In this document: one piece after another, positions 1 to 64,000 of the stretch | How positions within the stretch are numbered: position 1 is the first letter of the stretch | Layout: every line of letters begins with the position of its first letter | Origin: Paenibacillus taiwanensis DSM 18679 | Lineage (GTDB): Bacteria; Bacillota; Bacilli; Paenibacillales; Paenibacillaceae | Assembly (NCBI RefSeq): GCF_000425125.1 | Contig: NZ_KE384307.1 | Coordinates: forward strand, 796,966-860,965 | DNA length: 64,000 nt | Reading direction: 5' to 3' | The notes under the pieces: generated by a model | The model's input: only the letters and a program-made list of their open reading frames with translations | Told to the model about the DNA's origin: nothing | The model's database searches: none | Position numbers and translations under genes: made by a program

Positions 1-54
1 ATTCGCAGTGATATCGACGCGCTTAACGACCTAGTAAACGGTGCGAAATCGTAA
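1..54 (+). CDS. 3' end of an unidentified gene (partial)
   Basis: The first 54 bases read as 17 codons and a TAA stop (residues IRSDIDALNDLVNGAKS). The helical, polar composition looks like a real C-terminus, but too little is present to assign a family. The start lies before the window. Confidence 0.4.
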   Translation: MRSDIDALNDLVNGAKS

Positions 55-606
55 TAATTGGTTGGACAAATTCGGACACAAACGAGCTGTCTAACGGTTA
101 AATAACGTCAATTTATCTGCTGGTAGCTCCTGCCGGACGCGTACGTGAAATCTCGGGGGTCTATTATACGGATAGGCCCTCGATTTTGTGTATAATCGAT
201 GAATAAACGATGTATATTCGGATATCGCCGTGTATATCAATACTCGTTCAAGGTTCGTTAATTGCGAAAATCGCGCAGTGATGCGGGTTACGGGCGATAG
301 GTGCCCGATTAGATATCTTCATAAAAGTAGACTTTTGTGTAAGAGTCTACGCGTTAATGCGGTGAAGTTTGAAGTCCCCAAGGCCACTCCTTCGGTCCCA
401 CTCAACAGCTCACCACTAAAAACGCGTAGCAAAATTAAACTCGATGGTTAAATTTCAAAATGTGAGTGTCCGACAAGATAAAACATTGCGTACGTGCTTG
501 CGGAGGCATATGTCGATGGCAAACGTAACGGGGATTGATTTATATGTAATAGAAACTAAAGCTGATTAGTAAAATTAGATAAAACTCAGAATTAGAGGTG
601 AGAACG
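55..606. other. Gene-free stretch before the defence module
   Basis: I see no convincing gene here. A 73-codon reading frame at 230-451 has no ribosome binding site and an implausible composition. A TATAAT hexamer with an upstream TG sits at about 188-196, but no good -35 box goes with it. Composition changes to A+T-rich at about 540, where the defence genes begin. Confidence 0.4.
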
Positions 607-825
607 TTGTGCAATGATATTATTGAGTTATTAATTCCAGGTTCCTTACCAAATGTTATTGTTAGAAATAAAATAACGAAGGAACTGGTTGTGCTTTTTT
701 CAGTACATCATAGAGAAGATGTAATTTTATTAGGACCTATTACTAAACGTGATACTAAAGAATGGTTAGAAAAATGTTGGACAGTAAATAAAAAAGCACT
801 GATTAATGAGTACGAAACCTTATGA
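607..825 (+). CDS. Small protein of unknown function upstream of the Septu-like genes
   Basis: A 72-residue protein from TTG 607; GTG 598 in the same frame would give 75 residues. TTG is preferred because the GAGGTGAG motif at 594-601 sits at normal spacing before it, whereas GTG 598 lies inside that motif. I recognise no family. The sequence mixes beta-like hydrophobic stretches with a charged C-terminal helix and has no signal peptide or membrane span. It is A+T-rich like the two genes that follow, is separated from the ATPase gene by only 70 bp, and has the same orientation. It may therefore be an accessory part of the same acquired module, but that is inference from position only. Confidence 0.5.
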   Translation: MCNDIIELLIPGSLPNVIVRNKITKELVVLFSVHHREDVILLGPITKRDTKEWLEKCWTVNKKALINEYETL

Positions 826-895
826 CTAGATATTTCCAATCAGATTGGTTTATGATACGATCTCAATAGACATAGAATTCATGGAGTGTGATTTT

Positions 896-2050
896 ATGAA
901 AATTGATTGGTTGAATATTACAAACATAGGTGGAATTCGTAATCTACAGTTGTCTTTTAATCCTGGCTTAAATCTTATTTGTGGAATGAATGGTGTAGGA
1001 AAAACCACGGTTTTAGAGTGTATTGTGAATTCTTTTTCACATAACCTTTCAGGAAATGTAAAGAGAAATTCTAAATCTGAGTATGGTGAGTGGGAGATCT
1101 CTCTTGATGGAAAAATATTAAAGCCAAATGTTAAGAAGTTCAGCCCACTTGAGAATGAACATTTACCATACAATTTTGTGATGGACTGTAAAAGCGTAAT
1201 CTATATAAAGGAAAAAAGGGCCATTGATTACAAAAAGATATCAATAACAGGTGATGATATTCTAAATGAACAGTCATATTCTTATCAGCTTATTGGAGGA
1301 TTAACTCAAGATTCCATAAAAACATGGTTCATGAACAGAATTTCACTAATTCACGAAGGACATTTCTCGGAAGCCGAGATTTTTAATTTAGCTATCGCTA
1401 AGGGAATATTTAATTTGTTGGATGAAGACGTAAAGTATTCTCATTTGGCTCACGACTCTCTGGATATTATGTTAGAAACATCGCGGGGGAATGTTTACCT
1501 TGAGTATCTTTCCTCTGGATTTAAATCAGCTCTATTTATCTTGTTGGGAATAATTAAACAAATAGAGTTTAATTTTAAGGAACCTAATATTAAAGTAACG
1601 GATTTTGAGGGTATCATTGTAATAGATGAAGTAGATGCTCACTTACATCCAAGATGGCAAGGAGTTTTAGTCCAAGTAATAAAAGATACCTTTAAAAGTG
1701 CTCAAATAATTGCAACGACACACAGCCCACACATGATACAAGAAGCAGAAGCAGATGAAATAATCGCGCTTACGTTGGACGAGTCTTGTAATGTAACTAA
1801 GTTAGATTTGCAAAAATCTGAATATGGGTTTAAAGGATGGACAATAGAGGAAATTTTAGAGGATATTATGGGTATGAAAGAGACAAGATCAAATAAATAC
1901 CTTGAAACAAAAAAACATTTTGAAGAAGCTTTAGAGAAAGGGAATATTTTACAAGCTAGAGAAACGTATGAGGTGTTATTAAAAATGTTACATCACAGAA
2001 GCCCAATGAGGAAAATCTATGAGTTACAACTCGGGACACTTGGTGAATAA
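896..2050 (+). CDS. Septu-like AAA/ABC-type ATPase (PtuA-like)
   Basis: A 384-residue ATPase of the overcoming-lysogenization/AAA_15 type. Walker A is GMNGVGKTT at residues 30-38, a signature-like YLSSGFKSA lies near 203-211, Walker B is IIVIDEVDAHLHP near 239-251, and an H-loop THSPH lies at 274-278. Start ATG 896 is chosen because GGAG at 883-886 is correctly spaced; earlier in-frame codons lack a site. The stop is followed one base later by an HNH nuclease gene of the kind paired with PtuA in Septu antiphage systems. In that family the ATPase is thought to gate nuclease activity after phage infection. At 384 residues it is shorter than many PtuA proteins. Low G+C compared with the rest of the window suggests horizontal acquisition. 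Confidence 0.8.
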   Translation: MKIDWLNITNIGGIRNLQLSFNPGLNLICGMNGVGKTTVLECIVNSFSHNLSGNVKRNSKSEYGEWEISLDGKILKPNVKKFSPLENEHLPYNFVMDCKSVIYIKEKRAIDYKKISITGDDILNEQSYSYQLIGGLTQDSIKTWFMNRISLIHEGHFSEAEIFNLAIAKGIFNLLDEDVKYSHLAHDSLDIMLETSRGNVYLEYLSSGFKSALFILLGIIKQIEFNFKEPNIKVTDFEGIIVIDEVDAHLHPRWQGVLVQVIKDTFKSAQIIATTHSPHMIQEAEADEIIALTLDESCNVTKLDLQKSEYGFKGWTIEEILEDIMGMKETRSNKYLETKKHFEEALEKGNILQARETYEVLLKMLHHRSPMRKIYELQLGTLGE

Positions 2051-2051
2051 T

Positions 2052-2831
2052 ATGATAAAAATACAACGAACCCCATGTCCGATTAAACTAACTGAAGAAG
2101 TAAAATTGAATCTGACACAAGAGTATGAAACAACCGGAAAGAACGTTTGGAACAAAGAATATATTAAAGTTGCACTATTTAAAATGAGCAATGGAAAGTG
2201 CATTTTCTGTGAATGTAAGCTTAATGAAGAAAGTAAGTATATGGAGGTTGAACACTTTTATCCTAAACATGAATATCCATTAGAAGTGGTGGATTGGAAT
2301 AATCTACTCCCAATTTGTAAGAGATGTAATGTAAATAAAGGTGGCCACGATACAAAAAAAGAACCGATCATTAATCCAACAATAGATGATCCAAAAAAAC
2401 ATTTACACATGAGTAATTATAGATACATTGGAAAAGATAGACTGGGAAAAGATACGATTGATTTATTATGTCTTAATGAATTTGACCAACTAATCGCCCC
2501 TAGAGTTCAGATAGGCAATCAGGTTTTAGTGATCATTGAAAAAATACATTCAGACTTGTTGAAGTTAGGGGAACTAGAAGAGGCGTCAGGTATGGAGATA
2601 CGTAAAATTATTAATAGATTAAGAAATTTACTCAATTCCTGTCTACCAGATAAAGTTTACAGCACAACTTGCTCGTACGCTCTATTAACTGACACTCACT
2701 ATAATGAGATTAAAAATATTTTGACAAGAGCGAAAAAATGGGATGATTCACTCGATGGGATTGAAATTTCAGTCTTTGAGCACTCACTAATAAATAAATT
2801 TGAGGCACATGGTGCGGTTTCTTCATTGTAA
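2052..2831 (+). CDS. HNH endonuclease, PtuB-like effector
   Basis: A 259-residue HNH nuclease starting at ATG 2052, one base after the ATPase stop; an in-frame ATG at 2019 would overlap the ATPase and is less likely. The N-terminus (MIKIQRTPCP) resembles the conserved opening of the retron/Septu HNH family. The HNH core has paired cysteines C50/C53 and C89/C92 for zinc, H68 in the EVEHFYP motif, and N83/N84 and N94 in the finger helix. It is expected to cut DNA when released by the partner ATPase. No reverse transcriptase or msr/msd-like RNA lies nearby, so this is a stand-alone Septu-like pair rather than a retron. A bidirectional hairpin follows the stop. Confidence 0.8.
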   Translation: MIKIQRTPCPIKLTEEVKLNLTQEYETTGKNVWNKEYIKVALFKMSNGKCIFCECKLNEESKYMEVEHFYPKHEYPLEVVDWNNLLPICKRCNVNKGGHDTKKEPIINPTIDDPKKHLHMSNYRYIGKDRLGKDTIDLLCLNEFDQLIAPRVQIGNQVLVIIEKIHSDLLKLGELEEASGMEIRKIINRLRNLLNSCLPDKVYSTTCSYALLTDTHYNEIKNILTRAKKWDDSLDGIEISVFEHSLINKFEAHGAVSSL

Positions 2832-2853
2832 CAATTTTAAATATCTGGTAAAA

Positions 2854-2899
2854 CGCCCACTTTCGGAGACTATCCGTCGGTGGGCGCTTTTCTTGTTTT
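2854..2899 (+). terminator. Rho-independent terminator, probably bidirectional
   Basis: CGCCCAC (2854-2860) pairs with GTGGGCG (2880-2886), with an inner CGGA/TCCG helix, followed by a T-rich run. It ends the defence operon and also overlaps the 3' end of the small leftward ORF. Confidence 0.8.
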
Positions 2900-3055
2900 G
2901 AACATCGTTAATTCGCGGTCATAATACATTGATTCTCCGGATTCATTCCGTATTTTAACGGACCGTGACGAATACTTCTCGACGATCCCCGCATCACAAA
3001 AGCAATACACTCCTGCGCTATCCTCTTGCCATACTTCGACGATGACTTGCGCCAT
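2870..3055 (-). CDS. Small hypothetical protein
   Basis: A 61-residue leftward ORF from ATG 3055; an in-frame GTG at 3124 would add 23 residues but has no ribosome binding site. Its composition (MAQVIVEVWQEDSAGVYCF, then alternating charged and aromatic residues) looks protein-like and suggests a small beta-rich fold. The ribosome binding site is weak (AAGGA about 14 bases upstream). The stop lies in the hairpin shared with the convergent HNH gene. No family is recognised; it could be a phage-derived remnant. Confidence 0.35.
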   Translation of the reverse strand: MAQVIVEVWQEDSAGVYCFCDAGIVEKYSSRSVKIRNESGESMYYDRELTMFKTRKAPTDG

Positions 3056-3264
3056 TGCAACAATGGGATATCCTTCAAATGATTTAGGACTACGTACTTT
3101 ATTGGTCGTCGCACTAGTGTACACAGTCGGTGGGATCGACGTAGGGGACGATTGTGAGGGTTGAATAACGATGAGTTGAGGACGGAGCGTTTAACATACG
3201 ATGCACACTCGTAGTCTCTCAGCGTGACTAGAATATACTAATCGCAGATAACAGAAATGCGCTC

Positions 3265-3294
3265 TTGCAGATATGCGCAGCCGTGTGGTATAAT
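3265..3294 (+). promoter_or_regulatory. SigA-type promoter of the tRNA operon
   Basis: TTGCAG (3265-3270), an 18-bp spacer and TATAAT (3289-3294), about 100 bp upstream of the first tRNA. The remainder of 3125-3398 shows no gene. Confidence 0.65.
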
Positions 3295-3398
3295 ACTAAA
3301 GCGGTCAACGAGACGGTGCTCGTACACATATCGCGGAAGACCTTGGTACACGTGGATTTAGTAGGATGATTTATCGTCTAACGTAACATAAATTACAC

Positions 3399-3474
3399 GG
3401 GGCCTTAGCTCAGCTGGGAGAGCGCATCGCTGGCAGCGATGAGGTCAGGGGTTCGATCCCCCTAGGCTCCACCA
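3399..3474 (+). tRNA. tRNA-Ala (anticodon GGC)
   Basis: A complete cloverleaf: acceptor GGGGCCT pairs with AGGCTCC, anticodon loop CTGGCAG, TTCGATC T-loop, and an encoded CCA end. Confidence 0.95.
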
Positions 3475-3494
3475 TTACTATTTGATTTTAATAT

Positions 3495-3570
3495 GGGTTC
3501 TTAGCTCAGTTGGTAGAGCAGTTGACTCTTAATCATCAGGTCGAGGGTTCGAGCCCCTCAGAACCCACCA
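3495..3570 (+). tRNA. tRNA-Lys (anticodon CTT)
   Basis: Acceptor GGGTTCT pairs with AGAACCC. The anticodon loop is CTCTTAA, giving CTT, and CCA is encoded. The anticodon stem GTTGA/TCATC has one T-T mismatch at its second pair. It lies 20 bp after tRNA-Ala and is probably co-transcribed with it. Confidence 0.93.
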
Positions 3571-3585
3571 GTTACGTAAACTACA

Positions 3586-3610
3586 ACGGCGAATAGGCCG
3601 TTTTTTTGTT
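3586..3610 (+). terminator. Terminator of the tRNA operon
   Basis: ACGGC (3586-3590), a six-base loop, GCCGT (3597-3601) and a run of seven T. Confidence 0.85.
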
Positions 3611-3707
3611 TTATTTGTACCTCTCTCCTCACGTGAGAATGACGGTTTTTTTATGATTTTTTACAATAAATGTCGGCTGAGCCGCCCATACCTGTCGATA
3701 TTCCAAT

Positions 3708-3834
3708 ACCAAAACAAAGGCGAATGCTCACTCGGCTAGGAATGAGATATTCGCCTCTATTCGATGTTATTCATTGTATTATATAACAGGATATCTTACG
3801 TACTTAATGGCTTCTTATTCAAAGGGAAGCCATT
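3708..3834 (-). terminator. Two hairpins in the 3' region of the leftward membrane-protein gene
   Basis: One hairpin pairs AATGGCTTC with GAAGCCATT (3806-3834). The second pairs AGGCGAAT with ATTCGCCT (3718-3756, inner CTCA/TGAG). Read leftward, the second is followed by TTTGTTTTGG, which fits a terminator for the gene ending at 3873. Confidence 0.6.
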
Positions 3835-3872
3835 TGCTGTTGTTTTGATCCTTGCCTAATAAGGGTGCTCCG

Positions 3873-4706
3873 TTAACTTAGCTCTGTACGACCGCGCCGG
3901 AAGCTGACCTCAGCTTTACCTGTATGCAGCTGCCACATGTGCCAAAATACAAATGGAACCATGAGCACAAAGTTAGCGATACCCCAGTAGGTCATAACAT
4001 CTGCATTATACCAAGAGGAAGCATCCATTAGTGTTGGGAACAGGTTCACGAAGCAGGCACGTAGAAGCAAATGTGCTGCTAACGTATACACCCGAGCAGT
4101 TATGTATAGTTCTGGACGGCGTTTAATAATTGGATATAGCTCGGCCGCGAGCAGGATACACAATGAGCTTGCAAAGAACTTTGGACTTTCGGCATATACA
4201 AAGGCCGCATTCCAAGTGGTATACATAAAGTTCCAGCCGATGGTCGTATACACAATAAGATCGCCATGCTTTTGATTAGATATTTTCCAATACTTAGGTG
4301 CAAATGGGATCGTTATACATAATAATAGACCCGTCAGTGCGTTAAATGTATTTCCCATCGTAAAGTCTTTAATTGTAGCTTCCATAATATTAAGGAAAAG
4401 AACGCCGTATACAAACCATAACACCCAGTCTTTTTGCAGCGCACTCCAAAATCGACCTTCTCGTTTCTCATAGTTCGCAATACGGATAAATCCTACAAAA
4501 ATAGTTGGAAGAATTACACTTAAAATTTTGGCCCAACGAAACCATCCTTCTACTCCCCCCATGAGCCATAACGGGAATGTAAGTAAAGAAGCAATCCAGA
4601 ACCAATGAGCAAACTTATAATGTTTGCGCATGACTCCGACAATTACAAGAAGTAATACGATATAACCGATCATACTAATGCTGTACTGCCACACAGGGAT
4701 ATTCAT
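3873..4706 (-). CDS. Multi-pass membrane protein, DUF5692-like
   Basis: A 277-residue integral membrane protein with about eight hydrophobic spans (for example residues 9-25, 36-50 and 60-76) and no signal peptide. It shares motifs with the protein at 35479-36396: a WF-x-W-x-K segment and NIMEA-x-I-x-DF near the middle. The two are therefore paralogues. I believe the family is DUF5692, whose function is unknown. AGGAGGG precedes ATG 4706. A TetR regulator is transcribed divergently 272 bp away and is the obvious candidate controller. The family name is from memory and less certain than the paralogy. Confidence 0.75.
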   Translation of the reverse strand: MNIPVWQYSISMIGYIVLLLVIVGVMRKHYKFAHWFWIASLLTFPLWLMGGVEGWFRWAKILSVILPTIFVGFIRIANYEKREGRFWSALQKDWVLWFVYGVLFLNIMEATIKDFTMGNTFNALTGLLLCITIPFAPKYWKISNQKHGDLIVYTTIGWNFMYTTWNAAFVYAESPKFFASSLCILLAAELYPIIKRRPELYITARVYTLAAHLLLRACFVNLFPTLMDASSWYNADVMTYWGIANFVLMVPFVFWHMWQLHTGKAEVSFRRGRTELS

Positions 4707-4782
4707 GGTGTACCCTCCTTATGATGTTGGATGCGTGTTTGCTGTGTACCTTGCTGCGTTGCAATTAGGTATGAAATTTGTA

Positions 4783-4817
4783 ACAATAAAAACATAACAA
4801 CTGTTCGGTTTTATTGT
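4783..4817. promoter_or_regulatory. Inverted repeat between the membrane-protein and TetR genes
   Basis: ACAATAAAA (4783-4791) and TTTTATTGT (4809-4817) form perfect 9-bp arms separated by 17 bp in the divergent intergenic region. It could be the operator of the adjacent TetR regulator. This is inferred from position and symmetry. Confidence 0.4.
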
Positions 4818-4978
4818 ATAAATTCATAACTTGTATTGTCTGTGCTATTTTGCACACACAAAGCCTTAATTACGGGGTACCTTTTTATATAGAGGGCTAA
4901 AAGAGCTTCTTTTGATCGGCACGATGTATAAAGGGCCAATAGAACATAGATGAAATGACTAGGTTGGGGGAGGAAACA

Positions 4979-5572
4979 ATGATTGAAAAGAGGAAATTAC
5001 GTATTTTGAATGCGACCAATCGTGTCATCTCTCAAGTTGGCATTGCAGGTACAACGATGCGAAAAATTGCTGATGAGGCGGGGCTGAGCACCGGGGCATT
5101 GTATCATCATTATAAAAGCAAAGAAGAAATTTTGTACGATGCTATGGATCGTAGTCTTTCTGTATCTACTCGTATGGCAGAGGAGACAAAGCAAGGGAAA
5201 TATAGCCGTACCGAAGCAATTGAGCAAATTGAGAGGGATTTGAAAAAAAGATTTAACAAAACGGATGAAAATCGCATTCAGTTTTATCTTGCACAAGAGG
5301 CGATGCTTGGTAACGAAGATATATCGCTTAAGTTTAAGGAGAAATACCAAAGTTGGATCGGACATGTAGAGGATTTACTGCAACGTATATATGAAACAGA
5401 GCCAACTCGACATAATAAAGCTTTGGCGTCTTTGCTGATAGGGTCAATCGATGGTATCGTAATGCAGATGCTGCTAGGTGCGAACACGGTTGACATGGAT
5501 GAAATAGGCGAAGTGTATCACCAGCTTCTGGTTAAAGGAATTCCGGCGTTGCTGGAGCAATGGTCCGAGTAA
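4979..5572 (+). CDS. TetR/AcrR family transcriptional regulator
   Basis: A 197-residue regulator. ATG 4979 follows GGGGGAGG and is preferred over the upstream in-frame ATG 4955. The N-terminal helix-turn-helix is typical of the family (TTMRKIADEAGLSTGALYHH, residues about 24-43, then YKSKEEIL). The remainder is a helical ligand-binding domain. The ligand is unknown. Divergent orientation to the DUF5692-like gene suggests it represses that gene, possibly through the 4783-4817 repeat. Confidence 0.9.
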   Translation: MIEKRKLRILNATNRVISQVGIAGTTMRKIADEAGLSTGALYHHYKSKEEILYDAMDRSLSVSTRMAEETKQGKYSRTEAIEQIERDLKKRFNKTDENRIQFYLAQEAMLGNEDISLKFKEKYQSWIGHVEDLLQRIYETEPTRHNKALASLLIGSIDGIVMQMLLGANTVDMDEIGEVYHQLLVKGIPALLEQWSE

Positions 5573-6277
5573 AATAAAAACGTTCGCACGATAAACGTGA
5601 ATGTACGGTATACACAACAGAGCGCTGCGGCTTGGGTGAGATATCCGTAAATCCCACCAACGGAAGTTGCTTCGACTGGCGATAAAGATGTCGGCATTCT
5701 TATCATTCAACTGCTGCTTGGTTTTTGCGGATGCTAATGGTTGGGGACTTGAATTTCAAGGCAGCTGCAAAACATCGTACATGGCTGATACAAAGTGCAT
5801 TTGTACGGTAAAAGTTATAACCATTACTTTTATCCCGATTGCATGCAACGTGTATCTTTAATTTTCCACTGTTATCGATTTACATGTCTTATGAAGCTTT
5901 TAAGTGTCATTCAGTACTGGATAAGGGCGCAAGAATTAGGACGAGTGTAGACAGTTTTGACTCTCTGTGTGTGCAGAGGGTTTTTATTTTTTCCAGAAAG
6001 GGGAGATAATTTAAGGGATAAAGGTCCAGTTGGAGCATGGGCATCTTCCTACTTTGTCAGTAAAAAAATTTAGAAGGGCATTCGGTGGCTGTTTGATGCT
6101 TGCTCATCTGCCTTTCATATCGTTCCGCGTGCACGATAACATTCCGTAAGGATAGCGGATGGCGTATAATTAGAACTGATAGGACATGCGAGAAACTTAT
6201 CTGGTAAATTTCGGTTCTCTTTTTACTGAGCCGCCATTTACGTTCGAATATAAACTTAAATCAAAGAGGTGATCGCA
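5573..6277. other. Gene-free stretch before mgtC
   Basis: I see no credible gene here; a 64-codon frame at 5667-5861 has no ribosome binding site. A hairpin-plus-T terminator lies at 5963-5992. I looked for an M-box magnesium riboswitch ahead of the MgtC-like gene and did not find its conserved core. Confidence 0.5.
5963..5992 (+). terminator. Rho-independent terminator
   Basis: CTCTG, a TGTGTG loop and CAGAG, followed by GG and a long T-rich run. It lies about 390 bp after the TetR gene and 285 bp before mgtC. It could end the TetR transcript or be an attenuator in an mgtC leader. Confidence 0.6.
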
Positions 6278-7000
6278 ATGATCATTATGATCATCAAATT
6301 AACACTTGCTTTGTTGTTTGGTCTGCTTATTGGACTTGATCGGCAAATGAAACAGAAGCAGTTGGGAATGCGCCCGAGTATGGTCATTTGTATTGCCAGT
6401 TGTTTGTTAACAATCGTATCCATTGAAGCATTCAGTAAATTTGGCGGTGAAAATCATCCGAATATGGATCCGATGCGTCTTGCTGCTCAAATCGTAAGCG
6501 GTGTTGGCTTTATTGGAGCCGGTGTTATTTTAAGAAGAAGCAATGAGGTTATTTCCGGGCTGACATCCGCAGCACTTATCTGGTCGGCTTCGGCATTAGG
6601 TATCGCCATTGGGGCCGGATTCTATAAGGAAGCGATCTGTGGAATAGTTCTGTTGATTGCAGCTGTCAATCTGATTCCTGGTCTAATGAAACTACTCGGG
6701 TGGGAAAGGTTGAATCGATACGATGTGTCGCTTAAGGTAGTTGTGGAATCGAACTCTCGCATGACCGAGCTAATCAGACATATTCAACGAAATCCCGCAC
6801 CCGCACCTGCATCTGAGGACAGAAAGTCGACCGAGAAGGCCGAGTTTAAAATTAGACATTTTAAAATTAAGGATCTCGACAGCAACCGGCAGCGTATGGA
6901 TCTGCTGTTGTCTGTGCCCAATCATTATTATTTGTCGGAGATTTACTATTACATTAAGGAATTTGATCATGTCCTTAGTGTAGAAGCGGAGCAGCTTTAA
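6278..7000 (+). CDS. MgtC/SapB family membrane protein
   Basis: A 240-residue protein. ATG 6278 follows a near-perfect GAGGTGATC. The N-terminal 140 residues are the MgtC membrane domain: the GLLIGLDRQ-x-K motif near residues 17-27, RPSMVICIASCL, and the GVGFIGAGVILR motif followed by GLTSAALIWSASALG. The C-terminal 90 residues form a soluble ACT-like regulatory domain. MgtC proteins are linked to growth in low magnesium, acid tolerance and control of the F1Fo ATP synthase; whether this copy does so is unknown. It is monocistronic. Confidence 0.9.
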   Translation: MIIMIIKLTLALLFGLLIGLDRQMKQKQLGMRPSMVICIASCLLTIVSIEAFSKFGGENHPNMDPMRLAAQIVSGVGFIGAGVILRRSNEVISGLTSAALIWSASALGIAIGAGFYKEAICGIVLLIAAVNLIPGLMKLLGWERLNRYDVSLKVVVESNSRMTELIRHIQRNPAPAPASEDRKSTEKAEFKIRHFKIKDLDSNRQRMDLLLSVPNHYYLSEIYYYIKEFDHVLSVEAEQL

Positions 7001-7208
7001 AGCATTTCACCGAACTATGCGAATTTGCAGGCATTCATTCCTCTTGGTTTCACCCATACATATGAGCTGAGCCACGCCCTTATTGGCGTGGTGCTGCTGT
7101 ATAGTAGAGAGTTACTAAAGCGAGCCGATAGCTTCCGCGACACGGAATAATTCTGCATGCGACTAATATGCCGTATAGATTGCTTAACGGTATTTAGCAG
7201 CTGCATAG

Positions 7209-7445
7209 TGCAACAACTGCAAAGTGCAACGGTTGCTGTTGTTGCAACGTTTGTCAGAAATAGGCGGACCGACGTTCCGCTATTTCTTGTTATACGCTCC
7301 TGCCCGCTTGTAGGCGGACAGGAGATGCGTTATCTTCCATCAAAGCAGCACGCGCTAGCTGCAAATTAGTGAATAGCGGACTCCATGTCCGCTAGTTACG
7401 CCACAACGGGCTGTAAAGCGTAAATAACGGACTCTATGTCCGCGA
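7209..7445. repeat. Cluster of small palindromic repeats
   Basis: Five hairpins lie in about 240 bp. They are GCAACAAC/GTTGTTGC (about 7210-7245), a palindrome around GCGGA/TCCGC (7256-7287), CTCCTG/CAGGAG (7297-7324), TAGCGGAC-TCCAT-GTCCGCTA (7374-7394) and CGGAC-TCTAT-GTCCG (7428-7442). The last two share the core CGGACTCYATGTCCG. They look like copies of a REP/MITE-like intergenic element. No gene is seen in 7001-7548. Confidence 0.7.
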
Positions 7446-7548
7446 ATATTGGCCAAATCATCGCATTGGCAGCCAACCATCTGTTTGCGCACAAACTAAA
7501 CTAATGCGTACGAGGCAGTATGTACTATTTTTTACACACTACATCAAG

Positions 7549-8196
7549 TCACGATCTCAGCTGGTAGCTTCGAGCTCGCTGTTGTCCGCTTGCAATGTCT
7601 AATATTTGCAATTGAACAAGTCTCCGGAGTATCCGTCTAGTGTGACGGTCGCTTACTCTGAGATGATTAGCCAGCTCCACTGGTGTTATGGGCCGTAACA
7701 AACGGCGTGCAAATCGGACTGTTTCAGCTTCGATCCAGGATAAGGAGGACTGTACATCAAACGTAATAAACTTCCCGATAAAGGAGAGTACGAGTTGTTG
7801 ACACTGTTTGGGCTCATCCATGATAGAAAGATAGGCAATCGGCAAAAATGTCCACCCATCTAGCGCCAACAAACAATGCCGTCGGCATAAATCTTTAAAT
7901 CGCCGTACATCCAGATCGCGGGCATGTGGCCCATATCCTTGAATTTCAATCCCTCCTTTTGCGCCAGCGGGCATATAGGCTAGATCCAGATAACGATAGC
8001 CATTATTGAAATCACGAACCTCCCACTCTGGATACAGATGATTCATATTGCCCACTACAGGGAACCATACCAATCGCAGAAACTCTACTGTCCCATGACC
8101 AAGGCCTTTGCTAAGCAACTCTTTTCTTCTAACGTTGTTTTCCTGATCCAGATGTTCCTGTAACCACGCTTTGTAATGCTGTTCAAATCTTGACAT
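7549..8196 (-). CDS. Protein with nuclease-like N-terminus and winged-helix C-terminus
   Basis: A 215-residue protein. ATG 8196 follows AAGGTGG at 9-bp spacing. The N-terminal two thirds resemble the compact restriction-endonuclease-like (DUF559/Vsr-type) fold: an acidic LDLAY strand, then GIEIQGYGPH, then a helix and a GWTFLPIAY strand. The C-terminal 55 residues look like a winged helix (TPVELANHLRVSDRHTRRIL). It could be a DNA-binding regulator with an inactive nuclease domain or a small nuclease. Proteins of this kind are often annotated as hypothetical in paenibacilli. No operon partner is visible. Confidence 0.6.
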   Translation of the reverse strand: MSRFEQHYKAWLQEHLDQENNVRRKELLSKGLGHGTVEFLRLVWFPVVGNMNHLYPEWEVRDFNNGYRYLDLAYMPAGAKGGIEIQGYGPHARDLDVRRFKDLCRRHCLLALDGWTFLPIAYLSIMDEPKQCQQLVLSFIGKFITFDVQSSLSWIEAETVRFARRLLRPITPVELANHLRVSDRHTRRILRRLVQLQILDIASGQQRARSYQLRS

Positions 8197-8258
8197 TGTA
8201 TCCAACCACCTTTCTCCTAAAAAAGTTACTCAAATGACTAGTCCAGCCTCAGTCAAAC

Positions 8259-8422
8259 AGCAAAAATAGAGCCGCGCCGAGGTCACTGTCCCGTCGAACA
8301 GCAACAGCAGAGCCGCGCCGAGGTCACTGTCCCGTCGAACAGCAACAGCGGAGCCGCGCCGAGGTCACTGCGCCGTCGAACAGCAACAGCGGAGCCGCGC
8401 CAAGTCAATTGCCCCGTCAAAC
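8259..8422. repeat. Four tandem copies of a 41-bp repeat
   Basis: The units are at 8259-8299, 8300-8340, 8341-8381 and 8382-8422. Units 1-3 differ at only a few positions and unit 4 is more diverged. The repeat is G+C-rich around GAGCCGCGCC. There are no spacers, so it is not a CRISPR. It lies just upstream of the leftward gene at 8196 and about 490 bp before cysJ. Otherwise 8197-8910 has no gene. Small CCCG/CGGG hairpins occur near 8583-8607. Confidence 0.9.
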
Positions 8423-8829
8423 AACAAAAGCCACCTCCGTACAGTTGCCCCTGACAACCTAATGTCAGCATGGCTATTGTACAGAAGTGGCGTGTTCTTC
8501 ACGACCTCTATATGGTCATTATATCGAGTATGCTGTAGCTGAACAATATAAGACTTCCTAATAAGAAAAGGACAGATTGTTCCCGAAAAGGGATGTCCCG
8601 AGGAGCGGGTCTCTAAATGAAAATAAGTATAGCTGAATGTTTCAACGTTAGTGCAGTAGTTTCTTCCTAAAAAGGACTGATTGTCTCCCAGTTTGTTAGT
8701 TGTACTTTTTGACTACATTTGAGAAGACAAAAGGCTAGCGATTCAGTGGTCAAGTTATGAAAAACAGCTTTATAATTAAAAGTTATGAATGGTTCAAAAA
8801 GTCTTATAGGCCAATATCGATAAATAGCA

Positions 8830-8858
8830 TTGAACCTTTGAAGAGACTGCGATAGTAT
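8830..8858 (+). promoter_or_regulatory. Probable promoter of cysJI
   Basis: TTGAAC (8830-8835), a 17-bp spacer and TAGTAT (8853-8858), about 50 bp before cysJ. No SAM (S-box) riboswitch core was found in the leader. Confidence 0.5.
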
Positions 8859-8910
8859 AAGTGAAGATAAAACAAAGTAATATGGTCGGATTTAAAGAGA
8901 TTGATGTGGG

Positions 8911-10851
8911 GTGGATATGGTGCATCTTCAAGTGACAAATAGTCCGTTTACAAATGAGCAAGCAGAGCTACTCAATAAGCTGCTTCCAACTTTATCGGAG
9001 GCCCAGTTACATTGGCTTGGGGGATATTTAGCTTTTTATCGTGTGAATCAAATGAGCAATACGACTGCGTTGCCGACGACAAATGAAGTACAGGTGCAGC
9101 CTGCGGCGGCAGTTGTTCCCCAAGGTCCGCGTGAAGCTACGATTCTGTTTGGCTCCCAAACTGGTAACTCACAGCGTCTAGCAGGAAGACTGGCGAACGT
9201 GCTGAAAGAGCAAGGATTCGAGATTACATTGTCTGCTATGAATCAGTACAAAACAAACAATCTGAAAAAAGCAGGTTACCTGTTTGTAATCGTCAGCACA
9301 CATGGTGAGGGAGATCCGCCAGATAATGCATTAACTTTTTACGAATTTTTGCATAGCAAGCGTGCCCCTAAGCTAGATGACACGAAATTTTCCGTCCTTG
9401 CGCTTGGGGATACCTCGTATGAGTTTTTCTGCAAGACAGGACAGGACTTTGACAGCAAGCTTGCGGAGCTTGGTGCATCACGCATCGTAGACCGTGTAGA
9501 TTGTGACGTAGATTTTGAGGATGCTGCTTCAGGCTGGTTAGGAGCCATAAGTGATGCAGTAACCGTCGCCACTGTATCAGCGATAGGAGGCACGGCAGCT
9601 ACAGCTAGCGCAGCAACATTAGGAACCACCGTAAGCGCAGGAACCGCAGGAGCCACAGCATTCGCGTCATCGACTGCCCCATCGGGTGTGACGTCACAAG
9701 CTGCATTTGCTGCCGGTGATTCCGCATTTTCACGAACGAATCCTTTTAAAGCGGAAGTGCTCGATAATGTGAACTTAAACGGTAGAGGCTCAGACCGCGA
9801 AACACGTCATCTGGAGCTGTCGCTAGAAGGTTCAGGTTTAACGTATGCGCCTGGTGATGCGGTTGGTGTATACGCGCAAAATGACCCGATTTTAGTAGAT
9901 GAAGTCATCTCCATTATGAAATGGAATCCCGAAGAGAAGGTCATTACAGGTAAAAATGGCGAAGTTTCTACATTGTACGATGCACTTCTTTATCATTATG
10001 AAATTACCGTGTTAACGAAGCCACTGCTAGAAAAAGCAGCTGCCTACTCTAGCAACGAGAAACTGGCTGAACTCGTGACACCGGCTCATAAAGAGGAACT
10101 GAAGGCGTATATGAACGGCCGCGATCTGCTTGATCTGCTGCGGGATTACGCACCGTGGACGCTGGCTCCAACTGATGTTGGGACGTTGCTTCGCAAGCTG
10201 CCGCCGCGCTTATACTCTATTGCGAGCAGCCTTGACGCCCATCCAGAGGAAGTTCATCTGACGATTCGCAAAGTGGAGTACGAAGCACATGGGCGCAACC
10301 GCAAAGGAGTTTGCTCAGGCCATATTGCCGAGCACCTTAAACCAGGTGATCATCTTCCTATTTTTATTCAGCATAATCCAAACTTCAAGCTGCCGATTCA
10401 TCTGGATACGCCAATTATTATGGTGGGCCCGGGCACGGGTGTGGCGCCGTTCCGGTCTTTTTTGGAGGAGCGAGAGGAGCTTGGTGCAGCAGGGAAAACG
10501 TGGCTTTTCTATGGGGATAGACACTTTGTGACAGACTTCCTGTATCAGACCGAATGGCAGCGTATGCTGAAGGAAGGTATATTAACGAAGCTGGATGTAG
10601 CATTCTCACGGGATACGGAAGAAAAGGTATATGTACAGCAGCGGATGCTGGAAAATGGTAAAGAGATGTACGCGTGGCTGCAAGACGGCGCATATGTGTA
10701 TGTTTGCGGAGATGAAAAGCATATGGCACATGACGTACAGGCCGCTTTGCTTGCCATTATCGAGCAGCATGGAGGCAAATCCAAAGAAGCGGCGCAACAG
10801 TATTTGTCCGAGCTGCAAGAACAAGGGCGTTATCAGCGTGACGTATATTAA
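8911..10851 (+). CDS. cysJ: Sulfite reductase flavoprotein subunit (CysJ)
   Basis: A 646-residue NADPH:flavin subunit of assimilatory sulfite reductase; it passes electrons from NADPH through FAD and FMN to CysI. The flavodoxin domain begins with the FMN loop GSQTGNS (81-87) and includes STHGEGDPPDN. The FAD domain has RLYSIASS near residue 430. The NADPH domain has GPGTGVAPF near 507 and YVCGDEKHMA, and the protein ends in the family-typical RYQRDVY. Between flavodoxin and FAD domains lies an unusually Ala/Thr/Gly-rich linker of about 55 residues (about 210-265). The start is uncertain: GTG 8911, ATG 8917 and GTG 8920 all lie close to a GGGGTGG motif. cysI follows after about 100 bp. Confidence 0.95.
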   Translation: MDMVHLQVTNSPFTNEQAELLNKLLPTLSEAQLHWLGGYLAFYRVNQMSNTTALPTTNEVQVQPAAAVVPQGPREATILFGSQTGNSQRLAGRLANVLKEQGFEITLSAMNQYKTNNLKKAGYLFVIVSTHGEGDPPDNALTFYEFLHSKRAPKLDDTKFSVLALGDTSYEFFCKTGQDFDSKLAELGASRIVDRVDCDVDFEDAASGWLGAISDAVTVATVSAIGGTAATASAATLGTTVSAGTAGATAFASSTAPSGVTSQAAFAAGDSAFSRTNPFKAEVLDNVNLNGRGSDRETRHLELSLEGSGLTYAPGDAVGVYAQNDPILVDEVISIMKWNPEEKVITGKNGEVSTLYDALLYHYEITVLTKPLLEKAAAYSSNEKLAELVTPAHKEELKAYMNGRDLLDLLRDYAPWTLAPTDVGTLLRKLPPRLYSIASSLDAHPEEVHLTIRKVEYEAHGRNRKGVCSGHIAEHLKPGDHLPIFIQHNPNFKLPIHLDTPIIMVGPGTGVAPFRSFLEEREELGAAGKTWLFYGDRHFVTDFLYQTEWQRMLKEGILTKLDVAFSRDTEEKVYVQQRMLENGKEMYAWLQDGAYVYVCGDEKHMAHDVQAALLAIIEQHGGKSKEAAQQYLSELQEQGRYQRDVY

Positions 10852-10955
10852 GAACCCACGACCTGCGAGAACTAACGTACCTGCATATAGGATAAGCATC
10901 CCTTTTATAGATATGTACAGATGAACTGACCATGGGGGTAAAGGAGCTAACGGCA

Positions 10956-12692
10956 ATGGCAAACAAATATAAGGTAGAGCCAATCGGCGGACCACCAAGT
11001 GACGTAGAGGAACTAAAAAAGGAGAGCAACTATTTACGAGGCTCGTTGACTGAATCACTCTCCAATCGGATCACTGGCGGCTTGCCGGAGTTGGACAATC
11101 GACTGCTTAAATTCCACGGCAGTTATATGCAGGATGATCGCGACTACCGCAACGAGCGGCAGAAGCAGAAGCTAGAGCCGTATTTTCAGTTTATGCTTCG
11201 TGTAGTTACACCAGGAGGTGTATCTACACCGGCACAATGGCTCGTTATGGATGAATTGGCTGATAAATACGGCACGGGCAGTATCCGTTTGACAACACGG
11301 CAAGCATTTCAGCTGCATGGTGTATTAAAATGGAATTTGAAAAAAACGATCCAAGAAATCAATGAAGCGCTGCTCACTACGCTTGCTGCTTGTGGTGACG
11401 TCAGCCGTAACGTCATGTGCAATCCGAACCCTTACCAATCGGACATTCACAGCGAGATTTATTACTGGGCGCAGCAGTTAACTTCCCATTTGGCTCCTAA
11501 AACACCTGCTTACCATGAAATTTGGCTGGACGAGGAGAAGATTGTAGATAGCCTGGAAACTAACGATGAAGCCGTTGAGGTAGAACCGATTTACGGGCCT
11601 GTCTACTTGCCGCGAAAGTTTAAGATCGGTATTGCGGTGCCTCCCTCCAATGACGTCGACATTTATTCACAGGATCTAGGGTTTATCGCCATTGTGGAAG
11701 ACGGTAAGCTGGTTGGCTTTAACGTTAGTGTTGGCGGTGGCATGGGCATGACACATGGTGATACGGCTACGTATCCGCAGCTTGCCCGCGTTATTGGCTT
11801 TGTCACGGCTGATCGCATTTTGGAGCTGGCAGAGAAGGTCGTTACGATCCAACGTGATTATGGTAATCGCTCTGTGCGGAAAAATGCACGCTTCAAATAT
11901 ACGATTGATCGGCACGGTCTGGACTGGTTTGTGAGCGAATTGCATGATCGATTAGGCTGGGAGCTGGCACCTGCCCGCACGTTTAAGTTTGATCATACAG
12001 GGGACCGCTACGGCTGGATTAAAGGCAAAGACAATCGATGGAACTTGACGCTGTACATTCAAAGCGGCCGTATCGTAGATACTGAAGGTTACAAGCTTAG
12101 AACGGCGTTGCGTGAAATTGCCAAAATACACACCGGCGATTTCCGGCTGACAGCGAATCAGAACTTGGTTATTGCGAACGTAACTAGTCAGAAAAAGACA
12201 GCAATTGTGGCTTTATTGAAGGAGTATAGTATTACAGAGGGCGCTCAATATTCAGCGCTGCGTCGAAGCTCGTTATCCTGTGTAGCACTGCCGACTTGCG
12301 GTTTGGCAATGGCAGAGGCAGAGCGTTATTTACCATCGCTAATCGATAAGCTAGAGCCGATCCTTGAGCAAGCAGGTTTGCGTGATGAAGAGATTAACAT
12401 TCGTATGACAGGCTGTCCGAATGGCTGCGCGCGCCCTGCTTTAGGAGAGATTGCCTTTATCGGCAAATCGCCTGGCAAGTATAACATGTATATGGGAGCA
12501 GGCTTCTCCGGTGATCGTATGAGCAAGTTATATCGGGAAAATATCGGAGAAGATGAAATCGTTGATACGTTAAAACCGATCATTAATCATTATGCGGCTG
12601 AGCGCAGCCAAGGCGAGCACTTTGGCGACTTTGTCATCCGTGCCGGCTATGTAAAACCGGTAACGGACGGCACAAATTTTCACGATGCTTAA
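10956..12692 (+). CDS. cysI: Sulfite reductase hemoprotein subunit (CysI)
   Basis: A 578-residue siroheme/[4Fe-4S] subunit that reduces sulfite to sulfide in the cytoplasm. The cluster ligands are C442 and C448 in [10 protein letters not shown] and C487 and C491 in [10 protein letters not shown], with the spacing seen in E. coli CysI. ATG 10956 is preferred over ATG 10932 because AAAGGAG (10939-10945) lies between them. It is co-transcribed with cysJ and a strong hairpin follows. Confidence 0.96.
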
Positions 12693-12706
12693 TTCAGCTT
12701 TACCCG

Positions 12707-12745
12707 AAATGGCGGTGCAGGAGTTGTTCCTGTGCCGCCATTTTG
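12707..12745 (+). terminator. Terminator of cysJI
   Basis: AAATGGCGG-x-CAGGA pairs with TCCTG-x-CCGCCATTT, followed by a short T run. Confidence 0.8.
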
Positions 12746-12792
12746 CGGTGTTTGTAGAGTTCACAGCTTCAACACTTAACTTTAATTGCCTG

Positions 12793-12807
12793 TGAGAATG
12801 ATTATCA
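12793..12807. promoter_or_regulatory. Fur box upstream of the AraC regulator
   Basis: TGAGAATGATTATCA matches the 7-1-7 Fur consensus TGATAATNATTATCA at all but one defined position. It lies just before the regulator gene, so iron control of that gene is likely. Confidence 0.8.
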
Positions 12808-12886
12808 ACTATAATGAGGAGACATGTTAAATGACATAAGTAGAGTAGGACTAGGTGATGATTTTGATCGGGGTGAACATAAAGGT

Positions 12887-14878
12887 ATGCAATTAAATGA
12901 TCACATCGTGCTTTGGAATCATGTGTTTATAAAAGTAATGGATGTACGTCACGAGACTTTGTCTAGAGATAAAGAATTACGAAATTATCGGCTGCCGACC
13001 AGTGCATTTTTGTATTCCATACGTGGAAATGCCCAGATTTGGCTGGACCAGCTCGTGCACAACGTATCACGATTTCATGTGCTGCACGGTGGAAAGGGGA
13101 TGTGCTTAAACATCGTCGTGGAGGATGAGCTCGAATATTATATCGTTCTGTATAAGGCAATTCTTGCTTTGCCCACCACAAGGGACATTCAACAACTGCT
13201 GGAGAGTGAAAATCCATTTCAAAGCCAATATGCTTTTGCACCACATCAACCATTATCCTTATATGATAAAGTAGAGCTGTTAGAGCAACAATGGCGTCAG
13301 TCAACGGGATTGGGGAACATTCATGTTAAAGCTTTGCTCTATCAGTTTGTGTACGAGTTATTAGCACAGCTTCATTCTCAAGGGATTCAGCCCCTTAAGC
13401 CGGACTTAATGGCGCAAGCAGCTGCTTACATGCGCGAGCACTACAGTCAGCCCCTTACATTGGAGTCCATTGCAGAACAATTGGGATGCAGTGCAGGCCA
13501 CCTGTCCCGAACGTTTAAGAAACATATGCATACGAGCCCGATCCATTTTCTCGGTCAAGTTCGCGCCGAAAGAACGATGCAACTGCTAATGCAAACAGAT
13601 GCGACATTGCAGGAAATTGCGGAGTGGGTAGGTTATCCGGATGCGCATTCATTAAGCCGCAGTTTCAAAAAGTACATCGGATTATCTCCCGTTCGTTATA
13701 AAAAAGAACGTTTGAAACAGCCTTGGAATCAAGATTTGCCCATGACCCTGCTAACATCTGCCGTTCAACAGAAGCCGTCTCGACTTTATAATGATATTGA
13801 TTATCAATATCATTATAGTACGAGAGGAGATATACACATGCAAGGCAGAATTAGAGTAACGGCAATGACGGTGATGCTCTGCTTATCGTTGCTGCTGACA
13901 GCATGTTCAGCACAAGTCAATCCAACAGGAGGCACGCAAGCGGAAGCGAACCAAACGACGGCTCCTGCTGCTAGTGAGAAGTCAAATGGTGATGGACAAG
14001 CTGGCGTGCAAGCCAAAACAAGAACGATTTCGACGCTAAAAGGGGATGTGGAAATACCAGCAGAACCAAAGCGGGTAGTTTCGGATCAGTATATGGGTCA
14101 TTTGTTAAAGCTGGGTGTTATTCCTGTCGGCGTTAGAAGCTTTATGCTTAGTGAGGCATGGATAGAGAAAGCGGGCATTTCCAAAGATATCATTGCAGGA
14201 ATTGAGGATCTGGGCGGTTTTCCCATGAATTTAGAAAAATTAACGTATTTGGAGCCTGACTTAATTATAGGTTCGATAGAAAAAAATATTGAGGATTACC
14301 AGAAGATTGGGAAGACGGTGTTCCTTCCTTATTGGGAAGGTCTTTCTACGGCTGGACCGTTAGAGAAATTCCGCCGAATCAGTGAAATTTTCGGAAAAGA
14401 ACAACAAGCTGAGCAGTGGATAATGGAATACAAGCAAAATGTAGAAACAGCCAAAAAGAAAATTGCGGGGATTATAAAGGAAGGTGAAACGGTTTCTATC
14501 GTACAAGTAGCTAACAAAAATTTGTACGTATTAGCGGCGGAGGGCGGCAACTATGGTAGTTCAACCATCTATGAGATGCTGGGGCTCCCCCCTACGAAAA
14601 AAGCGTTAGAAATGAAAGAAGGTTTTGAGAGCATATCACTGGAAGTGCTGCCAGAGTATACAGGCGATCATATATTTGTATATGGTTCCCATGATGAGGG
14701 GGCGAACGAGGTGTTAAATAGCGGTATATGGAAGGGGATTCCTGCCGTGAAGAAGGGCAACATCTATATGTACGGTTCATTTGACGATAAAGGCGATGAA
14801 TTTGTAATGGAAGATCCTTATTCGCTTGAGCTTCAGTTGGATTCGATTGTAAACTTATTGTTAGCTAAAAAGAAATAA
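12887..14878 (+). CDS. AraC-type regulator reading in frame into a siderophore-binding lipoprotein
   Basis: One uninterrupted frame joins two proteins. The first about 300 residues are a YbbB/Btr-like AraC regulator: an N-terminal sensing domain (MQLNDHIVLWNH...), then two helix-turn-helix motifs (TLESIAEQLGCSAGHLSRTF and TLQEIAEWVGYPDAHSLSRS). The rest, from ATG 13838, is a FecB/FhuD-like binding protein with its own lipoprotein signal. Translated whole from ATG 12887 it has 663 residues; ATG 12824 adds 21 but has GAGGAG only 2 bases away. Btr-type regulators carrying a FecB-like sensor domain are known, but they lack an internal secretion signal. Either this is a true fusion or a stop between two genes has been lost. 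Iron and siderophore control is indicated by two Fur boxes. Confidence 0.75.
   Translation: MQLNDHIVLWNHVFIKVMDVRHETLSRDKELRNYRLPTSAFLYSIRGNAQIWLDQLVHNVSRFHVLHGGKGMCLNIVVEDELEYYIVLYKAILALPTTRDIQQLLESENPFQSQYAFAPHQPLSLYDKVELLEQQWRQSTGLGNIHVKALLYQFVYELLAQLHSQGIQPLKPDLMAQAAAYMREHYSQPLTLESIAEQLGCSAGHLSRTFKKHMHTSPIHFLGQVRAERTMQLLMQTDATLQEIAEWVGYPDAHSLSRSFKKYIGLSPVRYKKERLKQPWNQDLPMTLLTSAVQQKPSRLYNDIDYQYHYSTRGDIHMQGRIRVTAMTVMLCLSLLLTACSAQVNPTGGTQAEANQTTAPAASEKSNGDGQAGVQAKTRTISTLKGDVEIPAEPKRVVSDQYMGHLLKLGVIPVGVRSFMLSEAWIEKAGISKDIIAGIEDLGGFPMNLEKLTYLEPDLIIGSIEKNIEDYQKIGKTVFLPYWEGLSTAGPLEKFRRISEIFGKEQQAEQWIMEYKQNVETAKKKIAGIIKEGETVSIVQVANKNLYVLAAEGGNYGSSTIYEMLGLPPTKKALEMKEGFESISLEVLPEYTGDHIFVYGSHDEGANEVLNSGIWKGIPAVKKGNIYMYGSFDDKGDEFVMEDPYSLELQLDSIVNLLLAKKK
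13787..13817. promoter_or_regulatory. 31-bp perfect palindrome, overlapping Fur boxes inside the reading frame
   Basis: Bases 13787-13801 are the exact reverse complement of 13803-13817, around T13802. The stretch contains TGATATTGATTATCA (13792-13806), one mismatch from the Fur 7-1-7 consensus, and the mirror copy on the other strand. Its first six bases are TATAAT. It lies 20 bp before the internal ATG 13838 of the lipoprotein, exactly where the operator of an independent gene would be. Confidence 0.85.
13838..14878 (+). CDS. Iron-siderophore ABC transporter substrate-binding lipoprotein (internal start)
   Basis: A 346-residue protein if translated from ATG 13838, which follows GAGAGGAG at good spacing. 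It has a classic lipoprotein signal with lipobox LLTAC near residue 27, a low-complexity tether, then a FecB/FhuD-type type III binding fold (PKRVVSDQYMGHLLKLGVIPVG..., LEPDLIIGS, ENPYSLE-like ending). It would bind a ferric siderophore at the membrane surface for an FhuB/G-type permease not present here. It shares its frame with the AraC gene above, with no stop in between. The strong internal ribosome site, signal peptide and Fur palindrome argue it is made as a separate protein. Confidence 0.8.
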   Translation: MQGRIRVTAMTVMLCLSLLLTACSAQVNPTGGTQAEANQTTAPAASEKSNGDGQAGVQAKTRTISTLKGDVEIPAEPKRVVSDQYMGHLLKLGVIPVGVRSFMLSEAWIEKAGISKDIIAGIEDLGGFPMNLEKLTYLEPDLIIGSIEKNIEDYQKIGKTVFLPYWEGLSTAGPLEKFRRISEIFGKEQQAEQWIMEYKQNVETAKKKIAGIIKEGETVSIVQVANKNLYVLAAEGGNYGSSTIYEMLGLPPTKKALEMKEGFESISLEVLPEYTGDHIFVYGSHDEGANEVLNSGIWKGIPAVKKGNIYMYGSFDDKGDEFVMEDPYSLELQLDSIVNLLLAKKK

Positions 14879-14891
14879 CGACAAGTCATTC

Positions 14892-14921
14892 AAAACACGT
14901 CCCGTTTGAGGCGTGTTTTTG
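14892..14921 (+). terminator. Terminator after the siderophore-binding gene
   Basis: AAAACACG pairs with CGTGTTTT, followed by T-rich sequence. Confidence 0.8.
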
Positions 14922-15117
14922 TCATATAAGTAAACACCTTGTGCAACCGGAGTTTCAGCATGTAGACGTCTTGGTTTATGGGAACCGCAAAGGATAAAAT
15001 CAAGTGATTTTGGACAAAAGAGTGCAGACGGATGAGCAACCCTACATATTTGTGCACAGGATGTCGGACGATACATCACATCTTTTGATATCCTTATTTT
15101 TGAAAGGAGGTCATAAC

Positions 15118-16020
15118 TTGAATTTGTTAGCACAGATGAACGGAGCGCTGCATTATATTGAAGCAAATTTAACTAGTACAATTGACATGAAAGAAGTGGC
15201 CAAACATGCCCAGTGCTCGGAATACCATTTTACGCGTATGTTTTCCTACTTGGCCGGAATTACACTATCCGAGTACATTCGACGGAGGCGGCTGACGTTG
15301 GCAGCATTAGAATTATACAACAGCAAGATTAGAGTTGTTGATATCGCTATTAAGTATGGTTATGGCTCAGCAGATTCTTTTGCGCGGGCGTTTTATGGCA
15401 TTCATGGGATAACCCCATCAGAGGCTAGACAAAGCGGCCATTCGCTAAAGGCATATCCGCGGATGACGTTCCAATTATCGATTAGGGGAGGACATGAAAT
15501 GGATTATCGTATTGAAGAGAAAGAGGCTTTTCGTATTGTTGGCCTCATGAAAAGAGTGCCGTTAATTTACGAGGGGGTGAACCCAGACATTGCAGCTATG
15601 TGGGGCAGCTTAAAAGAGCAGCAAATTGAACAATTAAAACAGCTATCTAATCAAATACCGACAGGGCTGATCAGCGCGTCCGTTAACTTTGAGGAAGGTC
15701 GGTTGGAGCACGGAGAACTGGATCATTATATCGGCGTTGCAACAACGAAGGAGTGTCCTGCGGGTTATGCTGCGCTAGAGGTTTCTGCGAGTACATGGGC
15801 TGTATTTACAGCAGTTGGGCCTTTCCCTCAGCGACTGCAAGAGGTTTGGGGGCGTATTTATTCCGAATGGTTCCCTTCATCTCATTATGAGATAGCAGTT
15901 GGCCCAGAGATGTTATGGAACGAGCATAAGGATGTTGCATCACCTGCTTTTAAAAGTGAGATTTGGATTCCAGTTGTGAAAAAGAAAAGTCTGACAAGTC
16001 ACATGGAGCCATTAACGTAA
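15118..16020 (+). CDS. AraC family regulator with GyrI-like effector-binding domain
   Basis: A 300-residue protein. TTG 15118 follows a perfect AAAGGAGGTC, so the upstream in-frame codons from 15004 are excluded. The N-terminal 110 residues contain two AraC helix-turn-helix motifs ([20 protein letters not shown] and [20 protein letters not shown]). The C-terminal half is a GyrI/BmrR-type ligand-binding domain beginning [15 protein letters not shown], with the typical SxWAVF-x-GP and IYSEWFPSS motifs. Such proteins bind small hydrophobic drugs or metabolites. The target genes are not evident. Confidence 0.92.
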
Positions 16021-16055
16021 ATTTGGTACGGAATATCCTAAGGTATTCTCATGAA

Positions 16056-16108
16056 GGCCGCCTATACTAACGAAAGCACCTATGTGCATGTACTTAGTAA
16101 GGGCGGCC
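16056..16108 (+). terminator. Possible hairpin after the AraC-GyrI gene
   Basis: GGCCGCC (16056-16062) and GGCGGCC (16102-16108) are perfect inverted arms around a long loop, without a clear T run. It may be a weak terminator of the rightward gene or simply a stable RNA structure. Confidence 0.35.
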
Positions 16109-16238
16109 TGCGTACAATTTTTCACGTCAAACGTTTGTAGGATACGATGAACATATGATTTGACCATTACATTCAAGTAGCCAGATGGGAAGACATTGGA
16201 CAAGTTCTTATTAAGTTGAAATGAATCATTCTGCAACT

Positions 16239-16976
16239 TTATGCTATAAACGTAAGCAGTACGAAAATGGTATTTGTCACCCCATGTACGATAATCCCAG
16301 GAATGACGGACTGGGTCTTCTCATACGTCCATGCGAAGATGAGGCCTGCTGCAAGGTTGAGGGCAAGTGTGTTGTAGGTCGGAATATGCGCTATCATAAA
16401 AATGAATGAACTCAAAAATAAAGCCCATCCTCGTCCAAAACGTGTCCTGCACCAGCGATAGAGGAAGCCACGATATAACAATTCCTCATAGATAGGTGAG
16501 AGGATGCCCGCGGACAGTATGCCTAGGAGGAGGGTGTACACCGACAGGTGGCTCTGAATACTTTCTGTCTTGCTATTTTCATAACTTCCCCCGAACAAGG
16601 ACATGACAAATAAAATCAAAACGCTGACCACAAGGACAATAACGGACCAGAAGGCGATATGCATGCTATATTGAAGTGGGAATGAACGGATACCTATCTC
16701 GCACCAGCCTAATCGGTTTGGCAGCAGAGTAATTAGATAGACGCTAAATGTAAATACAACTCCCATTACAAGTCCCGTACTAATTCCTGAATAGAAAGTA
16801 TTGTTGAATATTTCAGTCAACCAGTTGTGAAGTCGGCTTTCAATAAGCCAAGGAACGAGTCCGAATATAAGGACTAGAATAGTAACTAGCTCTTTATAGG
16901 ACCAAGGATCTGTGCGTGGCCAGGTGATTTCATTTGTCGTGTGCATCGTTTTTGAAGTGCTAGGTGTTGCATTCAT
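16239..16976 (-). CDS. CPBP family intramembrane metalloprotease (CAAX protease-like)
   Basis: A 245-residue polytopic membrane protein with the Abi/CPBP motifs: EELLYRG-x-LY (motif 1, the catalytic glutamate pair), FMIAHIP (motif 2 histidine) and HGVTNTIF (motif 3). About seven membrane spans are visible. AGGGGGC precedes ATG 16976. Bacterial members include bacteriocin self-immunity proteins and uncharacterised proteases; nothing nearby indicates which. It is monocistronic. Confidence 0.9.
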   Translation of the reverse strand: MNATPSTSKTMHTTNEITWPRTDPWSYKELVTILVLIFGLVPWLIESRLHNWLTEIFNNTFYSGISTGLVMGVVFTFSVYLITLLPNRLGWCEIGIRSFPLQYSMHIAFWSVIVLVVSVLILFVMSLFGGSYENSKTESIQSHLSVYTLLLGILSAGILSPIYEELLYRGFLYRWCRTRFGRGWALFLSSFIFMIAHIPTYNTLALNLAAGLIFAWTYEKTQSVIPGIIVHGVTNTIFVLLTFIA

Positions 16977-17093
16977 TAGGTTGCCCCCTATAAGATTTAA
17001 TACAGTTAGCTTATAGGGTGACGTAACGTTACCTGCAAGAAGTTTTTGATTAATCCATCACGATGTACGGATACACGGAAGGAGAAGACAATT

Positions 17094-17843
17094 GTGAAAT
17101 ACTGGACGACTGGACAAGCCGCTGCCGAACTAGGGTTATCCGTCCGAACAATTCGATATTATGATCAAATTCATTTGGTTACTCCGAGCTTTAAAGAAGC
17201 AGGGGGAAGACGATTATATTCAGAAGCAGATATGCTCCGCATGGAAAAGATTTCGCTGTTAAAATCACTTTCCTTGCCGCTTAGTGACATTGAAAGTCTG
17301 TTGGATGAATTGTCAATACGTCAAATTCTTGAAGCCCATCAGAAATGGCTGGAGAGTAAAATGAGCGACTTACAACAAAGTATGCATAATACGACATCAT
17401 TGCTTCACCTCCATGAGTTGGAAGGGGCAATTTGTTGGGACACACTTTTGCCGCTTGTTAAAAGTGACCAGCCTGGGCCTAAGCAGTGGCAAACTTATTT
17501 TAATGAGCAGGAGCTTGAAGTACTGAACGCGCGCCTTCCTAAGCTCGAAAGTAACGACGAGGTTACTCGAGGATGGGTCGCTCTAATTACTCGGATAGAG
17601 GACTGTATTCGTAGTGGAGCCCTCCCGCAGTCTTCGGAGGGGAAAGCGATTGCGGAAGAGGTTGATCGTCTGTCTGAGCTAACATTTGCAGGTGACACGG
17701 CATTAATGAATAAATTTTGGGAAATACGTAAAGAGCCTGCTTCTGCTGCACAAGGGCTCGTTCCTGTTCGTCAAGAAGTTATTCAATTTATAGAGGAGTG
17801 TCTAACGCCTTTGGAAGGAGTGAATAACCGTGATGAAGCTTAA
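17094..17843 (+). CDS. MerR family regulator with TipAS-like C-terminal domain
   Basis: A 249-residue protein. GTG 17094 follows GAAGGAGA. The N-terminus is a MerR winged helix (YWTTGQAAAELGLSVRTIRY, then YDQIHLVTPS), then a coiled-coil dimer helix. The C-terminal about 110 residues resemble the TipAS antibiotic-recognition domain (YFNEQELEVL..., WVALITRIEDCIRSG). It overlaps the ankyrin gene by 14 bp, so the two are translationally coupled. Confidence 0.88.
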   Translation: MKYWTTGQAAAELGLSVRTIRYYDQIHLVTPSFKEAGGRRLYSEADMLRMEKISLLKSLSLPLSDIESLLDELSIRQILEAHQKWLESKMSDLQQSMHNTTSLLHLHELEGAICWDTLLPLVKSDQPGPKQWQTYFNEQELEVLNARLPKLESNDEVTRGWVALITRIEDCIRSGALPQSSEGKAIAEEVDRLSELTFAGDTALMNKFWEIRKEPASAAQGLVPVRQEVIQFIEECLTPLEGVNNRDEA

Positions 17844-18912
17844 AGATATCGGTAAGTTTGATACAGTGCCTGAGCTTGCCCAGCATATTTATGAGGGCAA
17901 TATAGAAGCATTATGCAGCGCTTTGGCCGCGGGCTGGGACATAGAGCAGGGCATCGAACTAAGCCGGCATGTCACGTGCAGCCCGTTGGACATTGCTATT
18001 GTTGCTGAACAGTTGGGAGTAGTGAAGCTGCTCTGTGAGCATGGGGCGAATCTAAATGCAGCTGGCAGACCGGCTTTTTTAACAGCTGTACGCTATTGTG
18101 GGGCCGATATCGTTCGATACGTTGCAGCAAATGGCGCCAGGCTGGATGCGGTTAACAACGTCAAGTCGGGTGCTTACGAGCAGGCCTATTATGGGAACAA
18201 AACGAATATTCCGCTTATTATGGAGTTGGGCCTGGATATAACGAAACATGGCGGAAAAACGTTACGAAATGCGGTGGATAAGCATGATTTAAAAACGGTC
18301 GCATACTTGCTGGAGCATGGTGTAGACATCAATTTTAACGAGCCTGATATGGTGTATCCTTATAGAGCTACTCCATTAACAGTCGCTGCTAGAAGTGGCA
18401 ATCTTAAAATGGTAAAGTATCTTGTGGAACGCGGCGCTGATGTCACTTTGGCGGAAAAGGATGGCGAACGGGCGTATACGATTGCAGTAAGTAGTAAATA
18501 TACGGAAATGGCTAATTATTTGAAAGCGATCGAGCCGCCTGAATTTCATCAGTTGGAAAACAAGCTGTATGCATTAAAAAGCTATAAACTGCCGAAAGAT
18601 ATAATGGCTTTCCTCTGTGGCGACCAACTGCGTCTCGAATTAACGGCCAACGAGTATGGTATGAACTATGTTGAGTTTTTCTCGCTGACGGATGTAATTG
18701 AGATGAAGGTAGGCCGGCAAAAGCTGCTGCGGCTGTCTTCTGTAGTGGATAATTACGGGGACATTTTAATCGTCTGGAATCCCAAGCAAAAATGTATCGG
18801 GTATTATGATGTTGAGCATCAGGTATATGCAGATGTATGCAGTTTCGCGGAGTTTCTGCTACAGCCTGAAGTTCATTTAGCCCAAATTATAGAAGCTGAA
18901 TTAAATGGATAA
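17830..18912 (+). CDS. Ankyrin-repeat protein
   Basis: About 359 residues from GTG 17830 or ATG 17833, following GGAAGGAGTG and overlapping the MerR gene. At least five ankyrin repeats are visible in residues 40-230 (for example SPLDIAIVAEQLGVVKLLCE, TPLTVAARSGNLKMVKYLVE). The C-terminal 120 residues are not repeats and resemble no family I know. Ankyrin proteins mediate protein-protein contacts; coupling to a drug-sensing MerR regulator suggests a shared role, which is inference. No signal peptide. Confidence 0.88.
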   Translation: MMKLKDIGKFDTVPELAQHIYEGNIEALCSALAAGWDIEQGIELSRHVTCSPLDIAIVAEQLGVVKLLCEHGANLNAAGRPAFLTAVRYCGADIVRYVAANGARLDAVNNVKSGAYEQAYYGNKTNIPLIMELGLDITKHGGKTLRNAVDKHDLKTVAYLLEHGVDINFNEPDMVYPYRATPLTVAARSGNLKMVKYLVERGADVTLAEKDGERAYTIAVSSKYTEMANYLKAIEPPEFHQLENKLYALKSYKLPKDIMAFLCGDQLRLELTANEYGMNYVEFFSLTDVIEMKVGRQKLLRLSSVVDNYGDILIVWNPKQKCIGYYDVEHQVYADVCSFAEFLLQPEVHLAQIIEAELNG

Positions 18913-18933
18913 CAGCGAATGATCACTATACAT

Positions 18934-18987
18934 AAAATGAGCAGAGCAGGTACCTTATACGAAAGGTTCACTGCTCTGCTCATTTTG
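18934..18987. terminator. Bidirectional terminator between convergent genes
   Basis: A long perfect stem, AAAATGAGCAGAGCAG against CTGCTCTGCTCATTTT, with an inner ACCTT/AAGGT helix. It serves the ankyrin gene and the convergent repair gene. Confidence 0.88.
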
Positions 18988-19000
18988 ATTTCACGTGATG

Positions 19001-19831
19001 TTATTGATGTTTCCTGATTGTTCGTTGGGCACGGGTGACAATACGCTGCGTTTCTTTTGTGGAGGATTGTTCCAGCCAAACGCCACACGTCTTAAGCACC
19101 CAATCGGGGTTCGTTTTGCTGGCATCATTTAACCAATTACTTACTGAGTCCTGTACATATTTAGCGTTATCGGACTTCACTTGAACAAGAAGGGGCAGTG
19201 CAAGGGCAGGATTGTCTTTTAATTGCTGAATGTGTTTGGCCCATACGCCTTGAGGTCGGATGCACTCTATCGCAAATCTTCTAATGTTAACGTCAACGTC
19301 ACACACCCAGCTCTCAAATAGGTGCAGCGCTTGTGTTAATTCCTTTGTAACGGATTCTCTAACAGCCATCCACGCAATTTCTCGCACACCAAAGTGGAGA
19401 TCAGCTGCAAATGGGCGTATGGCGGTTAATTTTTGAGAAAGAGATAATTGGTCATCAAGACCAACGATATAAGCGGCCCAGCATCTGACACTGTCCGAAT
19501 GATGATGGGCTAAGGTATCGAACAGTTGGCTGCGCTCCTGATGAGGGAGCAGAAGCAGCAGTTGAAGCCATCCCTTTGCTATGGCGGGAATGATTTGCAT
19601 CATCTTCTTGTTCTGTAGCAGGTGCAGTTCTGACATAACTACGTCAATATGCTGCATTAGATCGAGTTCAGCGATGATATGTTGAAGCAGCAAAGTATGA
19701 TCAATTGCCAGCCATTCGGTCAAATTAACAGTCTGTAGTTGTCCTGTTTGCAGCAGTTGCTGGACTTCACTGGGGATGTCCTTCACTTTTTGGGCACCTT
19801 TTCTGTGCAGCAGATGATCAGGAATAGGCAT
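19001..19831 (-). CDS. DNA alkylation repair protein (AlkD/AlkC-type HEAT-repeat glycosylase)
   Basis: A 276-residue all-helical protein. The second half carries the family motifs DSVRCWAAYIVG, FGVREIAWMAVRE, NIRRFAIECIRPQGVW, KYVQDSVSNWLNDASKTNPD and a final TQRIVTRAQRTIRK. These proteins excise N3- and N7-alkylated purines without flipping the base. The RPQGVW motif favours the AlkC branch. AGAGGAGAG precedes ATG 19831. It is convergent with the ankyrin gene and monocistronic. Confidence 0.9.
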   Translation of the reverse strand: MPIPDHLLHRKGAQKVKDIPSEVQQLLQTGQLQTVNLTEWLAIDHTLLLQHIIAELDLMQHIDVVMSELHLLQNKKMMQIIPAIAKGWLQLLLLLPHQERSQLFDTLAHHHSDSVRCWAAYIVGLDDQLSLSQKLTAIRPFAADLHFGVREIAWMAVRESVTKELTQALHLFESWVCDVDVNIRRFAIECIRPQGVWAKHIQQLKDNPALALPLLVQVKSDNAKYVQDSVSNWLNDASKTNPDWVLKTCGVWLEQSSTKETQRIVTRAQRTIRKHQ

Positions 19832-20031
19832 GTACTTCTCTCCTCTTGGATGACGTCATGAAAGTTCGGCAGGTGGAATCCTGTTGTAGCGAACCGTGTA
19901 TAGAATACGCTAAGTTCACTCCGGAAAGATGTAATCCAGCTTACAACTGTACAAATAAGAGGCGAAAGTACTAGTTTGGCAGCGCACAATCTGAACACTA
20001 GGTAATCAATTTGACGCTCGCTCCATCCTTT

Positions 20032-20688
20032 TTACCGATGAATAGAGATGCTTTTGAATCCTGTCTTAATCATTTCTTGTTCGGAAAGCTCCCGTAAGGT
20101 GGCTGATACCGCTTCTCTTGATGCTCCTACCAAGTGAGCTATTTCCTGATGGGTAATAGGCACATTAATGAGATCATAATCTCCGTCACGCACTACACCG
20201 AATTGATTAGATAGCTTGGCTAGCACATGCAGGATCTTATCTTGCAGGTTGCCGAGCGCTAATTGTTGTGCTAGATGGCTCATGTGGATGAGCCGCTCGC
20301 TTAATACTTGCATCAGATTCATCATGAATTGAGGATGATGCAGTAGAAAGCTCTCAAATCTATCTTTATCCATCAAACAAATGTGGCACTCCTCAACGGT
20401 TTCGATGTACATGTCACGTGTACCTAAGGAGATGCCCGCCATTTCACCAAATACATTGCCCTCGTTAAGGATGTCCAAAGTAAATTGCTTGCCCTCACTA
20501 TTCAGCTTGTACAAGCGTACTTGTCCTTTTTTGATAAAGTAAAGACCTTCAGCAAATGTAGCTGGTGTTTGAATAAACGTGTTTTTTGGAATGACAGTTA
20601 TGGAAGTTAACTGTTCCATCTCAATGAGATCTGGAATGGAAAGGGAACGAAGAAGATTAAATTGAGACAAATACTGAATGTTATCCAT
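20032..20688 (-). CDS. Crp/Fnr family transcriptional regulator
   Basis: A 218-residue regulator with an N-terminal cyclic-nucleotide-type beta-roll (EGLYFIKKGQVRLY, GNVFGEMAGI) and a C-terminal winged helix (THQEIAHLVGASREAVSATL). It lacks the cysteine cluster of oxygen-sensing Fnr proteins, so a small-molecule or other signal is likely. AGGAGGAA precedes ATG 20688. An 18-bp palindrome at 20761-20778 lies just upstream and may be its own operator. Confidence 0.9.
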   Translation of the reverse strand: MDNIQYLSQFNLLRSLSIPDLIEMEQLTSITVIPKNTFIQTPATFAEGLYFIKKGQVRLYKLNSEGKQFTLDILNEGNVFGEMAGISLGTRDMYIETVEECHICLMDKDRFESFLLHHPQFMMNLMQVLSERLIHMSHLAQQLALGNLQDKILHVLAKLSNQFGVVRDGDYDLINVPITHQEIAHLVGASREAVSATLRELSEQEMIKTGFKSISIHR

Positions 20689-20760
20689 AATTCCTCCTGA
20701 TCAAAGCCGTTGGCATAGGGAACATCTATTAATGACTACTATATCAGAGTTATTTTATGA

Positions 20761-20778
20761 CGCACAAAAAATTGTGCG
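20761..20778. promoter_or_regulatory. 18-bp palindrome upstream of the Crp/Fnr gene
   Basis: CGCACAA and TTGTGCG around AAAA form a perfect palindrome between the regulator and the leu leader promoter. Size and symmetry suit a Crp/Fnr-type dimer site. This is inferred from position. Confidence 0.4.
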
Positions 20779-20814
20779 GATCGTGATATTAAGGGGAAAT
20801 GGCAATTTTATTTG

Positions 20815-20843
20815 TTGACAAAATAATTTTAGTGCCATATAAT
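20815..20843 (+). promoter_or_regulatory. Strong SigA promoter of the leuA leader
   Basis: A consensus TTGACA (20815-20820), a 17-bp spacer and consensus TATAAT (20838-20843). Confidence 0.9.
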
Positions 20844-20849
20844 TGCAAA

Positions 20850-21112
20850 TAATTTAACATCCAAATGTTAGGATTAGAAATAGTAGGAATAGGTTGACTT
20901 TCCAGAGAGCCGTTGGTTGGTGTGAAACGGTAACGTCTTTTATTCCGAACTCGTCTATGAACAGCTGCCTGAATATGTAGGGTATGCCGGAGTTCCACCG
21001 TTACAGGGATAGATGGTGTTGGCCATCGAAGGAGATCATTTCTTTAGGAAATGAATTAGAGTGGTACCGCGGGTTCAACCCCGTCTCTATACGTAGAGAC
21101 GGGGTTTTTTTG
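20850..21112 (+). ncRNA. Leucine-specific T-box riboswitch
   Basis: The T-box core TGGTACCGCG is at 21062-21071, followed by a terminator hairpin (CCCCGTCTCTA/TAGAGACGGGG) and T-run ending near 21112. An AGTAGGA motif near 20882 suits the base of stem I. The likely specifier is CTC (20950-20952, in CCGAACTCG), a leucine codon. The antiterminator bulge TGGT would pair with an ACCA tRNA end, consistent with tRNA-Leu. Uncharged tRNA-Leu should allow read-through into leuA. Confidence 0.88.
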
Positions 21113-21184
21113 TTGGTCGAATTCCGGGTTTGACCAGCCCCGCTTCACATATATATTTAAAATAAGGCTTAGGAGGAGATGCAG

Positions 21185-22726
21185 ATGAACCGCAAAATTA
21201 TCGTATTAGACACTACTTTGCGTGACGGAGAGCAAGTTCCAGGCGCTAAATTAAATGTACATCAAAAAATAGAGATGGCTCAGCAGCTAAAGCGGCTGCA
21301 TGTAGATATTATTGAAGCGGGCTTTCCTGCTTCTTCAGCAGGAGATTTTCAGGCGGTGCAGCAAATTGTGCGCAGTGTCGGCGACAGCGTATCGATCACC
21401 GCCTTGGCACGCGCAGTTAAAAGTGATATCGACGCTGTTTATGAGAGTATTAAGCTGGCGCAAGATCCACTCATTCATATTGTGCTGGGCACCTCAAACA
21501 TCCATGTGGAGAAGAAATTTAATCGCTCCAAGGAAGCGGTTATGCAATTAGGCGTTGACGCGGTCAAGTACGCGAAAACTTTATTGCCTCATGTGCAATA
21601 CTCGACGGAAGATGCGTCGCGATCAGACTTCGAATATTTGTGGAGCACCATTGAAGCGGTCGTCAAAGCGGGAGCTACCATGATCAACGTGCCTGATACG
21701 GTAGGATATGCAGTACCAGAGGAGTTTGGTGAGCTGATTCGCCGAATTAACGAACGTCTCAAAAATATGGATGAAAGTGTCATCCTTAGTGTGCATTGTC
21801 ACAACGACTTGGGAATGGCAACCTCCAATACGTTAAGCGCCATTAAAAATGGCGCCGACAAAATCGAATGTACGATTAACGGCCTCGGGGAACGAGCAGG
21901 AAATGCCTCGCTAGAAGAGGTTGTAATGGGACTTAAAGTGCGGGAGAACTTTTACCATTGTTATACCAACATCCAGACGCAGGAACTTCTCCGAACTTCG
22001 AAGCTTGTTACGTATTTGACAGGATTGGATGTACAGGTAAATAAGGCGATAACAGGGGAGAATGCATTTGCCCATTCCTCCGGTATCCATCAGGATGGAT
22101 TATTAAAGGATAAACAAGTGTACGAGATTATGTCCCCTGAAGACGTGGGGGCAGATAGTATGGAGCTAATTTTGACAGCTCGCTCGGGCCGACACGCTTT
22201 CAAAAATGCTGTTGAAAAGATGGGGTTTGATGTCAGTGATGAAACTGATTTTGAAGCGTTGTTTACTAAATTTTTAACATTGGCGGATGCCAAAAAAGAA
22301 GTGTACGATCACGATGTGTTCTACCTGGTTACTAACCATCGCACAGCAGATGAAGGCAGCAAGCAACTGTATGAGTTGGCTTCATTTCAGGTGGTCAGTA
22401 ACGACTTATATCCGACTGCAACGGTCAAGCTGAAGAAGGGGGCCGACACAGTTAAAGGCAGCGCGGTAGGAGATGGTCCTATTGATGCCCTTTACAGTGT
22501 AATGAAGACGCTGGTTGGCTTGGATGTACAGCTGAAGGATTACAAAATTAACAGCTTGTCGCGCGGAAAAGAGGCGATCGGCCGTGTGAACATACGCATT
22601 CAATATCAGGATAAGACCTATTCGGGACGTGCGATGGATATGGATATTTTAAAAGCAAGCGCCAATGCGTTTTTGAACGCGATTAACGCCATTTTGTTGG
22701 ATGCGGATGTAGTTCAAGAGGAGTAG
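21185..22726 (+). CDS. leuA: 2-isopropylmalate synthase (LeuA)
   Basis: A 513-residue first enzyme of leucine synthesis: condenses acetyl-CoA with 2-oxoisovalerate. It has the LDTTLRDGEQVPGA motif at the N-terminus, HCHNDLGMATSN for metal binding and GLGERAGNASLEEVVMGL. A C-terminal regulatory domain (about 370-500) should give leucine feedback control. ATG 21185 is chosen over ATG 21179 because AGGAGGAG ends directly before 21179. The leucine T-box upstream supports LeuA rather than citramalate or homocitrate synthase. No further leu genes follow; a terminator comes directly after. Confidence 0.93.
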   Translation: MNRKIIVLDTTLRDGEQVPGAKLNVHQKIEMAQQLKRLHVDIIEAGFPASSAGDFQAVQQIVRSVGDSVSITALARAVKSDIDAVYESIKLAQDPLIHIVLGTSNIHVEKKFNRSKEAVMQLGVDAVKYAKTLLPHVQYSTEDASRSDFEYLWSTIEAVVKAGATMINVPDTVGYAVPEEFGELIRRINERLKNMDESVILSVHCHNDLGMATSNTLSAIKNGADKIECTINGLGERAGNASLEEVVMGLKVRENFYHCYTNIQTQELLRTSKLVTYLTGLDVQVNKAITGENAFAHSSGIHQDGLLKDKQVYEIMSPEDVGADSMELILTARSGRHAFKNAVEKMGFDVSDETDFEALFTKFLTLADAKKEVYDHDVFYLVTNHRTADEGSKQLYELASFQVVSNDLYPTATVKLKKGADTVKGSAVGDGPIDALYSVMKTLVGLDVQLKDYKINSLSRGKEAIGRVNIRIQYQDKTYSGRAMDMDILKASANAFLNAINAILLDADVVQEE

Positions 22727-22738
22727 TCAATAACAACG

Positions 22739-22785
22739 TAGAGATGGGATGCTGAGCTGTCAGATTCCATCTCTATGACTTTTTA
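22739..22785 (+). terminator. Terminator of leuA
   Basis: TAGAGATGG pairs with CCATCTCTA, followed by GACTTTTT. Confidence 0.85.
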
Positions 22786-22955
22786 ATAAACCCAATATAG
22801 TAAATGCATCACTTGATATATTATTCCAATATTTTGGTTACATAGCAGCAGTTTCTACGTTATAATAAAAGTAAATAATTCCATTTTTACTAGAATGTCG
22901 GTTGCGATATCTAGTTGGAATGGTCTATTTAGTTGCCAAACAAGGAGATATGCTG

Positions 22956-24218
22956 ATGAAGTTGTTAAAAGGCCAGAAGATAGATATTACAAAGGGCAGA
23001 AACATACGTAATCTTAGTTTACGCTTCGGCTGGGCCATAAAAGATACGGCTATGAGTGTTGATGCTGCTGCTTTTATCTTGAATGCTCAGGGACGTTGTG
23101 TTCAGGATGAACATTTCATTTTTTATGGTCATGTGGAATCTCCTAATGGAGAAGTAAGACACTCTACGGCTGATGGGCCAGAGAAGGAAGTTGTACATAT
23201 TGCATTTAGCAAGCTGTCAGAAAGTGCTGCGCGTATTGCTTTTACATTGACGATTTATGAAGGAGAACAGCAGGGACATGATATGAGTGCTGTTTCCGAT
23301 ATGTACGTTCAGCTTACAGATGCGGACAGCGGCGAGGTATTATGTCAGTATACATATGGGATGGATTTGACACGCGAAACTGCGATTGTGGTAGGTGAAC
23401 TCTACAGATATAATGATGAATGGAAGTTCAATGCTATAGGCAGCGGCTTCTACGGGGGCTTGGCTGCTTTGTGTACTCACTTTGGGCTTGAGATCGAAGA
23501 GAGAATTAGTGAGGTAGCGGCCGCAGTGGAGGAGAAGGTAATCGCGCCCATTGATTTGCGAAAGCAAAAGGTAAACTATACGCTGGAGAAGAAGAAACTT
23601 CAAGGTGTGGTGGCCAGAGTAGGCATCGTACTTGATATTTCTGGATCGATGCGGAAGCTATATATGAACGGCACTGTGCAAGAAGTAGTGGAACGTATTT
23701 TAGCAGTAGCCTGCTTATTTGATGACAATGCCACATTAGATGTGTGGGTATACGACTCGTTGTATAGTCGATTACCTTCTGTAACTGAACAGGATATTGC
23801 AGGTTATGTGGATCGACATATACTACACAACAGCAAGATCAATAAATTTGGCGCGAACAATGAGCCGCCAGTCATGCGCGATGTCATTCATAAGTATACA
23901 GAAGAAGAGGAGTCCGCAACGCCTGTATTTATTATATTTATCAATGATGGCGGTGTGGTAAAGTCAATCAAGAAAGTAATTACAACAGCTTCGGTTCAGC
24001 CTATATTCTGGCAATTTGTAGGGATTGGACATTCAGACTTTGAGGTACTGAAGAAGCTAGATACGATGGAAGGTAGAGTTGTGGATAATGCCAACTTTAT
24101 TCATGTTCATGATATTGGAGCGATTTCCGATGAATCGTTGTATGATCAATTGTTGAATGAATTTCCAGTGTGGCTAAAGGCAGCCAAAGAGAAGCGAATC
24201 ATAAGGGAATCTTATTAA
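22956..24218 (+). CDS. TerF-like protein: TerD domain plus von Willebrand A domain
   Basis: A 420-residue protein. ATG 22956 lies 8 bp after AAGGAG; upstream in-frame starts are less well placed. Residues 1-180 are a TerD domain (LKGQKIDITKG, DAAAFILNAQGR, IYEGEQQGHDMS, GELYRYNDEWKF). Residues about 215-410 are a VWA domain with the MIDAS motif DISGSM and an INDGG strand. This TerD-VWA order is that of TerF in tellurite/stress (ter) systems. No other ter genes lie in the window, so it stands alone. Calcium/metal binding and a role in stress response are inferred from the family. Confidence 0.88.
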   Translation: MKLLKGQKIDITKGRNIRNLSLRFGWAIKDTAMSVDAAAFILNAQGRCVQDEHFIFYGHVESPNGEVRHSTADGPEKEVVHIAFSKLSESAARIAFTLTIYEGEQQGHDMSAVSDMYVQLTDADSGEVLCQYTYGMDLTRETAIVVGELYRYNDEWKFNAIGSGFYGGLAALCTHFGLEIEERISEVAAAVEEKVIAPIDLRKQKVNYTLEKKKLQGVVARVGIVLDISGSMRKLYMNGTVQEVVERILAVACLFDDNATLDVWVYDSLYSRLPSVTEQDIAGYVDRHILHNSKINKFGANNEPPVMRDVIHKYTEEEESATPVFIIFINDGGVVKSIKKVITTASVQPIFWQFVGIGHSDFEVLKKLDTMEGRVVDNANFIHVHDIGAISDESLYDQLLNEFPVWLKAAKEKRIIRESY

Positions 24219-24243
24219 TGAAATGGATCTTGTTATACCACTC

Positions 24244-24287
24244 GAACCACCTACGGTGAAATATACCGTCAGCGTGGTTCTTTTGTT
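24244..24287 (+). terminator. Terminator after the TerF-like gene
   Basis: GAACCAC/GTGGTTC outer stem and ACGGT/ACCGT inner stem, then TTTTGTT. Confidence 0.85.
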
Positions 24288-24326
24288 ATCCCGTTAGTTG
24301 TGCCATGATCAAGAAGGGGAGGCGAA

Positions 24327-25784
24327 GTGATGTTTCAGCAATTCAAGCCAAAGGCAGGTCACTCTATGGCGGTACAATTAAAGGAATACATTCAACAATT
24401 TATTATAAAAGGAGTCCTCCAAGCGGGGCAGAAGCTTCCCTCGACCCGTGAACTTAGCATATTGCTGGGCTTGAGCCGGAATACGGTTATTTTGGCTTAT
24501 CAAGGCTTGGAAGAGGACGGTTTCGTTTATGTTAGGCGAGGAAATGGAAGCTATGTTTCGGCCTACTCGAGGCCGGCAGCGAATTGCCCAAAGCGTACAG
24601 ATTGGAAAAGACGTGTAAATGACCATGCACGTATGGCAGACTCCTTGGACATTATGAAGCAAGGGATGCAGATGGCTGAACCAGGTATGATTCGGTTTAC
24701 GAGCATTGCTCCTGATGAGAAGTTATTTGACGTGGACCATGTGAAGCGTGCATTTCTCGATCGAATGGCCATCGAGGGCAGCACACTGTTGAACTATGGA
24801 TATGCCAAAGGATATAAACCTTTAATTGACTATCTATTTCACTATATGGGAAATAAAGGTGTTAATCTCGAAGGCAAAGATATGTTGATTACGAACGGCT
24901 TTACAGAAGGGTTGGATATCGTATTGTCGGCGCTAAAGCAGGATAATAGCGCGGTGTTGTGTGAGAATCCGACACATCATACCGCCATTAAACAGTTCAA
25001 GCTGCAGCGATATGATATTACTGGCATATCAATGGAGCGCGACGGCATTCATCTTCAGGAGTTGGAGCGTGCTGTGCAGGAGCAGGCATACGACTGTGCT
25101 TATGTAGTACCTTCATATCATAACCCGACTGGCATTGTGATGTCTCCCGATAAACGATTAAAGCTGCTGCAGATAATGGCGCATTATAATATTCCGATTA
25201 TTGAAGATGGTTTTAATGAGGAACTGCGTTATTCCGGTGCCCATGTATCTCCCTTAATGGCAACTGCGGGCCGAGGCAATAATGTTATTTACTTGGGTAG
25301 CTTCTCTAAAGTTCTTTTTCCAGGACTGCGTGTAGGGTGGGTGCTTGGCGATAAAGAGTTAATCTATTATTTGGAGAGCATTAAGCGGGCGCGGAGTATC
25401 CATACTTCGACCTTGGATCAGTCCCTTTTATATCAATACTTGCATAATGGGAACATGGAGAAATATGTGAAGCGGGCGCGAGCTGTATACAGACGAAAAT
25501 ATGAATGGACGAAGCAATGCTGCGAAACCTATATCCCTTATGCAAAGTTATCCGGAGACGGTGGACTTCATCTTTTTGTACAATTCGACTCTGCTTTTGA
25601 TACGAGGGTATTACTTGAGGCTTGCGCTCGTCAAGGCGTGTTGTTTACGCCAGGCGATTTATTTTATACGAACGGCTTGGGTCAACATGCAATGAGGATT
25701 GGCTTCTCCAGATTGACAGTAGAAGAGATTAGTCAGGGAATTCGAATTATCGGCGACACAGCTAAACATATTATGGGATTGTAA
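24327..25784 (+). CDS. MocR-type (GntR/aminotransferase) regulator, DdlR-like
   Basis: A 485-residue protein from GTG 24327, or ATG 24330 one codon later, after GGGGAGGCG. The N-terminus is a GntR winged helix (LQAGQKLPSTRELSILLGLS, RNTVILAYQGLEEDG). The C-terminal 370 residues are a class I aminotransferase fold with the PLP lysine in GSFSKVLFPGLRVGW. It ends 12 bp before a D-Ala-D-Ala ligase gene in the same direction. In Brevibacillus, the MocR protein DdlR activates a ddl gene and senses PLP and D-alanine; the adjacency here suggests an equivalent role. The ligand itself is inferred. Confidence 0.9.
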   Translation: MMFQQFKPKAGHSMAVQLKEYIQQFIIKGVLQAGQKLPSTRELSILLGLSRNTVILAYQGLEEDGFVYVRRGNGSYVSAYSRPAANCPKRTDWKRRVNDHARMADSLDIMKQGMQMAEPGMIRFTSIAPDEKLFDVDHVKRAFLDRMAIEGSTLLNYGYAKGYKPLIDYLFHYMGNKGVNLEGKDMLITNGFTEGLDIVLSALKQDNSAVLCENPTHHTAIKQFKLQRYDITGISMERDGIHLQELERAVQEQAYDCAYVVPSYHNPTGIVMSPDKRLKLLQIMAHYNIPIIEDGFNEELRYSGAHVSPLMATAGRGNNVIYLGSFSKVLFPGLRVGWVLGDKELIYYLESIKRARSIHTSTLDQSLLYQYLHNGNMEKYVKRARAVYRRKYEWTKQCCETYIPYAKLSGDGGLHLFVQFDSAFDTRVLLEACARQGVLFTPGDLFYTNGLGQHAMRIGFSRLTVEEISQGIRIIGDTAKHIMGL

Positions 25785-25796
25785 GGTGGTGCAAGG

Positions 25797-26729
25797 ATGA
25801 AAGTGGGCGTCATTATGGGCGGAGATTCGTCGGAGCGAGAGGTATCCATCCGGACAGGACAGGAAATGCTTTCTCACTTAGATCGAAATAAATATGAAGT
25901 TGTTCCAATTGAAATATCGAATCAGCATGAGCTTATAGATCGGGTAAAAGGGATTGATATGGCATTACTTGCTCTGCATGGTCCGTATGGAGAGGACGGA
26001 ACAGTACAGGGCGCATTGGAGTCGATGGGCATTCCATATACGGGCAGCGGGGTGCTGTCCAGCAGTATATGTATGGATAAAGACGTCGCAAAGAGACTAC
26101 TGCAAAGCGAAGGGATTAGGACAACGGAATGGCGATGTTGGAGCAGTATAGAAGAATATGACCCAGAAGTGCTAGAGATATTAGGACTTCCGCTAATCGT
26201 AAAGCCCAATTGCGGCGGTTCAAGTGTTGGCGCAGAACTGGTTCGCAGTCGTGAACAATTGTATGGGGCTGTGCAAAACGCTTTTCAATGGGACAGCACG
26301 GTTATGCTTGAAGAGTATATTAGTGGTCAAGAGATAACGTGTTCTTTGTTAAACGGCGAGATGCTTCCGATCATCGGCATTAGATCGTTACAATCGGATT
26401 GGTTTGATTATCGCTGCAAGTATGACGATGGTGGGGCGGAAGAGCAAGTTATACAGCTGCCTGCTGAGGTTAAACGAAACGTTACGCAAGCAGCGATTGC
26501 CTGTTACCGTATCATGAAATGCAGTGTGTATGCACGTGTTGACATGATACTAAGGGACGGTGTGCCTTATGTTTTGGAGGTGAATACACTGCCAGGCATG
26601 ACAACGAACAGCCTGCTGCCCAAAAGCGCTTTTGCTGCCGGCCTAACGTTTAGTCAGTTGCTGGATCGGATCATTGAACAGTCTTGGTCAGCACGGGCAC
26701 ATATTAGATCAAGTAATAAGACTGTTTAA
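25797..26729 (+). CDS. ddl: D-alanine--D-alanine ligase
   Basis: A 310-residue ATP-grasp enzyme joining two D-alanines for peptidoglycan precursors. Motifs: MGGDSSEREVSIRTG at the N-terminus, LALHGPYGEDG, PYTGSGVLSSSICMDK, KPNCGGSSVGA, and VLEVNTLPGMTTNSLLPKSA with the metal-binding E and N. The length fits the short DdlB type. AAGGTGGTGCAAGG precedes ATG 25797. It is probably co-transcribed with the MocR regulator and ends at a terminator shared with the convergent LPMO gene. Confidence 0.95.
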   Translation: MKVGVIMGGDSSEREVSIRTGQEMLSHLDRNKYEVVPIEISNQHELIDRVKGIDMALLALHGPYGEDGTVQGALESMGIPYTGSGVLSSSICMDKDVAKRLLQSEGIRTTEWRCWSSIEEYDPEVLEILGLPLIVKPNCGGSSVGAELVRSREQLYGAVQNAFQWDSTVMLEEYISGQEITCSLLNGEMLPIIGIRSLQSDWFDYRCKYDDGGAEEQVIQLPAEVKRNVTQAAIACYRIMKCSVYARVDMILRDGVPYVLEVNTLPGMTTNSLLPKSAFAAGLTFSQLLDRIIEQSWSARAHIRSSNKTV

Positions 26730-26800
26730 TGATGCATTGGCTGTGCCGGAGAAGAATCGTAAAGCGATCTGCGCCCGGGAACAGCACATGATCAATATAC

Positions 26801-26850
26801 AAGCACCTCCGCAACCACGCGATTTTTTGTGGGAGCAGAGGTGCTTGATT
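26801..26850. terminator. Bidirectional terminator between ddl and the LPMO gene
   Basis: AAGCACCTC pairs with GAGGTGCTT, with an inner helix and flanking A/T runs. Confidence 0.8.
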
Positions 26851-26901
26851 TGTTGTACGGGTATTTACGGTGATACGATTTTTTTTAGCTGTGGCTTGCC
26901 A

Positions 26902-28257
26902 TTATTTTAGCGTCCACAGCGCAGGTACGTTTGGTGGCTCCCAGCCAACGAGAGAGAGGTGCGGCTGACGAGCCTCATAGGTTTTGCCGTTGTAAGACAC
27001 GAGGTCACCCAGTGCGTACGACGTATTTGCGGCCCACGGGGTGACACTTGGTCCGCTGCTAGTAGTTACACTGACTGCATTACTGTCAGGAGACAGGTTG
27101 CCAGCGGCATCCATTGCGCGTGCTGTAAAGGTATAAGCTGTACTAGCCGTCAAGCCAGTAACGGTATATGTGAGAGTTGTTCCGTTAGTGGTCGCGACCA
27201 ATGTGGAGCCGTTGTAGAGCTTGTAACCAGTTACGCCAACGTTATCGGTGGCCGCACCCCAACTTAGCTTGACAGTTGCGGCAGTAACATTTGTTGCTAC
27301 TAAATTCAACGGAGATGTAGGTGGCACATTGTCAGGCGGTAATGCAAGTGTTGTAAAGGTAACTGTTGGGCTTGCCGTAGAGCTGTTACCAGCAGCGTCA
27401 ATTGCGCGGACAGATAAGGTGTAAGGTGTGTTTGGTGTTAATCCGGTGAGGTTGTAAGTTAGATCCGTTCCGTTCGTTGTTGTTGCTAACAAGGTTGAGC
27501 CGCTATAAATTTTGTATCCGGTGACGCCTACGTTATCGGTCGAAGCCCCCCAAGATACGGTTGCGCTAGTAGCAGCAACGTTTGTAACCGCCAAGTTTGT
27601 CGGAACGGTTGGCACAGTAGTATCTACAGGCGATCCACCGCCAAAGTCAACGTCAATCACGTTATAGAAAGCATTAGCTGTGTCCGCAATTTCCCATACA
27701 GCCAATATTACTTGATATCCTGTACGACTAGGCACGTTACAAGTATCGGAGTAGGAATGCGGAGGCTGCTTGCCCTTATAGTTCACGTTGCAGAACGGCG
27801 TAAGATCGAATGCAGCTCGGCTTAACGGAGCGTTTGCATTCCAATCCTGCTTGGTGATGTAGTACTTCCAGCTCGTCGTGGCGTGATTGGCCTCGATAGT
27901 CCAGTGGAACGTCGTCGTTCCAGGCGTAATGTTAACCTTGCTCCAGCGGGTAGCGGACTGCTGATCAAGCTCGGGGAATGCGCCTGATGCGCTGGCAATC
28001 TTACCGTCTGCTGGTCCCGCAGCAGGAAAGCCTTTATAAGCTTCAAGGCTTTGCGGTTCGTAAATAATAAAGCCGCAGTTTTTGTTAATGCCACGAGCGC
28101 ATAGGTCTGCACGGCTGCTAGGTGAATCTATGTAGCCATGAGCAAAAGCTTTCCCTGCAAACAAAGCCATTACGACAGTAAGGATGAAGGCTATGCCAAC
28201 TGCGAACACCAGCTTTACAAGTAATGCATGATAAGTACGTTGAGATACGAGCATCAT
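26902..28257 (-). CDS. Secreted chitin-active lytic polysaccharide monooxygenase (AA10) with FnIII and CBM5/12
   Basis: A 451-residue modular secreted protein. Signal peptide 1-39, cleaved before H40 (AFA|HGYIDSP), which becomes the N-terminal half of the copper histidine brace; the second histidine is H125 in EANHATTSW. The AA10 domain covers about 40-208. Two fibronectin III domains (about 222-400) follow, very alike in sequence. A C-terminal CBM5/12 chitin-binding domain (WAANTSYALGDLVSYNGKTY, then WEPPN) ends the protein. It oxidatively cuts crystalline chitin or cellulose outside the cell. AAAGGAGGAAT precedes the start; ATG 28257 or the next codon may be used. Confidence 0.95.
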   Translation of the reverse strand: MMLVSQRTYHALLVKLVFAVGIAFILTVVMALFAGKAFAHGYIDSPSSRADLCARGINKNCGFIIYEPQSLEAYKGFPAAGPADGKIASASGAFPELDQQSATRWSKVNITPGTTTFHWTIEANHATTSWKYYITKQDWNANAPLSRAAFDLTPFCNVNYKGKQPPHSYSDTCNVPSRTGYQVILAVWEIADTANAFYNVIDVDFGGGSPVDTTVPTVPTNLAVTNVAATSATVSWGASTDNVGVTGYKIYSGSTLLATTTNGTDLTYNLTGLTPNTPYTLSVRAIDAAGNSSTASPTVTFTTLALPPDNVPPTSPLNLVATNVTAATVKLSWGAATDNVGVTGYKLYNGSTLVATTNGTTLTYTVTGLTASTAYTFTARAMDAAGNLSPDSNAVSVTTSSGPSVTPWAANTSYALGDLVSYNGKTYEARQPHLSLVGWEPPNVPALWTLK

Positions 28258-28582
28258 ATTCCTCCTTTAATGGTTAAAGCGGATATCGATTCGACGCAGA
28301 CAAGTAAGTGCAGACAACCTGCTTAACGGTGCGCCTCCCTTCATTTCAGCTTCCCAAATCAATCGTTATAACCTCCCTGCATAAAAAAGTATGTATATAA
28401 ACTCAGGCTGAGCTTATATCGGCTTAAAGTGAACGCTCAGAACGTCAAACTACTCCAAAGAGAAGAGGCGAGCCTTTTTTCATTTTTAAATTTATTTTGA
28501 GTTTAAAATATATAGACTAAAAATATTTTGTGCAGGAGCAGATGAAATCCATATAGGGAGAGCAGTAGTGGGGAGGTATTAA
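28258..28582. other. Intergenic stretch upstream of the LPMO gene
   Basis: No gene is seen. It should contain the leftward LPMO promoter. The part near 28480-28530 is very A+T-rich. No riboswitch or clear operator was recognised. Confidence 0.4.
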
Positions 28583-28620
28583 CAAAAAAGAGAAATGCAG
28601 GTAAAAACTGCATTTCTCTT
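28583..28620 (-). terminator. Terminator of the binding-protein gene
   Basis: AAGAGAAATGCAG (28588-28600) pairs with CTGCATTTCTCTT (28608-28620). Read leftward it is followed by TTTTTTGTT. Confidence 0.9.
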
Positions 28621-28647
28621 CGAAGGGGATCGAACATTCATTTCATT

Positions 28648-30465
28648 TTACTTTACGCTTGCTTTGTATTTATCCAAATACTCTTTTGCTTTAGCAGGAT
28701 CTGCTTTTAGCTCATTGCCTGTAGTAACGAGCGGGCTTACGGTAGAGACAGCTTTAAACTTATTATTGTTATAGAATTGCAAGAATTCGTCTTGATTAAT
28801 AGAATATAGAACAGCTTTTCTTAAATCCTCGTTTTTTGCAATGTCGCGTTTACCCGTATTAAACAACAAGTAAGACACGGCATTACTTGGCAACGTTTGA
28901 AGAGCTAGCTTGGAGTCGCCTTTTACAAGATCAAACTTCGTTTCAGGTACGCCGTAATAAACATGAATTTCGCCACTGCGCAGCGCGGACAACGCACTGT
29001 CGGTATCCTTTATGAAGCGAAGCTTGATGTTTGTAATTTTCGGTTCGTGAGCTGTCCCTTTCATGTAGCCAGGATTTTTAATGAATACAGCTTCATAATC
29101 ATTTTTGTACGATAAAATGTAAGGTCCGCTTGCATACAAAGTGTTATTGTATTTGTTTCCTTCGGTTACTGTATTTTGATCGCCATAAGGGATATCTTTG
29201 TTGACATCAAATTTAGCTACGTCATACGTATTGATGCTCTCGACTTGCTTTTTGGATACGATGCCTCCCGATTGGTGAGCAAGATAATTCAGCACTTGCG
29301 GGAATGGCGCAGTTGTCGTCAACTTAATGACTTGATATTTACCGTCTTTGCTGCTAGCTTTGGTCTTGTCTGCGACAAGCTCTTTAATAGGGGTTTCAAG
29401 TCCTTTTTCCAATCCGGCTTTGATCGTTTCAGTGCTTCCAGACTGCTTAATTGCTTCTAGTGATTTGAGGTCTGTGATAGCCTCAACGTTTTTAATATGT
29501 TCGTGCAAGCTGTACGTACGGTGGTCAGGCACTGAATTTTTGTCTTTAGCACGATTAAGTGAGAAGATCACATCATCTGCTCCGACACGCTCTTTCGTAT
29601 CTACTGCAGCTTTGTTTGTCACTTTTGCAAAATGAATATCATCTCTTAATACAAAGTAGTATTCGGAGTTGCCTTCTGCAATGGAATGATTGTAAGACAG
29701 GGAGCCGTCGGTCGTAATCTTGTCATCGTCAGTCAAGTTTAACAGGCGAACGTACATATTTGTATTTATCATGTTGATGGAACCGTCATTGCCTTTGATT
29801 GGATCAAGTGAAGTCAACACGGGATTTGCTTGTGTCAACAGCAACGGATCGGTCGTACGTTTGGACTTGTCTTTGAAGTCAATATTTTCCCACACCAGGG
29901 AACGTGATTTCGACAGGCGCACAGAATCTTTGTCCAGCACTTCTTGATTAAGGCCTTGTGATTTTAATGAACTGTATAAAGGTGCGATATACGCTTTATC
30001 AAATACGAGCTTTTGTTCTAATTGCTTGTACGTGTCTACAAATTGCTCTGGTGTTTGTGTGGATGCTTGATCAATCAACGTGTCGAGCTCGGGATCAGCT
30101 ATGATGCTGTAGTCTCCGCCCGTCTTAAACAATGATCTTACAGCATAATCCGGATTTCCAGTTACGGTAGTCCAGCTAGTGAGGGACACGTCATAGTTGC
30201 CTGCCTCTTCTTGTGCTTTGTAGCTGCCGTAATCAGGCTGAATGTTTAACTTGACGTTAAACCCGTTTTTGGTTAACTGATCTCGAATGATGTTAAGGTC
30301 AGATTCGCCAGTGCTCATGCCAAGCAGTTCAATCGTAACGGCACTTTTGTTGTTTGCATCCTGTGAAGGAGGGTTTTCGACGACATCTTTCTTGGTGTTA
30401 ACCTGGCATCCGCTCATGACGACCGCAAAGGCGATTAATAATAGGAACCATGGACTTTTTTTCAT
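28648..30465 (-). CDS. Peptide/nickel-type ABC transporter binding lipoprotein, circularly permuted SBP_bac_5
   Basis: A 605-residue lipoprotein (lipobox VMSGC, C20). Its two halves are in reversed order compared with DppA/OppA. Residues about 42-197 match the normal C-terminal part (LGM...QLTKNGFNVKLNI, YDVSLTSW, GNPDYAVRSLF, YKQLEQKL, APLYSS, RSLVWENIDF). Residues about 204-605 match the normal N-terminal part (TQANPVLTSLDP, ADDVIFSLNRAKD, ASGPYILSYKNDYEAVFIKNPGY, DLRKAVLYSINQDEF) and end at ADPAKAKEYLDKY, where DppA would continue into its C-terminal part. AGGAGG precedes ATG 30465. It is last in the operon after two permeases. The substrate is unknown; peptides are most likely. Confidence 0.85.
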   Translation of the reverse strand: MKKSPWFLLLIAFAVVMSGCQVNTKKDVVENPPSQDANNKSAVTIELLGMSTGESDLNIIRDQLTKNGFNVKLNIQPDYGSYKAQEEAGNYDVSLTSWTTVTGNPDYAVRSLFKTGGDYSIIADPELDTLIDQASTQTPEQFVDTYKQLEQKLVFDKAYIAPLYSSLKSQGLNQEVLDKDSVRLSKSRSLVWENIDFKDKSKRTTDPLLLTQANPVLTSLDPIKGNDGSINMINTNMYVRLLNLTDDDKITTDGSLSYNHSIAEGNSEYYFVLRDDIHFAKVTNKAAVDTKERVGADDVIFSLNRAKDKNSVPDHRTYSLHEHIKNVEAITDLKSLEAIKQSGSTETIKAGLEKGLETPIKELVADKTKASSKDGKYQVIKLTTTAPFPQVLNYLAHQSGGIVSKKQVESINTYDVAKFDVNKDIPYGDQNTVTEGNKYNNTLYASGPYILSYKNDYEAVFIKNPGYMKGTAHEPKITNIKLRFIKDTDSALSALRSGEIHVYYGVPETKFDLVKGDSKLALQTLPSNAVSYLLFNTGKRDIAKNEDLRKAVLYSINQDEFLQFYNNNKFKAVSTVSPLVTTGNELKADPAKAKEYLDKYKASVK

Positions 30466-30541
30466 AGTGTTGAACCTCCTGTGTTATAAATAATTTAACA
30501 TATTTGGATATGGATAGCTGTGTTGCACGGCCGCCACAATG

Positions 30542-32050
30542 TTAATCCAGTTTAGGGTCAAGTGCGTCCCGCAAGCCGTCCCCAAGGAAGTTAAAGGACA
30601 AGACTAGCATAATGATGGCTAGACCCGGATAGATGGCCAGGTAGGAGTGAGACTCCAAATAAGCACTGCCAATCTTCAAAATGTTGCCCCATTCCGGTAT
30701 TTGCGGTTCAACGCCTAGTCCTAGGAAGCTCAAGCTGCTAGTTGAAATAACAGCTGCACCGATTGTTAAGGTAGACTTGACAATCATAGGAGCTAGCGAG
30801 TTAGGCACGATATGTTTAAAAATGATTGACCAGTTGCTAGAGCCAAATGCACGCGCTGCCTCGACAAACTCATACGTAGACACAAGCATAACGTTAGCAC
30901 GCATCGTTCGTGCATAAGAGGGGATCGCCCCAATACTAAGTGCCAGAATCAAATTTACGGTATTGGCACCAAAGGCTGCGATGATAGCAATCGCAAGCAA
31001 AATGCCAGGAATGGCGTATAAAATGTCCAGTAGACGCATAATGATGTTGTCTGTTCGACGTCCGTAATAACCTGCCAATGCGCCGAGTACACCACCTATA
31101 ACGACTGGAATGGCGGTGGATAGTAGACCAACAACCAAGGAGATGCGAGCACCGAAAATAATACGCGAAAACAAGCATCTGCCAAAATTGTCTGTGCCAA
31201 AAGGATAAGCCAAGCTAGGCTGCTGTAATATAGCACCATAGTTGTTATCAATGGCAAGTGCATAATCAAATGTTAAATAACTGCATATAGAGATGGAGAA
31301 CAAAAACACGATAAAAAATAAGCCAATCATCGAGGTTGTACTCCGTGTTAATCGTTCGAGCACCGTTTCCCACTTGCTAGTAGATAGATAGTTTGCTTTC
31401 CGAAGCTTGGCGAGCAGCGTCAGGGCTAGCAGCAGCGCAAACAAGTTGCCTGTAATCGATGTTAGTATAAGTATATAGGCGATAACACGCATACGTGGAT
31501 GAGCACGCTCGCTGCTTACATACTTGGCGACGATCATAAGGGTGATCAAGTAAAAAACGGCCAAAATGACTAGTACAAACATCGCAGGCAAAAATGTATC
31601 CGTCACATAAGGCTTAAATAAATTGAGGCCTGATGCAGCGATAATGAATAGCTGCGTGAGCAGCATGTACACGGCTAACGTGTACTCAGCGCTTTTATGG
31701 CGCTTGATAAGCCCGAAAGCTGCGGTCGCGATAAACACGTTGCCAGTTGCGATGCTGAACAACTGAATATAGCCAAGTGCTCGGGTTTTTCCCCGAATGT
31801 GGCCAAATCGTATAAGGTCACGCCGAATCAAGAGGACAACCATAAACTGAATGACCGTAAACAAGGCGTATACGACAAAACCGATAAATACGTAAGGCTT
31901 ACTGATTTGCTCGGTAAGGCTATAGCTGTTCAACAGCAATAAGATGGACAGCACCAGGGATACAATCCAAGCCAGGTTGGCCTGGCTATATTCAGGTGAT
32001 GTCTTTAATCGATAGCTCAACTCTTGGGTGTGAATTTGCTTCTTTGTCAT
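30542..32050 (-). CDS. DppC-type ABC permease with extra N-terminal membrane domain
   Basis: A 502-residue permease. The C-terminal 270 residues are a normal DppC/OppC permease: PFGTDNFGRCLFSRIIFGARISL, the EAA loop VEAARAFGSSNWSIIFKHIVPN, and SFLGLGVEPQIPEWGNIL. The first about 225 residues are an added domain with about six membrane spans and are not part of the usual 300-residue family; I recognise no family for it. The stop lies 76 bp before the binding-protein start, and the start lies 14 bp after the other permease, so this is one operon. Confidence 0.88.
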   Translation of the reverse strand: MTKKQIHTQELSYRLKTSPEYSQANLAWIVSLVLSILLLLNSYSLTEQISKPYVFIGFVVYALFTVIQFMVVLLIRRDLIRFGHIRGKTRALGYIQLFSIATGNVFIATAAFGLIKRHKSAEYTLAVYMLLTQLFIIAASGLNLFKPYVTDTFLPAMFVLVILAVFYLITLMIVAKYVSSERAHPRMRVIAYILILTSITGNLFALLLALTLLAKLRKANYLSTSKWETVLERLTRSTTSMIGLFFIVFLFSISICSYLTFDYALAIDNNYGAILQQPSLAYPFGTDNFGRCLFSRIIFGARISLVVGLLSTAIPVVIGGVLGALAGYYGRRTDNIIMRLLDILYAIPGILLAIAIIAAFGANTVNLILALSIGAIPSYARTMRANVMLVSTYEFVEAARAFGSSNWSIIFKHIVPNSLAPMIVKSTLTIGAAVISTSSLSFLGLGVEPQIPEWGNILKIGSAYLESHSYLAIYPGLAIIMLVLSFNFLGDGLRDALDPKLD

Positions 32051-32063
32051 ATCGACACCTGCT

Positions 32064-33506
32064 TTAGTATTGTTTCATCTTGGACCGGATACGAGGGTCG
32101 AAGAAGGCATAAAGAATGTCTATCACAACATTAATGAGTGATATCGTAATCGCAGTATAAATGACGCCGCCCATAATACTCGGAATATCGGGAATAAACT
32201 GCTTGTCCACAATATAACTACCGATACCGCTAATGTTAAACACCTTCTCTGTCACAGCAGATCCTCCCAGCATGCCTCCAAACTGAAGGCCAATAACTGT
32301 AATGATCGGAATAAGCGCATTACCAACGGCGTGTTTACGCAAAATTTGGCGTTTGCTAAGCCCTTTTGCTTTAGCCGTGATGATGTAATCTTCATTAATG
32401 ACTTCGAGTGTTGAAGATCGTGTCATTCTAGCAACGGCGGCTGTTAAGCCTGTACCAAGAACAATCGTTGGCATAATCATCGACAGCCAGTTTTGCGGAT
32501 TGTAAGTGGCAGGCAGCCAGTGCAGCTTGATAGAAAAATTAAGAATAAAAACAAGCCCTTGCCAAAAGCTGGGTATCGATAACCCGAGAAGTGCGATAAA
32601 CATAAAGGTATAATCATAAATCGAATTAGGCTTGACCGCCGATATAATGCCGATAGGCAAGGCGATGATGATTGCCATTAATAGCGAGATCAAGGTTAGC
32701 GTAAGTGTGACAGGAAATTTACCAGCAATGGCTGTAGTTACTTCTTCATTGCCGGCAAATGATTTGCCGAGATCAAACGTTGCAATTCCTTTCAGAGTAT
32801 TCCCTAGCTGAACGAGGTAGGGCTGATCTAAACCGTATAACCGGTTAAAAGATTCAATTTGTTCTGTCGTTGCCGTTTCTCCTAAAATGTTAGCTGCCGG
32901 ATTCATCGGAGAAATATAGAGAATCGAGAACACAAGGAATGCGACACCAAATATAACAAATACACTCATCAACAGCCGCTCTACTATATATTTGAGATAA
33001 GGGCTGCTAAATATTAGAATCAAGGCGTACATGAAGGCTCCAGGTACAAACGATATCGCAACAAAAAGCGGACTCTCGAGCAGGTGTTGAAACGCTGCTC
33101 CATAAGTGAGTCTTTGTTGGCTGCGCTGCCGCAACTGTGTCATCGTCTGCTCATGTGCTTCGGCTTGGAGCTGCGCTGCTGCAATAGCTGCAACTTGCCG
33201 TTCAAGCACCTGCGGCTCCATTTGCTCCTGAAAAAACCGATGCTTCCGTATTTGCTGGTCCCGAATATCTTCTATAAGTCTGTCGTAATACCCTGAGGCA
33301 AGCAACGCTTGCTTAGTTTGATCTAAAGCAAGAGCATAGGGATCGTTTTTGCGTTCACGCCAGTAATATAAATATACGAATATGTGAACAGGTGCTCCTA
33401 GCAGTAGGACAAGCACTCTGTATGTCGGATTCAGCATCATTTTGCCGTATGCAGCGGCAAGCTTTTGGAGTAAGCCCCACCGGGGCGTTGATGCGGATAC
33501 TTCCAT
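32064..33506 (-). CDS. DppB-type ABC permease with extra N-terminal domain
   Basis: A 480-residue permease. From about residue 170 it is a normal DppB/OppB protein (YLKYIVERLLMSVFVIFGVA, GLDQPYLVQ, FDLGKSF, the EAA-like loop IITAKAKGLSKRQILRKHAVGNALIP, and FNISGIGSYIVD). The first 165 residues add a membrane span (about 28-49), a long charged Gln/Arg-rich, probably coiled segment (about 50-140) and a second span (about 146-168). First gene of the leftward operon; a promoter lies upstream at 33562-33590. Confidence 0.88.
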   Translation of the reverse strand: MEVSASTPRWGLLQKLAAAYGKMMLNPTYRVLVLLLGAPVHIFVYLYYWRERKNDPYALALDQTKQALLASGYYDRLIEDIRDQQIRKHRFFQEQMEPQVLERQVAAIAAAQLQAEAHEQTMTQLRQRSQQRLTYGAAFQHLLESPLFVAISFVPGAFMYALILIFSSPYLKYIVERLLMSVFVIFGVAFLVFSILYISPMNPAANILGETATTEQIESFNRLYGLDQPYLVQLGNTLKGIATFDLGKSFAGNEEVTTAIAGKFPVTLTLTLISLLMAIIIALPIGIISAVKPNSIYDYTFMFIALLGLSIPSFWQGLVFILNFSIKLHWLPATYNPQNWLSMIMPTIVLGTGLTAAVARMTRSSTLEVINEDYIITAKAKGLSKRQILRKHAVGNALIPIITVIGLQFGGMLGGSAVTEKVFNISGIGSYIVDKQFIPDIPSIMGGVIYTAITISLINVVIDILYAFFDPRIRSKMKQY

Positions 33507-33561
33507 GATCGTTCCCCCTCTCTCTATTTTTTAATTTGCATAATCCCGATCGATATAGTAG

Positions 33562-33590
33562 ATTTTATTTTAGAGTTCGTAAAAAGTCAA
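33562..33590 (-). promoter_or_regulatory. Leftward promoter of the ABC importer operon
   Basis: On the minus strand: TTGACT (33590-33585), a 17-bp spacer and TAAAAT (33567-33562), about 55 bp before the DppB-type gene and in the divergent gap with the ATPase gene. Confidence 0.65.
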
Positions 33591-33639
33591 TGCTTATTCA
33601 TACGATGGTTTATTAATATATGCAGGTGGGTGATCTTCA

Positions 33640-35394
33640 GTGGAAAAGACAGAAACGGTGGAGACGATATTAGAGGTTAACAATTTGAGCGTCTCTTTTC
33701 AGACTCGTGATCGGGAAGTCCAAGCCGTAAAAGGGGTTAGCTTTCAATTAAAAAGAGGAGAGACGTTAGGTATCGTAGGCGAATCTGGAAGTGGTAAAAG
33801 TGTAACTGCGCGTACAATTATGAGGTTGCTGCCATCGCCGCCTTCTTATGTGAAGTCGGGTGAAATTACATTTCTTGGACAGAACCTAGCCTATTTGACA
33901 GATAAACAAATGGAAGCAATTCGGGGTCGGGACATCGGAATGATCTTTCAGGATCCAATGACTTCCTTAAACCCGACGATGAAGATCGGCCGCCAGATTG
34001 CAGAAAGTTTGATCAAGCATCAGAAGTTATCTAAAAAAGAAGCGCGTCAACAAGCAGTAGAGATGTTGAAATTGGTAGGCATTCCGAACAGTGAGGCGCG
34101 ATATGATCAATATCCGCATGAGTTCTCAGGCGGGATGAGACAGCGGGTAATGATAGCGATCGCACTTGCCTGCCGCCCAGCACTGCTTATTGCTGATGAG
34201 CCGACTACAGCGCTAGATGTGACGATCCAAGCACAGATTTTGAATCAAATGAAGCTGATTCAGCAGCAAATCGGTACTTCTATTATTTTAATTACGCACG
34301 ATCTGGGTGTTGTGGCAGGTATGTGTGATCGTGTAGCGGTTATGAAAGACGGTGTAATCGTAGAAACAGGGACAACGGAGGACATTTTTTCGAATCCACA
34401 GCATCCATATACGTTAAAGCTGTTAAATGCGCTGCCACGTCTACATGAGCAGAAGAAACCGAAGCCTGCGCCGCTTATTTCCCCGGCAGCTGCTGACGAT
34501 CGACCGTTGCTGGAAGTCAGATCACTGAAGCGGCACTTTGATATGGGAAAAGGAAACGTGCTGAAAGCGGTCAACAATATTAGTTTCCATATTCATGCTG
34601 GCGAGACATTAGGTATTGTTGGGGAATCCGGGAGTGGGAAGTCAACGACAGGCCGCACTATTTTGCGTCTGCATGAGCCAACAGGAGGAGACGTGCTTTA
34701 CAAAGGAATCTCGATTAACCGCTTGACGTTATCAGAGATGAAGGTGATGCGTCGGAATATGCAGATGATTTTCCAAGATCCGTATGCATCGCTTAATCCT
34801 CGCTTCAGAGTGCTCGATATAATCGGTGAAGCGCTTGATGTCCATAAGCTGGTCGCAACTCCTCAGCAGCGTCAGAAGCGTGTGGAGGAACTGCTTGACA
34901 TGGTCGGATTAGATTCAGCTATGGCCATGCGTTATCCGCACGAATTTTCAGGAGGACAGCGGCAGCGGATCGGGATAGCACGCGCACTGGCGGTGGAGCC
35001 GGAATTTATCGTGTGTGACGAGCCGCTATCAGCGCTTGACGTATCTATACAGTCACAGATCGTGAAACTGTTGGAAGAGCTGCAGCACCGTCTGGGGCTA
35101 ACTTATATGTTTATTGCACACGACTTATCGATGGTGAAGCATATTAGTGATCGCGTTGCGGTTATGTATCGTGGCAAAATTGTGGAGCTTGCGGAATGTG
35201 AGGAATTGTACAGCAATCCACAGCACGATTACACCAAGTCGCTGCTTGCGGCAATTCCGATTCCAGATCCTAAAATTGAAGCCCAAAAAAAGCTCAAGGT
35301 GACGGAAGAATTGGCGGGGGAAGACAAGTATAACGTAGACAACTCTGAACTTGTGGAAGTTTCACAGGGGCATTGGGTTGCGATATCGTCTTAA
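33640..35394 (+). CDS. Fused two-domain ABC transporter ATPase (DppD-DppF/GsiA-like)
   Basis: A 584-residue cytoplasmic protein with two complete ABC domains. The first has GESGSGKSV (Walker A), SGGMRQR (signature) and LLIADEPTT (Walker B). The second has [16 protein letters not shown] and FIVCDEPLS. Each is followed by an oligopeptide-type C-terminal segment ([30 protein letters not shown]). In most Dpp/Opp systems these are two proteins; GsiA and YejF are known fusions. GTG 33640 follows GGTGGGTGATC. It is divergent from the permease operon and should power that importer. Confidence 0.95.
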
Positions 35395-35409
35395 TCGCAG
35401 TAAAAATGA

Positions 35410-35460
35410 AAATGCCGGATCAAGCAGCTGGATATATCCAACCTGATGATCCGGCATTTC
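35410..35460. terminator. Bidirectional terminator
   Basis: AATGCCGGATCA pairs with TGATCCGGCATT, with an inner ATCC/GGAT-type helix; A-rich upstream and T-containing downstream flanks. Confidence 0.8.
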
Positions 35461-35478
35461 AATTGTTCTCTCAAAGGG

Positions 35479-36396
35479 TTATTGATGACCCTCTGCAATC
35501 GCTTTGTAAGCGGCTAAATCGGTGTATACTTCTACTTTCAGCGGGTTCCGTTTATGTTTCGTAATTTTGTAAATGTGGTAAACAAAAACGGCAATGTTAG
35601 CGATCAGGGAGATCGAGCTTACGACCCATAGAGCCGTTTCACTGTGCGAAGATTGCACGGCGAACATCGAATCTCCGACAAACATAGGGAACGACATCGT
35701 AAACATCATCCAAATGGCCAACGTATGCGCCCGATGCTGTAACCACGCACCTTTTTTCATAAAGAAAGCAGGAATCGTACAGGAAATTAGCAAGGCAGCA
35801 CCTGCATAGAAGGAGTGGTCCGACACACAGTTATACACATAGGCAAAGTTCCACAAATCATACGCAATAATCCAGAACCAGAGTTGATCAGGCCACAGCA
35901 TATCTTTATGTTTGTCTTTACTAATCACAATGCCCATCCAGCCCGAGATCGTAATGATATTCAAAATCCCTGCAATACCATTCATAATGTTCCAAGGACC
36001 GCCAATCATCATAACACCATCGATCATGCCGTTTAAGCCCGATACTTGGAAGTCACGAATGACAGCTTCCATAATGTTGATCGCCAGAATAACAGGCGGG
36101 AACATTAACAAGTATTTATTGTCGCTCCAGCCTTTTACATAACGAAGTGCCATAAAGCCAAGACATCCCGCTAACGCGGAGTACACTTTCACCCAATGGA
36201 ACCATGTCCCTGTACTGGAACCTTCACCAGCAGTTGTTGGCCAAACAGCGACAGTAAGCACTATTGGCAGGAACAAGAACAAGGTTAAGGCAATCCACTT
36301 GTTTAAGCGAGCTAACTCATTTACAAAAATTAAGCCACCCAACACGACAAGCCACATTAGTGCGGAATACCACGGTATGGATTCAAATAAAAACAT
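35479..36396 (-). CDS. Multi-pass membrane protein, DUF5692-like (paralogue of 3873-4706)
   Basis: A 305-residue integral membrane protein with about nine spans. It shares WFHWVKVYS and NIMEAVIRDF with WFRWAKILS and NIMEATIKDF of the gene at 3873-4706, and a similar WNFAYVY/WNFMYTTW segment. The function is unknown for both. GGGGAGGG precedes ATG 36396. It is convergent with the ATPase gene and has no evident partner. Confidence 0.75.
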   Translation of the reverse strand: MFLFESIPWYSALMWLVVLGGLIFVNELARLNKWIALTLFLFLPIVLTVAVWPTTAGEGSSTGTWFHWVKVYSALAGCLGFMALRYVKGWSDNKYLLMFPPVILAINIMEAVIRDFQVSGLNGMIDGVMMIGGPWNIMNGIAGILNIITISGWMGIVISKDKHKDMLWPDQLWFWIIAYDLWNFAYVYNCVSDHSFYAGAALLISCTIPAFFMKKGAWLQHRAHTLAIWMMFTMSFPMFVGDSMFAVQSSHSETALWVVSSISLIANIAVFVYHIYKITKHKRNPLKVEVYTDLAAYKAIAEGHQ

Positions 36397-36780
36397 ATGT
36401 AACCCTCCCCTAGAATGTTAGTATGTATCGTTCTATACCTTGAATATATACAAGCGTTTTAGTTGCGGCAAATCCGGAATGAGCTTGATACATCAACGTT
36501 TTAAGAGATTTATTTGAAGATTGGTTTACACTGTTGTTTGTGTTCTGATCAGAAGGAGACAGCTTAGGGCACGAGGCATTTGTTAAACATTATTGACGTT
36601 ATCGATAACCTAGTGTCTGAAGTAAGCTGCTGCAGCTAGTGAGCGTATGACCTGCGGAGAAACGAAGGCGGAAATAGTGTAAACTTAACTTGAAAGTAAA
36701 AAAAGATGCAATATAGGTGGGTAACCTTGCTATAAAGCGCATTTTGCATCATTTATGTTGTTTAATTTGTCATTAAAATT
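36397..36780. other. Gene-free stretch
   Basis: No gene is seen. An inverted repeat, GATGCAA (36705-36711) and TTGCATC (36744-36750), is followed on the leftward strand by a run of seven T. It could act as a second terminator behind the FAD oxidoreductase operon. Confidence 0.45.
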
Positions 36781-36811
36781 AAAAAACCCGAGTCCAATAA
36801 AGACTCAGGTT
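36781..36811 (-). terminator. Terminator of the FAD oxidoreductase operon
   Basis: Read leftward: AACCTGAGTC, loop, GACTCGGGTT, then TTTT. It lies 25 bp after the gene. Confidence 0.85.
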
Positions 36812-36835
36812 AATGCACCACGTTTACCTATAAAG

Positions 36836-38095
36836 TTAGAAAAAACGATTAACGAGATATTTTGCGTAGATGATACAATTTTCTAGTGTAGGAAAATTCA
36901 TAATTTCCCCTGCAAAGTATATATGCTGCTTGCCTTGCAACTGATCCAGTTGATCATAAAAGCCTGCACGTAAAGCGGCTGAATCGACATGTGGAAAATG
37001 CTCCCATTGTTTGATCATATAGAGGCGTATTTGAGTTCCGCCTAGCTTGCGCAGTTCTTCCTCAACGGTTTCACGCATTTGCTGATCGGTCATTTCTTCA
37101 TTTTCCATCACATATACCGTAATGAGATCCGTATTTTCTTCATCTGTCCAGCGGTAGTACCAAGCCATCATATGCCCTTTGCGATCAGACGACATATTGT
37201 CTGGTATATAACCAGATAGCTCTGGAATGCCCTCAACTCTATAGGCATATACGCGAAAGCGTTCATATGTAACCTTCTCCATCAGCTGCTGCTCTGCGGG
37301 CGACAAAGACAGCAAATGACGAGCATGATACAAAGATGAGGTATAAATAACGTGATCAAAGTAAAACGTTCCTTGATTCGTGTCCACGCGAACCCGTCCA
37401 TCAGAGCCTAATTCCATGTACTGTACCGAACAGGTGAGACGCAAGTCGTCAATTCGGTCTGCCATTCGTTTAATGAGTGCATTTGCACCTTGCGGCCATG
37501 TGATCATATGTGTAATTTCAATAAACGATAATAAATTTTCAAAGCTTAAAAATTTGAGCACATAAGCAGCAGGCACTTCATCAACGCTGCCAAAACCAAA
37601 TGTACTAAAGTAGTGCATATAAACTTGTTGTATGACAGTCAGATCGTGTGCTGCACACCAGTCAGCAAACGGCTGGCATAATTCCTCTGGCAGCCGCAGA
37701 AACCCAGGCTCTTTTAAGCATTCGTATTGACGAAGCACATCTGGCAGCCGCTTGAATTGTTCTGTAAAAGCTTCGATTTGGTGCAACGGAATTTGTGACG
37801 TTTTACAGCCATGCTGGTTAAAAAAGCCTCGTTCCAACAGCGGCCCTTTGTCGGTCAGTCCATACTCCGCCATCAGCTCTTGGGTATGTTTGTAAGAAGG
37901 TAGGCCGATAAGTGTTCCCATTTCATATGTTTTTGATTTATACTCAATAGAGTGACATTTACCGCCTACACGATCTTCTTGTTCTAAGATGGTTATACGG
38001 GCATAGCCTTTTTTGGCTAATTCATGGGCAATAGTCATACCAGATATGCCTGCTCCGATAATTGCAATTTCTTGGTTGTAGGTTGCACTTGCCAT
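36836..38095 (-). CDS. FAD-dependent amine-oxidase-like oxidoreductase
   Basis: A 419-residue flavoprotein. The N-terminal Rossmann motif is IAIIGAGISGMTIAHELAKK, ending in an acidic residue (TILEQEDRVGGK), with the GG motif typical of the amine oxidase/protoporphyrinogen oxidase superfamily. A second FAD motif closes the protein (HIYFAGEIMNFPTLENC). The middle (about 90-330) is the substrate domain and is not assignable. No signal peptide. AAGGAG precedes ATG 38095, only 6 bp after the upstream transposase-like gene, so they form an operon. The substrate is unknown. Confidence 0.85.
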   Translation of the reverse strand: MASATYNQEIAIIGAGISGMTIAHELAKKGYARITILEQEDRVGGKCHSIEYKSKTYEMGTLIGLPSYKHTQELMAEYGLTDKGPLLERGFFNQHGCKTSQIPLHQIEAFTEQFKRLPDVLRQYECLKEPGFLRLPEELCQPFADWCAAHDLTVIQQVYMHYFSTFGFGSVDEVPAAYVLKFLSFENLLSFIEITHMITWPQGANALIKRMADRIDDLRLTCSVQYMELGSDGRVRVDTNQGTFYFDHVIYTSSLYHARHLLSLSPAEQQLMEKVTYERFRVYAYRVEGIPELSGYIPDNMSSDRKGHMMAWYYRWTDEENTDLITVYVMENEEMTDQQMRETVEEELRKLGGTQIRLYMIKQWEHFPHVDSAALRAGFYDQLDQLQGKQHIYFAGEIMNFPTLENCIIYAKYLVNRFF

Positions 38096-38101
38096 TACTT
38101 G

Positions 38102-39139
38102 TTATCTCCTTGTAAACAGCCATAGAGGAAACAGATCTTGCTGATTGTTATACTCCAGAACTACATCCGATGGTATTTTCCCCTGATTGGGCCCATCTGT
38201 AATCGGTCTGCTGAAGTTGTACTTATTCATATACTCCGCTAACCGCTTCTCCAGTACTTCGAAGGAATCAATTTTATGATCAGTCCACGTATGCGCATAG
38301 AATTCTTGTGTCAGAACGGTCAGAAATTGATCTAATGGCAGGAACACTTCCTTATTGCCAGCTGTTACTGCGATTTGCTGAATGTTATACTTATGGAGTA
38401 GCTCCGTGTACTTATGGGTACCCATCTCCCAGTTCGTTGTAAATTCCAGACTTTTATTCGTCACTAAGTGTTCAATTCTAAAATGAAAGGTTTTGATCAA
38501 CGGAATTACTTTAAATTGCATAAAATCGATAATATGAATGGTGTCCTTACGATTGTACAGCTTGACTAGTGCCAATCGAGAGTAGACATCATAGATCACA
38601 TATTGGTATACTCTTCCTATCTTAGGGAATTCGCCCATGTACGTGATACTTTGAAGACACATATATCCTGGATGTGCATGGGATGATTGTGTCATCTTAA
38701 AGTCCAATGTCTGCGGCTTATACTGACGACGCTTAGGAGCTGATGCTCCCTTACTTCGTTTTTTTTGTCTAACTTCTTCGGCATAAGCTTCTCGATCTTT
38801 CCTCTTGCTTAACCTGTTGCGTCGCAGCACATTGTATATACCTGATTCTCCAACATTAATTCCCTCATCCTGCAATTCATAACTTATCCGTTTAGGTCCA
38901 TCCTCAGGGAACTTCGCAGCATGCTGCAAAATACGCTTCTCCGTACGCTTATCCACCTGATTGGGCATAATCGGGCTTCGCCTTGTCTTCTCAACAAGTC
39001 CCTCCATCCCGTGAGCTTTATAAGCGTTATACCATTGATAATAAATGGTGCGGGAAATACCAAACTCCTTACAGGTTTTGGCTACGTTTTTATTTGTAAT
39101 GCCGTGCATAATAATTTGATATTTGTGCTTTTCATTCAT
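38102..39139 (-). CDS. IS481/DDE transposase-like protein with all three catalytic acids substituted
   Basis: A 345-residue intact frame. Residues 10-110 hold two helix-turn-helix segments as in IS481-type transposases; 145-285 form an RNase-H-like integrase core. Compared with the usual motifs, VQID is replaced by LQS (S164), TDNGSEF by TNKSLEF (N228), and NGKVER-x-x-RT by a segment with D270 in the glutamate position. All three catalytic acids are therefore changed while the rest of the fold (YDVYSRLAL, TQEFY) is retained. No paired terminal inverted repeats were found. It is the first gene of an operon with the FAD oxidoreductase 6 bp downstream. A domesticated DNA-binding regulator is the favoured reading; a decaying insertion sequence is the alternative. 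Confidence 0.8.
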   Translation of the reverse strand: MNEKHKYQIIMHGITNKNVAKTCKEFGISRTIYYQWYNAYKAHGMEGLVEKTRRSPIMPNQVDKRTEKRILQHAAKFPEDGPKRISYELQDEGINVGESGIYNVLRRNRLSKRKDREAYAEEVRQKKRSKGASAPKRRQYKPQTLDFKMTQSSHAHPGYMCLQSITYMGEFPKIGRVYQYVIYDVYSRLALVKLYNRKDTIHIIDFMQFKVIPLIKTFHFRIEHLVTNKSLEFTTNWEMGTHKYTELLHKYNIQQIAVTAGNKEVFLPLDQFLTVLTQEFYAHTWTDHKIDSFEVLEKRLAEYMNKYNFSRPITDGPNQGKIPSDVVLEYNNQQDLFPLWLFTRR

Positions 39140-39406
39140 CTCTATTAACCCCTTATTAGGATCAGCAGCATGTAATGCAATCGTCTCTATCTAATGATAC
39201 TGTGTTCGGCGGTTAATTGGACAGGATATTATTGGCGCTCATGGAGAGGAATTGATCTTCCCTCTACTTGATCGTTCTTTCCTGTGTGACTTCTTGCATG
39301 TATTTGTACATTGTCATGTTGGTCATCAAGAAGTATAAAGGAAGTAGAGCATTCGTTTTGGTCCGGGGCATGTTTAAATATTTAATTTATGAGAAGGAGC
39401 CTTACG

Positions 39407-40276
39407 ATGGATAAACCACAAGCGATACTACGTGACGATATTCAGTTTCCTAGCAGTTCTTTCCCACTGCTTACGACGTCTACAGAAGGGGTAAGTCCAG
39501 GATTTCAGCGCTTGCATTGGCATCATGCATTAGAACTTAATTATATTCGCGAGGGGACCGGATTTTATGTTATCAATGGCCTGAAAATTCAATTTCAGGC
39601 AGGGGACCTGATCTTGATTAATTCCGATGATTTGCACCGTGCCTTTGAGATGGACAATCTCATTATGGATATTATTATGTTTGATCCTTCTATACTAGCG
39701 GTTGATCTTCGGTATGATCCGGAGTTGATGCGTCCTTTTCGCGAAATGGGTACGTCTTTTGCCAATCTCATAGGTAGAGATCATCCAGCTGCTGAAGATT
39801 TGCAGATGTTATTTATTAGGATGATGGAAGAGGGGCGAAGAGAGGACATCTCTTATGTCACTATGATCAGAAGCGACCTCACCCGGTTTCTAGCACTTGT
39901 AAACCGGCGCTTACAGCTCAAGGATCATAAATATTCACCTATGAAACACCGTGGCATGCATGTGCTGAAAGAAGTGATTCATATGATGGAAATGAATCTC
40001 ACCTACAATTGGACGCTGCAACAATTGGCTGAGCAGGCACATCTCAGCCCGTCGCGATTTAGTGCGCTGTTTCAACAGGTGGTCGGGACATCACCACTAA
40101 ATTATTTGATTCAATTGCGACTAACACGTGCCGTCCATCTATTAGAGTCATCAGATGAGAAGATTATCGATATCGCAGAACAGTGTGGATTTCGTAATTT
40201 ATCAAACTTTAATAGGCTGTTCAAACATCATATCGGTACGTCGCCAAGTGATGTTCGGAGTCAAATAACTATTTAA
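39407..40276 (+). CDS. AraC family regulator with cupin sensor
   Basis: A 289-residue protein. ATG 39407 lies 7 bp after AAGGAG, so ATG 39389 is excluded. The N-terminal cupin domain has the typical HWHHALELNYIREGTG and DLILINSDDLHR. The C-terminus holds two helix-turn-helix motifs (TLQQLAEQAHLSPSRFSALF and IIDIAEQCGFRNLSNFNRLF). AraC-cupin proteins usually sense sugars; the kinase and glycosidase genes directly downstream are the likely targets. Confidence 0.92.
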   Translation: MDKPQAILRDDIQFPSSSFPLLTTSTEGVSPGFQRLHWHHALELNYIREGTGFYVINGLKIQFQAGDLILINSDDLHRAFEMDNLIMDIIMFDPSILAVDLRYDPELMRPFREMGTSFANLIGRDHPAAEDLQMLFIRMMEEGRREDISYVTMIRSDLTRFLALVNRRLQLKDHKYSPMKHRGMHVLKEVIHMMEMNLTYNWTLQQLAEQAHLSPSRFSALFQQVVGTSPLNYLIQLRLTRAVHLLESSDEKIIDIAEQCGFRNLSNFNRLFKHHIGTSPSDVRSQITI

Positions 40277-40358
40277 TTGAACGAAAGTCAGTAATATTGT
40301 ATTAGTCCTTACTCGTTTAGTAGTAGTGATAAGGTGGAAATGAGTGTATCTTTAAAGG

Positions 40359-40372
40359 TGTAAGCGTTAACC
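40359..40372. promoter_or_regulatory. cre-like catabolite-repression site
   Basis: TGTAAGCGTTAACC fits the CcpA consensus TGWNANCGNTNWCA except at the last base. It lies 55 bp before the sugar kinase gene. Confidence 0.6.
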
Positions 40373-40427
40373 GATATTCATGCCATGCAACGGGAACGCC
40401 CAACTTTGAGTTATAGGAGAGGTATGG

Positions 40428-41393
40428 ATGAGCATCTACTTAGGTGTAGACGCCGGAGGAAGCAAGACCCACGCCGTCCTCGCAGATAGGTACGGCAACG
40501 TGCTCGGCAAAGGCCTTGCGGGTAACGGCAATCATCAAGTAAACCGTAATGTGGCGGCTAACAATATTCGAGCAGCATGTGACGCAGCTCTTCAGGAAGC
40601 TGGTATAACCAAGGAACAAGTGTCTTATGCCTATTTTGGTCTGGCAGGAGCAGACCGAGAGCCAGATTATGAAATATTGCGGCCGATGATCGCAGATTTG
40701 GAATTTGCGAATTATCAGATTACGTGTGACACGATGATTGGCATGCGTGCTGGTACGAACAAGTCCTACGGAGCGGCAATTATATGCGGCACAGGCTTTA
40801 ATGCCGCAGCGCGTAATCGGAACGGTGAAGAATTGCAGTATGGTGGCTTCGGTTTTATGTATGGAGACAGCTACGGAGCGGGCTCGAGCCTTGCTATGCT
40901 GGCGTTTCGTGCTGTCATTAGAGCTTGGGATGGCAGAGGACCTGCCACGATACTTACAGAACTTGTGCTGGAGCATATGGGATACAGCACCGTTGATGAA
41001 TTATATGAGGCTGTCCTCTATGGCAGACGCTCCATTCCGCTTGATCTGGTGAAGACGATGTTTATAGCGGCTCAGCAAGGAGACCCACTGGCGATCGAAA
41101 TTTTGGATCGTGAGGGCGCAGAACTCGGCAATGCGGTTTGTACGTTTATCCGACGTTTAAACATGACAGAAGATACGTTTGATATCGTCTACATCGGCAG
41201 TGTGTTAAACAAGGGAGCCAGTTCACACTTGTCGGATGCCATTGAGCGCGTCGTTGCGGAGCAAGCACCACACGCTCGCTGTGTACGATTAACGACGGAC
41301 CCGGTAGTCGGTTCCTTAATGAGTGCGATGGAAATGGACGGTATGACCATTACCCCGGAGACAGAAGCAAAGCTAAAGGCTTTTACATTCTAA
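40428..41393 (+). CDS. BadF/BadG-type sugar kinase (N-acetylglucosamine kinase-like)
   Basis: A 321-residue ASKHA-fold kinase: phosphate-1 loop GVDAGGSKTHAVLAD at the N-terminus, phosphate-2 region IICGTGFNAAARNRNG followed by GGFGFMYGDSYGAGS, and a C-terminal adenosine motif. AGGAGAGG precedes ATG 40428. A GH4 glycosidase follows 28 bp after the stop. GH4 enzymes normally act on 6-phosphorylated disaccharides made by PTS uptake; an adjacent kinase suggests the sugar enters unphosphorylated and is phosphorylated in the cytosol. The substrate is not determined. Confidence 0.88.
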   Translation: MSIYLGVDAGGSKTHAVLADRYGNVLGKGLAGNGNHQVNRNVAANNIRAACDAALQEAGITKEQVSYAYFGLAGADREPDYEILRPMIADLEFANYQITCDTMIGMRAGTNKSYGAAIICGTGFNAAARNRNGEELQYGGFGFMYGDSYGAGSSLAMLAFRAVIRAWDGRGPATILTELVLEHMGYSTVDELYEAVLYGRRSIPLDLVKTMFIAAQQGDPLAIEILDREGAELGNAVCTFIRRLNMTEDTFDIVYIGSVLNKGASSHLSDAIERVVAEQAPHARCVRLTTDPVVGSLMSAMEMDGMTITPETEAKLKAFTF

Positions 41394-41421
41394 TAACGTA
41401 CATTACGTGGAGGCGATAAGC

Positions 41422-42729
41422 ATGACGCAACAATCCGGACTTAAAATTGCAGTGATCGGCGGCGGTTCCTCTTACACGCCAGAAATCGTTGAAGGTTTCA
41501 TTCGCAACTATGACAAGATGCCTGTGCGTGAATTGTGGCTAGTCGATATTGAGCAAGGAAAGCACAAGCTGGATATCGTGGGCAACTTGGCCAAACGTAT
41601 GGTTCAGCAGTCAGGACTGCCAATTGAAGTTCATCTGACGCTGGATCGCAGAGCGGCAATTAAAGATGCGGACTTTGTATCGACACAAATTCGTGTCGGA
41701 CTGCTTGAAGCACGCAAGCGTGATGAGCACATTCCGATTACCCACGGCGTGATCGGTCAAGAGACGACTGGCCCGGGCGGCATGATGAAAGCGCTGCGCA
41801 CCATTCCTGTCATACTTGATATTTGTCGGGATATCGAGGAGTTGGCTCCTAACGCCTGGATGCTTAACTTTACGAATCCGGCGGGTATCGTCACTGAAGC
41901 TGTAACGAAGCACAGCAAAGTGAAGTCAATCGGCCTTTGTAACTCTCCAGTTAACGTGCAGAAATTTCTGGCGGAGCAATACGGTGTGAGTGAGCAAGAG
42001 GTGCTGCCTGAATTTGTTGGCATCAATCATTTGCACTGGGTCACTTCGGCAGTCGTAAAGGGCGAGGAGAAGCTGCCTGAATTGCTGGAAGGCGGCGTTA
42101 CGTATACCGCTAAAAATGTACCTACAACAGGCTGGGATCAAAGATTTTTGCAGTCGTTAGGTGCGATTCCAACGTACTATTTAAAATATTTCTATATGAC
42201 AGATATGATGTTTGACGAAATGAAGGAAGCGATGGACAAAAACGGCACACGTGCCGATGTCGTTAGCCGCGTTGAGACTGAGTTGTTTGAGCTATATAAG
42301 GATGAAAATCTAAAGGAAAAGCCGAAGCAGTTGGAACAGCGTGGTGGCGCTTACTACTCGGAAGCAGCCGTTAACTTGATGACGTCGATTTACAGCGATC
42401 GTCGCGACATACAGACACTTAACGTTGCAAACGGCAACATTTACGATTTCCTTCCGCAAGATGCTAGTATCGAAGTGAACTGCGTCGTTACTGCGCAAGG
42501 GCCGACAGCGCTCCCGCCGAAGCGGGTTCCAGATCATATTAAAGGTTTGCTGCATGCGGTCAAAGTATATGAACAGCTTACGATTGAAGCGGCTGTAACC
42601 GGTGATCGTGGCATTGCACTGCAAGCTATGGTGCATCATCCATTGGTGCCATCCGTAGCAGTTGCAGAGAAATTGTTAGACGAGATGTTGGAAGCCAATA
42701 AAGCTTACTTGCCTAACTTTTTTAAATAA
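41422..42729 (+). CDS. GH4 family 6-phospho-beta-glucosidase
   Basis: A 435-residue NAD- and metal-dependent glycosidase. Motifs: IAVIGGGSSYTPE (NAD binding), NFTNPAGIVTEA, LCNSPVNV (metal-binding cysteine) and VGINHLHWV (metal-binding histidine). Closest in kind to LicH/CelF-type 6-phospho-beta-glucosidases. ATG 42122-type internal starts are not needed: ATG 41422 follows GGAGGCGAT, so GTG 41407 is excluded. It forms an operon with the kinase and ends at a strong terminator. Confidence 0.93.
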   Translation: MTQQSGLKIAVIGGGSSYTPEIVEGFIRNYDKMPVRELWLVDIEQGKHKLDIVGNLAKRMVQQSGLPIEVHLTLDRRAAIKDADFVSTQIRVGLLEARKRDEHIPITHGVIGQETTGPGGMMKALRTIPVILDICRDIEELAPNAWMLNFTNPAGIVTEAVTKHSKVKSIGLCNSPVNVQKFLAEQYGVSEQEVLPEFVGINHLHWVTSAVVKGEEKLPELLEGGVTYTAKNVPTTGWDQRFLQSLGAIPTYYLKYFYMTDMMFDEMKEAMDKNGTRADVVSRVETELFELYKDENLKEKPKQLEQRGGAYYSEAAVNLMTSIYSDRRDIQTLNVANGNIYDFLPQDASIEVNCVVTAQGPTALPPKRVPDHIKGLLHAVKVYEQLTIEAAVTGDRGIALQAMVHHPLVPSVAVAEKLLDEMLEANKAYLPNFFK

Positions 42730-42805
42730 GAGACGTCTATAACAGACTTTATACTCTATAGATGTGTGACTAGCTGTATCCACATTTATCACTTAGTGCA
42801 CGCTT

Positions 42806-42868
42806 AAAGCCTCTATTTCAGATTCGCTGGCGAAACCCGCTGACGAAGAAGAAAATAGAGGCTTTTTG
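42806..42868 (+). terminator. Terminator after the GH4 gene
   Basis: AAAGCCTCTATTT pairs with AAATAGAGGCTTT around a long structured loop, then TTTTTG. Confidence 0.9.
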
Positions 42869-42950
42869 TGTCGTTCGTGTTGCAGGTGCCGTGCCATATT
42901 GGACAAGATCGCATACGATACCATATCTCGCTAAAAAGGAGGACCGAGAT

Positions 42951-43358
42951 ATGAAACAGACGATATTAAATAGTGTATGTGGAGCCTTCGGTGTTGTCAT
43001 CACCTTTATGTTCGGGGAGTGGAGCCAATTGTTGACTTTATTTTTGATCACGATATCGATCGACTACATTTCCGGCATTGTCGCTTCATTAAAGTCAGGT
43101 AGAGGGCTAAACAGCCTCATTGGTTACTGGGGACTAGCGAAGAAGGGGCTAATGCTGCTTATTATCACATTAGCACATCACATGGATGTAGTATTTGCTA
43201 CAACTTGGGTGATGAATGGTGCGATCTCCTTTTACATGGCGAACGAATTGATTAGCATTACAGAAAACTATGGACGCATCGGACTTCCGCTCCCAGATGC
43301 GGTCAAGCGAGTCATCGCTACGCTTAAGCAGGATTCAACGGACAAAAGCGACAAGTAA
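42951..43358 (+). CDS. Holin-like membrane protein (phage_holin_4/TcdE type)
   Basis: A 135-residue protein. ATG 42951 follows AAAGGAGGACC. Three to four membrane spans, the LFLITISIDYISGIVASLKSG motif typical of the toxin-secretion/phage-lysis holin family, and a charged hydrophilic tail (LKQDSTDKSDK). No lysin or phage structural gene lies nearby, so it is a chromosomal orphan. It may have a host role such as autolysis or protein export. The family is clear, the role is not. Confidence 0.85.
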   Translation: MKQTILNSVCGAFGVVITFMFGEWSQLLTLFLITISIDYISGIVASLKSGRGLNSLIGYWGLAKKGLMLLIITLAHHMDVVFATTWVMNGAISFYMANELISITENYGRIGLPLPDAVKRVIATLKQDSTDKSDK

Positions 43359-44028
43359 GCCGAGCGCTGAAAGCGGACAAATGGCCAACTTGTCAATTGA
43401 AAAAAGGTGATTACGTATATTCGTTTCCGGCTTTAAGTCCAGTTTGCATGGACAAGTTTGACGTTTGCCACCTGGCTCACATTGAACGGCGTTAAACTTC
43501 AAGGGGATAAACCTTGCCATAACCGGGACTTCATATAGATGCGGAATGACAAGCATAGGTACTGCCGTCTTGTCATTTCTTTTTGAATGGAAGTAAATAA
43601 GGGAGGAGCCCTGCTTTACATAGGATTGTAAACGTAATTTGGTTGAAATGACATCGACATCTGAGAAGTGCTTGTTTACATAGACAACAGTTTCGAGTAT
43701 TTAAGTTGTCCCGTTTGTCTAAAATTGAATAACAGCAGTCAGTTTTACTATGCGCGAGTTCCCCCTCTGCCCTCTCGGATTTTACAGCTACGATGATTAA
43801 CCAAACATGTAAAAAAATAATACTGCACATCGATTATCCCTTCTTGATCTGATGTTGGATTATTGCGGGGAAGAACAAATTACACCAATAGACGACGCAC
43901 TGCTGTAGCACGTTCATTAATCTGTCACAAAAGAAAATTTTGGAGCTGTTTTTTATAAGTTTAGGTTGTAGGAATTAGGAAACATTTTGTAATATTATAG
44001 GTGATAAATGTAATTGACAAAGGGGCGT
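43359..44028. other. Gene-free stretch between the holin-like and cupredoxin genes
   Basis: No credible gene is seen. It holds a terminator at 43545-43585 (AATGACAAG/CTTGTCATT, then TCTTTTTG). A possible promoter at 43966-43995 (TTGTAG, 18 bp, TAATAT) would serve the cupredoxin gene. I could not assign a riboswitch class to the rest. Confidence 0.5.
43545..43585 (+). terminator. Terminator
   Basis: AATGACAAG pairs with CTTGTCATT, followed by TCTTTTTG. It lies 190 bp after the holin-like gene. Confidence 0.75.
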
Positions 44029-44415
44029 ATGACAGTTATGCAGAAATGGGCAATGTTTGTGTTATTCAGCATTGCGTGCCTGTTGGCCGCTGGATTGATG
44101 CTGTTTAATATGCCGAAGCCGCCTGTTGAGGAAGCGGCACCGGAAGGCATGACTCTTGTTAAACTGCAAGCCACCAGCGACTTTAAGTTCGATAAGCCAG
44201 AGTACGAAGTTAAGGTCGGTGAGAAAGTCCGCCTGAAGCTTGTGAACAAGTCCGGGGTACATGGCGCGGCAATTGATGAGCTTAAGATTGACTTAAAAGA
44301 TGGCGCAATGGAGAAAGACGTTACATTTGACAAGCCAGGCAAATATAAGATTCATTGTTCAATTATGTGCGGGGCGGGTCATGATACAATGGTATCTTAC
44401 TTAGTAGTGAAATAA
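44029..44415 (+). CDS. Membrane-anchored CuA-like cupredoxin (COX2-like)
   Basis: A 128-residue protein from ATG 44029 (AAAGGGG is 3 bp away; ATG 44038 is the alternative at longer spacing). An N-terminal membrane anchor (FVLFSIACLLAAGLMLF) precedes one cupredoxin domain. The C-terminal motif C-x3-C-x3-H-x2-M (CSIMCGAGHDTM) plus an upstream histidine (GVHGAA) match the binuclear CuA site of cytochrome oxidase subunit II. No oxidase genes are adjacent. It is probably an outward-facing copper electron carrier or a copper chaperone for oxidase assembly. Confidence 0.85.
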   Translation: MTVMQKWAMFVLFSIACLLAAGLMLFNMPKPPVEEAAPEGMTLVKLQATSDFKFDKPEYEVKVGEKVRLKLVNKSGVHGAAIDELKIDLKDGAMEKDVTFDKPGKYKIHCSIMCGAGHDTMVSYLVVK

Positions 44416-44435
44416 GTTCATCTGATAGCAGGAAG

Positions 44436-44464
44436 AGGGCTTTCATACGGAAGGCCCTTTTTTA
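44436..44464 (+). terminator. Terminator after the cupredoxin gene
   Basis: AGGGC and GCCCT arms, then TTTTTT. Confidence 0.75.
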
Positions 44465-44535
44465 GTTGCCCTATAGGAAACGGTCCAAGTATGCTTCATA
44501 ATAGAAGCATACATCTTGTGAAGGAGGTTCAGTCA

Positions 44536-44958
44536 ATGTATTATGTCGACCGAGAACAGATTGAGAATCGATTGAATCAAATTGGTGTCCTGATGGACGC
44601 TGCTCAATATTTGAAACAGCACTGGGACGGCTCTGTTGTAAATCATCTCGCTCAAGAGCGTGCACTTCATCTCGCCATTGAAATCGTGACGGATGTAGGA
44701 AGTCTGCTTATCGATGGCTTTATTATGCGCGATGCGAGCAGCTACGAGGATATTATCGACATTATCGCGCAAGAGGGTGTGCTGAATGAAGAGGTACATA
44801 TGGGTATGCGCGAGCTTGTCCAATTACGGAAGCCGCTAGTTCAATCGTATACGGATTGGGAACGTACAGGGCTGCACCCAACTGTTCAGCAACTTACGGG
44901 ACTAATGCCGCAATTTGCAGCCTTGGTAAGGGCATATTTGGAGCGCGAGCTTGTGTAA
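44536..44958 (+). CDS. YutE-like DUF86/HepT-family (HEPN) protein
   Basis: A 140-residue helical protein. ATG 44536 follows GAAGGAGG. The opening MYYVDREQIENRL and LLIDGFIMRDASSYEDIIDI match the YutE-type branch of DUF86. In toxin-type HepT the RNase motif is R-x4-H; here the site reads RKPLVQSY, so glutamine replaces histidine. No MNT nucleotidyltransferase partner lies nearby. A non-toxic housekeeping or regulatory role is therefore more likely than a toxin. Confidence 0.8.
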   Translation: MYYVDREQIENRLNQIGVLMDAAQYLKQHWDGSVVNHLAQERALHLAIEIVTDVGSLLIDGFIMRDASSYEDIIDIIAQEGVLNEEVHMGMRELVQLRKPLVQSYTDWERTGLHPTVQQLTGLMPQFAALVRAYLERELV

Positions 44959-45051
44959 CACAGGGTTGGCGGTAGCAGTGCCGCGATTTACAAGCGGTTG
45001 AAGATACGTTACAATGACGGTACTATTTTGTATATAAAAAGGTGAATGCAA

Positions 45052-45699
45052 TTGAAACGAGCAGAACGTAAACCGTCAACACGCGGATTGCTGCTCACTT
45101 TGCTGAAGACTAACGGACCCATGTCAGCTGCACAGCTTGCAGAACGCCTTGGCTTAACTGAGATGGGGGTTCGACGGCATTTATATCAATTGGTTGATGA
45201 CCAAGTGCTAGAAACAAAACAGGTTCGTCAGCCGATGGGCAGGCCGTTGCAGCTGTACCGACTGTCAGCAGAAGGGGATGAGCGTTTCCCGAAGCAGTAT
45301 CACCAGCTCGTTCTTGATCTGTTGAATGAGATGGAGTCTTGGGGAACTGGAGCAGATGGTGGAGTCGGCAAGCTATTTACAGGCAGACAGCGTACGTTGC
45401 TTCGCAAATACGAGCCGAGAATGGAAGCTAAGAGCTTGGACGAGCGTGTATTGGAGCTCGGTTCTATTCAGGACTCGAATGGATACATGGTGGAGACTGA
45501 ACAATTAGAAGACGGCAGCTGGCTGCTGCATGAATACAATTGTCCGATTGCGCAAGTAGCGGATCGATATGAAGAGCCTTGCGCCTGTGAGTTAGCTTTG
45601 TTCCGTGAGCTGCTGCAAACTGATGTGGAACGGATCGAGTGTTTGGCTAAGCAAGGTAAGCGTTGTACGTACCGTATTCAGAAGCATGCAGAAGAGTAG
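45052..45699 (+). CDS. SufR-like winged-helix regulator with C-terminal cysteines
   Basis: A 215-residue protein. TTG 45052 is preferred because AAAGGTG lies 7 bp upstream; ATG 45046 is only 1 bp from that motif. The N-terminus is a DeoR/ArsR-type winged helix (MSAAQLAERLGLTEMGVRRH). The C-terminus has a cysteine set with spacing C-x12-C-x-C, then two more (IEC, KRC). C-x12-C is also found in SufR, a [4Fe-4S] repressor of suf genes. Iron-sulfur sensing is inferred. It is monocistronic. Confidence 0.82.
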   Translation: MKRAERKPSTRGLLLTLLKTNGPMSAAQLAERLGLTEMGVRRHLYQLVDDQVLETKQVRQPMGRPLQLYRLSAEGDERFPKQYHQLVLDLLNEMESWGTGADGGVGKLFTGRQRTLLRKYEPRMEAKSLDERVLELGSIQDSNGYMVETEQLEDGSWLLHEYNCPIAQVADRYEEPCACELALFRELLQTDVERIECLAKQGKRCTYRIQKHAEE

Positions 45700-45720
45700 C
45701 AATTCCATAGCGTGAGCATT

Positions 45721-45748
45721 AAAAGACCGGGAGATCCGGTCTTTTTTT
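45721..45748 (+). terminator. Terminator of the SufR-like gene
   Basis: AAAGACCGG, loop, CCGGTCTTT and a T run. Confidence 0.9.
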
Positions 45749-45881
45749 GCATTTTGCGGAAAAGGTATTGAAATAAAATTTTATATTAAATATAATAAAA
45801 CCGTAATTAAATTTCATTTATGCTGCATATACATGATTCAAATTTAAAAAACGAGAGTAGACTTCATTTGATTAGGGGGAG

Positions 45882-46847
45882 ATGATCGTGAACGTTATTC
45901 CATTGGAAGCCACATGGATCTCTCAGATAGGTGAACTATGGAATCAGGAGCTTGGGGATCGGTTTCCGCTGCGTGAGGCGCTGCTGCGGCAGAACAGCTT
46001 TCAAGATAAGAACGTGTATAATCCTGCATCTTGGCTTGCGCACGATGATGACGGTACGTTAATCGGCTTTGTCATTGCGAAAAAGTGGCAGGAATTAGAG
46101 CGGGAGATGCAGCTAGGCGAAGGCGCGGGATGGATTCAAGCTATTGTCGTGCGATCAGAGGCGAGAGGGCAAGGAATCGGCAGCCGGTTGTTGTCCTTGG
46201 CGGAAGAAGCATTACGAAAGTCGGGGGTACGGTTAGTCTATATGGGACGCGACCCGTGGCATTATTTTCCGGGAGTTCCGAAAGCGCTGTCATCCAGTCG
46301 GGAGTGGTGTGAACATAAAGGCTATGAGCAGTTGTATGAAGTGTTTGATTTACTTGCCACGCGAGAAGCGGATAACACGATGGACTCACCTCGTTTTGAA
46401 GGCGCTTACGTCAGGCTGCTGGAACAGGAAGACCAAGCTGAAATGCTTCGTTTTTTTCGTAGATGCTTCCCAGGCAGGTGGTATTATGAGGCGTTACATT
46501 ACTGGGAGCGTGGCGGAACGGGCAGAGAATTTATGGCGTTATTTGCAGATCAGGAGATGATCGGCTTCTGTCGGGTCAACGATGAGCATGCCCCCCTAAT
46601 TGCCCAGAATACGTATTGGGCGCCCCTTTTTGCAGAGCCACTTGGCGGCATTGGGCCTTTGGGAGTAGATGACCGTTATCGGGGGAGAGGGTATGGACTT
46701 GGGTTAGTTCAAGCCGGCATGAAGGAGCTTGAGGCTCGCGGAATGAAGCATCTCATTATTGATTGGACGGAGTTGGTAGATTTCTATGCGAAGTTAGGAT
46801 TTCGGAAGTGGAAAGGCTACGATTTAATGAAAAAGGAGCTGTTGTAA
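45882..46847 (+). CDS. GNAT acetyltransferase with two GNAT domains
   Basis: A 321-residue protein from ATG 45882 (GTG 45888 possible) after GGGGGAG. The first GNAT domain has the acetyl-CoA loop RSEARGQGIGSRLL near residue 90. The second has DDRYRGRGYGLGLV near residue 268. The acetylated substrate is unknown. It precedes the MurNAc salvage operon by 147 bp, but a hairpin (TTAGGC/GCCTAA, 46849-46866) and the gap suggest separate transcription. Confidence 0.88.
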   Translation: MIVNVIPLEATWISQIGELWNQELGDRFPLREALLRQNSFQDKNVYNPASWLAHDDDGTLIGFVIAKKWQELEREMQLGEGAGWIQAIVVRSEARGQGIGSRLLSLAEEALRKSGVRLVYMGRDPWHYFPGVPKALSSSREWCEHKGYEQLYEVFDLLATREADNTMDSPRFEGAYVRLLEQEDQAEMLRFFRRCFPGRWYYEALHYWERGGTGREFMALFADQEMIGFCRVNDEHAPLIAQNTYWAPLFAEPLGGIGPLGVDDRYRGRGYGLGLVQAGMKELEARGMKHLIIDWTELVDFYAKLGFRKWKGYDLMKKELL

Positions 46848-46994
46848 TTAGGCAGTTCGCGGCCTAAGTGAAATACACAGAGAGACGTTAAGTTTCGCTG
46901 CTGTAACGCTGCGTTATAAGTATAAACTGAAATTTTGTATCCATATATTAAGTAAATTAGTGAAATTAAATATCATTTTTATGGGGGTATTCAC

Positions 46995-48329
46995 ATGACA
47001 CAATTACGAAAAATGTTGCTTCTGACCGTCACGTTAATATTAGCCTGCTCCGTCATATTGGCAGGGTGCGGTTCAAGTTCGGAAACAAGTACAGGTAAGG
47101 ATAGCGGCAAGGTGGAAATATCTTGGCTTGTCACCTCTAATCCGGCTAAACAACCTTGGTATGAACAAACCGTGAAAGACTTTGAAGCGACGCATCCAAA
47201 CATTAAAGTCAAATTGATGACATTTCCATATGCACAAATCGATCAGAAGATCCAGACGATGATCTCCGGCAAAAACATGGCGGATGTGTGGTCTGCCAAC
47301 TGGAGCGAGGCAGGGTTTGCCACATTTAATCAACTGGGCGTATTGCTGGATATGACACCTTACATGGAGAAAGAGCCTGATGTGGTCAAAGGGATTAACC
47401 CACGCTTGTTAGATATTTATAAGGTGGATGGAAAAACATATGGGATGCCGATGTTAAACTATGGAACGTTTTTGTTCTACAACAAAGATTTGTTAGATCA
47501 GGCAGGTGTAGCCTATCCGACAACAGATTGGGAGGACACTTCTTGGAACTGGGATCGGATGGTCGAGTACGGGCTGAAGCTGACGGATAAGGGCAAGCAG
47601 CAGTACGGTTTGCTTTATGATGAAACGGCGAACAAACGAGCATGGTTGTTTGGTGGAGACTTCTTTAGTGAAGACGCTTACAAGACGGGTAAAATGGGGG
47701 AGCCACAGCTTCTGAACAATCCGAAAAATGCGGAAGCGATCCAAAAAAATGCCGAGCTTGTTTTAAAGCATAAAATTTCGCCTAACCCGTCTCAGACAGA
47801 GGCGATGACCCAACTGGGCAATCCGTTTATGACCGGAAAAGTTGCCATGATGATTAGCGGCGGTTGGGGTTTCCAGAACTTTAAAAAAGCAGAATTCCGC
47901 TGGGGTGCGGCAGCACTGCCTAATATAGAAGGTCGCCAGATCCCGCTGTATGTAGATCCGTGGAACATATATAAGCATACGAAACATCCAGAGGAAGCTT
48001 GGACGTTTGTAAAATACTTGATGGACCCGAAAGGCGCTGCCAAGGCATATGCCGAGAATACAGGTGCAACACCTGTTTTTGACGAACTGTTGACCAATTG
48101 GTATGCAGATACGGCTAAAGCGATGGACATGAAGCCAGAACAAGTAAAGCAATTAAACGAAGGTGTCGTGAAGTATGGGCGTGAGTCCGATAACCATCTG
48201 ATCGCCAAGTTTGACAGCATTTTGAAGACAACCAATCAGACGATGAGTGCGGTGTACAACGGCACAAAAAGTGTTGAAGATGGTCTTAAAGATATAGACA
48301 AAAACTTGCGTTCATTAAATTTGGAGTGA
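46995..48329 (+). CDS. Sugar ABC transporter binding lipoprotein (MurNAc/muropeptide sugar predicted)
   Basis: A 444-residue SBP_bac_1 family protein with lipoprotein signal (lipobox ILAGC, C25). Typical features: the WYEQTVKDFEATHPNIKVKL opening, GKTYGMPMLNYGTFLFYNKDLLDQAGV, and GGWGFQNFKKAEF. It anchors outside the membrane and delivers a sugar to the two permeases downstream. Context (NamZ, MurK, MurQ, MurR in the same direction) predicts a MurNAc-containing glycoside; this is inference. ATG 46995 follows GGGGGTATT. Confidence 0.92.
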   Translation: MTQLRKMLLLTVTLILACSVILAGCGSSSETSTGKDSGKVEISWLVTSNPAKQPWYEQTVKDFEATHPNIKVKLMTFPYAQIDQKIQTMISGKNMADVWSANWSEAGFATFNQLGVLLDMTPYMEKEPDVVKGINPRLLDIYKVDGKTYGMPMLNYGTFLFYNKDLLDQAGVAYPTTDWEDTSWNWDRMVEYGLKLTDKGKQQYGLLYDETANKRAWLFGGDFFSEDAYKTGKMGEPQLLNNPKNAEAIQKNAELVLKHKISPNPSQTEAMTQLGNPFMTGKVAMMISGGWGFQNFKKAEFRWGAAALPNIEGRQIPLYVDPWNIYKHTKHPEEAWTFVKYLMDPKGAAKAYAENTGATPVFDELLTNWYADTAKAMDMKPEQVKQLNEGVVKYGRESDNHLIAKFDSILKTTNQTMSAVYNGTKSVEDGLKDIDKNLRSLNLE

Positions 48330-48436
48330 GGGCTGCCCGCCGCTTCTTTGATCTTTGCACATATTGTAAGACGAATCGGGCTAATTGGCAGGCTACGGAT
48401 GAGTCCGCTGTCTTATCTAAGATGAGGTGAATTCTA

Positions 48437-49399
48437 TTGCATACCCAACAACAAGCGGCGTCTGAAAATAGCTCGATGATGACTGGCCGCAAGACAAAGA
48501 TGAAAGTTCACCCTGAGCGTAAAAAGGAAGAACGAGCCTTCTGGATATTCGCTTCACCGTGGATTATCGGTTTTATTTTATTTACGGGAGGACCGATGGT
48601 CGCTTCCTTATGGCTCAGCTTTACAAATTATGATGTAGTTAGCTCGCCAAGATTTACAGGCTTGGATAACTTTATTTCCTTGTTCCAGGACACTTTGTTC
48701 TTTAAGTCGCTAAGTGTAACGACTTATTACGTGGTGCTGGCTGTGCCGTTTACGATCGTCTTATCGCTGCTGCTGGCCGTGCTTCTGAATCAGAAAATTA
48801 AAGGGCTGTTTATATTTAGGACGTTGTTTTATGCGCCTTCAATCGTATCAGGGGTATCGATTGCGTTTTTGTGGTCGTGGCTGCTGAATCCGGACTTTGG
48901 TTTTGTCAACAATGTATTACACGAATGGTTCGGATTAGCTGGCCTAGGTTGGTTTACCGATGCGAAGCTGGTTGTGCCTTCGATGGTGCTGATGCAGCTA
49001 ACGAGTTTAGGGGGCACGATGGTTATTTTTCTAGCTAGTTTGCAATCGCTGCCCAAAGATTTGTACGAAGCGGCAGATATAGATGGCGCGGGCAGCTTTC
49101 GCAAATTTTTTAACATTACGATGCCTCTAATTTCGCCTGTTATTTTATTTAATACGATTATGGCTATTATTTCATCGTTCCAAATTTTCACACAAGCTTA
49201 CGTCATTACGAAAGGTGGACCGGAGTGGAATTCCTATTTTTACGTCTACTACTTATTTGACACGGCATTCTCGCAATTCCGCATGGGATACGCATCTGCA
49301 CAGGCATGGATTTTATTTTTACTTATTTTTGCATTGACGATGCTGTCGCTAACGCTGTCCAAACGATATGTCCACTACGAATATACGAGCCGAAAATAA
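48437..49399 (+). CDS. Sugar ABC transporter permease (MalF/UgpA type)
   Basis: A 320-residue permease with six membrane spans and the EAA motif LYEAADIDGAGSFRKFFNITMP. TTG 48437 follows GAGGTGA at good spacing. The short N-terminal polar extension is normal. Second gene of the salvage operon. Confidence 0.93.
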   Translation: MHTQQQAASENSSMMTGRKTKMKVHPERKKEERAFWIFASPWIIGFILFTGGPMVASLWLSFTNYDVVSSPRFTGLDNFISLFQDTLFFKSLSVTTYYVVLAVPFTIVLSLLLAVLLNQKIKGLFIFRTLFYAPSIVSGVSIAFLWSWLLNPDFGFVNNVLHEWFGLAGLGWFTDAKLVVPSMVLMQLTSLGGTMVIFLASLQSLPKDLYEAADIDGAGSFRKFFNITMPLISPVILFNTIMAIISSFQIFTQAYVITKGGPEWNSYFYVYYLFDTAFSQFRMGYASAQAWILFLLIFALTMLSLTLSKRYVHYEYTSRK

Positions 49400-49411
49400 G
49401 GAGGGCAGCTA

Positions 49412-50266
49412 ATGAAGCCGAAACGATATGTTCATGGGGAGCTGTCCCTGACGCAAAAAGCGGTAATATACGGCGTGTTGTTTTTGTTTATAGGATTATT
49501 TTTATTCCCGATTTTTTGGATGGCCTCCACTTCTTTAAAGACACTGGGACAAGTGTTTCAATTGCCGATGGTCTGGGTTCCTAGTGCACCGCAATGGAGC
49601 AATTACGTCGAAGTGTTCCGAGTTTCGCCGTTTGGGACTTATATGTGGAATACGATTTGGTATACAGGTATTACTGTATTTGCAACGGTGCTAACGTCTG
49701 CTTTTGTTGCTTTTGCCTTTGCACGCTTGCGAGCTCGCGGCAGCAAGCTGATGTTCGGACTTGTGCTTAGCACGATGATGCTGCCGCCACAAGTCGTGAT
49801 GATTCCACAATACTTATTGTTTAACAAGTTAGGGTGGGTGGATTCTTATTTGCCGCTTGTCGTCCCTGCGTTTACCGCGAGCGCATTTCTCATCTTCCTG
49901 CTGCGCCAGTTTTATATGGGCATATCGCATGAGTTGGATGAAGCGGTGAAGATTGACGGCGGCAGCTACTTTACGATGTTTTTCCGTGTTATTTTGCCAT
50001 TGTCATTACCAGCACTTGCTACAGGTGCCATTTTGGAGTTTATGTACCGTTGGAATGATTTAATGGGGCCGCTGATTTATTTGAATAGTACGGAGCATTA
50101 TCCATTGTCGCTTGGACTGGCGAATTTTACAGCCTCCTATGGCTCGACCCCTTGGCAATTGCTTATGGCAGCTTCCATTATTGCGGTGACACCGCCGCTC
50201 TTGTTGTTCTTTTTTGCGCAGAAGCACTTTATACGGGGGATTGTCATTTCAGGTTCCAAAGGCTAA
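49412..50266 (+). CDS. Sugar ABC transporter permease (MalG/UgpE type)
   Basis: A 284-residue permease with six spans and the EAA motif ELDEAVKIDGGSYFTMFFRVI. AAGGAGGGC precedes ATG 49412, 12 bp after the partner. No ATPase gene is present, so a shared MsmX-type ATPase encoded elsewhere probably powers the transporter. Confidence 0.93.
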   Translation: MKPKRYVHGELSLTQKAVIYGVLFLFIGLFLFPIFWMASTSLKTLGQVFQLPMVWVPSAPQWSNYVEVFRVSPFGTYMWNTIWYTGITVFATVLTSAFVAFAFARLRARGSKLMFGLVLSTMMLPPQVVMIPQYLLFNKLGWVDSYLPLVVPAFTASAFLIFLLRQFYMGISHELDEAVKIDGGSYFTMFFRVILPLSLPALATGAILEFMYRWNDLMGPLIYLNSTEHYPLSLGLANFTASYGSTPWQLLMAASIIAVTPPLLLFFFAQKHFIRGIVISGSKG

Positions 50267-50318
50267 GGAAAGTGTAAGGTTCCTGCTGCTGATGTTTTCA
50301 GAGGAGGTAAACGGAGAA

Positions 50319-51461
50319 ATGGGTCTAAAATTAGGCGTGGAGGTATTTTTACAACAGTATGCTGAATTGTATCGAGGAAAGCGTATCGGACTAGTTACGA
50401 ATTTGACTGGGGTTAACTATAGGCTGATCCCTACGATTGATCTGTTTCATAAACATGAGCACCTTCACCTAACAGCTCTATACGGACCTGAACACGGGAT
50501 CAGGGGGGATGCCAAGGAAGGAGAAGCGGTCAGTTCCTCCATTGATAATGTGACGGGCTTGCCTGTGTATAGTTTGTATGGAGAAACACGCAAGCCAACT
50601 CCAGAAATGCTGCGTGATATTGAGGTGATCTTTTTTGATCTGCAAGATATCGGTTCTCGTTATTATACTTATATTTACACGATGGCATATGTAATGGAAG
50701 CCTGTGGGGAGTTAGGCATTCCGTTTGTGGTGCTGGATCGTCCCAATCCGATTAACGGGACTATAAGGGAAGGGAATCTCGTTGCGGAGGCGTGCAGATC
50801 GTTTGTAGGCCTATATCCGATTCCGGTCCGGCATGGTTTGACGATTGGTGAATTGGCCCAACTGTTTGTGCATCAATTTGGTGTACGGTGCGAACTAACC
50901 GTAATCCCGATGCAGGGGTGGTACCGACATATGCATTTTGACGAGACAGGGTTGTTGTGGGTTCCGCCCTCCCCGAATGCAAGCGGGCTTGATATGGCCC
51001 TGCTTTATCCAGGCACGTGTCTGATGGAGGGAACAAACCTGTCTGAAGGACGTGGCACGGCTAAACCGTTTGAGATGGTGGGTGCACCTTTTATAGACGG
51101 CTACAACTTGGCGAGAGTGCTGAATGAACGGCGGATGCCAGGTGTCATTGCCCGCCCAGTCTCGTTTGTGCCTACCTATCAAAAATATAACGGAGAGCGA
51201 TGTGAAGGTGTTCAGCTCCATGTGACGGATCGCAAAGTGCTGCGTGCATTTGTAGTCGGATTGCAGCTTCTGGAAACTGTGGCGGCGATGTATCCACAAT
51301 CGTTTTGCTACAAGGAAATGGAACATTTTCATCAATTGGCGGGTGATCGCGAGCTGAAGAAGCAGATTCAACAGGGAACGGCTGTTACTTATGCAGAACG
51401 TTACGAATCCGATTTAGACGCATTCAGTAAGGATTCCAACGCCTATTTATTATATAGCTAG
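50319..51461 (+). CDS. namZ: NamZ-type exo-beta-N-acetylmuramidase (DUF1343), no signal peptide
   Basis: A 380-residue DUF1343 protein. ATG 50319 follows GAGGAGG (11 bp) and CGGAG; the upstream frame overlaps the permease. Family motifs: LVTNLTG, LYGPEHGIRG with the conserved PEHG, FDLQDIGSRYYTYIYT, LDRPNPI and EGTNLSEGRGT. NamZ (YbbC) removes MurNAc from the non-reducing end of MurNAc-GlcNAc chains. The B. subtilis enzyme is secreted, but this one starts MGLKLGVEVFLQQYAE with no signal or membrane segment, so it should act in the cytoplasm on an imported glycoside. Confidence 0.88.
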   Translation: MGLKLGVEVFLQQYAELYRGKRIGLVTNLTGVNYRLIPTIDLFHKHEHLHLTALYGPEHGIRGDAKEGEAVSSSIDNVTGLPVYSLYGETRKPTPEMLRDIEVIFFDLQDIGSRYYTYIYTMAYVMEACGELGIPFVVLDRPNPINGTIREGNLVAEACRSFVGLYPIPVRHGLTIGELAQLFVHQFGVRCELTVIPMQGWYRHMHFDETGLLWVPPSPNASGLDMALLYPGTCLMEGTNLSEGRGTAKPFEMVGAPFIDGYNLARVLNERRMPGVIARPVSFVPTYQKYNGERCEGVQLHVTDRKVLRAFVVGLQLLETVAAMYPQSFCYKEMEHFHQLAGDRELKKQIQQGTAVTYAERYESDLDAFSKDSNAYLLYS

Positions 51462-51531
51462 CGCTTGGGGAAGTTGTTAGTTCCGTTGATACGTTAAAGT
51501 TGAAGCGCCAAATAAGAGAGGGGATTGTGTC

Positions 51532-52581
51532 ATGGCCATTTTAGCGATTGATGGAGGTGGGACCAAGACACTTGGTGTGCTCGTGCGGCGAGATGGCACT
51601 GTGTTGTCTGCTGTGCAATGTGGGCCATCGAATATAAATGGCGACTGTGTTCGTGCATTTCAGGTTTTGACAGACGTTGTATCTAGTCTTTGTGATGTGG
51701 CAAAGCAATGTGGTGAACGGGTAGAGGTGTTGTTTGCAGGCTTGGCAGGTATCGAGCAAGGAAATAACCGAGAGCAAGTGACAATTCATCTCCAGCAGTT
51801 CTGTCAACAGGGCCTGTTGCCGAGGGAAGCCAATATCGTAGTCGATAATGATGCGGTGACTGCTCTGTATTCCGGCACGTTAGGAGGACCGGGGATCGTA
51901 CAAATTGCAGGCACTGGCTCGATTACTTATGGTGTACATGCGAATGGAAGGAGAGAAAGAGTGGGGGGCTGGGGATACATTATCGGTGATGCAGGCAGTG
52001 GTTATGCGATTGGTAGGGCGGGGTTAGCTGCTGTCTTTCGAGCTTGGGATGGGCTAGCTGCACCAACGGTGCTCATGCCTATGCTGCAACAATGTTACGG
52101 GCTGCATACCATAACGGACTTGATCCCGATGATCTATACCGAGAGTGCTCGCCAACAAGTAGCTGCGGTGGCTCCACTTGTGCTGGAAGCGGCTGATGTG
52201 GGTGATAAAGCTGCGCTCGAGATCGTTAAGGAGGCTGCCCAGGATATGGGGCAGGCGATTACAGCGTTGTATAAAAAAGGAGATGGCGGCCCCTCACCTT
52301 TGTTAAGCGAGTCGGGTGAGCTGAACGTGCCGAACAAGCCGAACGATACCATACAAGTTGTACTGACGGGTGGTGTGTTCCAGCGAGCGGCCTTGCTGCT
52401 GCCTACCATCAAGGACATATGCAGCGCTGCGGGCATGCCTGCGCAATTTCATGTCCCTGATTGCCCACCAGTAGCAGGAGCTGTATTTGCTGGCTTGCGC
52501 TGCTTGAACATTCCTCTTCCTGCTCAACTATGTTCGTGGATAAGTGAGCAATTGGCAGCAATGACCGTACAGCGAGTGTAA
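51532..52581 (+). CDS. BadF-type amino-sugar kinase, MurK-like
   Basis: A 349-residue ASKHA-fold kinase: AIDGGGTKTLGVLV, DNDAV, QIAGTGSITYGVHANG, GGWGYIIGDAGSGYAIG, and VLTGGVF for adenosine. AGAGAGGGG precedes ATG 51532. Placed between NamZ and MurQ, it best fits MurK, the GlcNAc/MurNAc kinase known from Clostridium, forming MurNAc-6-P for MurQ. Specificity is inferred from context. It carries about 25 extra residues near 265-290 compared with the BadF-type kinase at 40428. Confidence 0.88.
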   Translation: MAILAIDGGGTKTLGVLVRRDGTVLSAVQCGPSNINGDCVRAFQVLTDVVSSLCDVAKQCGERVEVLFAGLAGIEQGNNREQVTIHLQQFCQQGLLPREANIVVDNDAVTALYSGTLGGPGIVQIAGTGSITYGVHANGRRERVGGWGYIIGDAGSGYAIGRAGLAAVFRAWDGLAAPTVLMPMLQQCYGLHTITDLIPMIYTESARQQVAAVAPLVLEAADVGDKAALEIVKEAAQDMGQAITALYKKGDGGPSPLLSESGELNVPNKPNDTIQVVLTGGVFQRAALLLPTIKDICSAAGMPAQFHVPDCPPVAGAVFAGLRCLNIPLPAQLCSWISEQLAAMTVQRV

Positions 52582-52762
52582 GTACAACAAAGTGGACGCG
52601 AATGCAGCAAGCCATACAGGTTGGACAGTAGCAAATTTATGTAAAACAGCGTCAGCAGAACAATAATTTAATGGGCGTGTAACAACGGATTATCGACAGT
52701 GTGATGATTGTGCAGTAATAAGTAACAGGTTCAGAAATATACAGCGGATAGGTTGTGAGGAT

Positions 52763-53665
52763 ATGGATACGAACATTTCGGCTTTATTAACGGAACAGCG
52801 CAATCCACGTACGATGACTATCGACCAAATGAGTACACATGATATCGTCAGCGTGATTCATCAAGAAGATCGTTCAGTTATGGAGGCGGTCTATCGTGTG
52901 CTACCTCGTGTGGAAGAAGCAGTAGACTCTGTGTACGCATCTCTTAAAAAGGGGGGCCGCTTGTTTTACGTTGGTGCTGGCACAAGCGGTCGCTTAGGTT
53001 TTGTAGATGCCGCAGAATGCCCCCCGACATACAGTACACCGCCAGAACTGATTCAGGCGGTGATCGCAGGCGGCAGCGGGGCGGTATTTGCCGCGGTGGA
53101 AGGGGCAGAGGATAACGAGGCCCAAGGGGCAGCTGACCTACAGGAGCGCGGCTTAAACGCAGCGGATGTGGTCATTGGCATCGCAGCTAGCGGCCGAACC
53201 CCCTACGTAGTTGGAGCTATGCAATACGCGCAAGATCGAGGTGCTGCCACCGTATCGCTGACGTGTAATGACAGCTCAGCGATCAGCCGCTTTGCTGACG
53301 TTAAAATTGAAGTGCTGGTAGGGCCTGAAGTCGTAACAGGTTCTACAAGGATGAAAGCTGCCACTGCTCATAAAATGATACTGAATACGATCTCCACCTC
53401 TGTCATGATTAGACTAGGAAAAGTATATGAAAACTTGATGGTAGATCTGAACGCAAGCAACTACAAGTTGCAGGAACGCGCCCGCGGCATTGTTATGAGT
53501 ATTACGAACGTAGATTATGAAACCGCGTCATCTACGCTTGCTGTAGCAGATCAAGAAGTAAAAACCGCAATCGTTATGCTGGAGGCCGGATTAAGCGCCA
53601 AGGAAGCAAGAGAACGCCTTGAGCGCACTGGGGGCTTGGTGCGGCAAGCAATTCATTTACATTAA
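52763..53665 (+). CDS. murQ: N-acetylmuramic acid 6-phosphate etherase (MurQ)
   Basis: A 300-residue SIS-domain lyase that removes the lactyl ether from MurNAc-6-P, giving GlcNAc-6-P and D-lactate. Motifs: EQRNPRT near the N-terminus, YVGAGTSGRLG-x-VDAAECPPT with catalytic E85, VEGAEDNE, GIAASGRTPYV and GSTRMKAATAHKMILN. Gene order supports the assignment. It starts 181 bp after the kinase. Confidence 0.96.
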   Translation: MDTNISALLTEQRNPRTMTIDQMSTHDIVSVIHQEDRSVMEAVYRVLPRVEEAVDSVYASLKKGGRLFYVGAGTSGRLGFVDAAECPPTYSTPPELIQAVIAGGSGAVFAAVEGAEDNEAQGAADLQERGLNAADVVIGIAASGRTPYVVGAMQYAQDRGAATVSLTCNDSSAISRFADVKIEVLVGPEVVTGSTRMKAATAHKMILNTISTSVMIRLGKVYENLMVDLNASNYKLQERARGIVMSITNVDYETASSTLAVADQEVKTAIVMLEAGLSAKEARERLERTGGLVRQAIHLH

Positions 53666-53973
53666 TGGACTGACGGGAAATAACATCAAATTAATTCCGA
53701 CGTGTATGGCTTATTAACAGATGGAGGATTCTATCTTTATATCCAGCTTTGTGAGGACTTGAGAGTACGTATGTATGCTGGAAAGTAGTGCCCTTGTTAG
53801 AACATGTCCGTTGCGATTATGCTAGAACTACCCTTATCATAAAGCGTGGGTAAACCGTGTTATTGCTGTTCATGTTATTGCCGTTATAGTTAGAGGTAGT
53901 GCACATCATTTATAAATATAAACGCTTATATAATGGAGTCCGTAGCGTGCAACAGTCCAAAGGAGGAATCCCT
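53666..53973. other. Intergenic stretch before the MurR-like gene
   Basis: No gene is seen. A TATAAT lies near 53930, and ATAAACGCTTATA just upstream is a symmetrical, cre-like core. A near-direct repeat (GTTATTGCTGTT / GTTATTGCCGTT) lies near 53858-53885. The MurR-like gene may thus have its own promoter. Confidence 0.4.
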
Positions 53974-54843
53974 ATGTACGTATCGCCGACTAAGGGCGGC
54001 TTGGTTATGCTGTCTGATATGCTGTCCAAGCTGCCTCCTTCGGAGAAAAAGATCGCGCAGTATATTCTTGAACACCCGCAAGAGGCGGTCTCTTTAACCG
54101 CGTCCGAGCTCGGAGAGAGGTGCAATGCGAGCAGTGCAGCTGTCATTCGCCTTTGCAAATCTCTTAAACTCAAAGGCTTTCAGGAGCTGAAGCTCCGCAT
54201 CGTAGGTGACTTAAATAAGTCAGAGCACGAAGGCTATCGGGATATTAAGCCAAATGAGAGCGTGGACGCTGTGTTGGAGAAGATGACCACAAACAGTATT
54301 CAGGCGCTAAGGGAAACGTCAGAGATTGTCAATCTGGCGGACATGGCAACCGTAGTGGATGTATTAATTCGTGCGCGCAACGTTCATTTCTTTGGAGTCG
54401 GGGCGTCCTCCATTATAGCGATGGATGCGCAGCAAAAGTTTCTACGGATTAACAAGCCAGCGACAGCGTTTACGGACGTGCATGTTGTGGCGATGAACAT
54501 TGCTAACATGACATCAGAAGATGTTGTATTTGGCATTTCTTACTCTGGAGAAACGTCAGAAGTGTATGATATTTTACAGCTTGCCAATCAGAAGGGGAGC
54601 CGTACTGTAAGTCTGACTCATTACGGTAATTCATTAATTGCATCAGCGGCGCAGCTTAATTTATTTATATCGGCTACTAAGGAAGCAACCTTCCGCAGCG
54701 CAGCGACTTCTTCTCGACTGGCCCAACTTCATATTATTGACGTGCTCTTTATGTGTGTTGCCTCGCATCAATACGACAAGACCGTTCAATATTTGGATCA
54801 AACAAGAGAAGCCATTCGGTTTATGAAAGAACAACGTTCTTAA
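53974..54843 (+). CDS. RpiR family regulator, MurR-like
   Basis: A 289-residue regulator. ATG 53974 follows AAAGGAGGAA. N-terminal helix-turn-helix (LTASELGERCNASSAAVIRL) and C-terminal SIS sugar-phosphate domain (HFFGVGASSIIAMDAQQKFL, GISYSGETSEVYDI). As in B. subtilis and E. coli, an RpiR protein beside murQ probably senses MurNAc-6-P and controls the salvage genes. The operator was not identified. Confidence 0.9.
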   Translation: MYVSPTKGGLVMLSDMLSKLPPSEKKIAQYILEHPQEAVSLTASELGERCNASSAAVIRLCKSLKLKGFQELKLRIVGDLNKSEHEGYRDIKPNESVDAVLEKMTTNSIQALRETSEIVNLADMATVVDVLIRARNVHFFGVGASSIIAMDAQQKFLRINKPATAFTDVHVVAMNIANMTSEDVVFGISYSGETSEVYDILQLANQKGSRTVSLTHYGNSLIASAAQLNLFISATKEATFRSAATSSRLAQLHIIDVLFMCVASHQYDKTVQYLDQTREAIRFMKEQRS

Positions 54844-55108
54844 CTAAATCACTTCCAACTACGGTATACCTTTTCTTCGGTTGAAGATGGAAATTTAATT
54901 CCACAGCCGCAGAAGGGGTATTTTGTTATGTCCTCATGCAACGACTATTAAGATTTCAATCTGACGAGATTGGCATGGATATAAAGGGCGAAGTCAAGCA
55001 TATGAAAAAAAATAAAGCTTCTGTGTGTCAAGACAAGCCCATTCTTCTTATACTGTCATTACGACATGGGCATTCGTCCTGATCGATGCTGAACTCAGGA
55101 GGTAGATC

Positions 55109-55567
55109 ATGGTAGAGTGGAGTGTTGCTGTAGCGGCTGGGGCCTGGCTTGTGCTTTGCATTACGGCAGTAGTCGCCATATGGCGAGGGCTTTTTTTAGT
55201 AAGACAGGCGAGTCAGTCTTTAAGTATGTTAAATACGCAGTCTACCCAACTTGTTCAGCAATTGAGCGACCTGACCCGCCGGGGAGATCAAGCGTTGAAG
55301 AAGGCGGAAGCAGCGGCAGAGCAATTAACGGAGTGGAGCGAAACGATTGGGCGGACTCGTCATATATTTGAGGGCTGGAACAGTCGTCTGGCGCGCTGGT
55401 CTGAACGGACAGAGTCTGCTGTTGAAGCAGCACAGCAGGCTAACGAGCGACGGATTCACGATACGCTACAGTGGGCCGACCTGGCCTACACACTATGGTC
55501 TGATATCCAGACTCGTCGTCAACGCTCATCATCACACGTTACTCCTGAGCAGAAAAGAAAGGATTAA
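55109..55567 (+). CDS. YtxG-like DUF948 protein
   Basis: A 152-residue protein with one N-terminal membrane span (VAVAAGAWLVLCITAVVAIW) then a long amphipathic helix rich in Ser, Gln and Glu, as in DUF948. AGGAGG precedes ATG 55109. It is paired with a YtxH protein 54 bp downstream, as in the ytxGH general-stress operon of B. subtilis. The molecular function is unknown. Confidence 0.85.
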   Translation: MVEWSVAVAAGAWLVLCITAVVAIWRGLFLVRQASQSLSMLNTQSTQLVQQLSDLTRRGDQALKKAEAAAEQLTEWSETIGRTRHIFEGWNSRLARWSERTESAVEAAQQANERRIHDTLQWADLAYTLWSDIQTRRQRSSSHVTPEQKRKD

Positions 55568-55621
55568 ATGATCTCGTTAAGCAGTGAACAGGACGAAGGC
55601 TATTTATAAGGAGGAAATAGA

Positions 55622-56062
55622 ATGGCACAATCACAACGTAAATTTTGGGTAGGCTTGTTAGTTGGCAGTGTCGTCGGCACGGTATCGGCATTGTTGCTGG
55701 CACCAAAGCCGGGACGAGAACTGCGCCATGATCTTACTGAAGGTGCAAAGCAAGCCAGTGAGAAGTCGCAGCAGTTGGCAAAACAAGTGAGTGACAAGAC
55801 AAGTGAATGGGTGGAAGCGGCCAAGGAGAAGACATCGGACTGGAAGCATGCACTTCAGGAGCGTTTTGGCAATCACGACGAAAAGGTGTTGGTTTCTTCG
55901 GTCGCAAACGAGCAAGCAGAGGATATCACAGTTGAAGCAGCAGCCGCTGTTGCCTTGTCGGGAAACGCAAGTGACTTGGGCCTGACCGCGGATCAAAAAG
56001 TAGCTATCGTAGTAGTTAGCGACAATGCAGCTGTAAATCAACAAGCTCAACCTATCAAATAG
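55622..56062 (+). CDS. YtxH domain-containing protein
   Basis: A 146-residue protein. The N-terminal YtxH signature is FWVGLLVGSVVGTVSALLLAPKPGRELR, mostly a membrane helix followed by APKPG. An amphipathic helix rich in Lys, Glu and Ala follows, and then a less ordered, Ala/Val-rich tail. AAGGAGGAA precedes ATG 55622. Likely a stress-associated membrane protein co-expressed with the YtxG-like gene. Confidence 0.88.
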   Translation: MAQSQRKFWVGLLVGSVVGTVSALLLAPKPGRELRHDLTEGAKQASEKSQQLAKQVSDKTSEWVEAAKEKTSDWKHALQERFGNHDEKVLVSSVANEQAEDITVEAAAAVALSGNASDLGLTADQKVAIVVVSDNAAVNQQAQPIK

Positions 56063-56091
56063 TGCGCACAGCTATCTGGATCGGTATAAGA

Positions 56092-56150
56092 AAGTCCCTA
56101 CCTTTAGGAGCATGAAAAGCTAGCTCCACAAAGATAGGGACTTGTTTGTT
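56092..56150. terminator. Bidirectional terminator after ytxGH
   Basis: AAGTCCCTA pairs with TAGGGACTT, with an inner GGAGC/GCTCC hairpin, then TTTGTT. Confidence 0.85.
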
Positions 56151-56212
56151 AAAACAGTATACAGCCAAATTGTGATCTTACAAGCTACAAATATTCCGTG
56201 CTGATACATACA

Positions 56213-57730
56213 TCAGGAATGACGCTTCCACGTGCTCGGATCAATTTTGGTCGGATCAAGGCCTTCCCATATATTTTTAATGATGGCTTTGTCAGGGTGA
56301 TCAAATACAAGGAAGGCTGTTGGCAGCAGCCGCTCGCCGTACTGACTTGCAGGTGAGTTTACAAGCTTGCCACCCTCACCGACGAGTACGGTCGAAGAGC
56401 CGCCATCAAGATTGGCGGCGATGACAGCCCCGTGTTCCAGCATCAGCTGTTGGCAGTCATACAAGTTAGCGCCAATACTATGTGTCTGTCTTCCGTCTAT
56501 GACGAGAAACAGTACCGTTCCGTCCTCTTTTTGCCCAATCACAGTACGAGGAGCAATACCCCAGCCATCGGCGGCATTTTTGATTAACCCTTTGCCGTTC
56601 ACAATGATTCTAGGCTGAAAGCTGACAGCTTCCTTTACCCCGAGCTCTTCCATCTGGCTCACTGTATAATTGCCTGCTACCATTTTGCCCTCTTTATCAA
56701 AGCCGACGATTTGGGTCCGCTTATTTTTACCGATCCCGTTGTAGAAGAGCTTGCCATCTGCATAAACGATACCGATCGGCTGAAATCCATTCCCTTTCCA
56801 GTTTGGATCAGCAAATCCGCCCCCGTTAATACCAAATCGGGCTCCGGTCCGTTTAACCATCGTGGATACTTTTTCTCCCATGCCCATCTCATTTGTGACG
56901 GCTACCCGAATTGATTTAGGGTCTTGTATCGTAAGCAAGTAACCACTATATCCTTGTCCGCTAATTTCTTTTAGCTCCGTAAGCGGCTTGTCGTTTTTAG
57001 GTTGTGCTGGAGTTTTGATCAAATTTGTATTTGCTTGTTCGTCTCCCATTTGTTCAAATCGATTGTTGTACTGCTGGATTCTTCGATTCGTCTCTTTTTC
57101 CCCGATAATAAACTTGGCCCAGTGGCGATGCCGAGTCGTCAGCAGTGTATCAGCGATCATAAACCGGAACTGTTCACCTGATGGAGTAAACAGCAGCCAG
57201 CCTGCCCCGAACGTAATACATAACATAAAAATAGCCATCCAAACGCGGATAATTTTCCATATCGCACGTTTGCGTGCCCCTTTGCTCTTCTTTTTTTTCT
57301 GTTTCTGGTTGTCTGGAGCAGCAGGGGCAGGCATTTGTCTGCTTGACGATCGGTTGTCACTTCGTTGTCTTGTGACTCTCGGTGACGGAGAGTCCGGTGT
57401 GACGAGTCTACCATAATCATTGTTGACCGGCGTATTAAAGCTGCGTCCTCCTACTGCACGTCTGGCAGCATCATCGTGTGCAGCCGTTCTGTTTACAGGT
57501 CCTGTAACGGAACTAGCAGATGCGCTTGTTCGTAAAGGTTTATCGTTATGGCGAACAGCAGCGCTTCTTCGCGCAGGGGTGAATGCGGGACTAGAAGAAG
57601 TGTAGCTGCTTGGTGTACCTTGTACCGGTACAGCACGCTCGGGTGCAGGATCAGGCGGTGTATGCTTTAGCCTTCGTGGCGGGAGCTGTCTTGAAGCTGT
57701 TGGCTTTTGTGAATAATTTGGATTTCGCAT
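56213..57730 (-). CDS. Phosphodiester glycosidase-family (NAGPA/DUF2233) membrane-anchored protein
   Basis: A 505-residue protein. ATG 57730 follows AGAGGAAC, so ATG 57745 is less likely. Residues 1-150 are disordered, rich in Pro, Ser and Arg, and should lie in the cytoplasm. After a basic KKKKSKGARKR stretch comes one membrane span (about 163-183). The outer domain, from about 250, is a DUF2233 phosphodiester glycosidase (FGINGGGFADPNWKGNG, PRTVIGQKEDGTVLFLVIDG, AANLDGGSSTVLV). Family members uncover or trim glycan phosphodiesters; teichoic acid or exopolysaccharide substrates are plausible. Confidence 0.85.
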   Translation of the reverse strand: MRNPNYSQKPTASRQLPPRRLKHTPPDPAPERAVPVQGTPSSYTSSSPAFTPARRSAAVRHNDKPLRTSASASSVTGPVNRTAAHDDAARRAVGGRSFNTPVNNDYGRLVTPDSPSPRVTRQRSDNRSSSRQMPAPAAPDNQKQKKKKSKGARKRAIWKIIRVWMAIFMLCITFGAGWLLFTPSGEQFRFMIADTLLTTRHRHWAKFIIGEKETNRRIQQYNNRFEQMGDEQANTNLIKTPAQPKNDKPLTELKEISGQGYSGYLLTIQDPKSIRVAVTNEMGMGEKVSTMVKRTGARFGINGGGFADPNWKGNGFQPIGIVYADGKLFYNGIGKNKRTQIVGFDKEGKMVAGNYTVSQMEELGVKEAVSFQPRIIVNGKGLIKNAADGWGIAPRTVIGQKEDGTVLFLVIDGRQTHSIGANLYDCQQLMLEHGAVIAANLDGGSSTVLVGEGGKLVNSPASQYGERLLPTAFLVFDHPDKAIIKNIWEGLDPTKIDPSTWKRHS

Positions 57731-58075
57731 TGTAGTTCCTCTCATCCTATAAGGTTGATCTCACTTGCTCCATTTATGACTTCCAATTACGTTCATACGT
57801 TCATTGGTTCTCTCTCTAGTTGTGAAATAAAAAGCACCGTTTCAACTTGTCTTTCAATAATAACGCGTGAATCGGTAAAAAGTTGCTGGCAGGTTACGGA
57901 ATTGAACTTGCACGCCTTACCCGCAGCAGCATTACCTATACTTGAACCTTGTCTATATATCAGTTAGAATCGAGGTACGTTTTATCCTCGCTATACATAT
58001 GGTATTAAGTACGGAATACGTCATAACGAGTGTGATCCGGTCAGTCAAACAAGAGATGAAGGAAGCGGTGTTTTC
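57731..58075. other. Divergent intergenic region
   Basis: No gene is seen. It separates the leftward glycosidase-family gene from glutamate racemase and must hold both promoters. I could not place either with confidence. Confidence 0.4.
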
Positions 58076-58885
58076 GTGCAACAAGCTATAGCAATGCTTG
58101 ATTCAGGAGTCGGAGGCTTGACAGTTGTTAAAGAGGTCATGCGCCAGCTCCCTAGAGAGAAGATTATATATTTTGGCGATACAGCTCGCTCTCCGTATGG
58201 ACCTCGTTCGTCGGAAGAAGTAAGATTGTTTACCCGTCAAATTGTAGATTATTTAATCCAGTATCAACCTAAAATGATCGTAATTGCTTGTAATACGGCG
58301 GCAGCAGTTGCCTTGGAAGACATACGACAGCATGTATCCGTACCTGTGGTAGGTGTTATTCACCCAGGAGCGAGGGCAGCCATATCTGCTACTAAATCGG
58401 GATATATCGGTGTCATCGGAACAGATGTAACCGTAAGAAGCGGTGCTTATGTGCAAGCGCTTAGACGTTTGTCCCCACATGTAGAAGTTATTTCACAAGC
58501 TTGTCCTCAATTTGTGCCGCTAGTCGAAAAAGGTATGTATCGATCGGAAGAAACGTGGAGTGTCGTTCGCGAGTCGCTTGCTTCTGTCCGGGCCACGCCA
58601 ATTGATACGTTAGTTCTCGGCTGTACGCACTATCCGTTTCTGACCGAACCGATTCAGGAAGTGATGGGGCCTGGTGTTGAATTAATTAACTCGGCTGAAG
58701 AGACAGCACGTGAAGTAAGCACTATTTTACAAGATAAAAATCAGCTTGCGGAGAAAGATGACATGCCCGTTCATCAATTTTTTTGCAGCGGTGATCAGGA
58801 AATGTTTCAACATATTGCCAAGGAGTGGCTAGGAGATCAGATTCAGGATATTCCATGTATTTGGCAGGTGCCTCATATTTATTAG
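58076..58885 (+). CDS. murI: Glutamate racemase (MurI/RacE)
   Basis: A 269-residue cofactor-independent racemase supplying D-glutamate for peptidoglycan. Motifs: AMLDSGVGGLTVVKE, YFGDTARSPYGPRS, the catalytic cysteines C72 (IACNTAAAVAL) and C183 (LGCTHYPFL). GTG 58076 follows AAGGAAGCGGTG. Essential for cell wall synthesis. It is followed by a strong terminator. Confidence 0.95.
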   Translation: MQQAIAMLDSGVGGLTVVKEVMRQLPREKIIYFGDTARSPYGPRSSEEVRLFTRQIVDYLIQYQPKMIVIACNTAAAVALEDIRQHVSVPVVGVIHPGARAAISATKSGYIGVIGTDVTVRSGAYVQALRRLSPHVEVISQACPQFVPLVEKGMYRSEETWSVVRESLASVRATPIDTLVLGCTHYPFLTEPIQEVMGPGVELINSAEETAREVSTILQDKNQLAEKDDMPVHQFFCSGDQEMFQHIAKEWLGDQIQDIPCIWQVPHIY

Positions 58886-58909
58886 TCCACAGGTTTATAG
58901 CATAATTGC

Positions 58910-58957
58910 GAAGGGCTGTATTCGTTGTCTGCGTAGACAGACGAGATACAGCCCTTC
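58910..58957. terminator. Bidirectional terminator
   Basis: GAAGGGCTGTAT pairs with ATACAGCCCTTC, with an inner TCTG/CAGA hairpin, between convergent genes. Confidence 0.8.
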
Positions 58958-58979
58958 GTCAGTGTTTTCCATAAGAGAA

Positions 58980-61556
58980 CTAACTTTCATTAAAGGCACG
59001 AAGTATGGCCCAAGCTAACATCGTATCGGACACGACAGGGCGCAGCTCCACTTCCGTTAATTGCTCTATAACGTTTGAATGATACTTGATATTGTCCCAG
59101 TTCGTTATAATTAATGGTTTACTATGGGGATTTGTAGATTGTTGTTGCCACTGCTGAAGCATGGATAACAAGTGGTTCGATTCGGCATCGGTATGCATTT
59201 GGATACAGGCAGCAAGGTTTGTGAGCGTTGGCACAGACGATTCTACTGCGGCAGTTTCTGAAATAAGGTTTAGCCGTTCCAACTGCTCGACAGCGAGATG
59301 GTGAATCTGATGATCTTTGCAGTACAGCGCTAACGCTTCCGAATTATCAAGCATACTTCCGGTCAGTACAATCGCTTCAAAGGCGTAAGCACGCAGCGCG
59401 GCCACAAATGAGGTCAAGGCATATTGCTGTTCAAAAGGCTCGTTCCACAGCAGGGCGATGTAAGGCTTTCCATCATCAGCACGCTGCTCACGAAAGCGGT
59501 GATGCAGAATCGCAGCTTCGGCTACAGCAGCTACCCGAATTCTCTCCTTCTCTGTAGAAAATGTTCGGCATACATCATCGTGGGCAGACTGCCATAGGCG
59601 CTCTCTCGCTTCAACAGGCATCTGAATAAGGGTGTCCATTCCTTCGTACCAATCCTGTACGGTATTTGCAACTTTCCATCCCGTAACCTGATGTGTAACC
59701 GAACGGTAAGGCAAGGCGTCCGAATAGATGCCTATCGTGCCTGCCGCTGTATATTCTAAATATTTAATTGGACATTTTCCCGATTTAGCACGGGTGGAAT
59801 CATCGAGCGGCGCAATCCCCAGATCAATGTCAATATTCATAAGTCGATTTAAATATTCGTAATAACTATACGTAAAAGGTACGTAGCTGACAGGTGATGA
59901 CAGGGCAGGGAACGAATGCGGGTTCATTCCCCAAAATACAAATTCAATCTGATCCCCGTACTTTTGTGACAAGCGCTGAAAAGCTTCCCACAGTTGGGTG
60001 AATTCGTCGGTTCTTGAATTTCCGCCCGTATATCCAATTCGGAATGGCCGTGTGCCATTATTTCTAATAAACGGACGTTGCAAGTAACTCCCCGGAATGT
60101 TGGTGCTCAGTGTCAGAACACGGGGGTTATGGGGTCGGATGCTGTCAGCTGTAATATCCGAATAGGCCACACAGATGTCCGCTTCCTGCAAATGAATTAA
60201 TAGTTGATTATAATAGTTTTCTCCTGGAGCCAAATAATGAAATTCAGGACTGACTTGATATAAGTGTAAAAAGTCATCGTCCATCATATAAACGACGGGC
60301 TTGCCTATTTGTTGGGCGGCATAATGCTGCAAGACGGAGAAGTCGTAACATGCACGATGGAGCACAACAAGATCCGAATCTCTCATATACGAAGTATCTA
60401 TTTGATGAAGCGGCACATAAAAGGATTGGAAGAGTGGGTTAGCAATGCGATTAAAATGTTGGAACGTAATGTCTACCGACGGATCATAATGCATTTTACT
60501 GACGACAATGGAACGTTTACGGGTTAAAGAAAGTTCACGCTTGATAAGCGTGTTGTTGTGCAATGGCTGCAAGTCGGTAAAATCGGCCTCCCCTAACCCC
60601 TTATTGTCGTGCCCGCTGTTCCCATATATAGAGGCTGCGTGTCGTAGCTTTGCAAGTGCTGCAAGGGTGTCCGCCGTTTGTTTGTTCCATAACTGGATGT
60701 GTTCCTGCTCCATTCGATTTTTGCAGGTGGAGGAAAGGGCATCTGCCCACGGTGACAAATGATCCACTTCGGCATGGAGCCAGTTGTGTGGCAGCAGTAC
60801 CTTCTCTCGATATAAGCCGTTAAAGATACGATAAGCTAGCAAATCATACGGGGCGATTTCCCCAATTGCGTTATCCTGCCCGATCGAGACTTGGCTCACG
60901 ATGACATCTACATCATAAAATGGGACAAGTTGGGACCAACGCTGCCAAAGCATCCAATCGCACACCCTTCGCATGACGACATGGGTATCGTACAAGCCAT
61001 ACCTTTCGAAGCATTCCCTAGAGTGGAGAACGCTATTGTTAGCTATGAAGTTGGCATCCATAAGCCGACTAGAACCTGCGGCAAAGTTGCCTCCTATGAT
61101 TCGGCTGTCAGGTGGAAAGGCTTGTGCCTTACCGTATACGAGTGCAGGAGATTCAACTTTTCGGATATGTTTTAAGAGAACATCAAGTAGTATGGGCTTC
61201 CAGACGTCATCGTCAAATTGATAAGCGATATATGGGGCTCTTGCCAGCATCAGCCCTTCATTTACCCGGACGGCGGGCAGACCGGAGTTGTAGGCATGCC
61301 GTATATGAATGATACGATGATCTATTCTTTGGAATTCACGAATCGTATCCAAGCTGCCATCACGAGAGCCGTCATCTATGATGATCAGCTCCCAGTTGGC
61401 AAACGTTTGGGCGCGCACGCTGTTGATGGCGCGGCTTAATAAGCCGGATTGATTGCGACAATAAGTGGGCATGATGATGCTTACTTCAGGCGCTTCAATT
61501 AGACGATGCGGGTATATGATGTGCTGGTCGCGCATAAATAATGAAGCATCCGTCAT
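58980..61556 (-). CDS. Two-module glycosyltransferase
   Basis: An 858-residue protein. ATG 61556 overlaps the upstream GNAT stop by 4 bp (ATGA) and follows GGGAGGGGCGGG. Residues about 20-270 are a GT2/GT-A domain (VSIIMPTYCRN, IIDDGSRDGS, and DDD at the metal site in YQFDDDVW). The middle and C-terminal part is a GT-B-like module (IGYTGGNSRTDEF, EFVFWGMNP, DIDLGIAPLDDSTRAKSGKCPIKYLEY). It probably adds sugars to a surface glycan, with activated amino sugar made by the two upstream genes. Confidence 0.88.
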   Translation of the reverse strand: MTDASLFMRDQHIIYPHRLIEAPEVSIIMPTYCRNQSGLLSRAINSVRAQTFANWELIIIDDGSRDGSLDTIREFQRIDHRIIHIRHAYNSGLPAVRVNEGLMLARAPYIAYQFDDDVWKPILLDVLLKHIRKVESPALVYGKAQAFPPDSRIIGGNFAAGSSRLMDANFIANNSVLHSRECFERYGLYDTHVVMRRVCDWMLWQRWSQLVPFYDVDVIVSQVSIGQDNAIGEIAPYDLLAYRIFNGLYREKVLLPHNWLHAEVDHLSPWADALSSTCKNRMEQEHIQLWNKQTADTLAALAKLRHAASIYGNSGHDNKGLGEADFTDLQPLHNNTLIKRELSLTRKRSIVVSKMHYDPSVDITFQHFNRIANPLFQSFYVPLHQIDTSYMRDSDLVVLHRACYDFSVLQHYAAQQIGKPVVYMMDDDFLHLYQVSPEFHYLAPGENYYNQLLIHLQEADICVAYSDITADSIRPHNPRVLTLSTNIPGSYLQRPFIRNNGTRPFRIGYTGGNSRTDEFTQLWEAFQRLSQKYGDQIEFVFWGMNPHSFPALSSPVSYVPFTYSYYEYLNRLMNIDIDLGIAPLDDSTRAKSGKCPIKYLEYTAAGTIGIYSDALPYRSVTHQVTGWKVANTVQDWYEGMDTLIQMPVEARERLWQSAHDDVCRTFSTEKERIRVAAVAEAAILHHRFREQRADDGKPYIALLWNEPFEQQYALTSFVAALRAYAFEAIVLTGSMLDNSEALALYCKDHQIHHLAVEQLERLNLISETAAVESSVPTLTNLAACIQMHTDAESNHLLSMLQQWQQQSTNPHSKPLIITNWDNIKYHSNVIEQLTEVELRPVVSDTMLAWAILRAFNES

Positions 61557-62110
61557 GAATCCCGCCCCTCCCTGCGCCTTTTCGACGCAAAGCACACCAT
61601 ACGAATGAGTGCGGAGGAGCCTTTTGCCACTGGATGGCGATACGAGGAATCATGTACATACCCACAGTTCATGTAAATACGAATGGCACGTGTGTTGGTC
61701 ACTTTTACAAATAGCTCAATCGATTGCAGTCCGAGTGTATTTAAGCCAAATTGAGTCACGGCTTTAACAATTTCTTCACCATATGATTGGCCTTGCGATT
61801 CCGAATCCCCGATAAGGACGCGACCGAATTCGGCTTTACGTTTAAACGTATTGATACGGTAGAGTGCAGCCGTGCCAATCGGTTTCTCTTTATCTAGTCT
61901 GACAGCGATAAACATCATATCGCTATCATTCGTGCGGTAACGCTCATACCAATTAAAATGTTGTTCAGGTTCGATGAGTTGGTCGTCTTGAAACCAGATT
62001 CGAATATGCTCTTGATTGCGCCATGAGCGGACCTGATCTAGGTCATGCTCGGTTAAAGGGCGAAGCAGCAGTCGCGGACTCAAAATTCGGTATGAATGAT
62101 CCATCTTCAT
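61553..62110 (-). CDS. GNAT acetyltransferase (PseH/RimJ-like)
   Basis: A 185-residue protein. ATG 62110 follows GGGGAAGGAG; ATG 62104 is two codons later. Motifs: RLLLRPLTEHDLDQVRSWRN, HFNWYERY, and a modified acetyl-CoA loop (GDSESQGQSYGEEIVKAV). PseH-like enzymes N-acetylate an amino sugar made by a DegT-type aminotransferase, and that gene lies directly upstream (14-bp gap). The sugar is not known. Translationally coupled to the glycosyltransferase. Confidence 0.87.
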   Translation of the reverse strand: MKMDHSYRILSPRLLLRPLTEHDLDQVRSWRNQEHIRIWFQDDQLIEPEQHFNWYERYRTNDSDMMFIAVRLDKEKPIGTAALYRINTFKRKAEFGRVLIGDSESQGQSYGEEIVKAVTQFGLNTLGLQSIELFVKVTNTRAIRIYMNCGYVHDSSYRHPVAKGSSALIRMVCFASKRRREGRDS

Positions 62111-62124
62111 ATCCGCTCCTTCCC

Positions 62125-63261
62125 CTAGAGATTGTTTACATACTGCTTGATCACATTTGTGATGGTTTGTATATCTGCATAGGTCATTCGCAGATGTAAA
62201 GGAAGTGAAATAATCCGGTCTGACATGGATTCTGCGATCGGGCACTGGCCTCGTGCATGTCGGTACATGCGATAGGCCGTATTTATTCGATAATGCACGC
62301 CAGGAAAAATGCCATTTTCGTTTAATAAGGCAAGCAACTCGTTACGGGCAGGAGCGCTAATCATAAACAAATGACGACTGCTATCGCAATCCGGTGCTAC
62401 CGGTATAACCGAAATGGCAGGTCCCACGTCAGCCAAAGCCTGCTCATACCAGGTGCACAATTGTTTGCGGTACGCGTTATCTTGATCGAGATAACGGAGC
62501 TGAACTAGACCGATTGCAGCCATAATCGAATTGCCATGATATTTGTAGCCAACGTGCTCTACGTCGTACAACCATCTGTATTGGCCTTCAGCATTTGTAC
62601 GGGTATACGTATCCTTATTGATGCCAAGCCAAGACAGCTTACGTACAAGGTGATCCTGTGCCGCTTCATGAAAACACACCATACCGCCATCAGCGGTAGG
62701 TAAATTTTTTACCGCCTGAAACGAATAGACGACGGCGTCTGCTTCTTTTCCAGGTATACAACCATGCAAACGAGTCCCGGCCATATGCGCTGCATCCAAA
62801 ATGAGTGCAAGACCATGCTGCTTGCACAGCTCTACGACTCGTTCATATTGACCTGTGTTGCCACTCATGCCTACAAATAAGACCGCCCGAGTTTTGGGTG
62901 TTATGCGCTTCACCATATCATCAGGGTCCAAGCATAAGTAATGATCAACATCCGCAAACACAGGCTTTAAAGCATGATAGCGTATGGTATGATTTGTCGA
63001 AACAAAAGTTAGCGGCGTCGTAATGATTTCATCGCCTTTTTTCCATCCCTTAGTCATTTTTAGCACTTCTACCGCCAATGAAAGCCCCGCAGTAGCGGAA
63101 TGGAGGAAATGGGCGTGTTGGAATCCAGTATATTCTTTCCACCGTTCCTCAAATTCGATCGTTTTGTAACCTAGTCCCGTCCATCCTTTTTCCAAACAAT
63201 CGCGAATCTCGGCAAGGCATTCATCGACACGATAGGTAGGGACGAACAATGGAATGTTCAT
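62125..63261 (-). CDS. DegT/DnrJ/EryC1/StrS family sugar aminotransferase
   Basis: A 378-residue PLP enzyme. ATG 63261 follows GGAAGTGATT; GTG 63270 is possible. Motifs: IPLFVPTYRVDE, TPLTFVSTNHTI, LDAAHMAGTRLHG, and SFQAVKNLPTADGGM with the PLP lysine. It transaminates a nucleotide-linked keto sugar. With the GNAT and glycosyltransferase genes it forms a short pathway for an acylated amino sugar destined for a surface glycan, flagellin or S-layer. Confidence 0.9.
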   Translation of the reverse strand: MNIPLFVPTYRVDECLAEIRDCLEKGWTGLGYKTIEFEERWKEYTGFQHAHFLHSATAGLSLAVEVLKMTKGWKKGDEIITTPLTFVSTNHTIRYHALKPVFADVDHYLCLDPDDMVKRITPKTRAVLFVGMSGNTGQYERVVELCKQHGLALILDAAHMAGTRLHGCIPGKEADAVVYSFQAVKNLPTADGGMVCFHEAAQDHLVRKLSWLGINKDTYTRTNAEGQYRWLYDVEHVGYKYHGNSIMAAIGLVQLRYLDQDNAYRKQLCTWYEQALADVGPAISVIPVAPDCDSSRHLFMISAPARNELLALLNENGIFPGVHYRINTAYRMYRHARGQCPIAESMSDRIISLPLHLRMTYADIQTITNVIKQYVNNL

Positions 63262-63315
63262 TGTAATCACTTCCGTTCTATCATATTCAATCCGTACGAA
63301 TGAAGCTGCTCTGGT

Positions 63316-64000
63316 TTACCATATAAAGTTGGAAAAAGAAATGCTTTTTGGCTGGAAGCCAGTAGGGACTGGCACGGGCAGCAGCGAATTGGTGGAGCGA
63401 TCCAATATACTTACCGTACTGCCTGAGGACCAGTTGTTCACAATATATACTTCACTGCCATCAGGAGTGACTGCAAGTGCTTCTGGAGGTCCACCAGTCA
63501 TCGTCACATTACGATAAAGGGCAGGCTTTGCAGGGCTGTTCACATTCAGGCTTACTAGGTCCGAGCTGTTAGATGAGGCTACGTACAATACGGCATCGTC
63601 AGGGGAAAGCGCGATTCGATAAGGAATTAATCCTGCGGAAGAAGGAATGCCGAGTAACGGGATAGGTGTTAGCAACGTGTTGGTATACCCGTTAATGACC
63701 TGAATTTCACCTGGCAATCCTTGCGCGGCGACATAGACATACTTGCCATTTGAGCTTGCGGCAAGATGGACAGGTGCACTTGCATTTGGAACTCCAGGCA
63801 GCAAGGGGATCGTCGTGATCACCGTATTCGTTATCGTATCAATGACAGAGATCGTGCCATCATCTTTATTGGCGACGTACAATCTTTCGGTGGCGGGAAC
63901 AAATTGTAACGCTACAGCATTGTCTCCGACTGTAATAGGGGAGCCTGGGCGCTGTGTATTGGTTGTAATATCAAACACCGTTACATAGCTGTTTGGCGAA
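63316..64000 (-). CDS. YVTN-type beta-propeller protein (partial, 5' end outside window)
   Basis: The frame stays open to the window edge, so only the C-terminal about 228 residues are present. At least four repeats of the YVTN type are visible (RLYVANKDDGTISVIDTITNTV, KYVYVAAQG, AVLYVASSNSSDLVSLNV, EVYIVNNWSSGSTVSILDRS). These form seven-bladed propellers, usually secreted or surface proteins. It lies 54 bp before the aminotransferase gene in the same direction; an operon is possible. The true start cannot be given. Confidence 0.85.
   Translation of the reverse strand, partial: SPNSYVTVFDITTNTQRPGSPITVGDNAVALQFVPATERLYVANKDDGTISVIDTITNTVITTIPLLPGVPNASAPVHLAASSNGKYVYVAAQGLPGEIQVINGYTNTLLTPIPLLGIPSSAGLIPYRIALSPDDAVLYVASSNSSDLVSLNVNSPAKPALYRNVTMTGGPPEALAVTPDGSEVYIVNNWSSGSTVSILDRSTNSLLPVPVPTGFQPKSISFSNFIW

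Follow-up and report, generated by a model that had tools for sequence, protein, structure and literature searches.

A circularly permuted SBP_bac_5 binding protein, probably of the GisD type, encoded in a conserved ABC importer locus of Paenibacillus

Introduction

The closest described counterpart of the locus analysed here is the GisABCD-Ggt system of Staphylococcus aureus, in which gisA is divergently oriented and gisBCD are operonic with ggt; transposon mutants in all five genes show impaired growth on GSH or GSSG as the sole sulphur source, and GisB and GisC are each predicted to contain nine transmembrane segments (PMC10355420). At high concentration, use of GSH by S. aureus is independent of Ggt (PMC10355420), and in a gisD mutant, use of GSH at higher concentrations depends on DtpT (PMC12510641). 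The main text of these two papers does not contain the word permutation in any form.

There is a precedent for permuted binding proteins in a different class: Tp0684 (TpMglB-2) of Treponema pallidum is a natural, conserved, circularly permuted binding protein of the sugar type (PMC4990184). For SBP_bac_5, the peptide/nickel class, we found no earlier report of a permuted member in the literature searched, which excludes most subscription journals. Here we describe such a protein encoded in a 64,000-nucleotide stretch of Paenibacillus DNA, hereafter the window. The initial annotation had stated that no described example was known in this family. We likewise found no report of the permutation itself; the family includes the functionally studied GisD of S. 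aureus.

Results

The two blocks of the binding protein are in swapped order

The gene for the binding protein (28648-30465, minus strand) is an uninterrupted open reading frame of 605 codons. The signal peptide and lipobox occupy residues 1-20 (30406-30465) and end at Cys20, which is invariant in the family. Residues 21-41 (30343-30405) form a tether that leads into the former C-terminal segment and is modelled with low confidence (pLDDT below 50 in residues 10-39). Residues 42-197 (29875-30342) are equivalent to DppA residues ~350-507, which are C-terminal in normal homologues; residues 198-205 (29851-29874) are a short linker from the former C-terminus to the former N-terminus; and residues 206-605 (28651-29850) are equivalent to DppA 1-343, that is, to the N-terminal and middle parts of normal homologues (VIA-align, 1dpp_A). 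The DppA/OppA motifs listed in the initial annotation are present in the order given there.

The protein scores 138.2 bits against SBP_bac_5 (PF00496; curated cut-off, 32.4). In a profile search of the whole genome, the canonical collinear order of the family was replaced in this protein by two swapped stretches, with PF00496 positions 301-366 matched near the N-terminus (E 8e-7) and positions 11-277 thereafter (E 1.7e-32), whereas the genome's nine other SBP_bac_5 proteins each matched as one collinear piece. The protein is thus a permuted relative rather than a canonical member of the family. Its lipoprotein signal and the neighbouring OppBCDF-type genes are both as in SBP_bac_5 systems. A phmmer search against the PDB gave the same arrangement, with query residues 57-162 aligned to chain positions ~360-490 and residues 219-598 to ~20-364 of DppA, HbpA/GbpA, GsiB and 5u4o.

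We compared a family alignment of 39 sequences with the nine normal binding proteins of the same genome using hhalign. The native order yielded two swapped matches (residues 203-599 on template positions 56-390 and residues 59-177 on 427-548), whereas rotation at residue 198-210 produced a single match spanning template positions 56-548, with a score of 221 compared to 161 for the native order. Cuts at residues 100, 300, 400 and 500 still left two pieces; a cut at 150 gave one main match, with a score below that of the 198-210 rotation. For a distant relative, rotation raised the HMM score from 47 to 100 bits, in one alignment over profile positions 49-529. When the rotated window protein was searched with phmmer, one stretch aligned to Yersinia pestis DppA 208-491 through the artificial seam, and the best single stretch scored 39.3 bits, against 22.1 and 8.1 bits for the two parts separately. 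The loop that follows the helix DPAKAKE(Y/L)L contains the seam; the new termini lie in the loop that connects the AKAKELL helix to the following strand, at about DppA 343-350.

Structure comparison is in line with these results. The window protein is predicted to have the same two-lobed clamp fold as its normal relatives. In its AlphaFold2 model (pLDDT 80.5, pTM 0.79), VIA-align superposed residues 206-605 on DppA (1dpp) 1-343 with Z 19.9 and an rmsd of 3.4 A over 323 residues. We found no GisD-like structure in the PDB by sequence. The initial annotation had raised the prospect that residues 42-197 are an unrelated domain; the profile of this segment instead matches the C-terminal part of SBP_bac_5 proteins in the PDB. 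The profile of residues 42-199 hit 5u4o 379-491 (E 1.4e-9), MppA 368-488 (E 2.2e-9) and 6npo 384-540 (E 3.6e-8); AppA, OppA and DppA were also matched, the matched range being ~364-540 overall. Folded alone, residues 42-199 gave a poor model (pLDDT 66) that had no Foldseek match at E <= 0.001 and mixed VIA-align results, with a few SBP_bac_5 chains aligned at the expected place; for this poor model, MppA 378-433 gave Z 5.7 (rmsd 1.4, 53 residues) and TM1226 376-511 gave Z 5.0 (rmsd 6.4, 99 residues).

Pfam, phmmer searches against the PDB, hhalign and structure comparison thus all recover the swapped order, there is no full-length collinear alignment in the native order, and rotation restores one. 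The proposal that this is a genuine circular permutation is thereby borne out, and we put the probability that the SBP_bac_5 fold is truly circularly permuted in this protein at about 0.97.

The permuted order and the gene neighbourhood are conserved

A search for homologues of the same order yielded 59 loci with full-length relatives at 70-95% identity, in named genomes of Paenibacillus, Bacillus, Brevibacillus, Cytobacillus and Neobacillus. All 59 share the permuted order, as do distant members at 41-48% identity, the lower limit (about 41%) being reached in Staphylococcaceae. The ATPase, the two permeases and the binding protein occur together at 59 of the 59 loci, and the fused ATPase is divergent at nearly all of them; at one exception, L062, what matches the ATPase is a gene of 326 aa that shares its strand with the permeases. 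Use of the permease C extension (see below) as a marker for the same system retrieved further members in Bacilli, all with a permuted binding protein (42-69% identity). A profile search of the class detected the permuted system in 35 of 399 genomes and 12 of 146 genera; among 398 genomes sampled from the phylum, matches at E 1e-60 were confined to the family of the window genome. G424 is a genome in which a gamma-glutamyl transpeptidase gene (named by eye from its sequence and the gis layout) lies directly downstream of the locus; within its family, the system is present in 12 of 101 genomes. A partial match to the binding protein in G810 resembled a split form but proved to be a deletion remnant, in which the C-terminal part of the ATPase adjoins that of the binding protein; at L150:7984-8827, outside the window genome, the ATPase C-terminus runs straight into the final 219 residues of the binding protein.

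An artefact of gene prediction, frameshift or assembly has a negligible probability: the open reading frame is single and unbroken, and the same order, with strong protein conservation, recurs in 59 other assemblies, so that chance, frameshift and misassembly are excluded. Recruitment of the N-terminal block from a different binding protein, fused to a protein missing its own C-terminal segment, is improbable, although much less so than an artefact. The available sequences cannot trace both blocks to one parent, and an origin of this kind was weighed for the permuted region of Tp0684 (PMC4990184); against it, both blocks match the same PDB proteins (5u4o, 3m8u, 1dpp and 1uqw), overlap little and are complementary. 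Under either origin, the topology is permuted.

Permeases, ATPase and other genes of the window

Upstream of the binding protein gene, on the same strand, are a GisC-type permease (30542-32050), with a DppC/GsiD-like core (30545-31378) and an N-terminal extension (31379-32050), and a GisB-type permease (32064-33506), with a DppB/Opp2B/GsiC-like core (32067-32996) and an N-terminal extension (32997-33506). A GisA-type fused double ATPase resembling GsiA and OppDF is encoded divergently (33640-35394, plus strand). The extension of the GisC-type permease comprises 224 aa with about six hydrophobic segments, and that of the GisB-type permease 170 aa; the NCBIfam permease models begin at residue 225 in the 502-aa protein, and at about residue 171 in the 480-aa one. 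Additional hydrophobic segments lie within the extensions; over the full length of the two permeases, a simple hydropathy scan counted 11 and 8. Both extensions are conserved, and neither matched Pfam or NCBIfam above the cut-off. The C extension (31379-32050) has two weakly similar halves of ~105 aa each, about one of which is missing from staphylococcal homologues. The best NCBIfam scores were to GsiA for the ATPase, GsiD for one permease and the Opp2B nickel model for permease B.

Elsewhere in the window, cysI, the gene for the hemoprotein of assimilatory sulphite reductase, lies at 10932-12692, and thus in the same stretch as the putative sulphur-peptide importer. A 684-aa open reading frame at 12824-14878 appears, by eye, to combine an AraC-type regulator region with a following region that resembles siderophore-binding proteins and has a lipoprotein-like signal of its own. 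A gene for a DUF5692 protein (35479-36396) adjoins the importer genes.

A conserved promoter and a candidate operator

The permease/binding protein operon is preceded by a sigma-70-type promoter, TTGACT-N17-TAAAAT (33562-33590, minus strand), that is conserved across loci. Just downstream of it is a conserved imperfect palindrome, ACTATATCgATCGGgATtATGCAAaTT (33533-33559, minus strand), which is recognisable in about 55 loci, occurs once in the window genome when up to 3 mismatches are allowed, and is probably an operator. A cysteine regulon acting through this palindrome was rejected because near-identical sites are restricted to this locus. Looser sites are about as frequent as those of a control pattern; one precedes an NtaA/DmoA-family monooxygenase gene (L163), and a weak site lies near a cysK gene, so that any tie of these sites to a cysteine regulon is suggestive at best. 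A cysteine-responsive repressor is a possible candidate regulator of the gis-type operon. A CodY box considered in the intergenic region scored no better than shuffled sequence, and an Rfam search gave no match.

Relationship to GisABCD of S. aureus

Over 159 residues, the dihydrofolate reductase of genome G640 shows 100% identity with PDB 2w9g, the S. aureus enzyme. Locus L119 of this genome comprises gisA on the minus strand followed by gisB, gisC, gisD and ggt on the plus strand, the same layout as published for gisABCD-ggt in S. aureus (PMC10355420). On the profile of normal binding proteins, residues 42-175 of the G640 protein correspond to positions 398-533 and residues 206-572 to positions 51-355; because the pieces are swapped, GisD of S. 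aureus is permuted as well. This permutation in the S. aureus glutathione importer appears not to have been described before.

The window system shares with GisABCD a divergent fused ATPase, two long permeases and a homologous permuted binding protein, in the same layout, with about 41% identity between the two binding proteins. Relative to the window system, permease C of Staphylococcus, S. aureus included, has an extension some 110 residues shorter. The window locus also differs in having no adjacent ggt, and no gamma-glutamyl transpeptidase gene was found in the window genome. As a member of the GisD family, the window protein probably serves an importer of glutathione or sulphur peptides as its GisD-type receptor; we consider it very likely to be the permuted, extracellular GisD-type receptor of a peptide/glutathione/nickel-type ABC importer.

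Discussion

Comparison with known binding proteins

Like the window protein, Tp0684 carries a lipid anchor and serves an ABC importer as a circularly permuted binding protein. It differs in its Type I/cluster B sugar-binding fold and unrelated cut point, the window protein being, from its sequence, of the three-domain peptide class. The best sequence and structural matches of the latter are all SBP_bac_5 proteins, and its sequence places it in this family. With E. coli DppA, OppA and GsiB (SBP_bac_5, cluster C), it agrees segment by segment in sequence, and in the predicted structure of residues 206-605; the order of segments differs, and judging from the cut position in the known domain layout of DppA and OppA, the lipid tether would be on lobe II.

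A possible mechanism and substrate

The permutation may have originated by duplication and fusion followed by trimming. In the permuted arrangement, the short linker connects the old N- and C-termini, which both belong to lobe I, and the new termini lie in a loop on the surface of lobe II. As a consequence, the lipid anchor would be attached to lobe II instead of lobe I. The receptor would otherwise act as a normal two-lobed clamp that captures a small peptide, closes and docks on the two permeases, with import presumably powered by the fused ATPase.

In Paenibacillus, glutathione, GSSG or another cysteine peptide is the most likely substrate, a reading that we favour with some reservation. 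Lack of Ggt in the window genome, and of ggt beside the locus, implies that the substrate may differ from that of S. aureus: use of glutathione would require a different peptidase, or a related cysteine peptide would be the one imported. DppA Asp408, which holds the peptide amino group, aligns with Val101 of the window protein, a residue invariant in both family alignments, so that canonical alpha-amino recognition is unlikely. A less probable alternative, although one that deserves serious attention, is that the same permuted receptor serves in Paenibacillus to import something other than glutathione, namely, an oligopeptide, an opine or a metal chelate. The missing Ggt would fit such a substrate, as would the Opp2B nickel model being the best match of permease B and the permuted family extending beyond the ggt-linked staphylococcal branch. 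Against this stand the synteny and homology with gis, the best matches of two subunits to GsiA and GsiD, and the Ggt-independent use of GSH at high concentration by S. aureus (PMC10355420), which indicates that Ggt is not obligatory.

A more tentative idea, which we consider rather doubtful, is that the long extensions of the permeases arose together with the permutation, as parts of one redesigned importer in which the extra transmembrane helices would hold or orient the receptor, an anchor on the other lobe altering how the receptor is seated on the translocator. If true, this would be a distinct architecture among peptide/glutathione ABC importers.

Implications

With the window protein and its relatives, one of the largest families of binding proteins includes a naturally occurring circular permutation that is stable across Bacillales. 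The permutation explains the poor scores of curated subfamily models on these proteins and calls for caution with homology models of GisD built in the canonical order. The permuted receptor also offers a natural test of whether the choice of the membrane-tethered lobe matters for ABC import.

Follow-up and report, generated by a model that had tools for sequence, protein, structure and literature searches.

The question raised by this locus is what a transposase-like gene without a catalytic triad is doing in a fixed position beside a fatty acid isomerase homologue. Our analyses of the window, by which we mean the whole 64-kb stretch of DNA, support the view that a domesticated IS481 (ISSod13-like) transposase now serves a locus of unsaturated fatty acid isomerase/reductase genes as its own dedicated transcription factor, a reading to which we assign a probability of about 0.8. 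The gene and the parts of its product are as follows.

38102 to 39139, minus strand: gene for a catalytically dead IS481-type transposase of 345 aa, its frame running from an ATG at 39139 to a stop at 38102
Residues ~3-48 and ~64-107 of the 345-aa protein: two N-terminal helix-turn-helix (HTH) units
Residues ~158-290 of the same protein: RNase H-like domain, in which S164/N228/D270 replace D/D/E

A preliminary description of the gene had placed S164, N228 and D270 at the DDE positions of an open frame. A joint alignment of the dead family with live IS481/IS3-type transposases of the same bacterial family, 22 of which aligned cleanly, demonstrates that these residue numbers are exact, residues 164, 228 and 270 falling in the D, D and E columns, which are intact in 22/22 live transposases and in 0/31 dead-family members; the frame likewise contains zero internal stops and zero frameshifts. 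The further claim that all three catalytic acids had been replaced stands, with a reservation at the third position. Across the 31 homologues, column 164 holds S, R, T, A, G or K and is acidic in none, and column 228 holds N, K, E, H, C, A or I, with D in none and E in 4/31. Column 270, on the other hand, is variable (Q, H, D, E, N or S) and sometimes acidic, and D270 is itself acidic, so the consistent loss is limited to the first two triad sites; judged from the alignment, D270 is a conservative change in the window copy and the position is uninformative across the dead family.

The protein scored 153 bits against the NCBIfam IS481 profile (below the cut-off of 224), and in Pfam only its HTH domains lay above cut-off, with rve below its own. 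A structure model from 34 sequences (pLDDT 82, pTM 0.58), which replaced an earlier, poor AlphaFold model from 14 close sequences (pLDDT 65), combines an RNase H-like fold with a helical, DNA-binding-like region at the N-terminus. Its best structural matches are the IstA transposase and retroviral integrases; a PDB sequence search with the dead-family profile gave no convincing match. None of the marks of an active IS481 element (D/D/E triad, flanking terminal inverted repeats (TIRs), presence in multiple copies or in mobile records) was found for the window gene, and the criterion of fold and descent was met (HTH and RNase H-like fold, profile similarity, ISSod13-like grouping). The protein is therefore an IS481 member by descent and fold that fails every test of an active element made here.

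The operon partners of this gene, like the newly identified paired sites considered below, go beyond the preliminary description. In the window the module continues with the following features.

36836 to 38095, minus strand: gene for an FAD-dependent homologue of the P. acnes polyunsaturated fatty acid isomerase (PAI; PDB 2b9w), 419 aa
36781 to 36809, minus strand: intrinsic terminator-like hairpin and T-run just 3' of the isomerase gene, CCTGAGTC TTTATT GGACTCGGG TTTTTT, read from the sequence
35479 to 36396, minus strand: gene for a DUF5692 membrane protein, the third of the module, 305 aa (PF18948, 482 bits)

The isomerase homologue begins 6 bp past the end of the transposase-like gene and matches P. 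acnes PAI over its full length (E 2.2e-68, residues 6-419), with PAI Arg88, a residue that matters in the P. acnes enzyme, aligned to Arg89. On this alignment the partner is a full-length PAI homologue, and isomerase activity on linoleate is inferred only. Because a terminator-like hairpin follows the isomerase gene, DUF5692 is probably on its own transcript in the window. In every locus with enough sequence, an isomerase homologue lies directly 3' of the transposase-like gene, at a junction that is a 6-bp gap or an overlap, and the surrounding genes differ. The linkage also appears in the distribution of the two genes, as close homologues of the isomerase and of the transposase-like gene occur in the same six of 398 phylum genomes. 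In the Paenibacillus loci DUF5692 comes next, and in most Clostridia the genes after the pair encode HypB, then an Fe-S/flavin protein of 900 aa, with DUF5692 and/or HypA as well. In domain make-up and neighbours this 900-aa protein matches IsrA, the putative isoprene reductase, homologues of which have been reported near HypA (0.73), HypB (0.56) and DUF5692 (0.40) (PMC10134865). The gene set fits an inferred pathway in which a polyunsaturated fatty acid is isomerized to a conjugated diene and then reduced; the IsrA half of the module is absent in Paenibacillus.

Several loci depart from this layout. At L046 (G180) the isomerase homologue survives intact and so does the site pair, whereas both other genes, the transposase-like one and DUF5692, are broken; this is a module in decay, and the mixture of broken and intact genes indicates that module partners can be lost separately. 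A second, highly divergent pair of dead transposase and FAD enzyme is found at L163 6837-9035, L194 8676-10879 and L198 5619-7817 (~28% identity for the transposase and ~25% for the FAD enzyme), divergently oriented to an IsrA-HypA-DUF5692 operon. DUF5692 genes also occur outside the module and without a transposase-like gene (L165-L167); they are 38% and 76% identical to module members, and the L165 and L166 proteins are longer (394-417 aa).

Between Paenibacillus and Clostridia members of the dead family, identity is 56% in the HTH region (3-110) and 34% in the RNase H region (158-290), whereas in live relatives the order is reversed (HTH 35%, RNase H 48%). This reversal may be read as a sign of retained DNA binding and provides independent support for it, although binding itself was not measured. 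The DNA that would be bound came from alignment of the isomerase-DUF5692 intergenic regions of 20 Paenibacillus loci, which contain two inverted copies of a 22-bp site with the consensus gTGTAAACctAACTtGAAAGtA. The resulting features in the window are listed below.

36677 to 36698, plus strand: left operator-like site GTGTAAACTTAACTTGAAAGTA, 33.1 bits in the leave-out scan, best of the 64-kb window
36510 to 36531, minus strand: right operator-like site GTGTAAACCAATCTTCAAATAA, 21.6 bits in the leave-out scan, second best of the window
36443 to 36472, minus strand: sigma-A promoter candidate for DUF5692, read from alignments as TTTGCC - 18 bp - TATATT and located downstream of the right site

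The inverted pair of ~22-bp sites (TGTAAACnnAACTTGAAAGTA) thus lies upstream of a sigma-A-like promoter, that of DUF5692 in the window and that of HypB-IsrA in Clostridia. With the window, its sibling and L044 excluded from training of the leave-out PWM, the third-best score in the window was 8.4 bits and the highest across 60 shuffled windows 19.2 bits, and exact matches to the core consensus in the whole genome were limited to the left site. The PWM was trained on Paenibacillus loci only, with no Clostridia included; even so, in 15/15 clostridial loci its best match lay where expected, in the intergenic gap that precedes HypB-IsrA, with an inverted partner 80-82 bp away in most. The second site is weak in L044 (13.7 bits), and L094, L097 and L102 have no scored partner. 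In Fusibacter the sites stand at the HypB-IsrA promoter, ~5 kb from the transposase-isomerase pair, which shows that it is the regulated promoter they go with, rather than the isomerase 3' end. The pair is absent from five IsrA operons (L192, L193, L195-L197) and from four DUF5692 loci (L165-L168) that lack the transposase-like gene, one of these four having a single weak match (10.8 bits) ~3 kb away. The loci with divergent dead homologues (L163, L194 and L198) have weaker site pairs, 81-84 bp apart. Together, these scans show that, at the level of sequence, site presence tracks the transposase-like gene.

Among the alternatives to a regulator, the one that survives best is that the protein was domesticated for a structural or accessory role, such as an isomerase scaffold or a nucleoid protein, and that the inverted sites are bound by another regulator. 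The tight coupling to the isomerase gene would suit a complex with the enzyme equally well as a regulator, and there are no binding data to separate the two. We nevertheless consider this unlikely, at odds of roughly one in eight, because the HTH domains are the most conserved part of the protein, because the sites follow the gene, and because no other recurrent DNA-binding gene was found in the module neighbourhoods, although an unlinked regulator could still bind the sites in place of the protein.

The position of the sites bears on a second alternative, in which they are the termini of a transposon with the module as its cargo, mobilized in trans by a live relative. This would account for the patchy distribution of the module and its varied genomic contexts, and the sites start with TGT, as do IS481 ends. 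The geometry contradicts it: the sites lie inside the module, in the gap between isomerase and DUF5692 or HypB, with their tips facing each other and not at the borders; in ordinary loci the region 5' of the transposase-like gene yielded no sites; and the full-length TIR of live relatives differs. We regard it as very improbable. With regard to the origin of the sites, they start with TGTAAA and the live transposon ends of the group with TGTA, and a clear sequence identity with the TIRs of live relatives (TGTAnnAGTTCAGACTTGATCTGACAGTTA) was sought and rejected, the only common elements being TGTA at the start and, offset by 3 bp, an ACTTGA core. The resemblance is too limited to show that the sites descend from transposon ends, and these two elements are no more than suggestive of kinship.

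The promoter region provides the evidence on a third alternative. The promoter is conserved in position in the 20 Paenibacillus loci and reads TTGACA-N17/18-TATACT in most Clostridia. Between the right site and the -35 box, many Paenibacillus and Clostridia loci carry a dyad, AACGTTGAnnnTCAACGTT. In several Clostridia a T-run comes after this dyad and abuts TTGACA; the dyad could be a terminator or the site of a second regulator. The same dyad, coming after the right site in many loci, is what favours the idea of an RNA leader or riboswitch, and not a DNA operator, in the conserved intergenic block. This idea has just as little to recommend it as the transposon reading, since an Rfam search gave no credible match and the candidate promoter is downstream of both paired sites, whose spacing varies from 81 to 224 bp across loci, so that the sites need not be transcribed at all. 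Helical phasing of this spacing was not significant (Rayleigh p 0.07-0.6).

It remains to be asked whether the gene is being kept or is merely on its way out. It is present in one copy in its own genome, and the dead family has one copy per genome except for one tandem duplication. The duplication, in L039 (G178), is 8.6 kb long and spans the whole three-gene module, and its copies look identical. The gene was found in 17/295 genomes of the bacterial family, with a few copies broken or frame-shifted. A wider scan with one genome per species recovered Paenibacillus and Gorillibacterium homologues at 52-95% identity and Clostridia-type homologues (Alkaliphilus, Clostridium, Anaeromonas, Fusibacter) at 34-46%. 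Searches of 72,556 plasmid records and 50,697 phage records recovered no close relative of the protein; there were no matches at >=60% identity and the best matches, at ~28-29% identity over 94-98%, were IS481 family transposases. The dN/dS of the gene is 0.05-0.12 (NG86, 12 species pairs), similar to that of the partner isomerase-homologue gene (0.03-0.14), and purifying selection acts on it. Between the window and its sibling species L079, dS is 0.27 for the transposase-like gene and 0.85 and 0.73 for the partner genes, and in other species pairs it is similar across all three module genes; recombination or synonymous constraint is a possible cause of the low value. The preliminary description had proposed selection for DNA binding without transposition, to be supported by purifying selection and a fixed non-catalytic triad. 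Both hold, the triad being non-catalytic in all ~30 homologues from two classes of Bacillota, and the conservation reversal and the gene-tracking sites speak for the same proposal. The pattern that would have refuted it, the same triad in many copies with flanking inverted repeats, was not seen: TIRs flanking the gene were again looked for and not found, and the inverted pair that does exist is downstream, between the next two genes. That the gene is an immobile, decaying or recently inactivated IS relic retained by chance beside cargo genes, as its still recognizable IS481 origin and the broken copies in G180 might suggest, is contradicted by this dN/dS and by its intact, consistently dead-triad, single-copy and TIR-less state in ~30 species of two classes, and is the least probable of the explanations considered.

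In the tree, the dead members, including the divergent type from three further genomes, form one group (96/92) next to live ISSod13-like transposases that are common on plasmids. The three nearest live relatives have one copy each in draft genomes, where copy number is uninformative, and the mobility of the live group was therefore judged from plasmid records. The tree is compatible with a single domestication event; later horizontal transfer of the module is a likely inference from its patchy distribution and changing neighbours. As an exapted transposase is recognized by lost catalysis, purifying selection and a fixed genomic association, all of which apply, domestication of the gene is close to certain.

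The role as a transcription factor is well supported but inferred, in the absence of binding, expression or phenotype data. Also counted against it are the limited likeness of the sites to live TIRs, their variable spacing without significant helical phasing, the weak or missing second sites at some loci, the possibility of an unlinked regulator and the separate loss of module partners in G180. As to how such a regulator might work, the HTH region would bind the two sites and the RNase H domain would hold two or more subunits together, and we propose that the sites would thereby be paired as a transposase pairs its ends. Binding and pairing are both inferences, and in this scheme the paired sites would form a regulatory DNA loop without any cutting, the pairing would control the promoter downstream, and a transposition synapse would have been reused as a regulatory complex. 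Given that the sites lie upstream of the -35 box, activation and looping repression are both compatible with them, and the sign of regulation can only be inferred, as can its signal, which might be a fatty acid. The complete proposal, that a bacterial DDE transposase was exapted once, long ago, and pairs end-like sites into a loop regulating fatty acid isomerization/biohydrogenation genes, we hold with only slightly better than even confidence. If the regulator reading is correct, it names a regulator and an operator for little-studied genes (PUFA isomerase, IsrA-type reductase and DUF5692) whose presumed substrates are unsaturated lipids or hydrocarbons, and it warns that a host regulator can stand behind the annotation 'IS481 family transposase' or 'integrase'.

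Eukaryotes offer well-documented cases of transcription factors derived from transposases. By analogy, the mode of life of the window family appears nearest to that of exapted transposon proteins such as TldR, RAYT and FHY3/FAR1. With its closest relatives, the ISSod13-like subgroup of IS481, it has in common the HTH region and RNase H fold, full-length similarity (28-29% over 94-98%), the pattern PGYL..Q....G...G.GK.Y and a neighbouring place in the tree, but it has lost the triad, is single copy, TIR-less and fixed in an operon, and has an HTH region more conserved than its catalytic domain. On the side of the partner genes, the window isomerase homologue matches P. acnes PAI (PDB 2b9w; PMC2885616) over its full length, and the neighbourhood of the Acetobacterium putative isoprene reductase operon (PMC10134865) is matched by the clostridial IsrA-type, HypA, HypB and DUF5692 genes, although a transposase-derived regulator is described in neither. 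A non-exhaustive literature search found no DDE transposase acting as a bacterial operon regulator, and no papers on the dead-transposase family or on DUF5692 function beyond PMC10134865. TnpA-REP/RAYT (PMC8266576) is also a domesticated bacterial transposase, but of another nuclease type, tied to REP repeats and without a dead DDE enzyme in an operon, and FHY3/FAR1 of plants (PMC13306707) are DNA transposases turned transcription factors, but eukaryotic and derived from Mutator-like elements. The clear bacterial case found is TldR, a group of nuclease-dead, TnpB-derived, RNA-guided transcription factors regulating flagellin expression (PMC13418256), which resemble the window family as bacterial/phage transposon-derived proteins that lost catalysis and are now regulators. 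TldR, however, is RNA-guided and comes from the accessory nuclease TnpB, whereas the ancestor of the window family is the DDE transposase itself and end-like DNA sites are its apparent targets. The candidate operators make direct testing possible and, if the reading holds, an operon regulator derived from a DDE transposase and fixed in two classes would represent a second, independent route from transposon protein to bacterial transcription factor.

Follow-up and report, generated by a model that had tools for sequence, protein, structure and literature searches.

A putative PTS-independent MurNAc salvage operon with an ABC importer and a signal-less NamZ in Paenibacillus taiwanensis

Gene content and control region of the locus

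The window, meaning the whole stretch of 64,000 nucleotides from Paenibacillus taiwanensis DSM 18679 that was analysed, contains a plus-strand locus that is likely a peptidoglycan-sugar salvage operon of the order glmA-like/SBP/permease/permease/namZ/murK-like/murQ/rpiR, a grading that applies jointly to the whole salvage reading including import and cytosolic cleavage. A preliminary description had recognized seven of these genes in order at positions 46995 to 54843, and this gene set is borne out by intact open reading frames (7 of 7, all on the plus strand) and by domain assignments from Pfam and NCBIfam. These genes encode a lipoprotein solute-binding protein (SBP) with an LAGC lipobox (46995..48329; SBP_bac_1, 150 bits), two CUT1-type ABC permeases of the UgpA/MalF type (48437..49399) and the UgpE/MalG type (49412..50266), a NamZ-type exo-beta-N-acetylmuramidase (50319..51461), a BadF-type sugar kinase (51532..52581; BcrAD_BadFG, 143 bits), the MurNAc-6-phosphate etherase MurQ (52763..53665), and an RpiR/MurR-type regulator of 289 aa (53974..54843; HTH_6 and SIS). 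What had been missed is the first gene of the operon, a two-domain GNAT acetyltransferase (45882..46847, plus strand; PF00583) that precedes the binding-protein gene. Two gene starts were also off and are now placed at ATG 50319 for NamZ and ATG 53974 for the RpiR protein, whose orthologue in the related locus L002 starts alike; the order and identities of the genes stand.

The upstream unit is closed by an intrinsic-terminator-like hairpin (45721..45745, plus strand; an 11-pair stem followed by TTTTTTT), and the region's best predicted promoter, TTGAAA-17-TATAAT with 11 of 12 matches, lies at 45768..45796 on the plus strand. Its hexamers are kept upstream of the GNAT orthologue in three related loci of other genomes (L002, L003, and L157). 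Candidate RpiR/MurR operator 1 (GAAATAAAATTTTA; 45770..45783) overlaps the -35 hexamer and is kept in L002 and partly in L003 and L157, while candidate operator 2 (GTAATTAAATTTCA; 45803..45816) lies directly 3' of the -10 hexamer and is identical in L002 and L003. Candidate operator 3 (GAAATTAAATATCA; 46962..46975, all three on the plus strand) is a copy of the RpiR-like motif 5' of the binding-protein gene, at a position where L002 and L003 have a related TGAAAT sequence. Genome-wide, the 16-mer motif has six matches at up to one mismatch, and three of these fall within the salvage operon. These conserved motifs are what ties the candidate operators to the regulator, and they suggest that the RpiR protein probably acts as a repressor at the promoters upstream of glmA and of the SBP gene. 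The regulator itself fits the general RpiR family (HTH_6 and SIS) and scores 87.5 bits with the E. coli-type MurR model NF012026, below its cut-off of 408.

The encoded enzymes

NamZ (380 aa) matches both NamZ_N (285 bits) and NamZ_C (170 bits) over their cut-offs, and its match to PDB 4k05 covers residues 3-379. Residue E58, part of a PEHG motif, lies at what we take to be the position of the catalytic E92 of BsNamZ, and this glutamate is kept in at least 98% of 83 NamZ rows from our comparison set (80 loci from other genomes). Domains and catalytic glutamate together mark the protein as a putative GH171 exo-beta-N-acetylmuramidase. NamZ takes MurNAc off the non-reducing end of its substrate, so that MurNAc-GlcNAc would suit it and GlcNAc-MurNAc would not. 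As claimed previously, the enzyme has no signal peptide: ATG 50319 sits shortly 3' of a GAGGAGG ribosome-binding site, and the N-terminus has no hydrophobic segment. A start further 5' that would add a signal peptide, one of two findings named beforehand as able to overturn the earlier interpretation, was tested for and rejected: several orthologues have an in-frame stop 0 to 4 codons before the homologous start that makes an upstream signal peptide impossible in those proteins. We also rejected TTG 50214 as the start, which falls within permease 2, and L015 as a signal-bearing exception, where an open frame lies upstream of an ATG that carries its own ribosome-binding site.

For the BadF kinase, C. 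acetobutylicum MurK comes first in profile comparison (262 bits versus 186 for the next) and a close first in structural comparison (Z 31.8), with 29% identity between the two proteins, and the catalytic D107 is invariant. The lactyl pocket of T. forsythia MurK (S133-P134-L135, T94) does not recur in the window kinase, which has N106 preceding D107 and a GGWG loop, both as in C. acetobutylicum MurK, an enzyme that uses MurNAc despite this arrangement. Judging from its closest relatives, the kinase would be MurK-like and act on MurNAc and probably also on GlcNAc. MurQ exceeds the cut-off of its equivalog model (TIGR00274, 411.5 versus 302 bits). The best PDB match of the GNAT protein is 5kf1 (3e-52, about one third identity over residues 13-319, i.e., the full-length two-domain protein), a Clostridium acetobutylicum enzyme that we take to be the glucosaminide N-acetyltransferase GlmA. 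Homologues of this protein (38-49%) are encoded in most loci with a signal-less NamZ and in none of the PTS-type loci. The GNAT protein is a putative GlmA-like enzyme that would N-acetylate GlcN or GlcN-ended saccharides.

The importer and its possible substrates

The SBP_bac_1 lipoprotein and two BPD_transp_1 permeases are the composition of a CUT1 sugar ABC importer. The binding protein is 95% identical to its L002 orthologue and 88% to that of L003. The binding protein, whose best solved relative is Lmo0181, has no relative with a known ligand, which counts against the import reading, and its structure model (pLDDT 40) is too poor to point to one. For the binding protein and permeases, the nearest named models (GanS, UgpA/UgpE) lie far under their cut-offs, and since these proteins belong to a very large family, they might move an unrelated sugar and sit beside the mur genes by accident, as the likeness of the binding protein to Lmo0181 would also allow. 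We consider this most improbable, because L002, L003, and L157 retain the block that runs from the SBP through both permeases to NamZ, a rare motif is common to the GNAT and SBP promoters, and unrelated importers fill the same position in other genomes. At least six sets of permeases with less than 50% identity between sets adjoin a signal-less NamZ, which indicates that one and the same cytosolic enzyme works with different importers. No ATPase gene lies within the operon, which counts against the import reading and means that the ATPase must come from elsewhere. An orphan MsmX/UgpC-type ATPase (C8:6192-7292; 476 bits versus a cut-off of 432), which none of the operon's listed importer genes adjoins, may be shared and energise this importer.

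The proposed independence from the PTS holds up across the whole genome, which encodes no MurP, no MupG (0 matches to PF05913), and no second NamZ. The best match to MurP (29%) was rejected as a TreP-like protein encoded beside treA and treR, the latter for a GntR regulator. The genome further encodes two NagA proteins and no AnmK. We regard it as unlikely that the importer carries free MurNAc (or GlcNAc) made outside by other enzymes, with NamZ trimming traces or acting after lysis. Kinase and MurQ alone would be enough for this, as in the MurT-MurK-MurQ pathway of T. forsythia (PMC10465942), but the genome has no second, secreted NamZ to make free MurNAc, and a signal-less NamZ conserved beside importers in the genus and in wider Bacillales would be pointless if its substrate stayed outside. 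Quite unlikely, too, is an importer for pieces of greater size, namely short glycan strands or peptide-linked MurNAc or MurNAc-GlcNAc, which a cytosolic amidase, NagZ, and NamZ would strip in turn. Related Bacillales loci do have signal-less AmiE and NagZ genes adjoining namZ, and a separate ABC operon of P. taiwanensis itself includes the gene for a 547-aa NagZ without a signal peptide; however, this nagZ adjoins its own NgcE-like importer, the operon described here has no amidase gene, and the genome's eight best-matching beta-lactamase-fold proteins reach just 24-31% likeness to cytosolic AmiE. Import of MurNAc-GlcNAc as an intact disaccharide is the reading that we prefer, though the single GH73 domain found genome-wide for making this disaccharide counts against it.

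Distribution among relatives, proposed pathway, and comparison with known systems

Across the 83 rows of the comparison set, with L015 corrected, ABC permeases adjoin 28 of the 34 rows with a signal-less NamZ and MurP none of them, whereas signal-bearing NamZ comes with MurP in 31 of 49 rows and with adjoining ABC permeases in 1 of 49. Within the genus, signal-less NamZ occurs together with ABC permeases, a kinase, MurQ, and RpiR in each of the 16 genomes that have a NamZ, whereas two genomes without one have MurP-MurQ-RpiR instead. NagZ and AmiE of the Bacillales ABC loci are likewise signal-less. About two changes on the tree suffice to explain the signal-less state, so the association of signal and transporter does not represent many independent events, and a test by independent pairs found two pairs only and had no power. 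In L024 (Ammoniphilus), ABC importer and kinase occur together with secreted NamZ, NagZ, and AmiE, showing that importer type does not strictly dictate enzyme location.

The original inference of disaccharide import by an ABC system, cytosolic NamZ, and a kinase feeding MurQ fits every test, and the arrangement is conserved. We hold it probable that MurNAc-GlcNAc (the probable substrate) is imported by the ABC system, cleaved by NamZ in the cytosol, phosphorylated at the expense of ATP, and passed to MurQ. Amidases and an endo-N-acetylglucosaminidase acting outside the cell would release peptide-free MurNAc-GlcNAc, which the lipoprotein would bind and the two permeases would bring in intact, driven by the shared MsmX/UgpC-type ATPase. 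Cytosolic NamZ would then release MurNAc for phosphorylation by the MurK-like kinase, which probably also takes the freed GlcNAc, and MurQ would convert MurNAc-6P to GlcNAc-6P and lactate before NagA takes over. The GlmA-like enzyme may re-acetylate de-N-acetylated fragments and so make them usable by NamZ and the kinase, with the glmA and SBP promoters probably under repression by the RpiR protein. If true, a single MurNAc/GlcNAc kinase handles both halves of the disaccharide, and this PTS-independent cytosolic route explains MurNAc recycling in bacteria without MurP. For Bacillales as a whole, the evidence leans toward two alternative routes for muropeptide sugars. One would combine cutting outside with PTS import of MurNAc, and the other exchangeable ABC importers with all-cytosolic cutting by NamZ and often NagZ and AmiE, GlmA-like re-acetylation, and ATP-dependent phosphorylation; NamZ of the second type would form its own clade, and the window operon would be a compact form of this route. 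Annotating NamZ as a secreted enzyme would then fail for a whole clade.

MurNAc salvage of gram-positive bacteria has been described as PTS-based for B. subtilis (PMC5061867) and S. aureus (PMC6262408), and the literature that we searched, whose coverage did not extend to the 2021 work on NamZ or to the papers on NamZ1/2 of T. forsythia, on GlmA, and on C. acetobutylicum MurK, contained no ABC importer of MurNAc with a NamZ. The proposal of an ABC importer for peptidoglycan-derived amino sugars is shared with M. tuberculosis UspABC (PMC4929945), which differs in its weak affinities and in having no NamZ or MurQ operon. Among solved structures, the kinase is nearest to C. acetobutylicum MurK (PDB 8zo3; cited in PMC5061867) and the GNAT protein to the 5kf1 enzyme. 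Similar to T. forsythia with its MurT-MurK-MurQ pathway and periplasmic NamZ1/NamZ2 (PMC10465942, PMC7670621), the route proposed here is PTS-independent and uses a kinase and MurQ, but T. forsythia does its cutting in the periplasm and takes up free MurNAc through MurT, and its MurK pocket differs from that of the window kinase. The MurP-MupG system of S. aureus resembles our proposal in importing MurNAc-GlcNAc intact and splitting it in the cytosol before MurQ acts, with the fate of the GlcNAc half stated as unclear (PMC6262408). There, the disaccharide is phosphorylated during PTS import and MupG splits MurNAc6P-GlcNAc, whereas here, without MurP and MupG, splitting by NamZ would precede phosphorylation by the kinase. 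With the murQ-murR-murP-amiE-nagZ-ybbC(namZ) cluster of B. subtilis (PMC5061867), to which L051 is closely related, the operon shares NamZ, MurQ, and an RpiR-type regulator in MurNAc salvage. B. subtilis relies on the PTS protein MurP and has signal peptides on NamZ, NagZ, and AmiE; in the present operon, MurP gives way to an ABC importer plus a kinase, and NamZ is predicted to be cytosolic. This inside-cell layout, unlike the cut-outside layout of B. subtilis, recurs in many related bacteria.

Organization and putative control of the operon

All seven genes of the preliminary description are intact and collinear on the + strand in the order that it had given, and domain searches name their families unambiguously: a lipoprotein binding protein (SBP; 46995-48329), two binding-protein-dependent permeases (48437-49399 and 49412-50266), NamZ (50319-51461), a BadF-type kinase (51532-52581), MurQ (52763-53665, above the equivalog cut-off), and an RpiR-family regulator (53974-54843). 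However, the true first gene is not that of the SBP, as had been thought, but one for a two-domain GNAT (45882-46847, + strand) that lies 147 bases upstream and thus outside the originally assigned span. Gaps are 12-147 bases up to the kinase gene, 181 bases before murQ, and 308 before rpiR. The best solved relative of the GNAT, over nearly its full length, is 5kf1 (3e-52), which we take to be C. acetobutylicum GlmA; this enzyme re-acetylates peptidoglycan fragments that end in glucosamine.

Close relatives encode a metallophosphoesterase-like protein of 711-730 aa between MurQ and RpiR (L002:13346-15538 and, in Paenibacillus apiarius MW-14, L003:13163-15298), whereas the window has only the 308-base spacer (53666-53973) there, as if the gene had been lost. 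In P. apiarius MW-14, the operon's MurQ is broken into two frames that overlap (L003:12188-13101), and a second, intact MurQ (locus L167) has as neighbours AnmK, a gene resembling AmiE, and a further ABC importer. Downstream of the window's operon, a gene on the - strand (56213-57745) encodes a phosphodiester glycosidase domain of the NAGPA type.

Between a strong terminator-like hairpin (45721-45745) and the GNAT gene lies TTGAAA-17-TATAAT (45768-45796), which ranks first among promoter-like sites in the region and whose hexamers are kept upstream of the orthologous GNAT in 3 other genomes. This promoter is flanked by two copies of a GWAATWAAATTTYA-like motif, and a third copy is found 20-33 bases upstream of the SBP start. 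A longer, 16-mer version (≤1 mismatch) matches 6 times in the 5.25 Mb genome, 3 of them in this operon; because the motif was defined from the first two copies, only the third is independent support. Judging from sequence, the RpiR protein may bind these candidate operators. The palindrome GGAAATTTAATTCC directly 3' of rpiR (54889-54903) resembles the motif with two mismatches.

NamZ and the kinase

The earlier reading of NamZ as lacking a signal peptide is borne out: its ATG at 50319, with GAGGAGG ahead, stands directly at the domain, and its position is shared by orthologues, some of which have an in-frame stop directly upstream. TTG 50214 was rejected as a start, its position falling inside permease 2. 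NamZ, single-copy in the genome, has a conserved catalytic-position glutamate (E58, corresponding to position 92 in the B. subtilis-type protein) and is by sequence predicted to be cytosolic.

The kinase gave a good AlphaFold2 model (pLDDT 90). C. acetobutylicum MurK is nearest in profile comparison (262 bits; next 186) and first in structure comparison (Z 31.8), with a Sulfolobus hexokinase almost level (Z 30.8). The window kinase lacks the lactyl pocket of T. forsythia MurK (S133-P134-L135, T94; PMC10465942) but shares a GGWG loop and an N-D pair with C. acetobutylicum MurK, and this likeness makes use of both MurNAc and GlcNAc a natural prediction.

Two classes of NamZ loci

Among 80 loci from public genomes (NamZ N-termini checked individually, locus L015 entered as corrected), NamZ is of two classes. 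The signal-bearing class lies within MurP clusters in 31/49 rows; the signal-less class is with MurP in 0/34 and adjoins ABC permeases in 28/34. On the tree, signal-less Bacillales rows form one well-supported set and a clostridial pair stands separate, so that the association of signal and transporter is strong yet rests on few events. NagZ and AmiE likewise lack signals in ABC loci, many of which also have AnmK and a UgpC-type ATPase; the permeases fall into at least 6 sets with <50% identity between sets. GNAT homologues (38-49% identity) occur at most of the signal-less-NamZ loci compared and at none of the PTS-type loci.

One exception is L024 of Ammoniphilus sp. YIM 78166, a mixed form in which an ABC importer, kinase, and MurQ accompany signal-bearing NamZ, NagZ, and AmiE. 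Six loci of Sporosarcina and relatives (L025, L038, L040, L047, L058, L059) hold the fullest cytosolic set: kinase, GNAT, AmiE, NagZ, AnmK, SBP, two permeases, NamZ, MurQ, a second GNAT, RpiR, and a UgpC-type ATPase. Two other loci of the comparison (L042, L065) each contain two NamZ genes.

Within the genus, 16 of 19 genomes have one NamZ, always signal-less and accompanied by two permeases, kinase, MurQ, and RpiR (16/16 each), in three layouts. MurP-MurQ-RpiR takes its place in two of the three genomes without NamZ; no MurQ above cut-off was found in the third.

Genomic context and comparison with known routes

The P. taiwanensis genome has no MurP (the top match is TreP-like and adjoins trehalose genes), MupG, or AnmK. 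NagA occurs in two copies, and one GH73 glucosaminidase domain was detected. A NagZ of 547 aa that lacks a signal belongs to another ABC operon (L088:1007-9616), along with an NgcE-like SBP and a two-component system; the substrate of that operon is perhaps chitobiose or GlcNAc-MurNAc. A second NagZ-like protein, membrane-anchored, is encoded elsewhere. A UgpC/MsmX-type ATPase above cut-off is encoded on a different contig from the operon and is the importer's putative partner. We infer MurNAc-GlcNAc as the importer's ligand, alongside the enzyme activities predicted for the operon's products.

An ABC importer combined with cytosolic NamZ cutting the unphosphorylated disaccharide and with kinase and MurQ is undescribed in the literature surveyed; the key NamZ, MurK, and GlmA papers lie outside that survey, so its novelty is provisional. 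Import followed by splitting is known from S. aureus, through MurP and MupG (PMC6262408), and the route through a kinase and MurQ from T. forsythia (PMC10465942).
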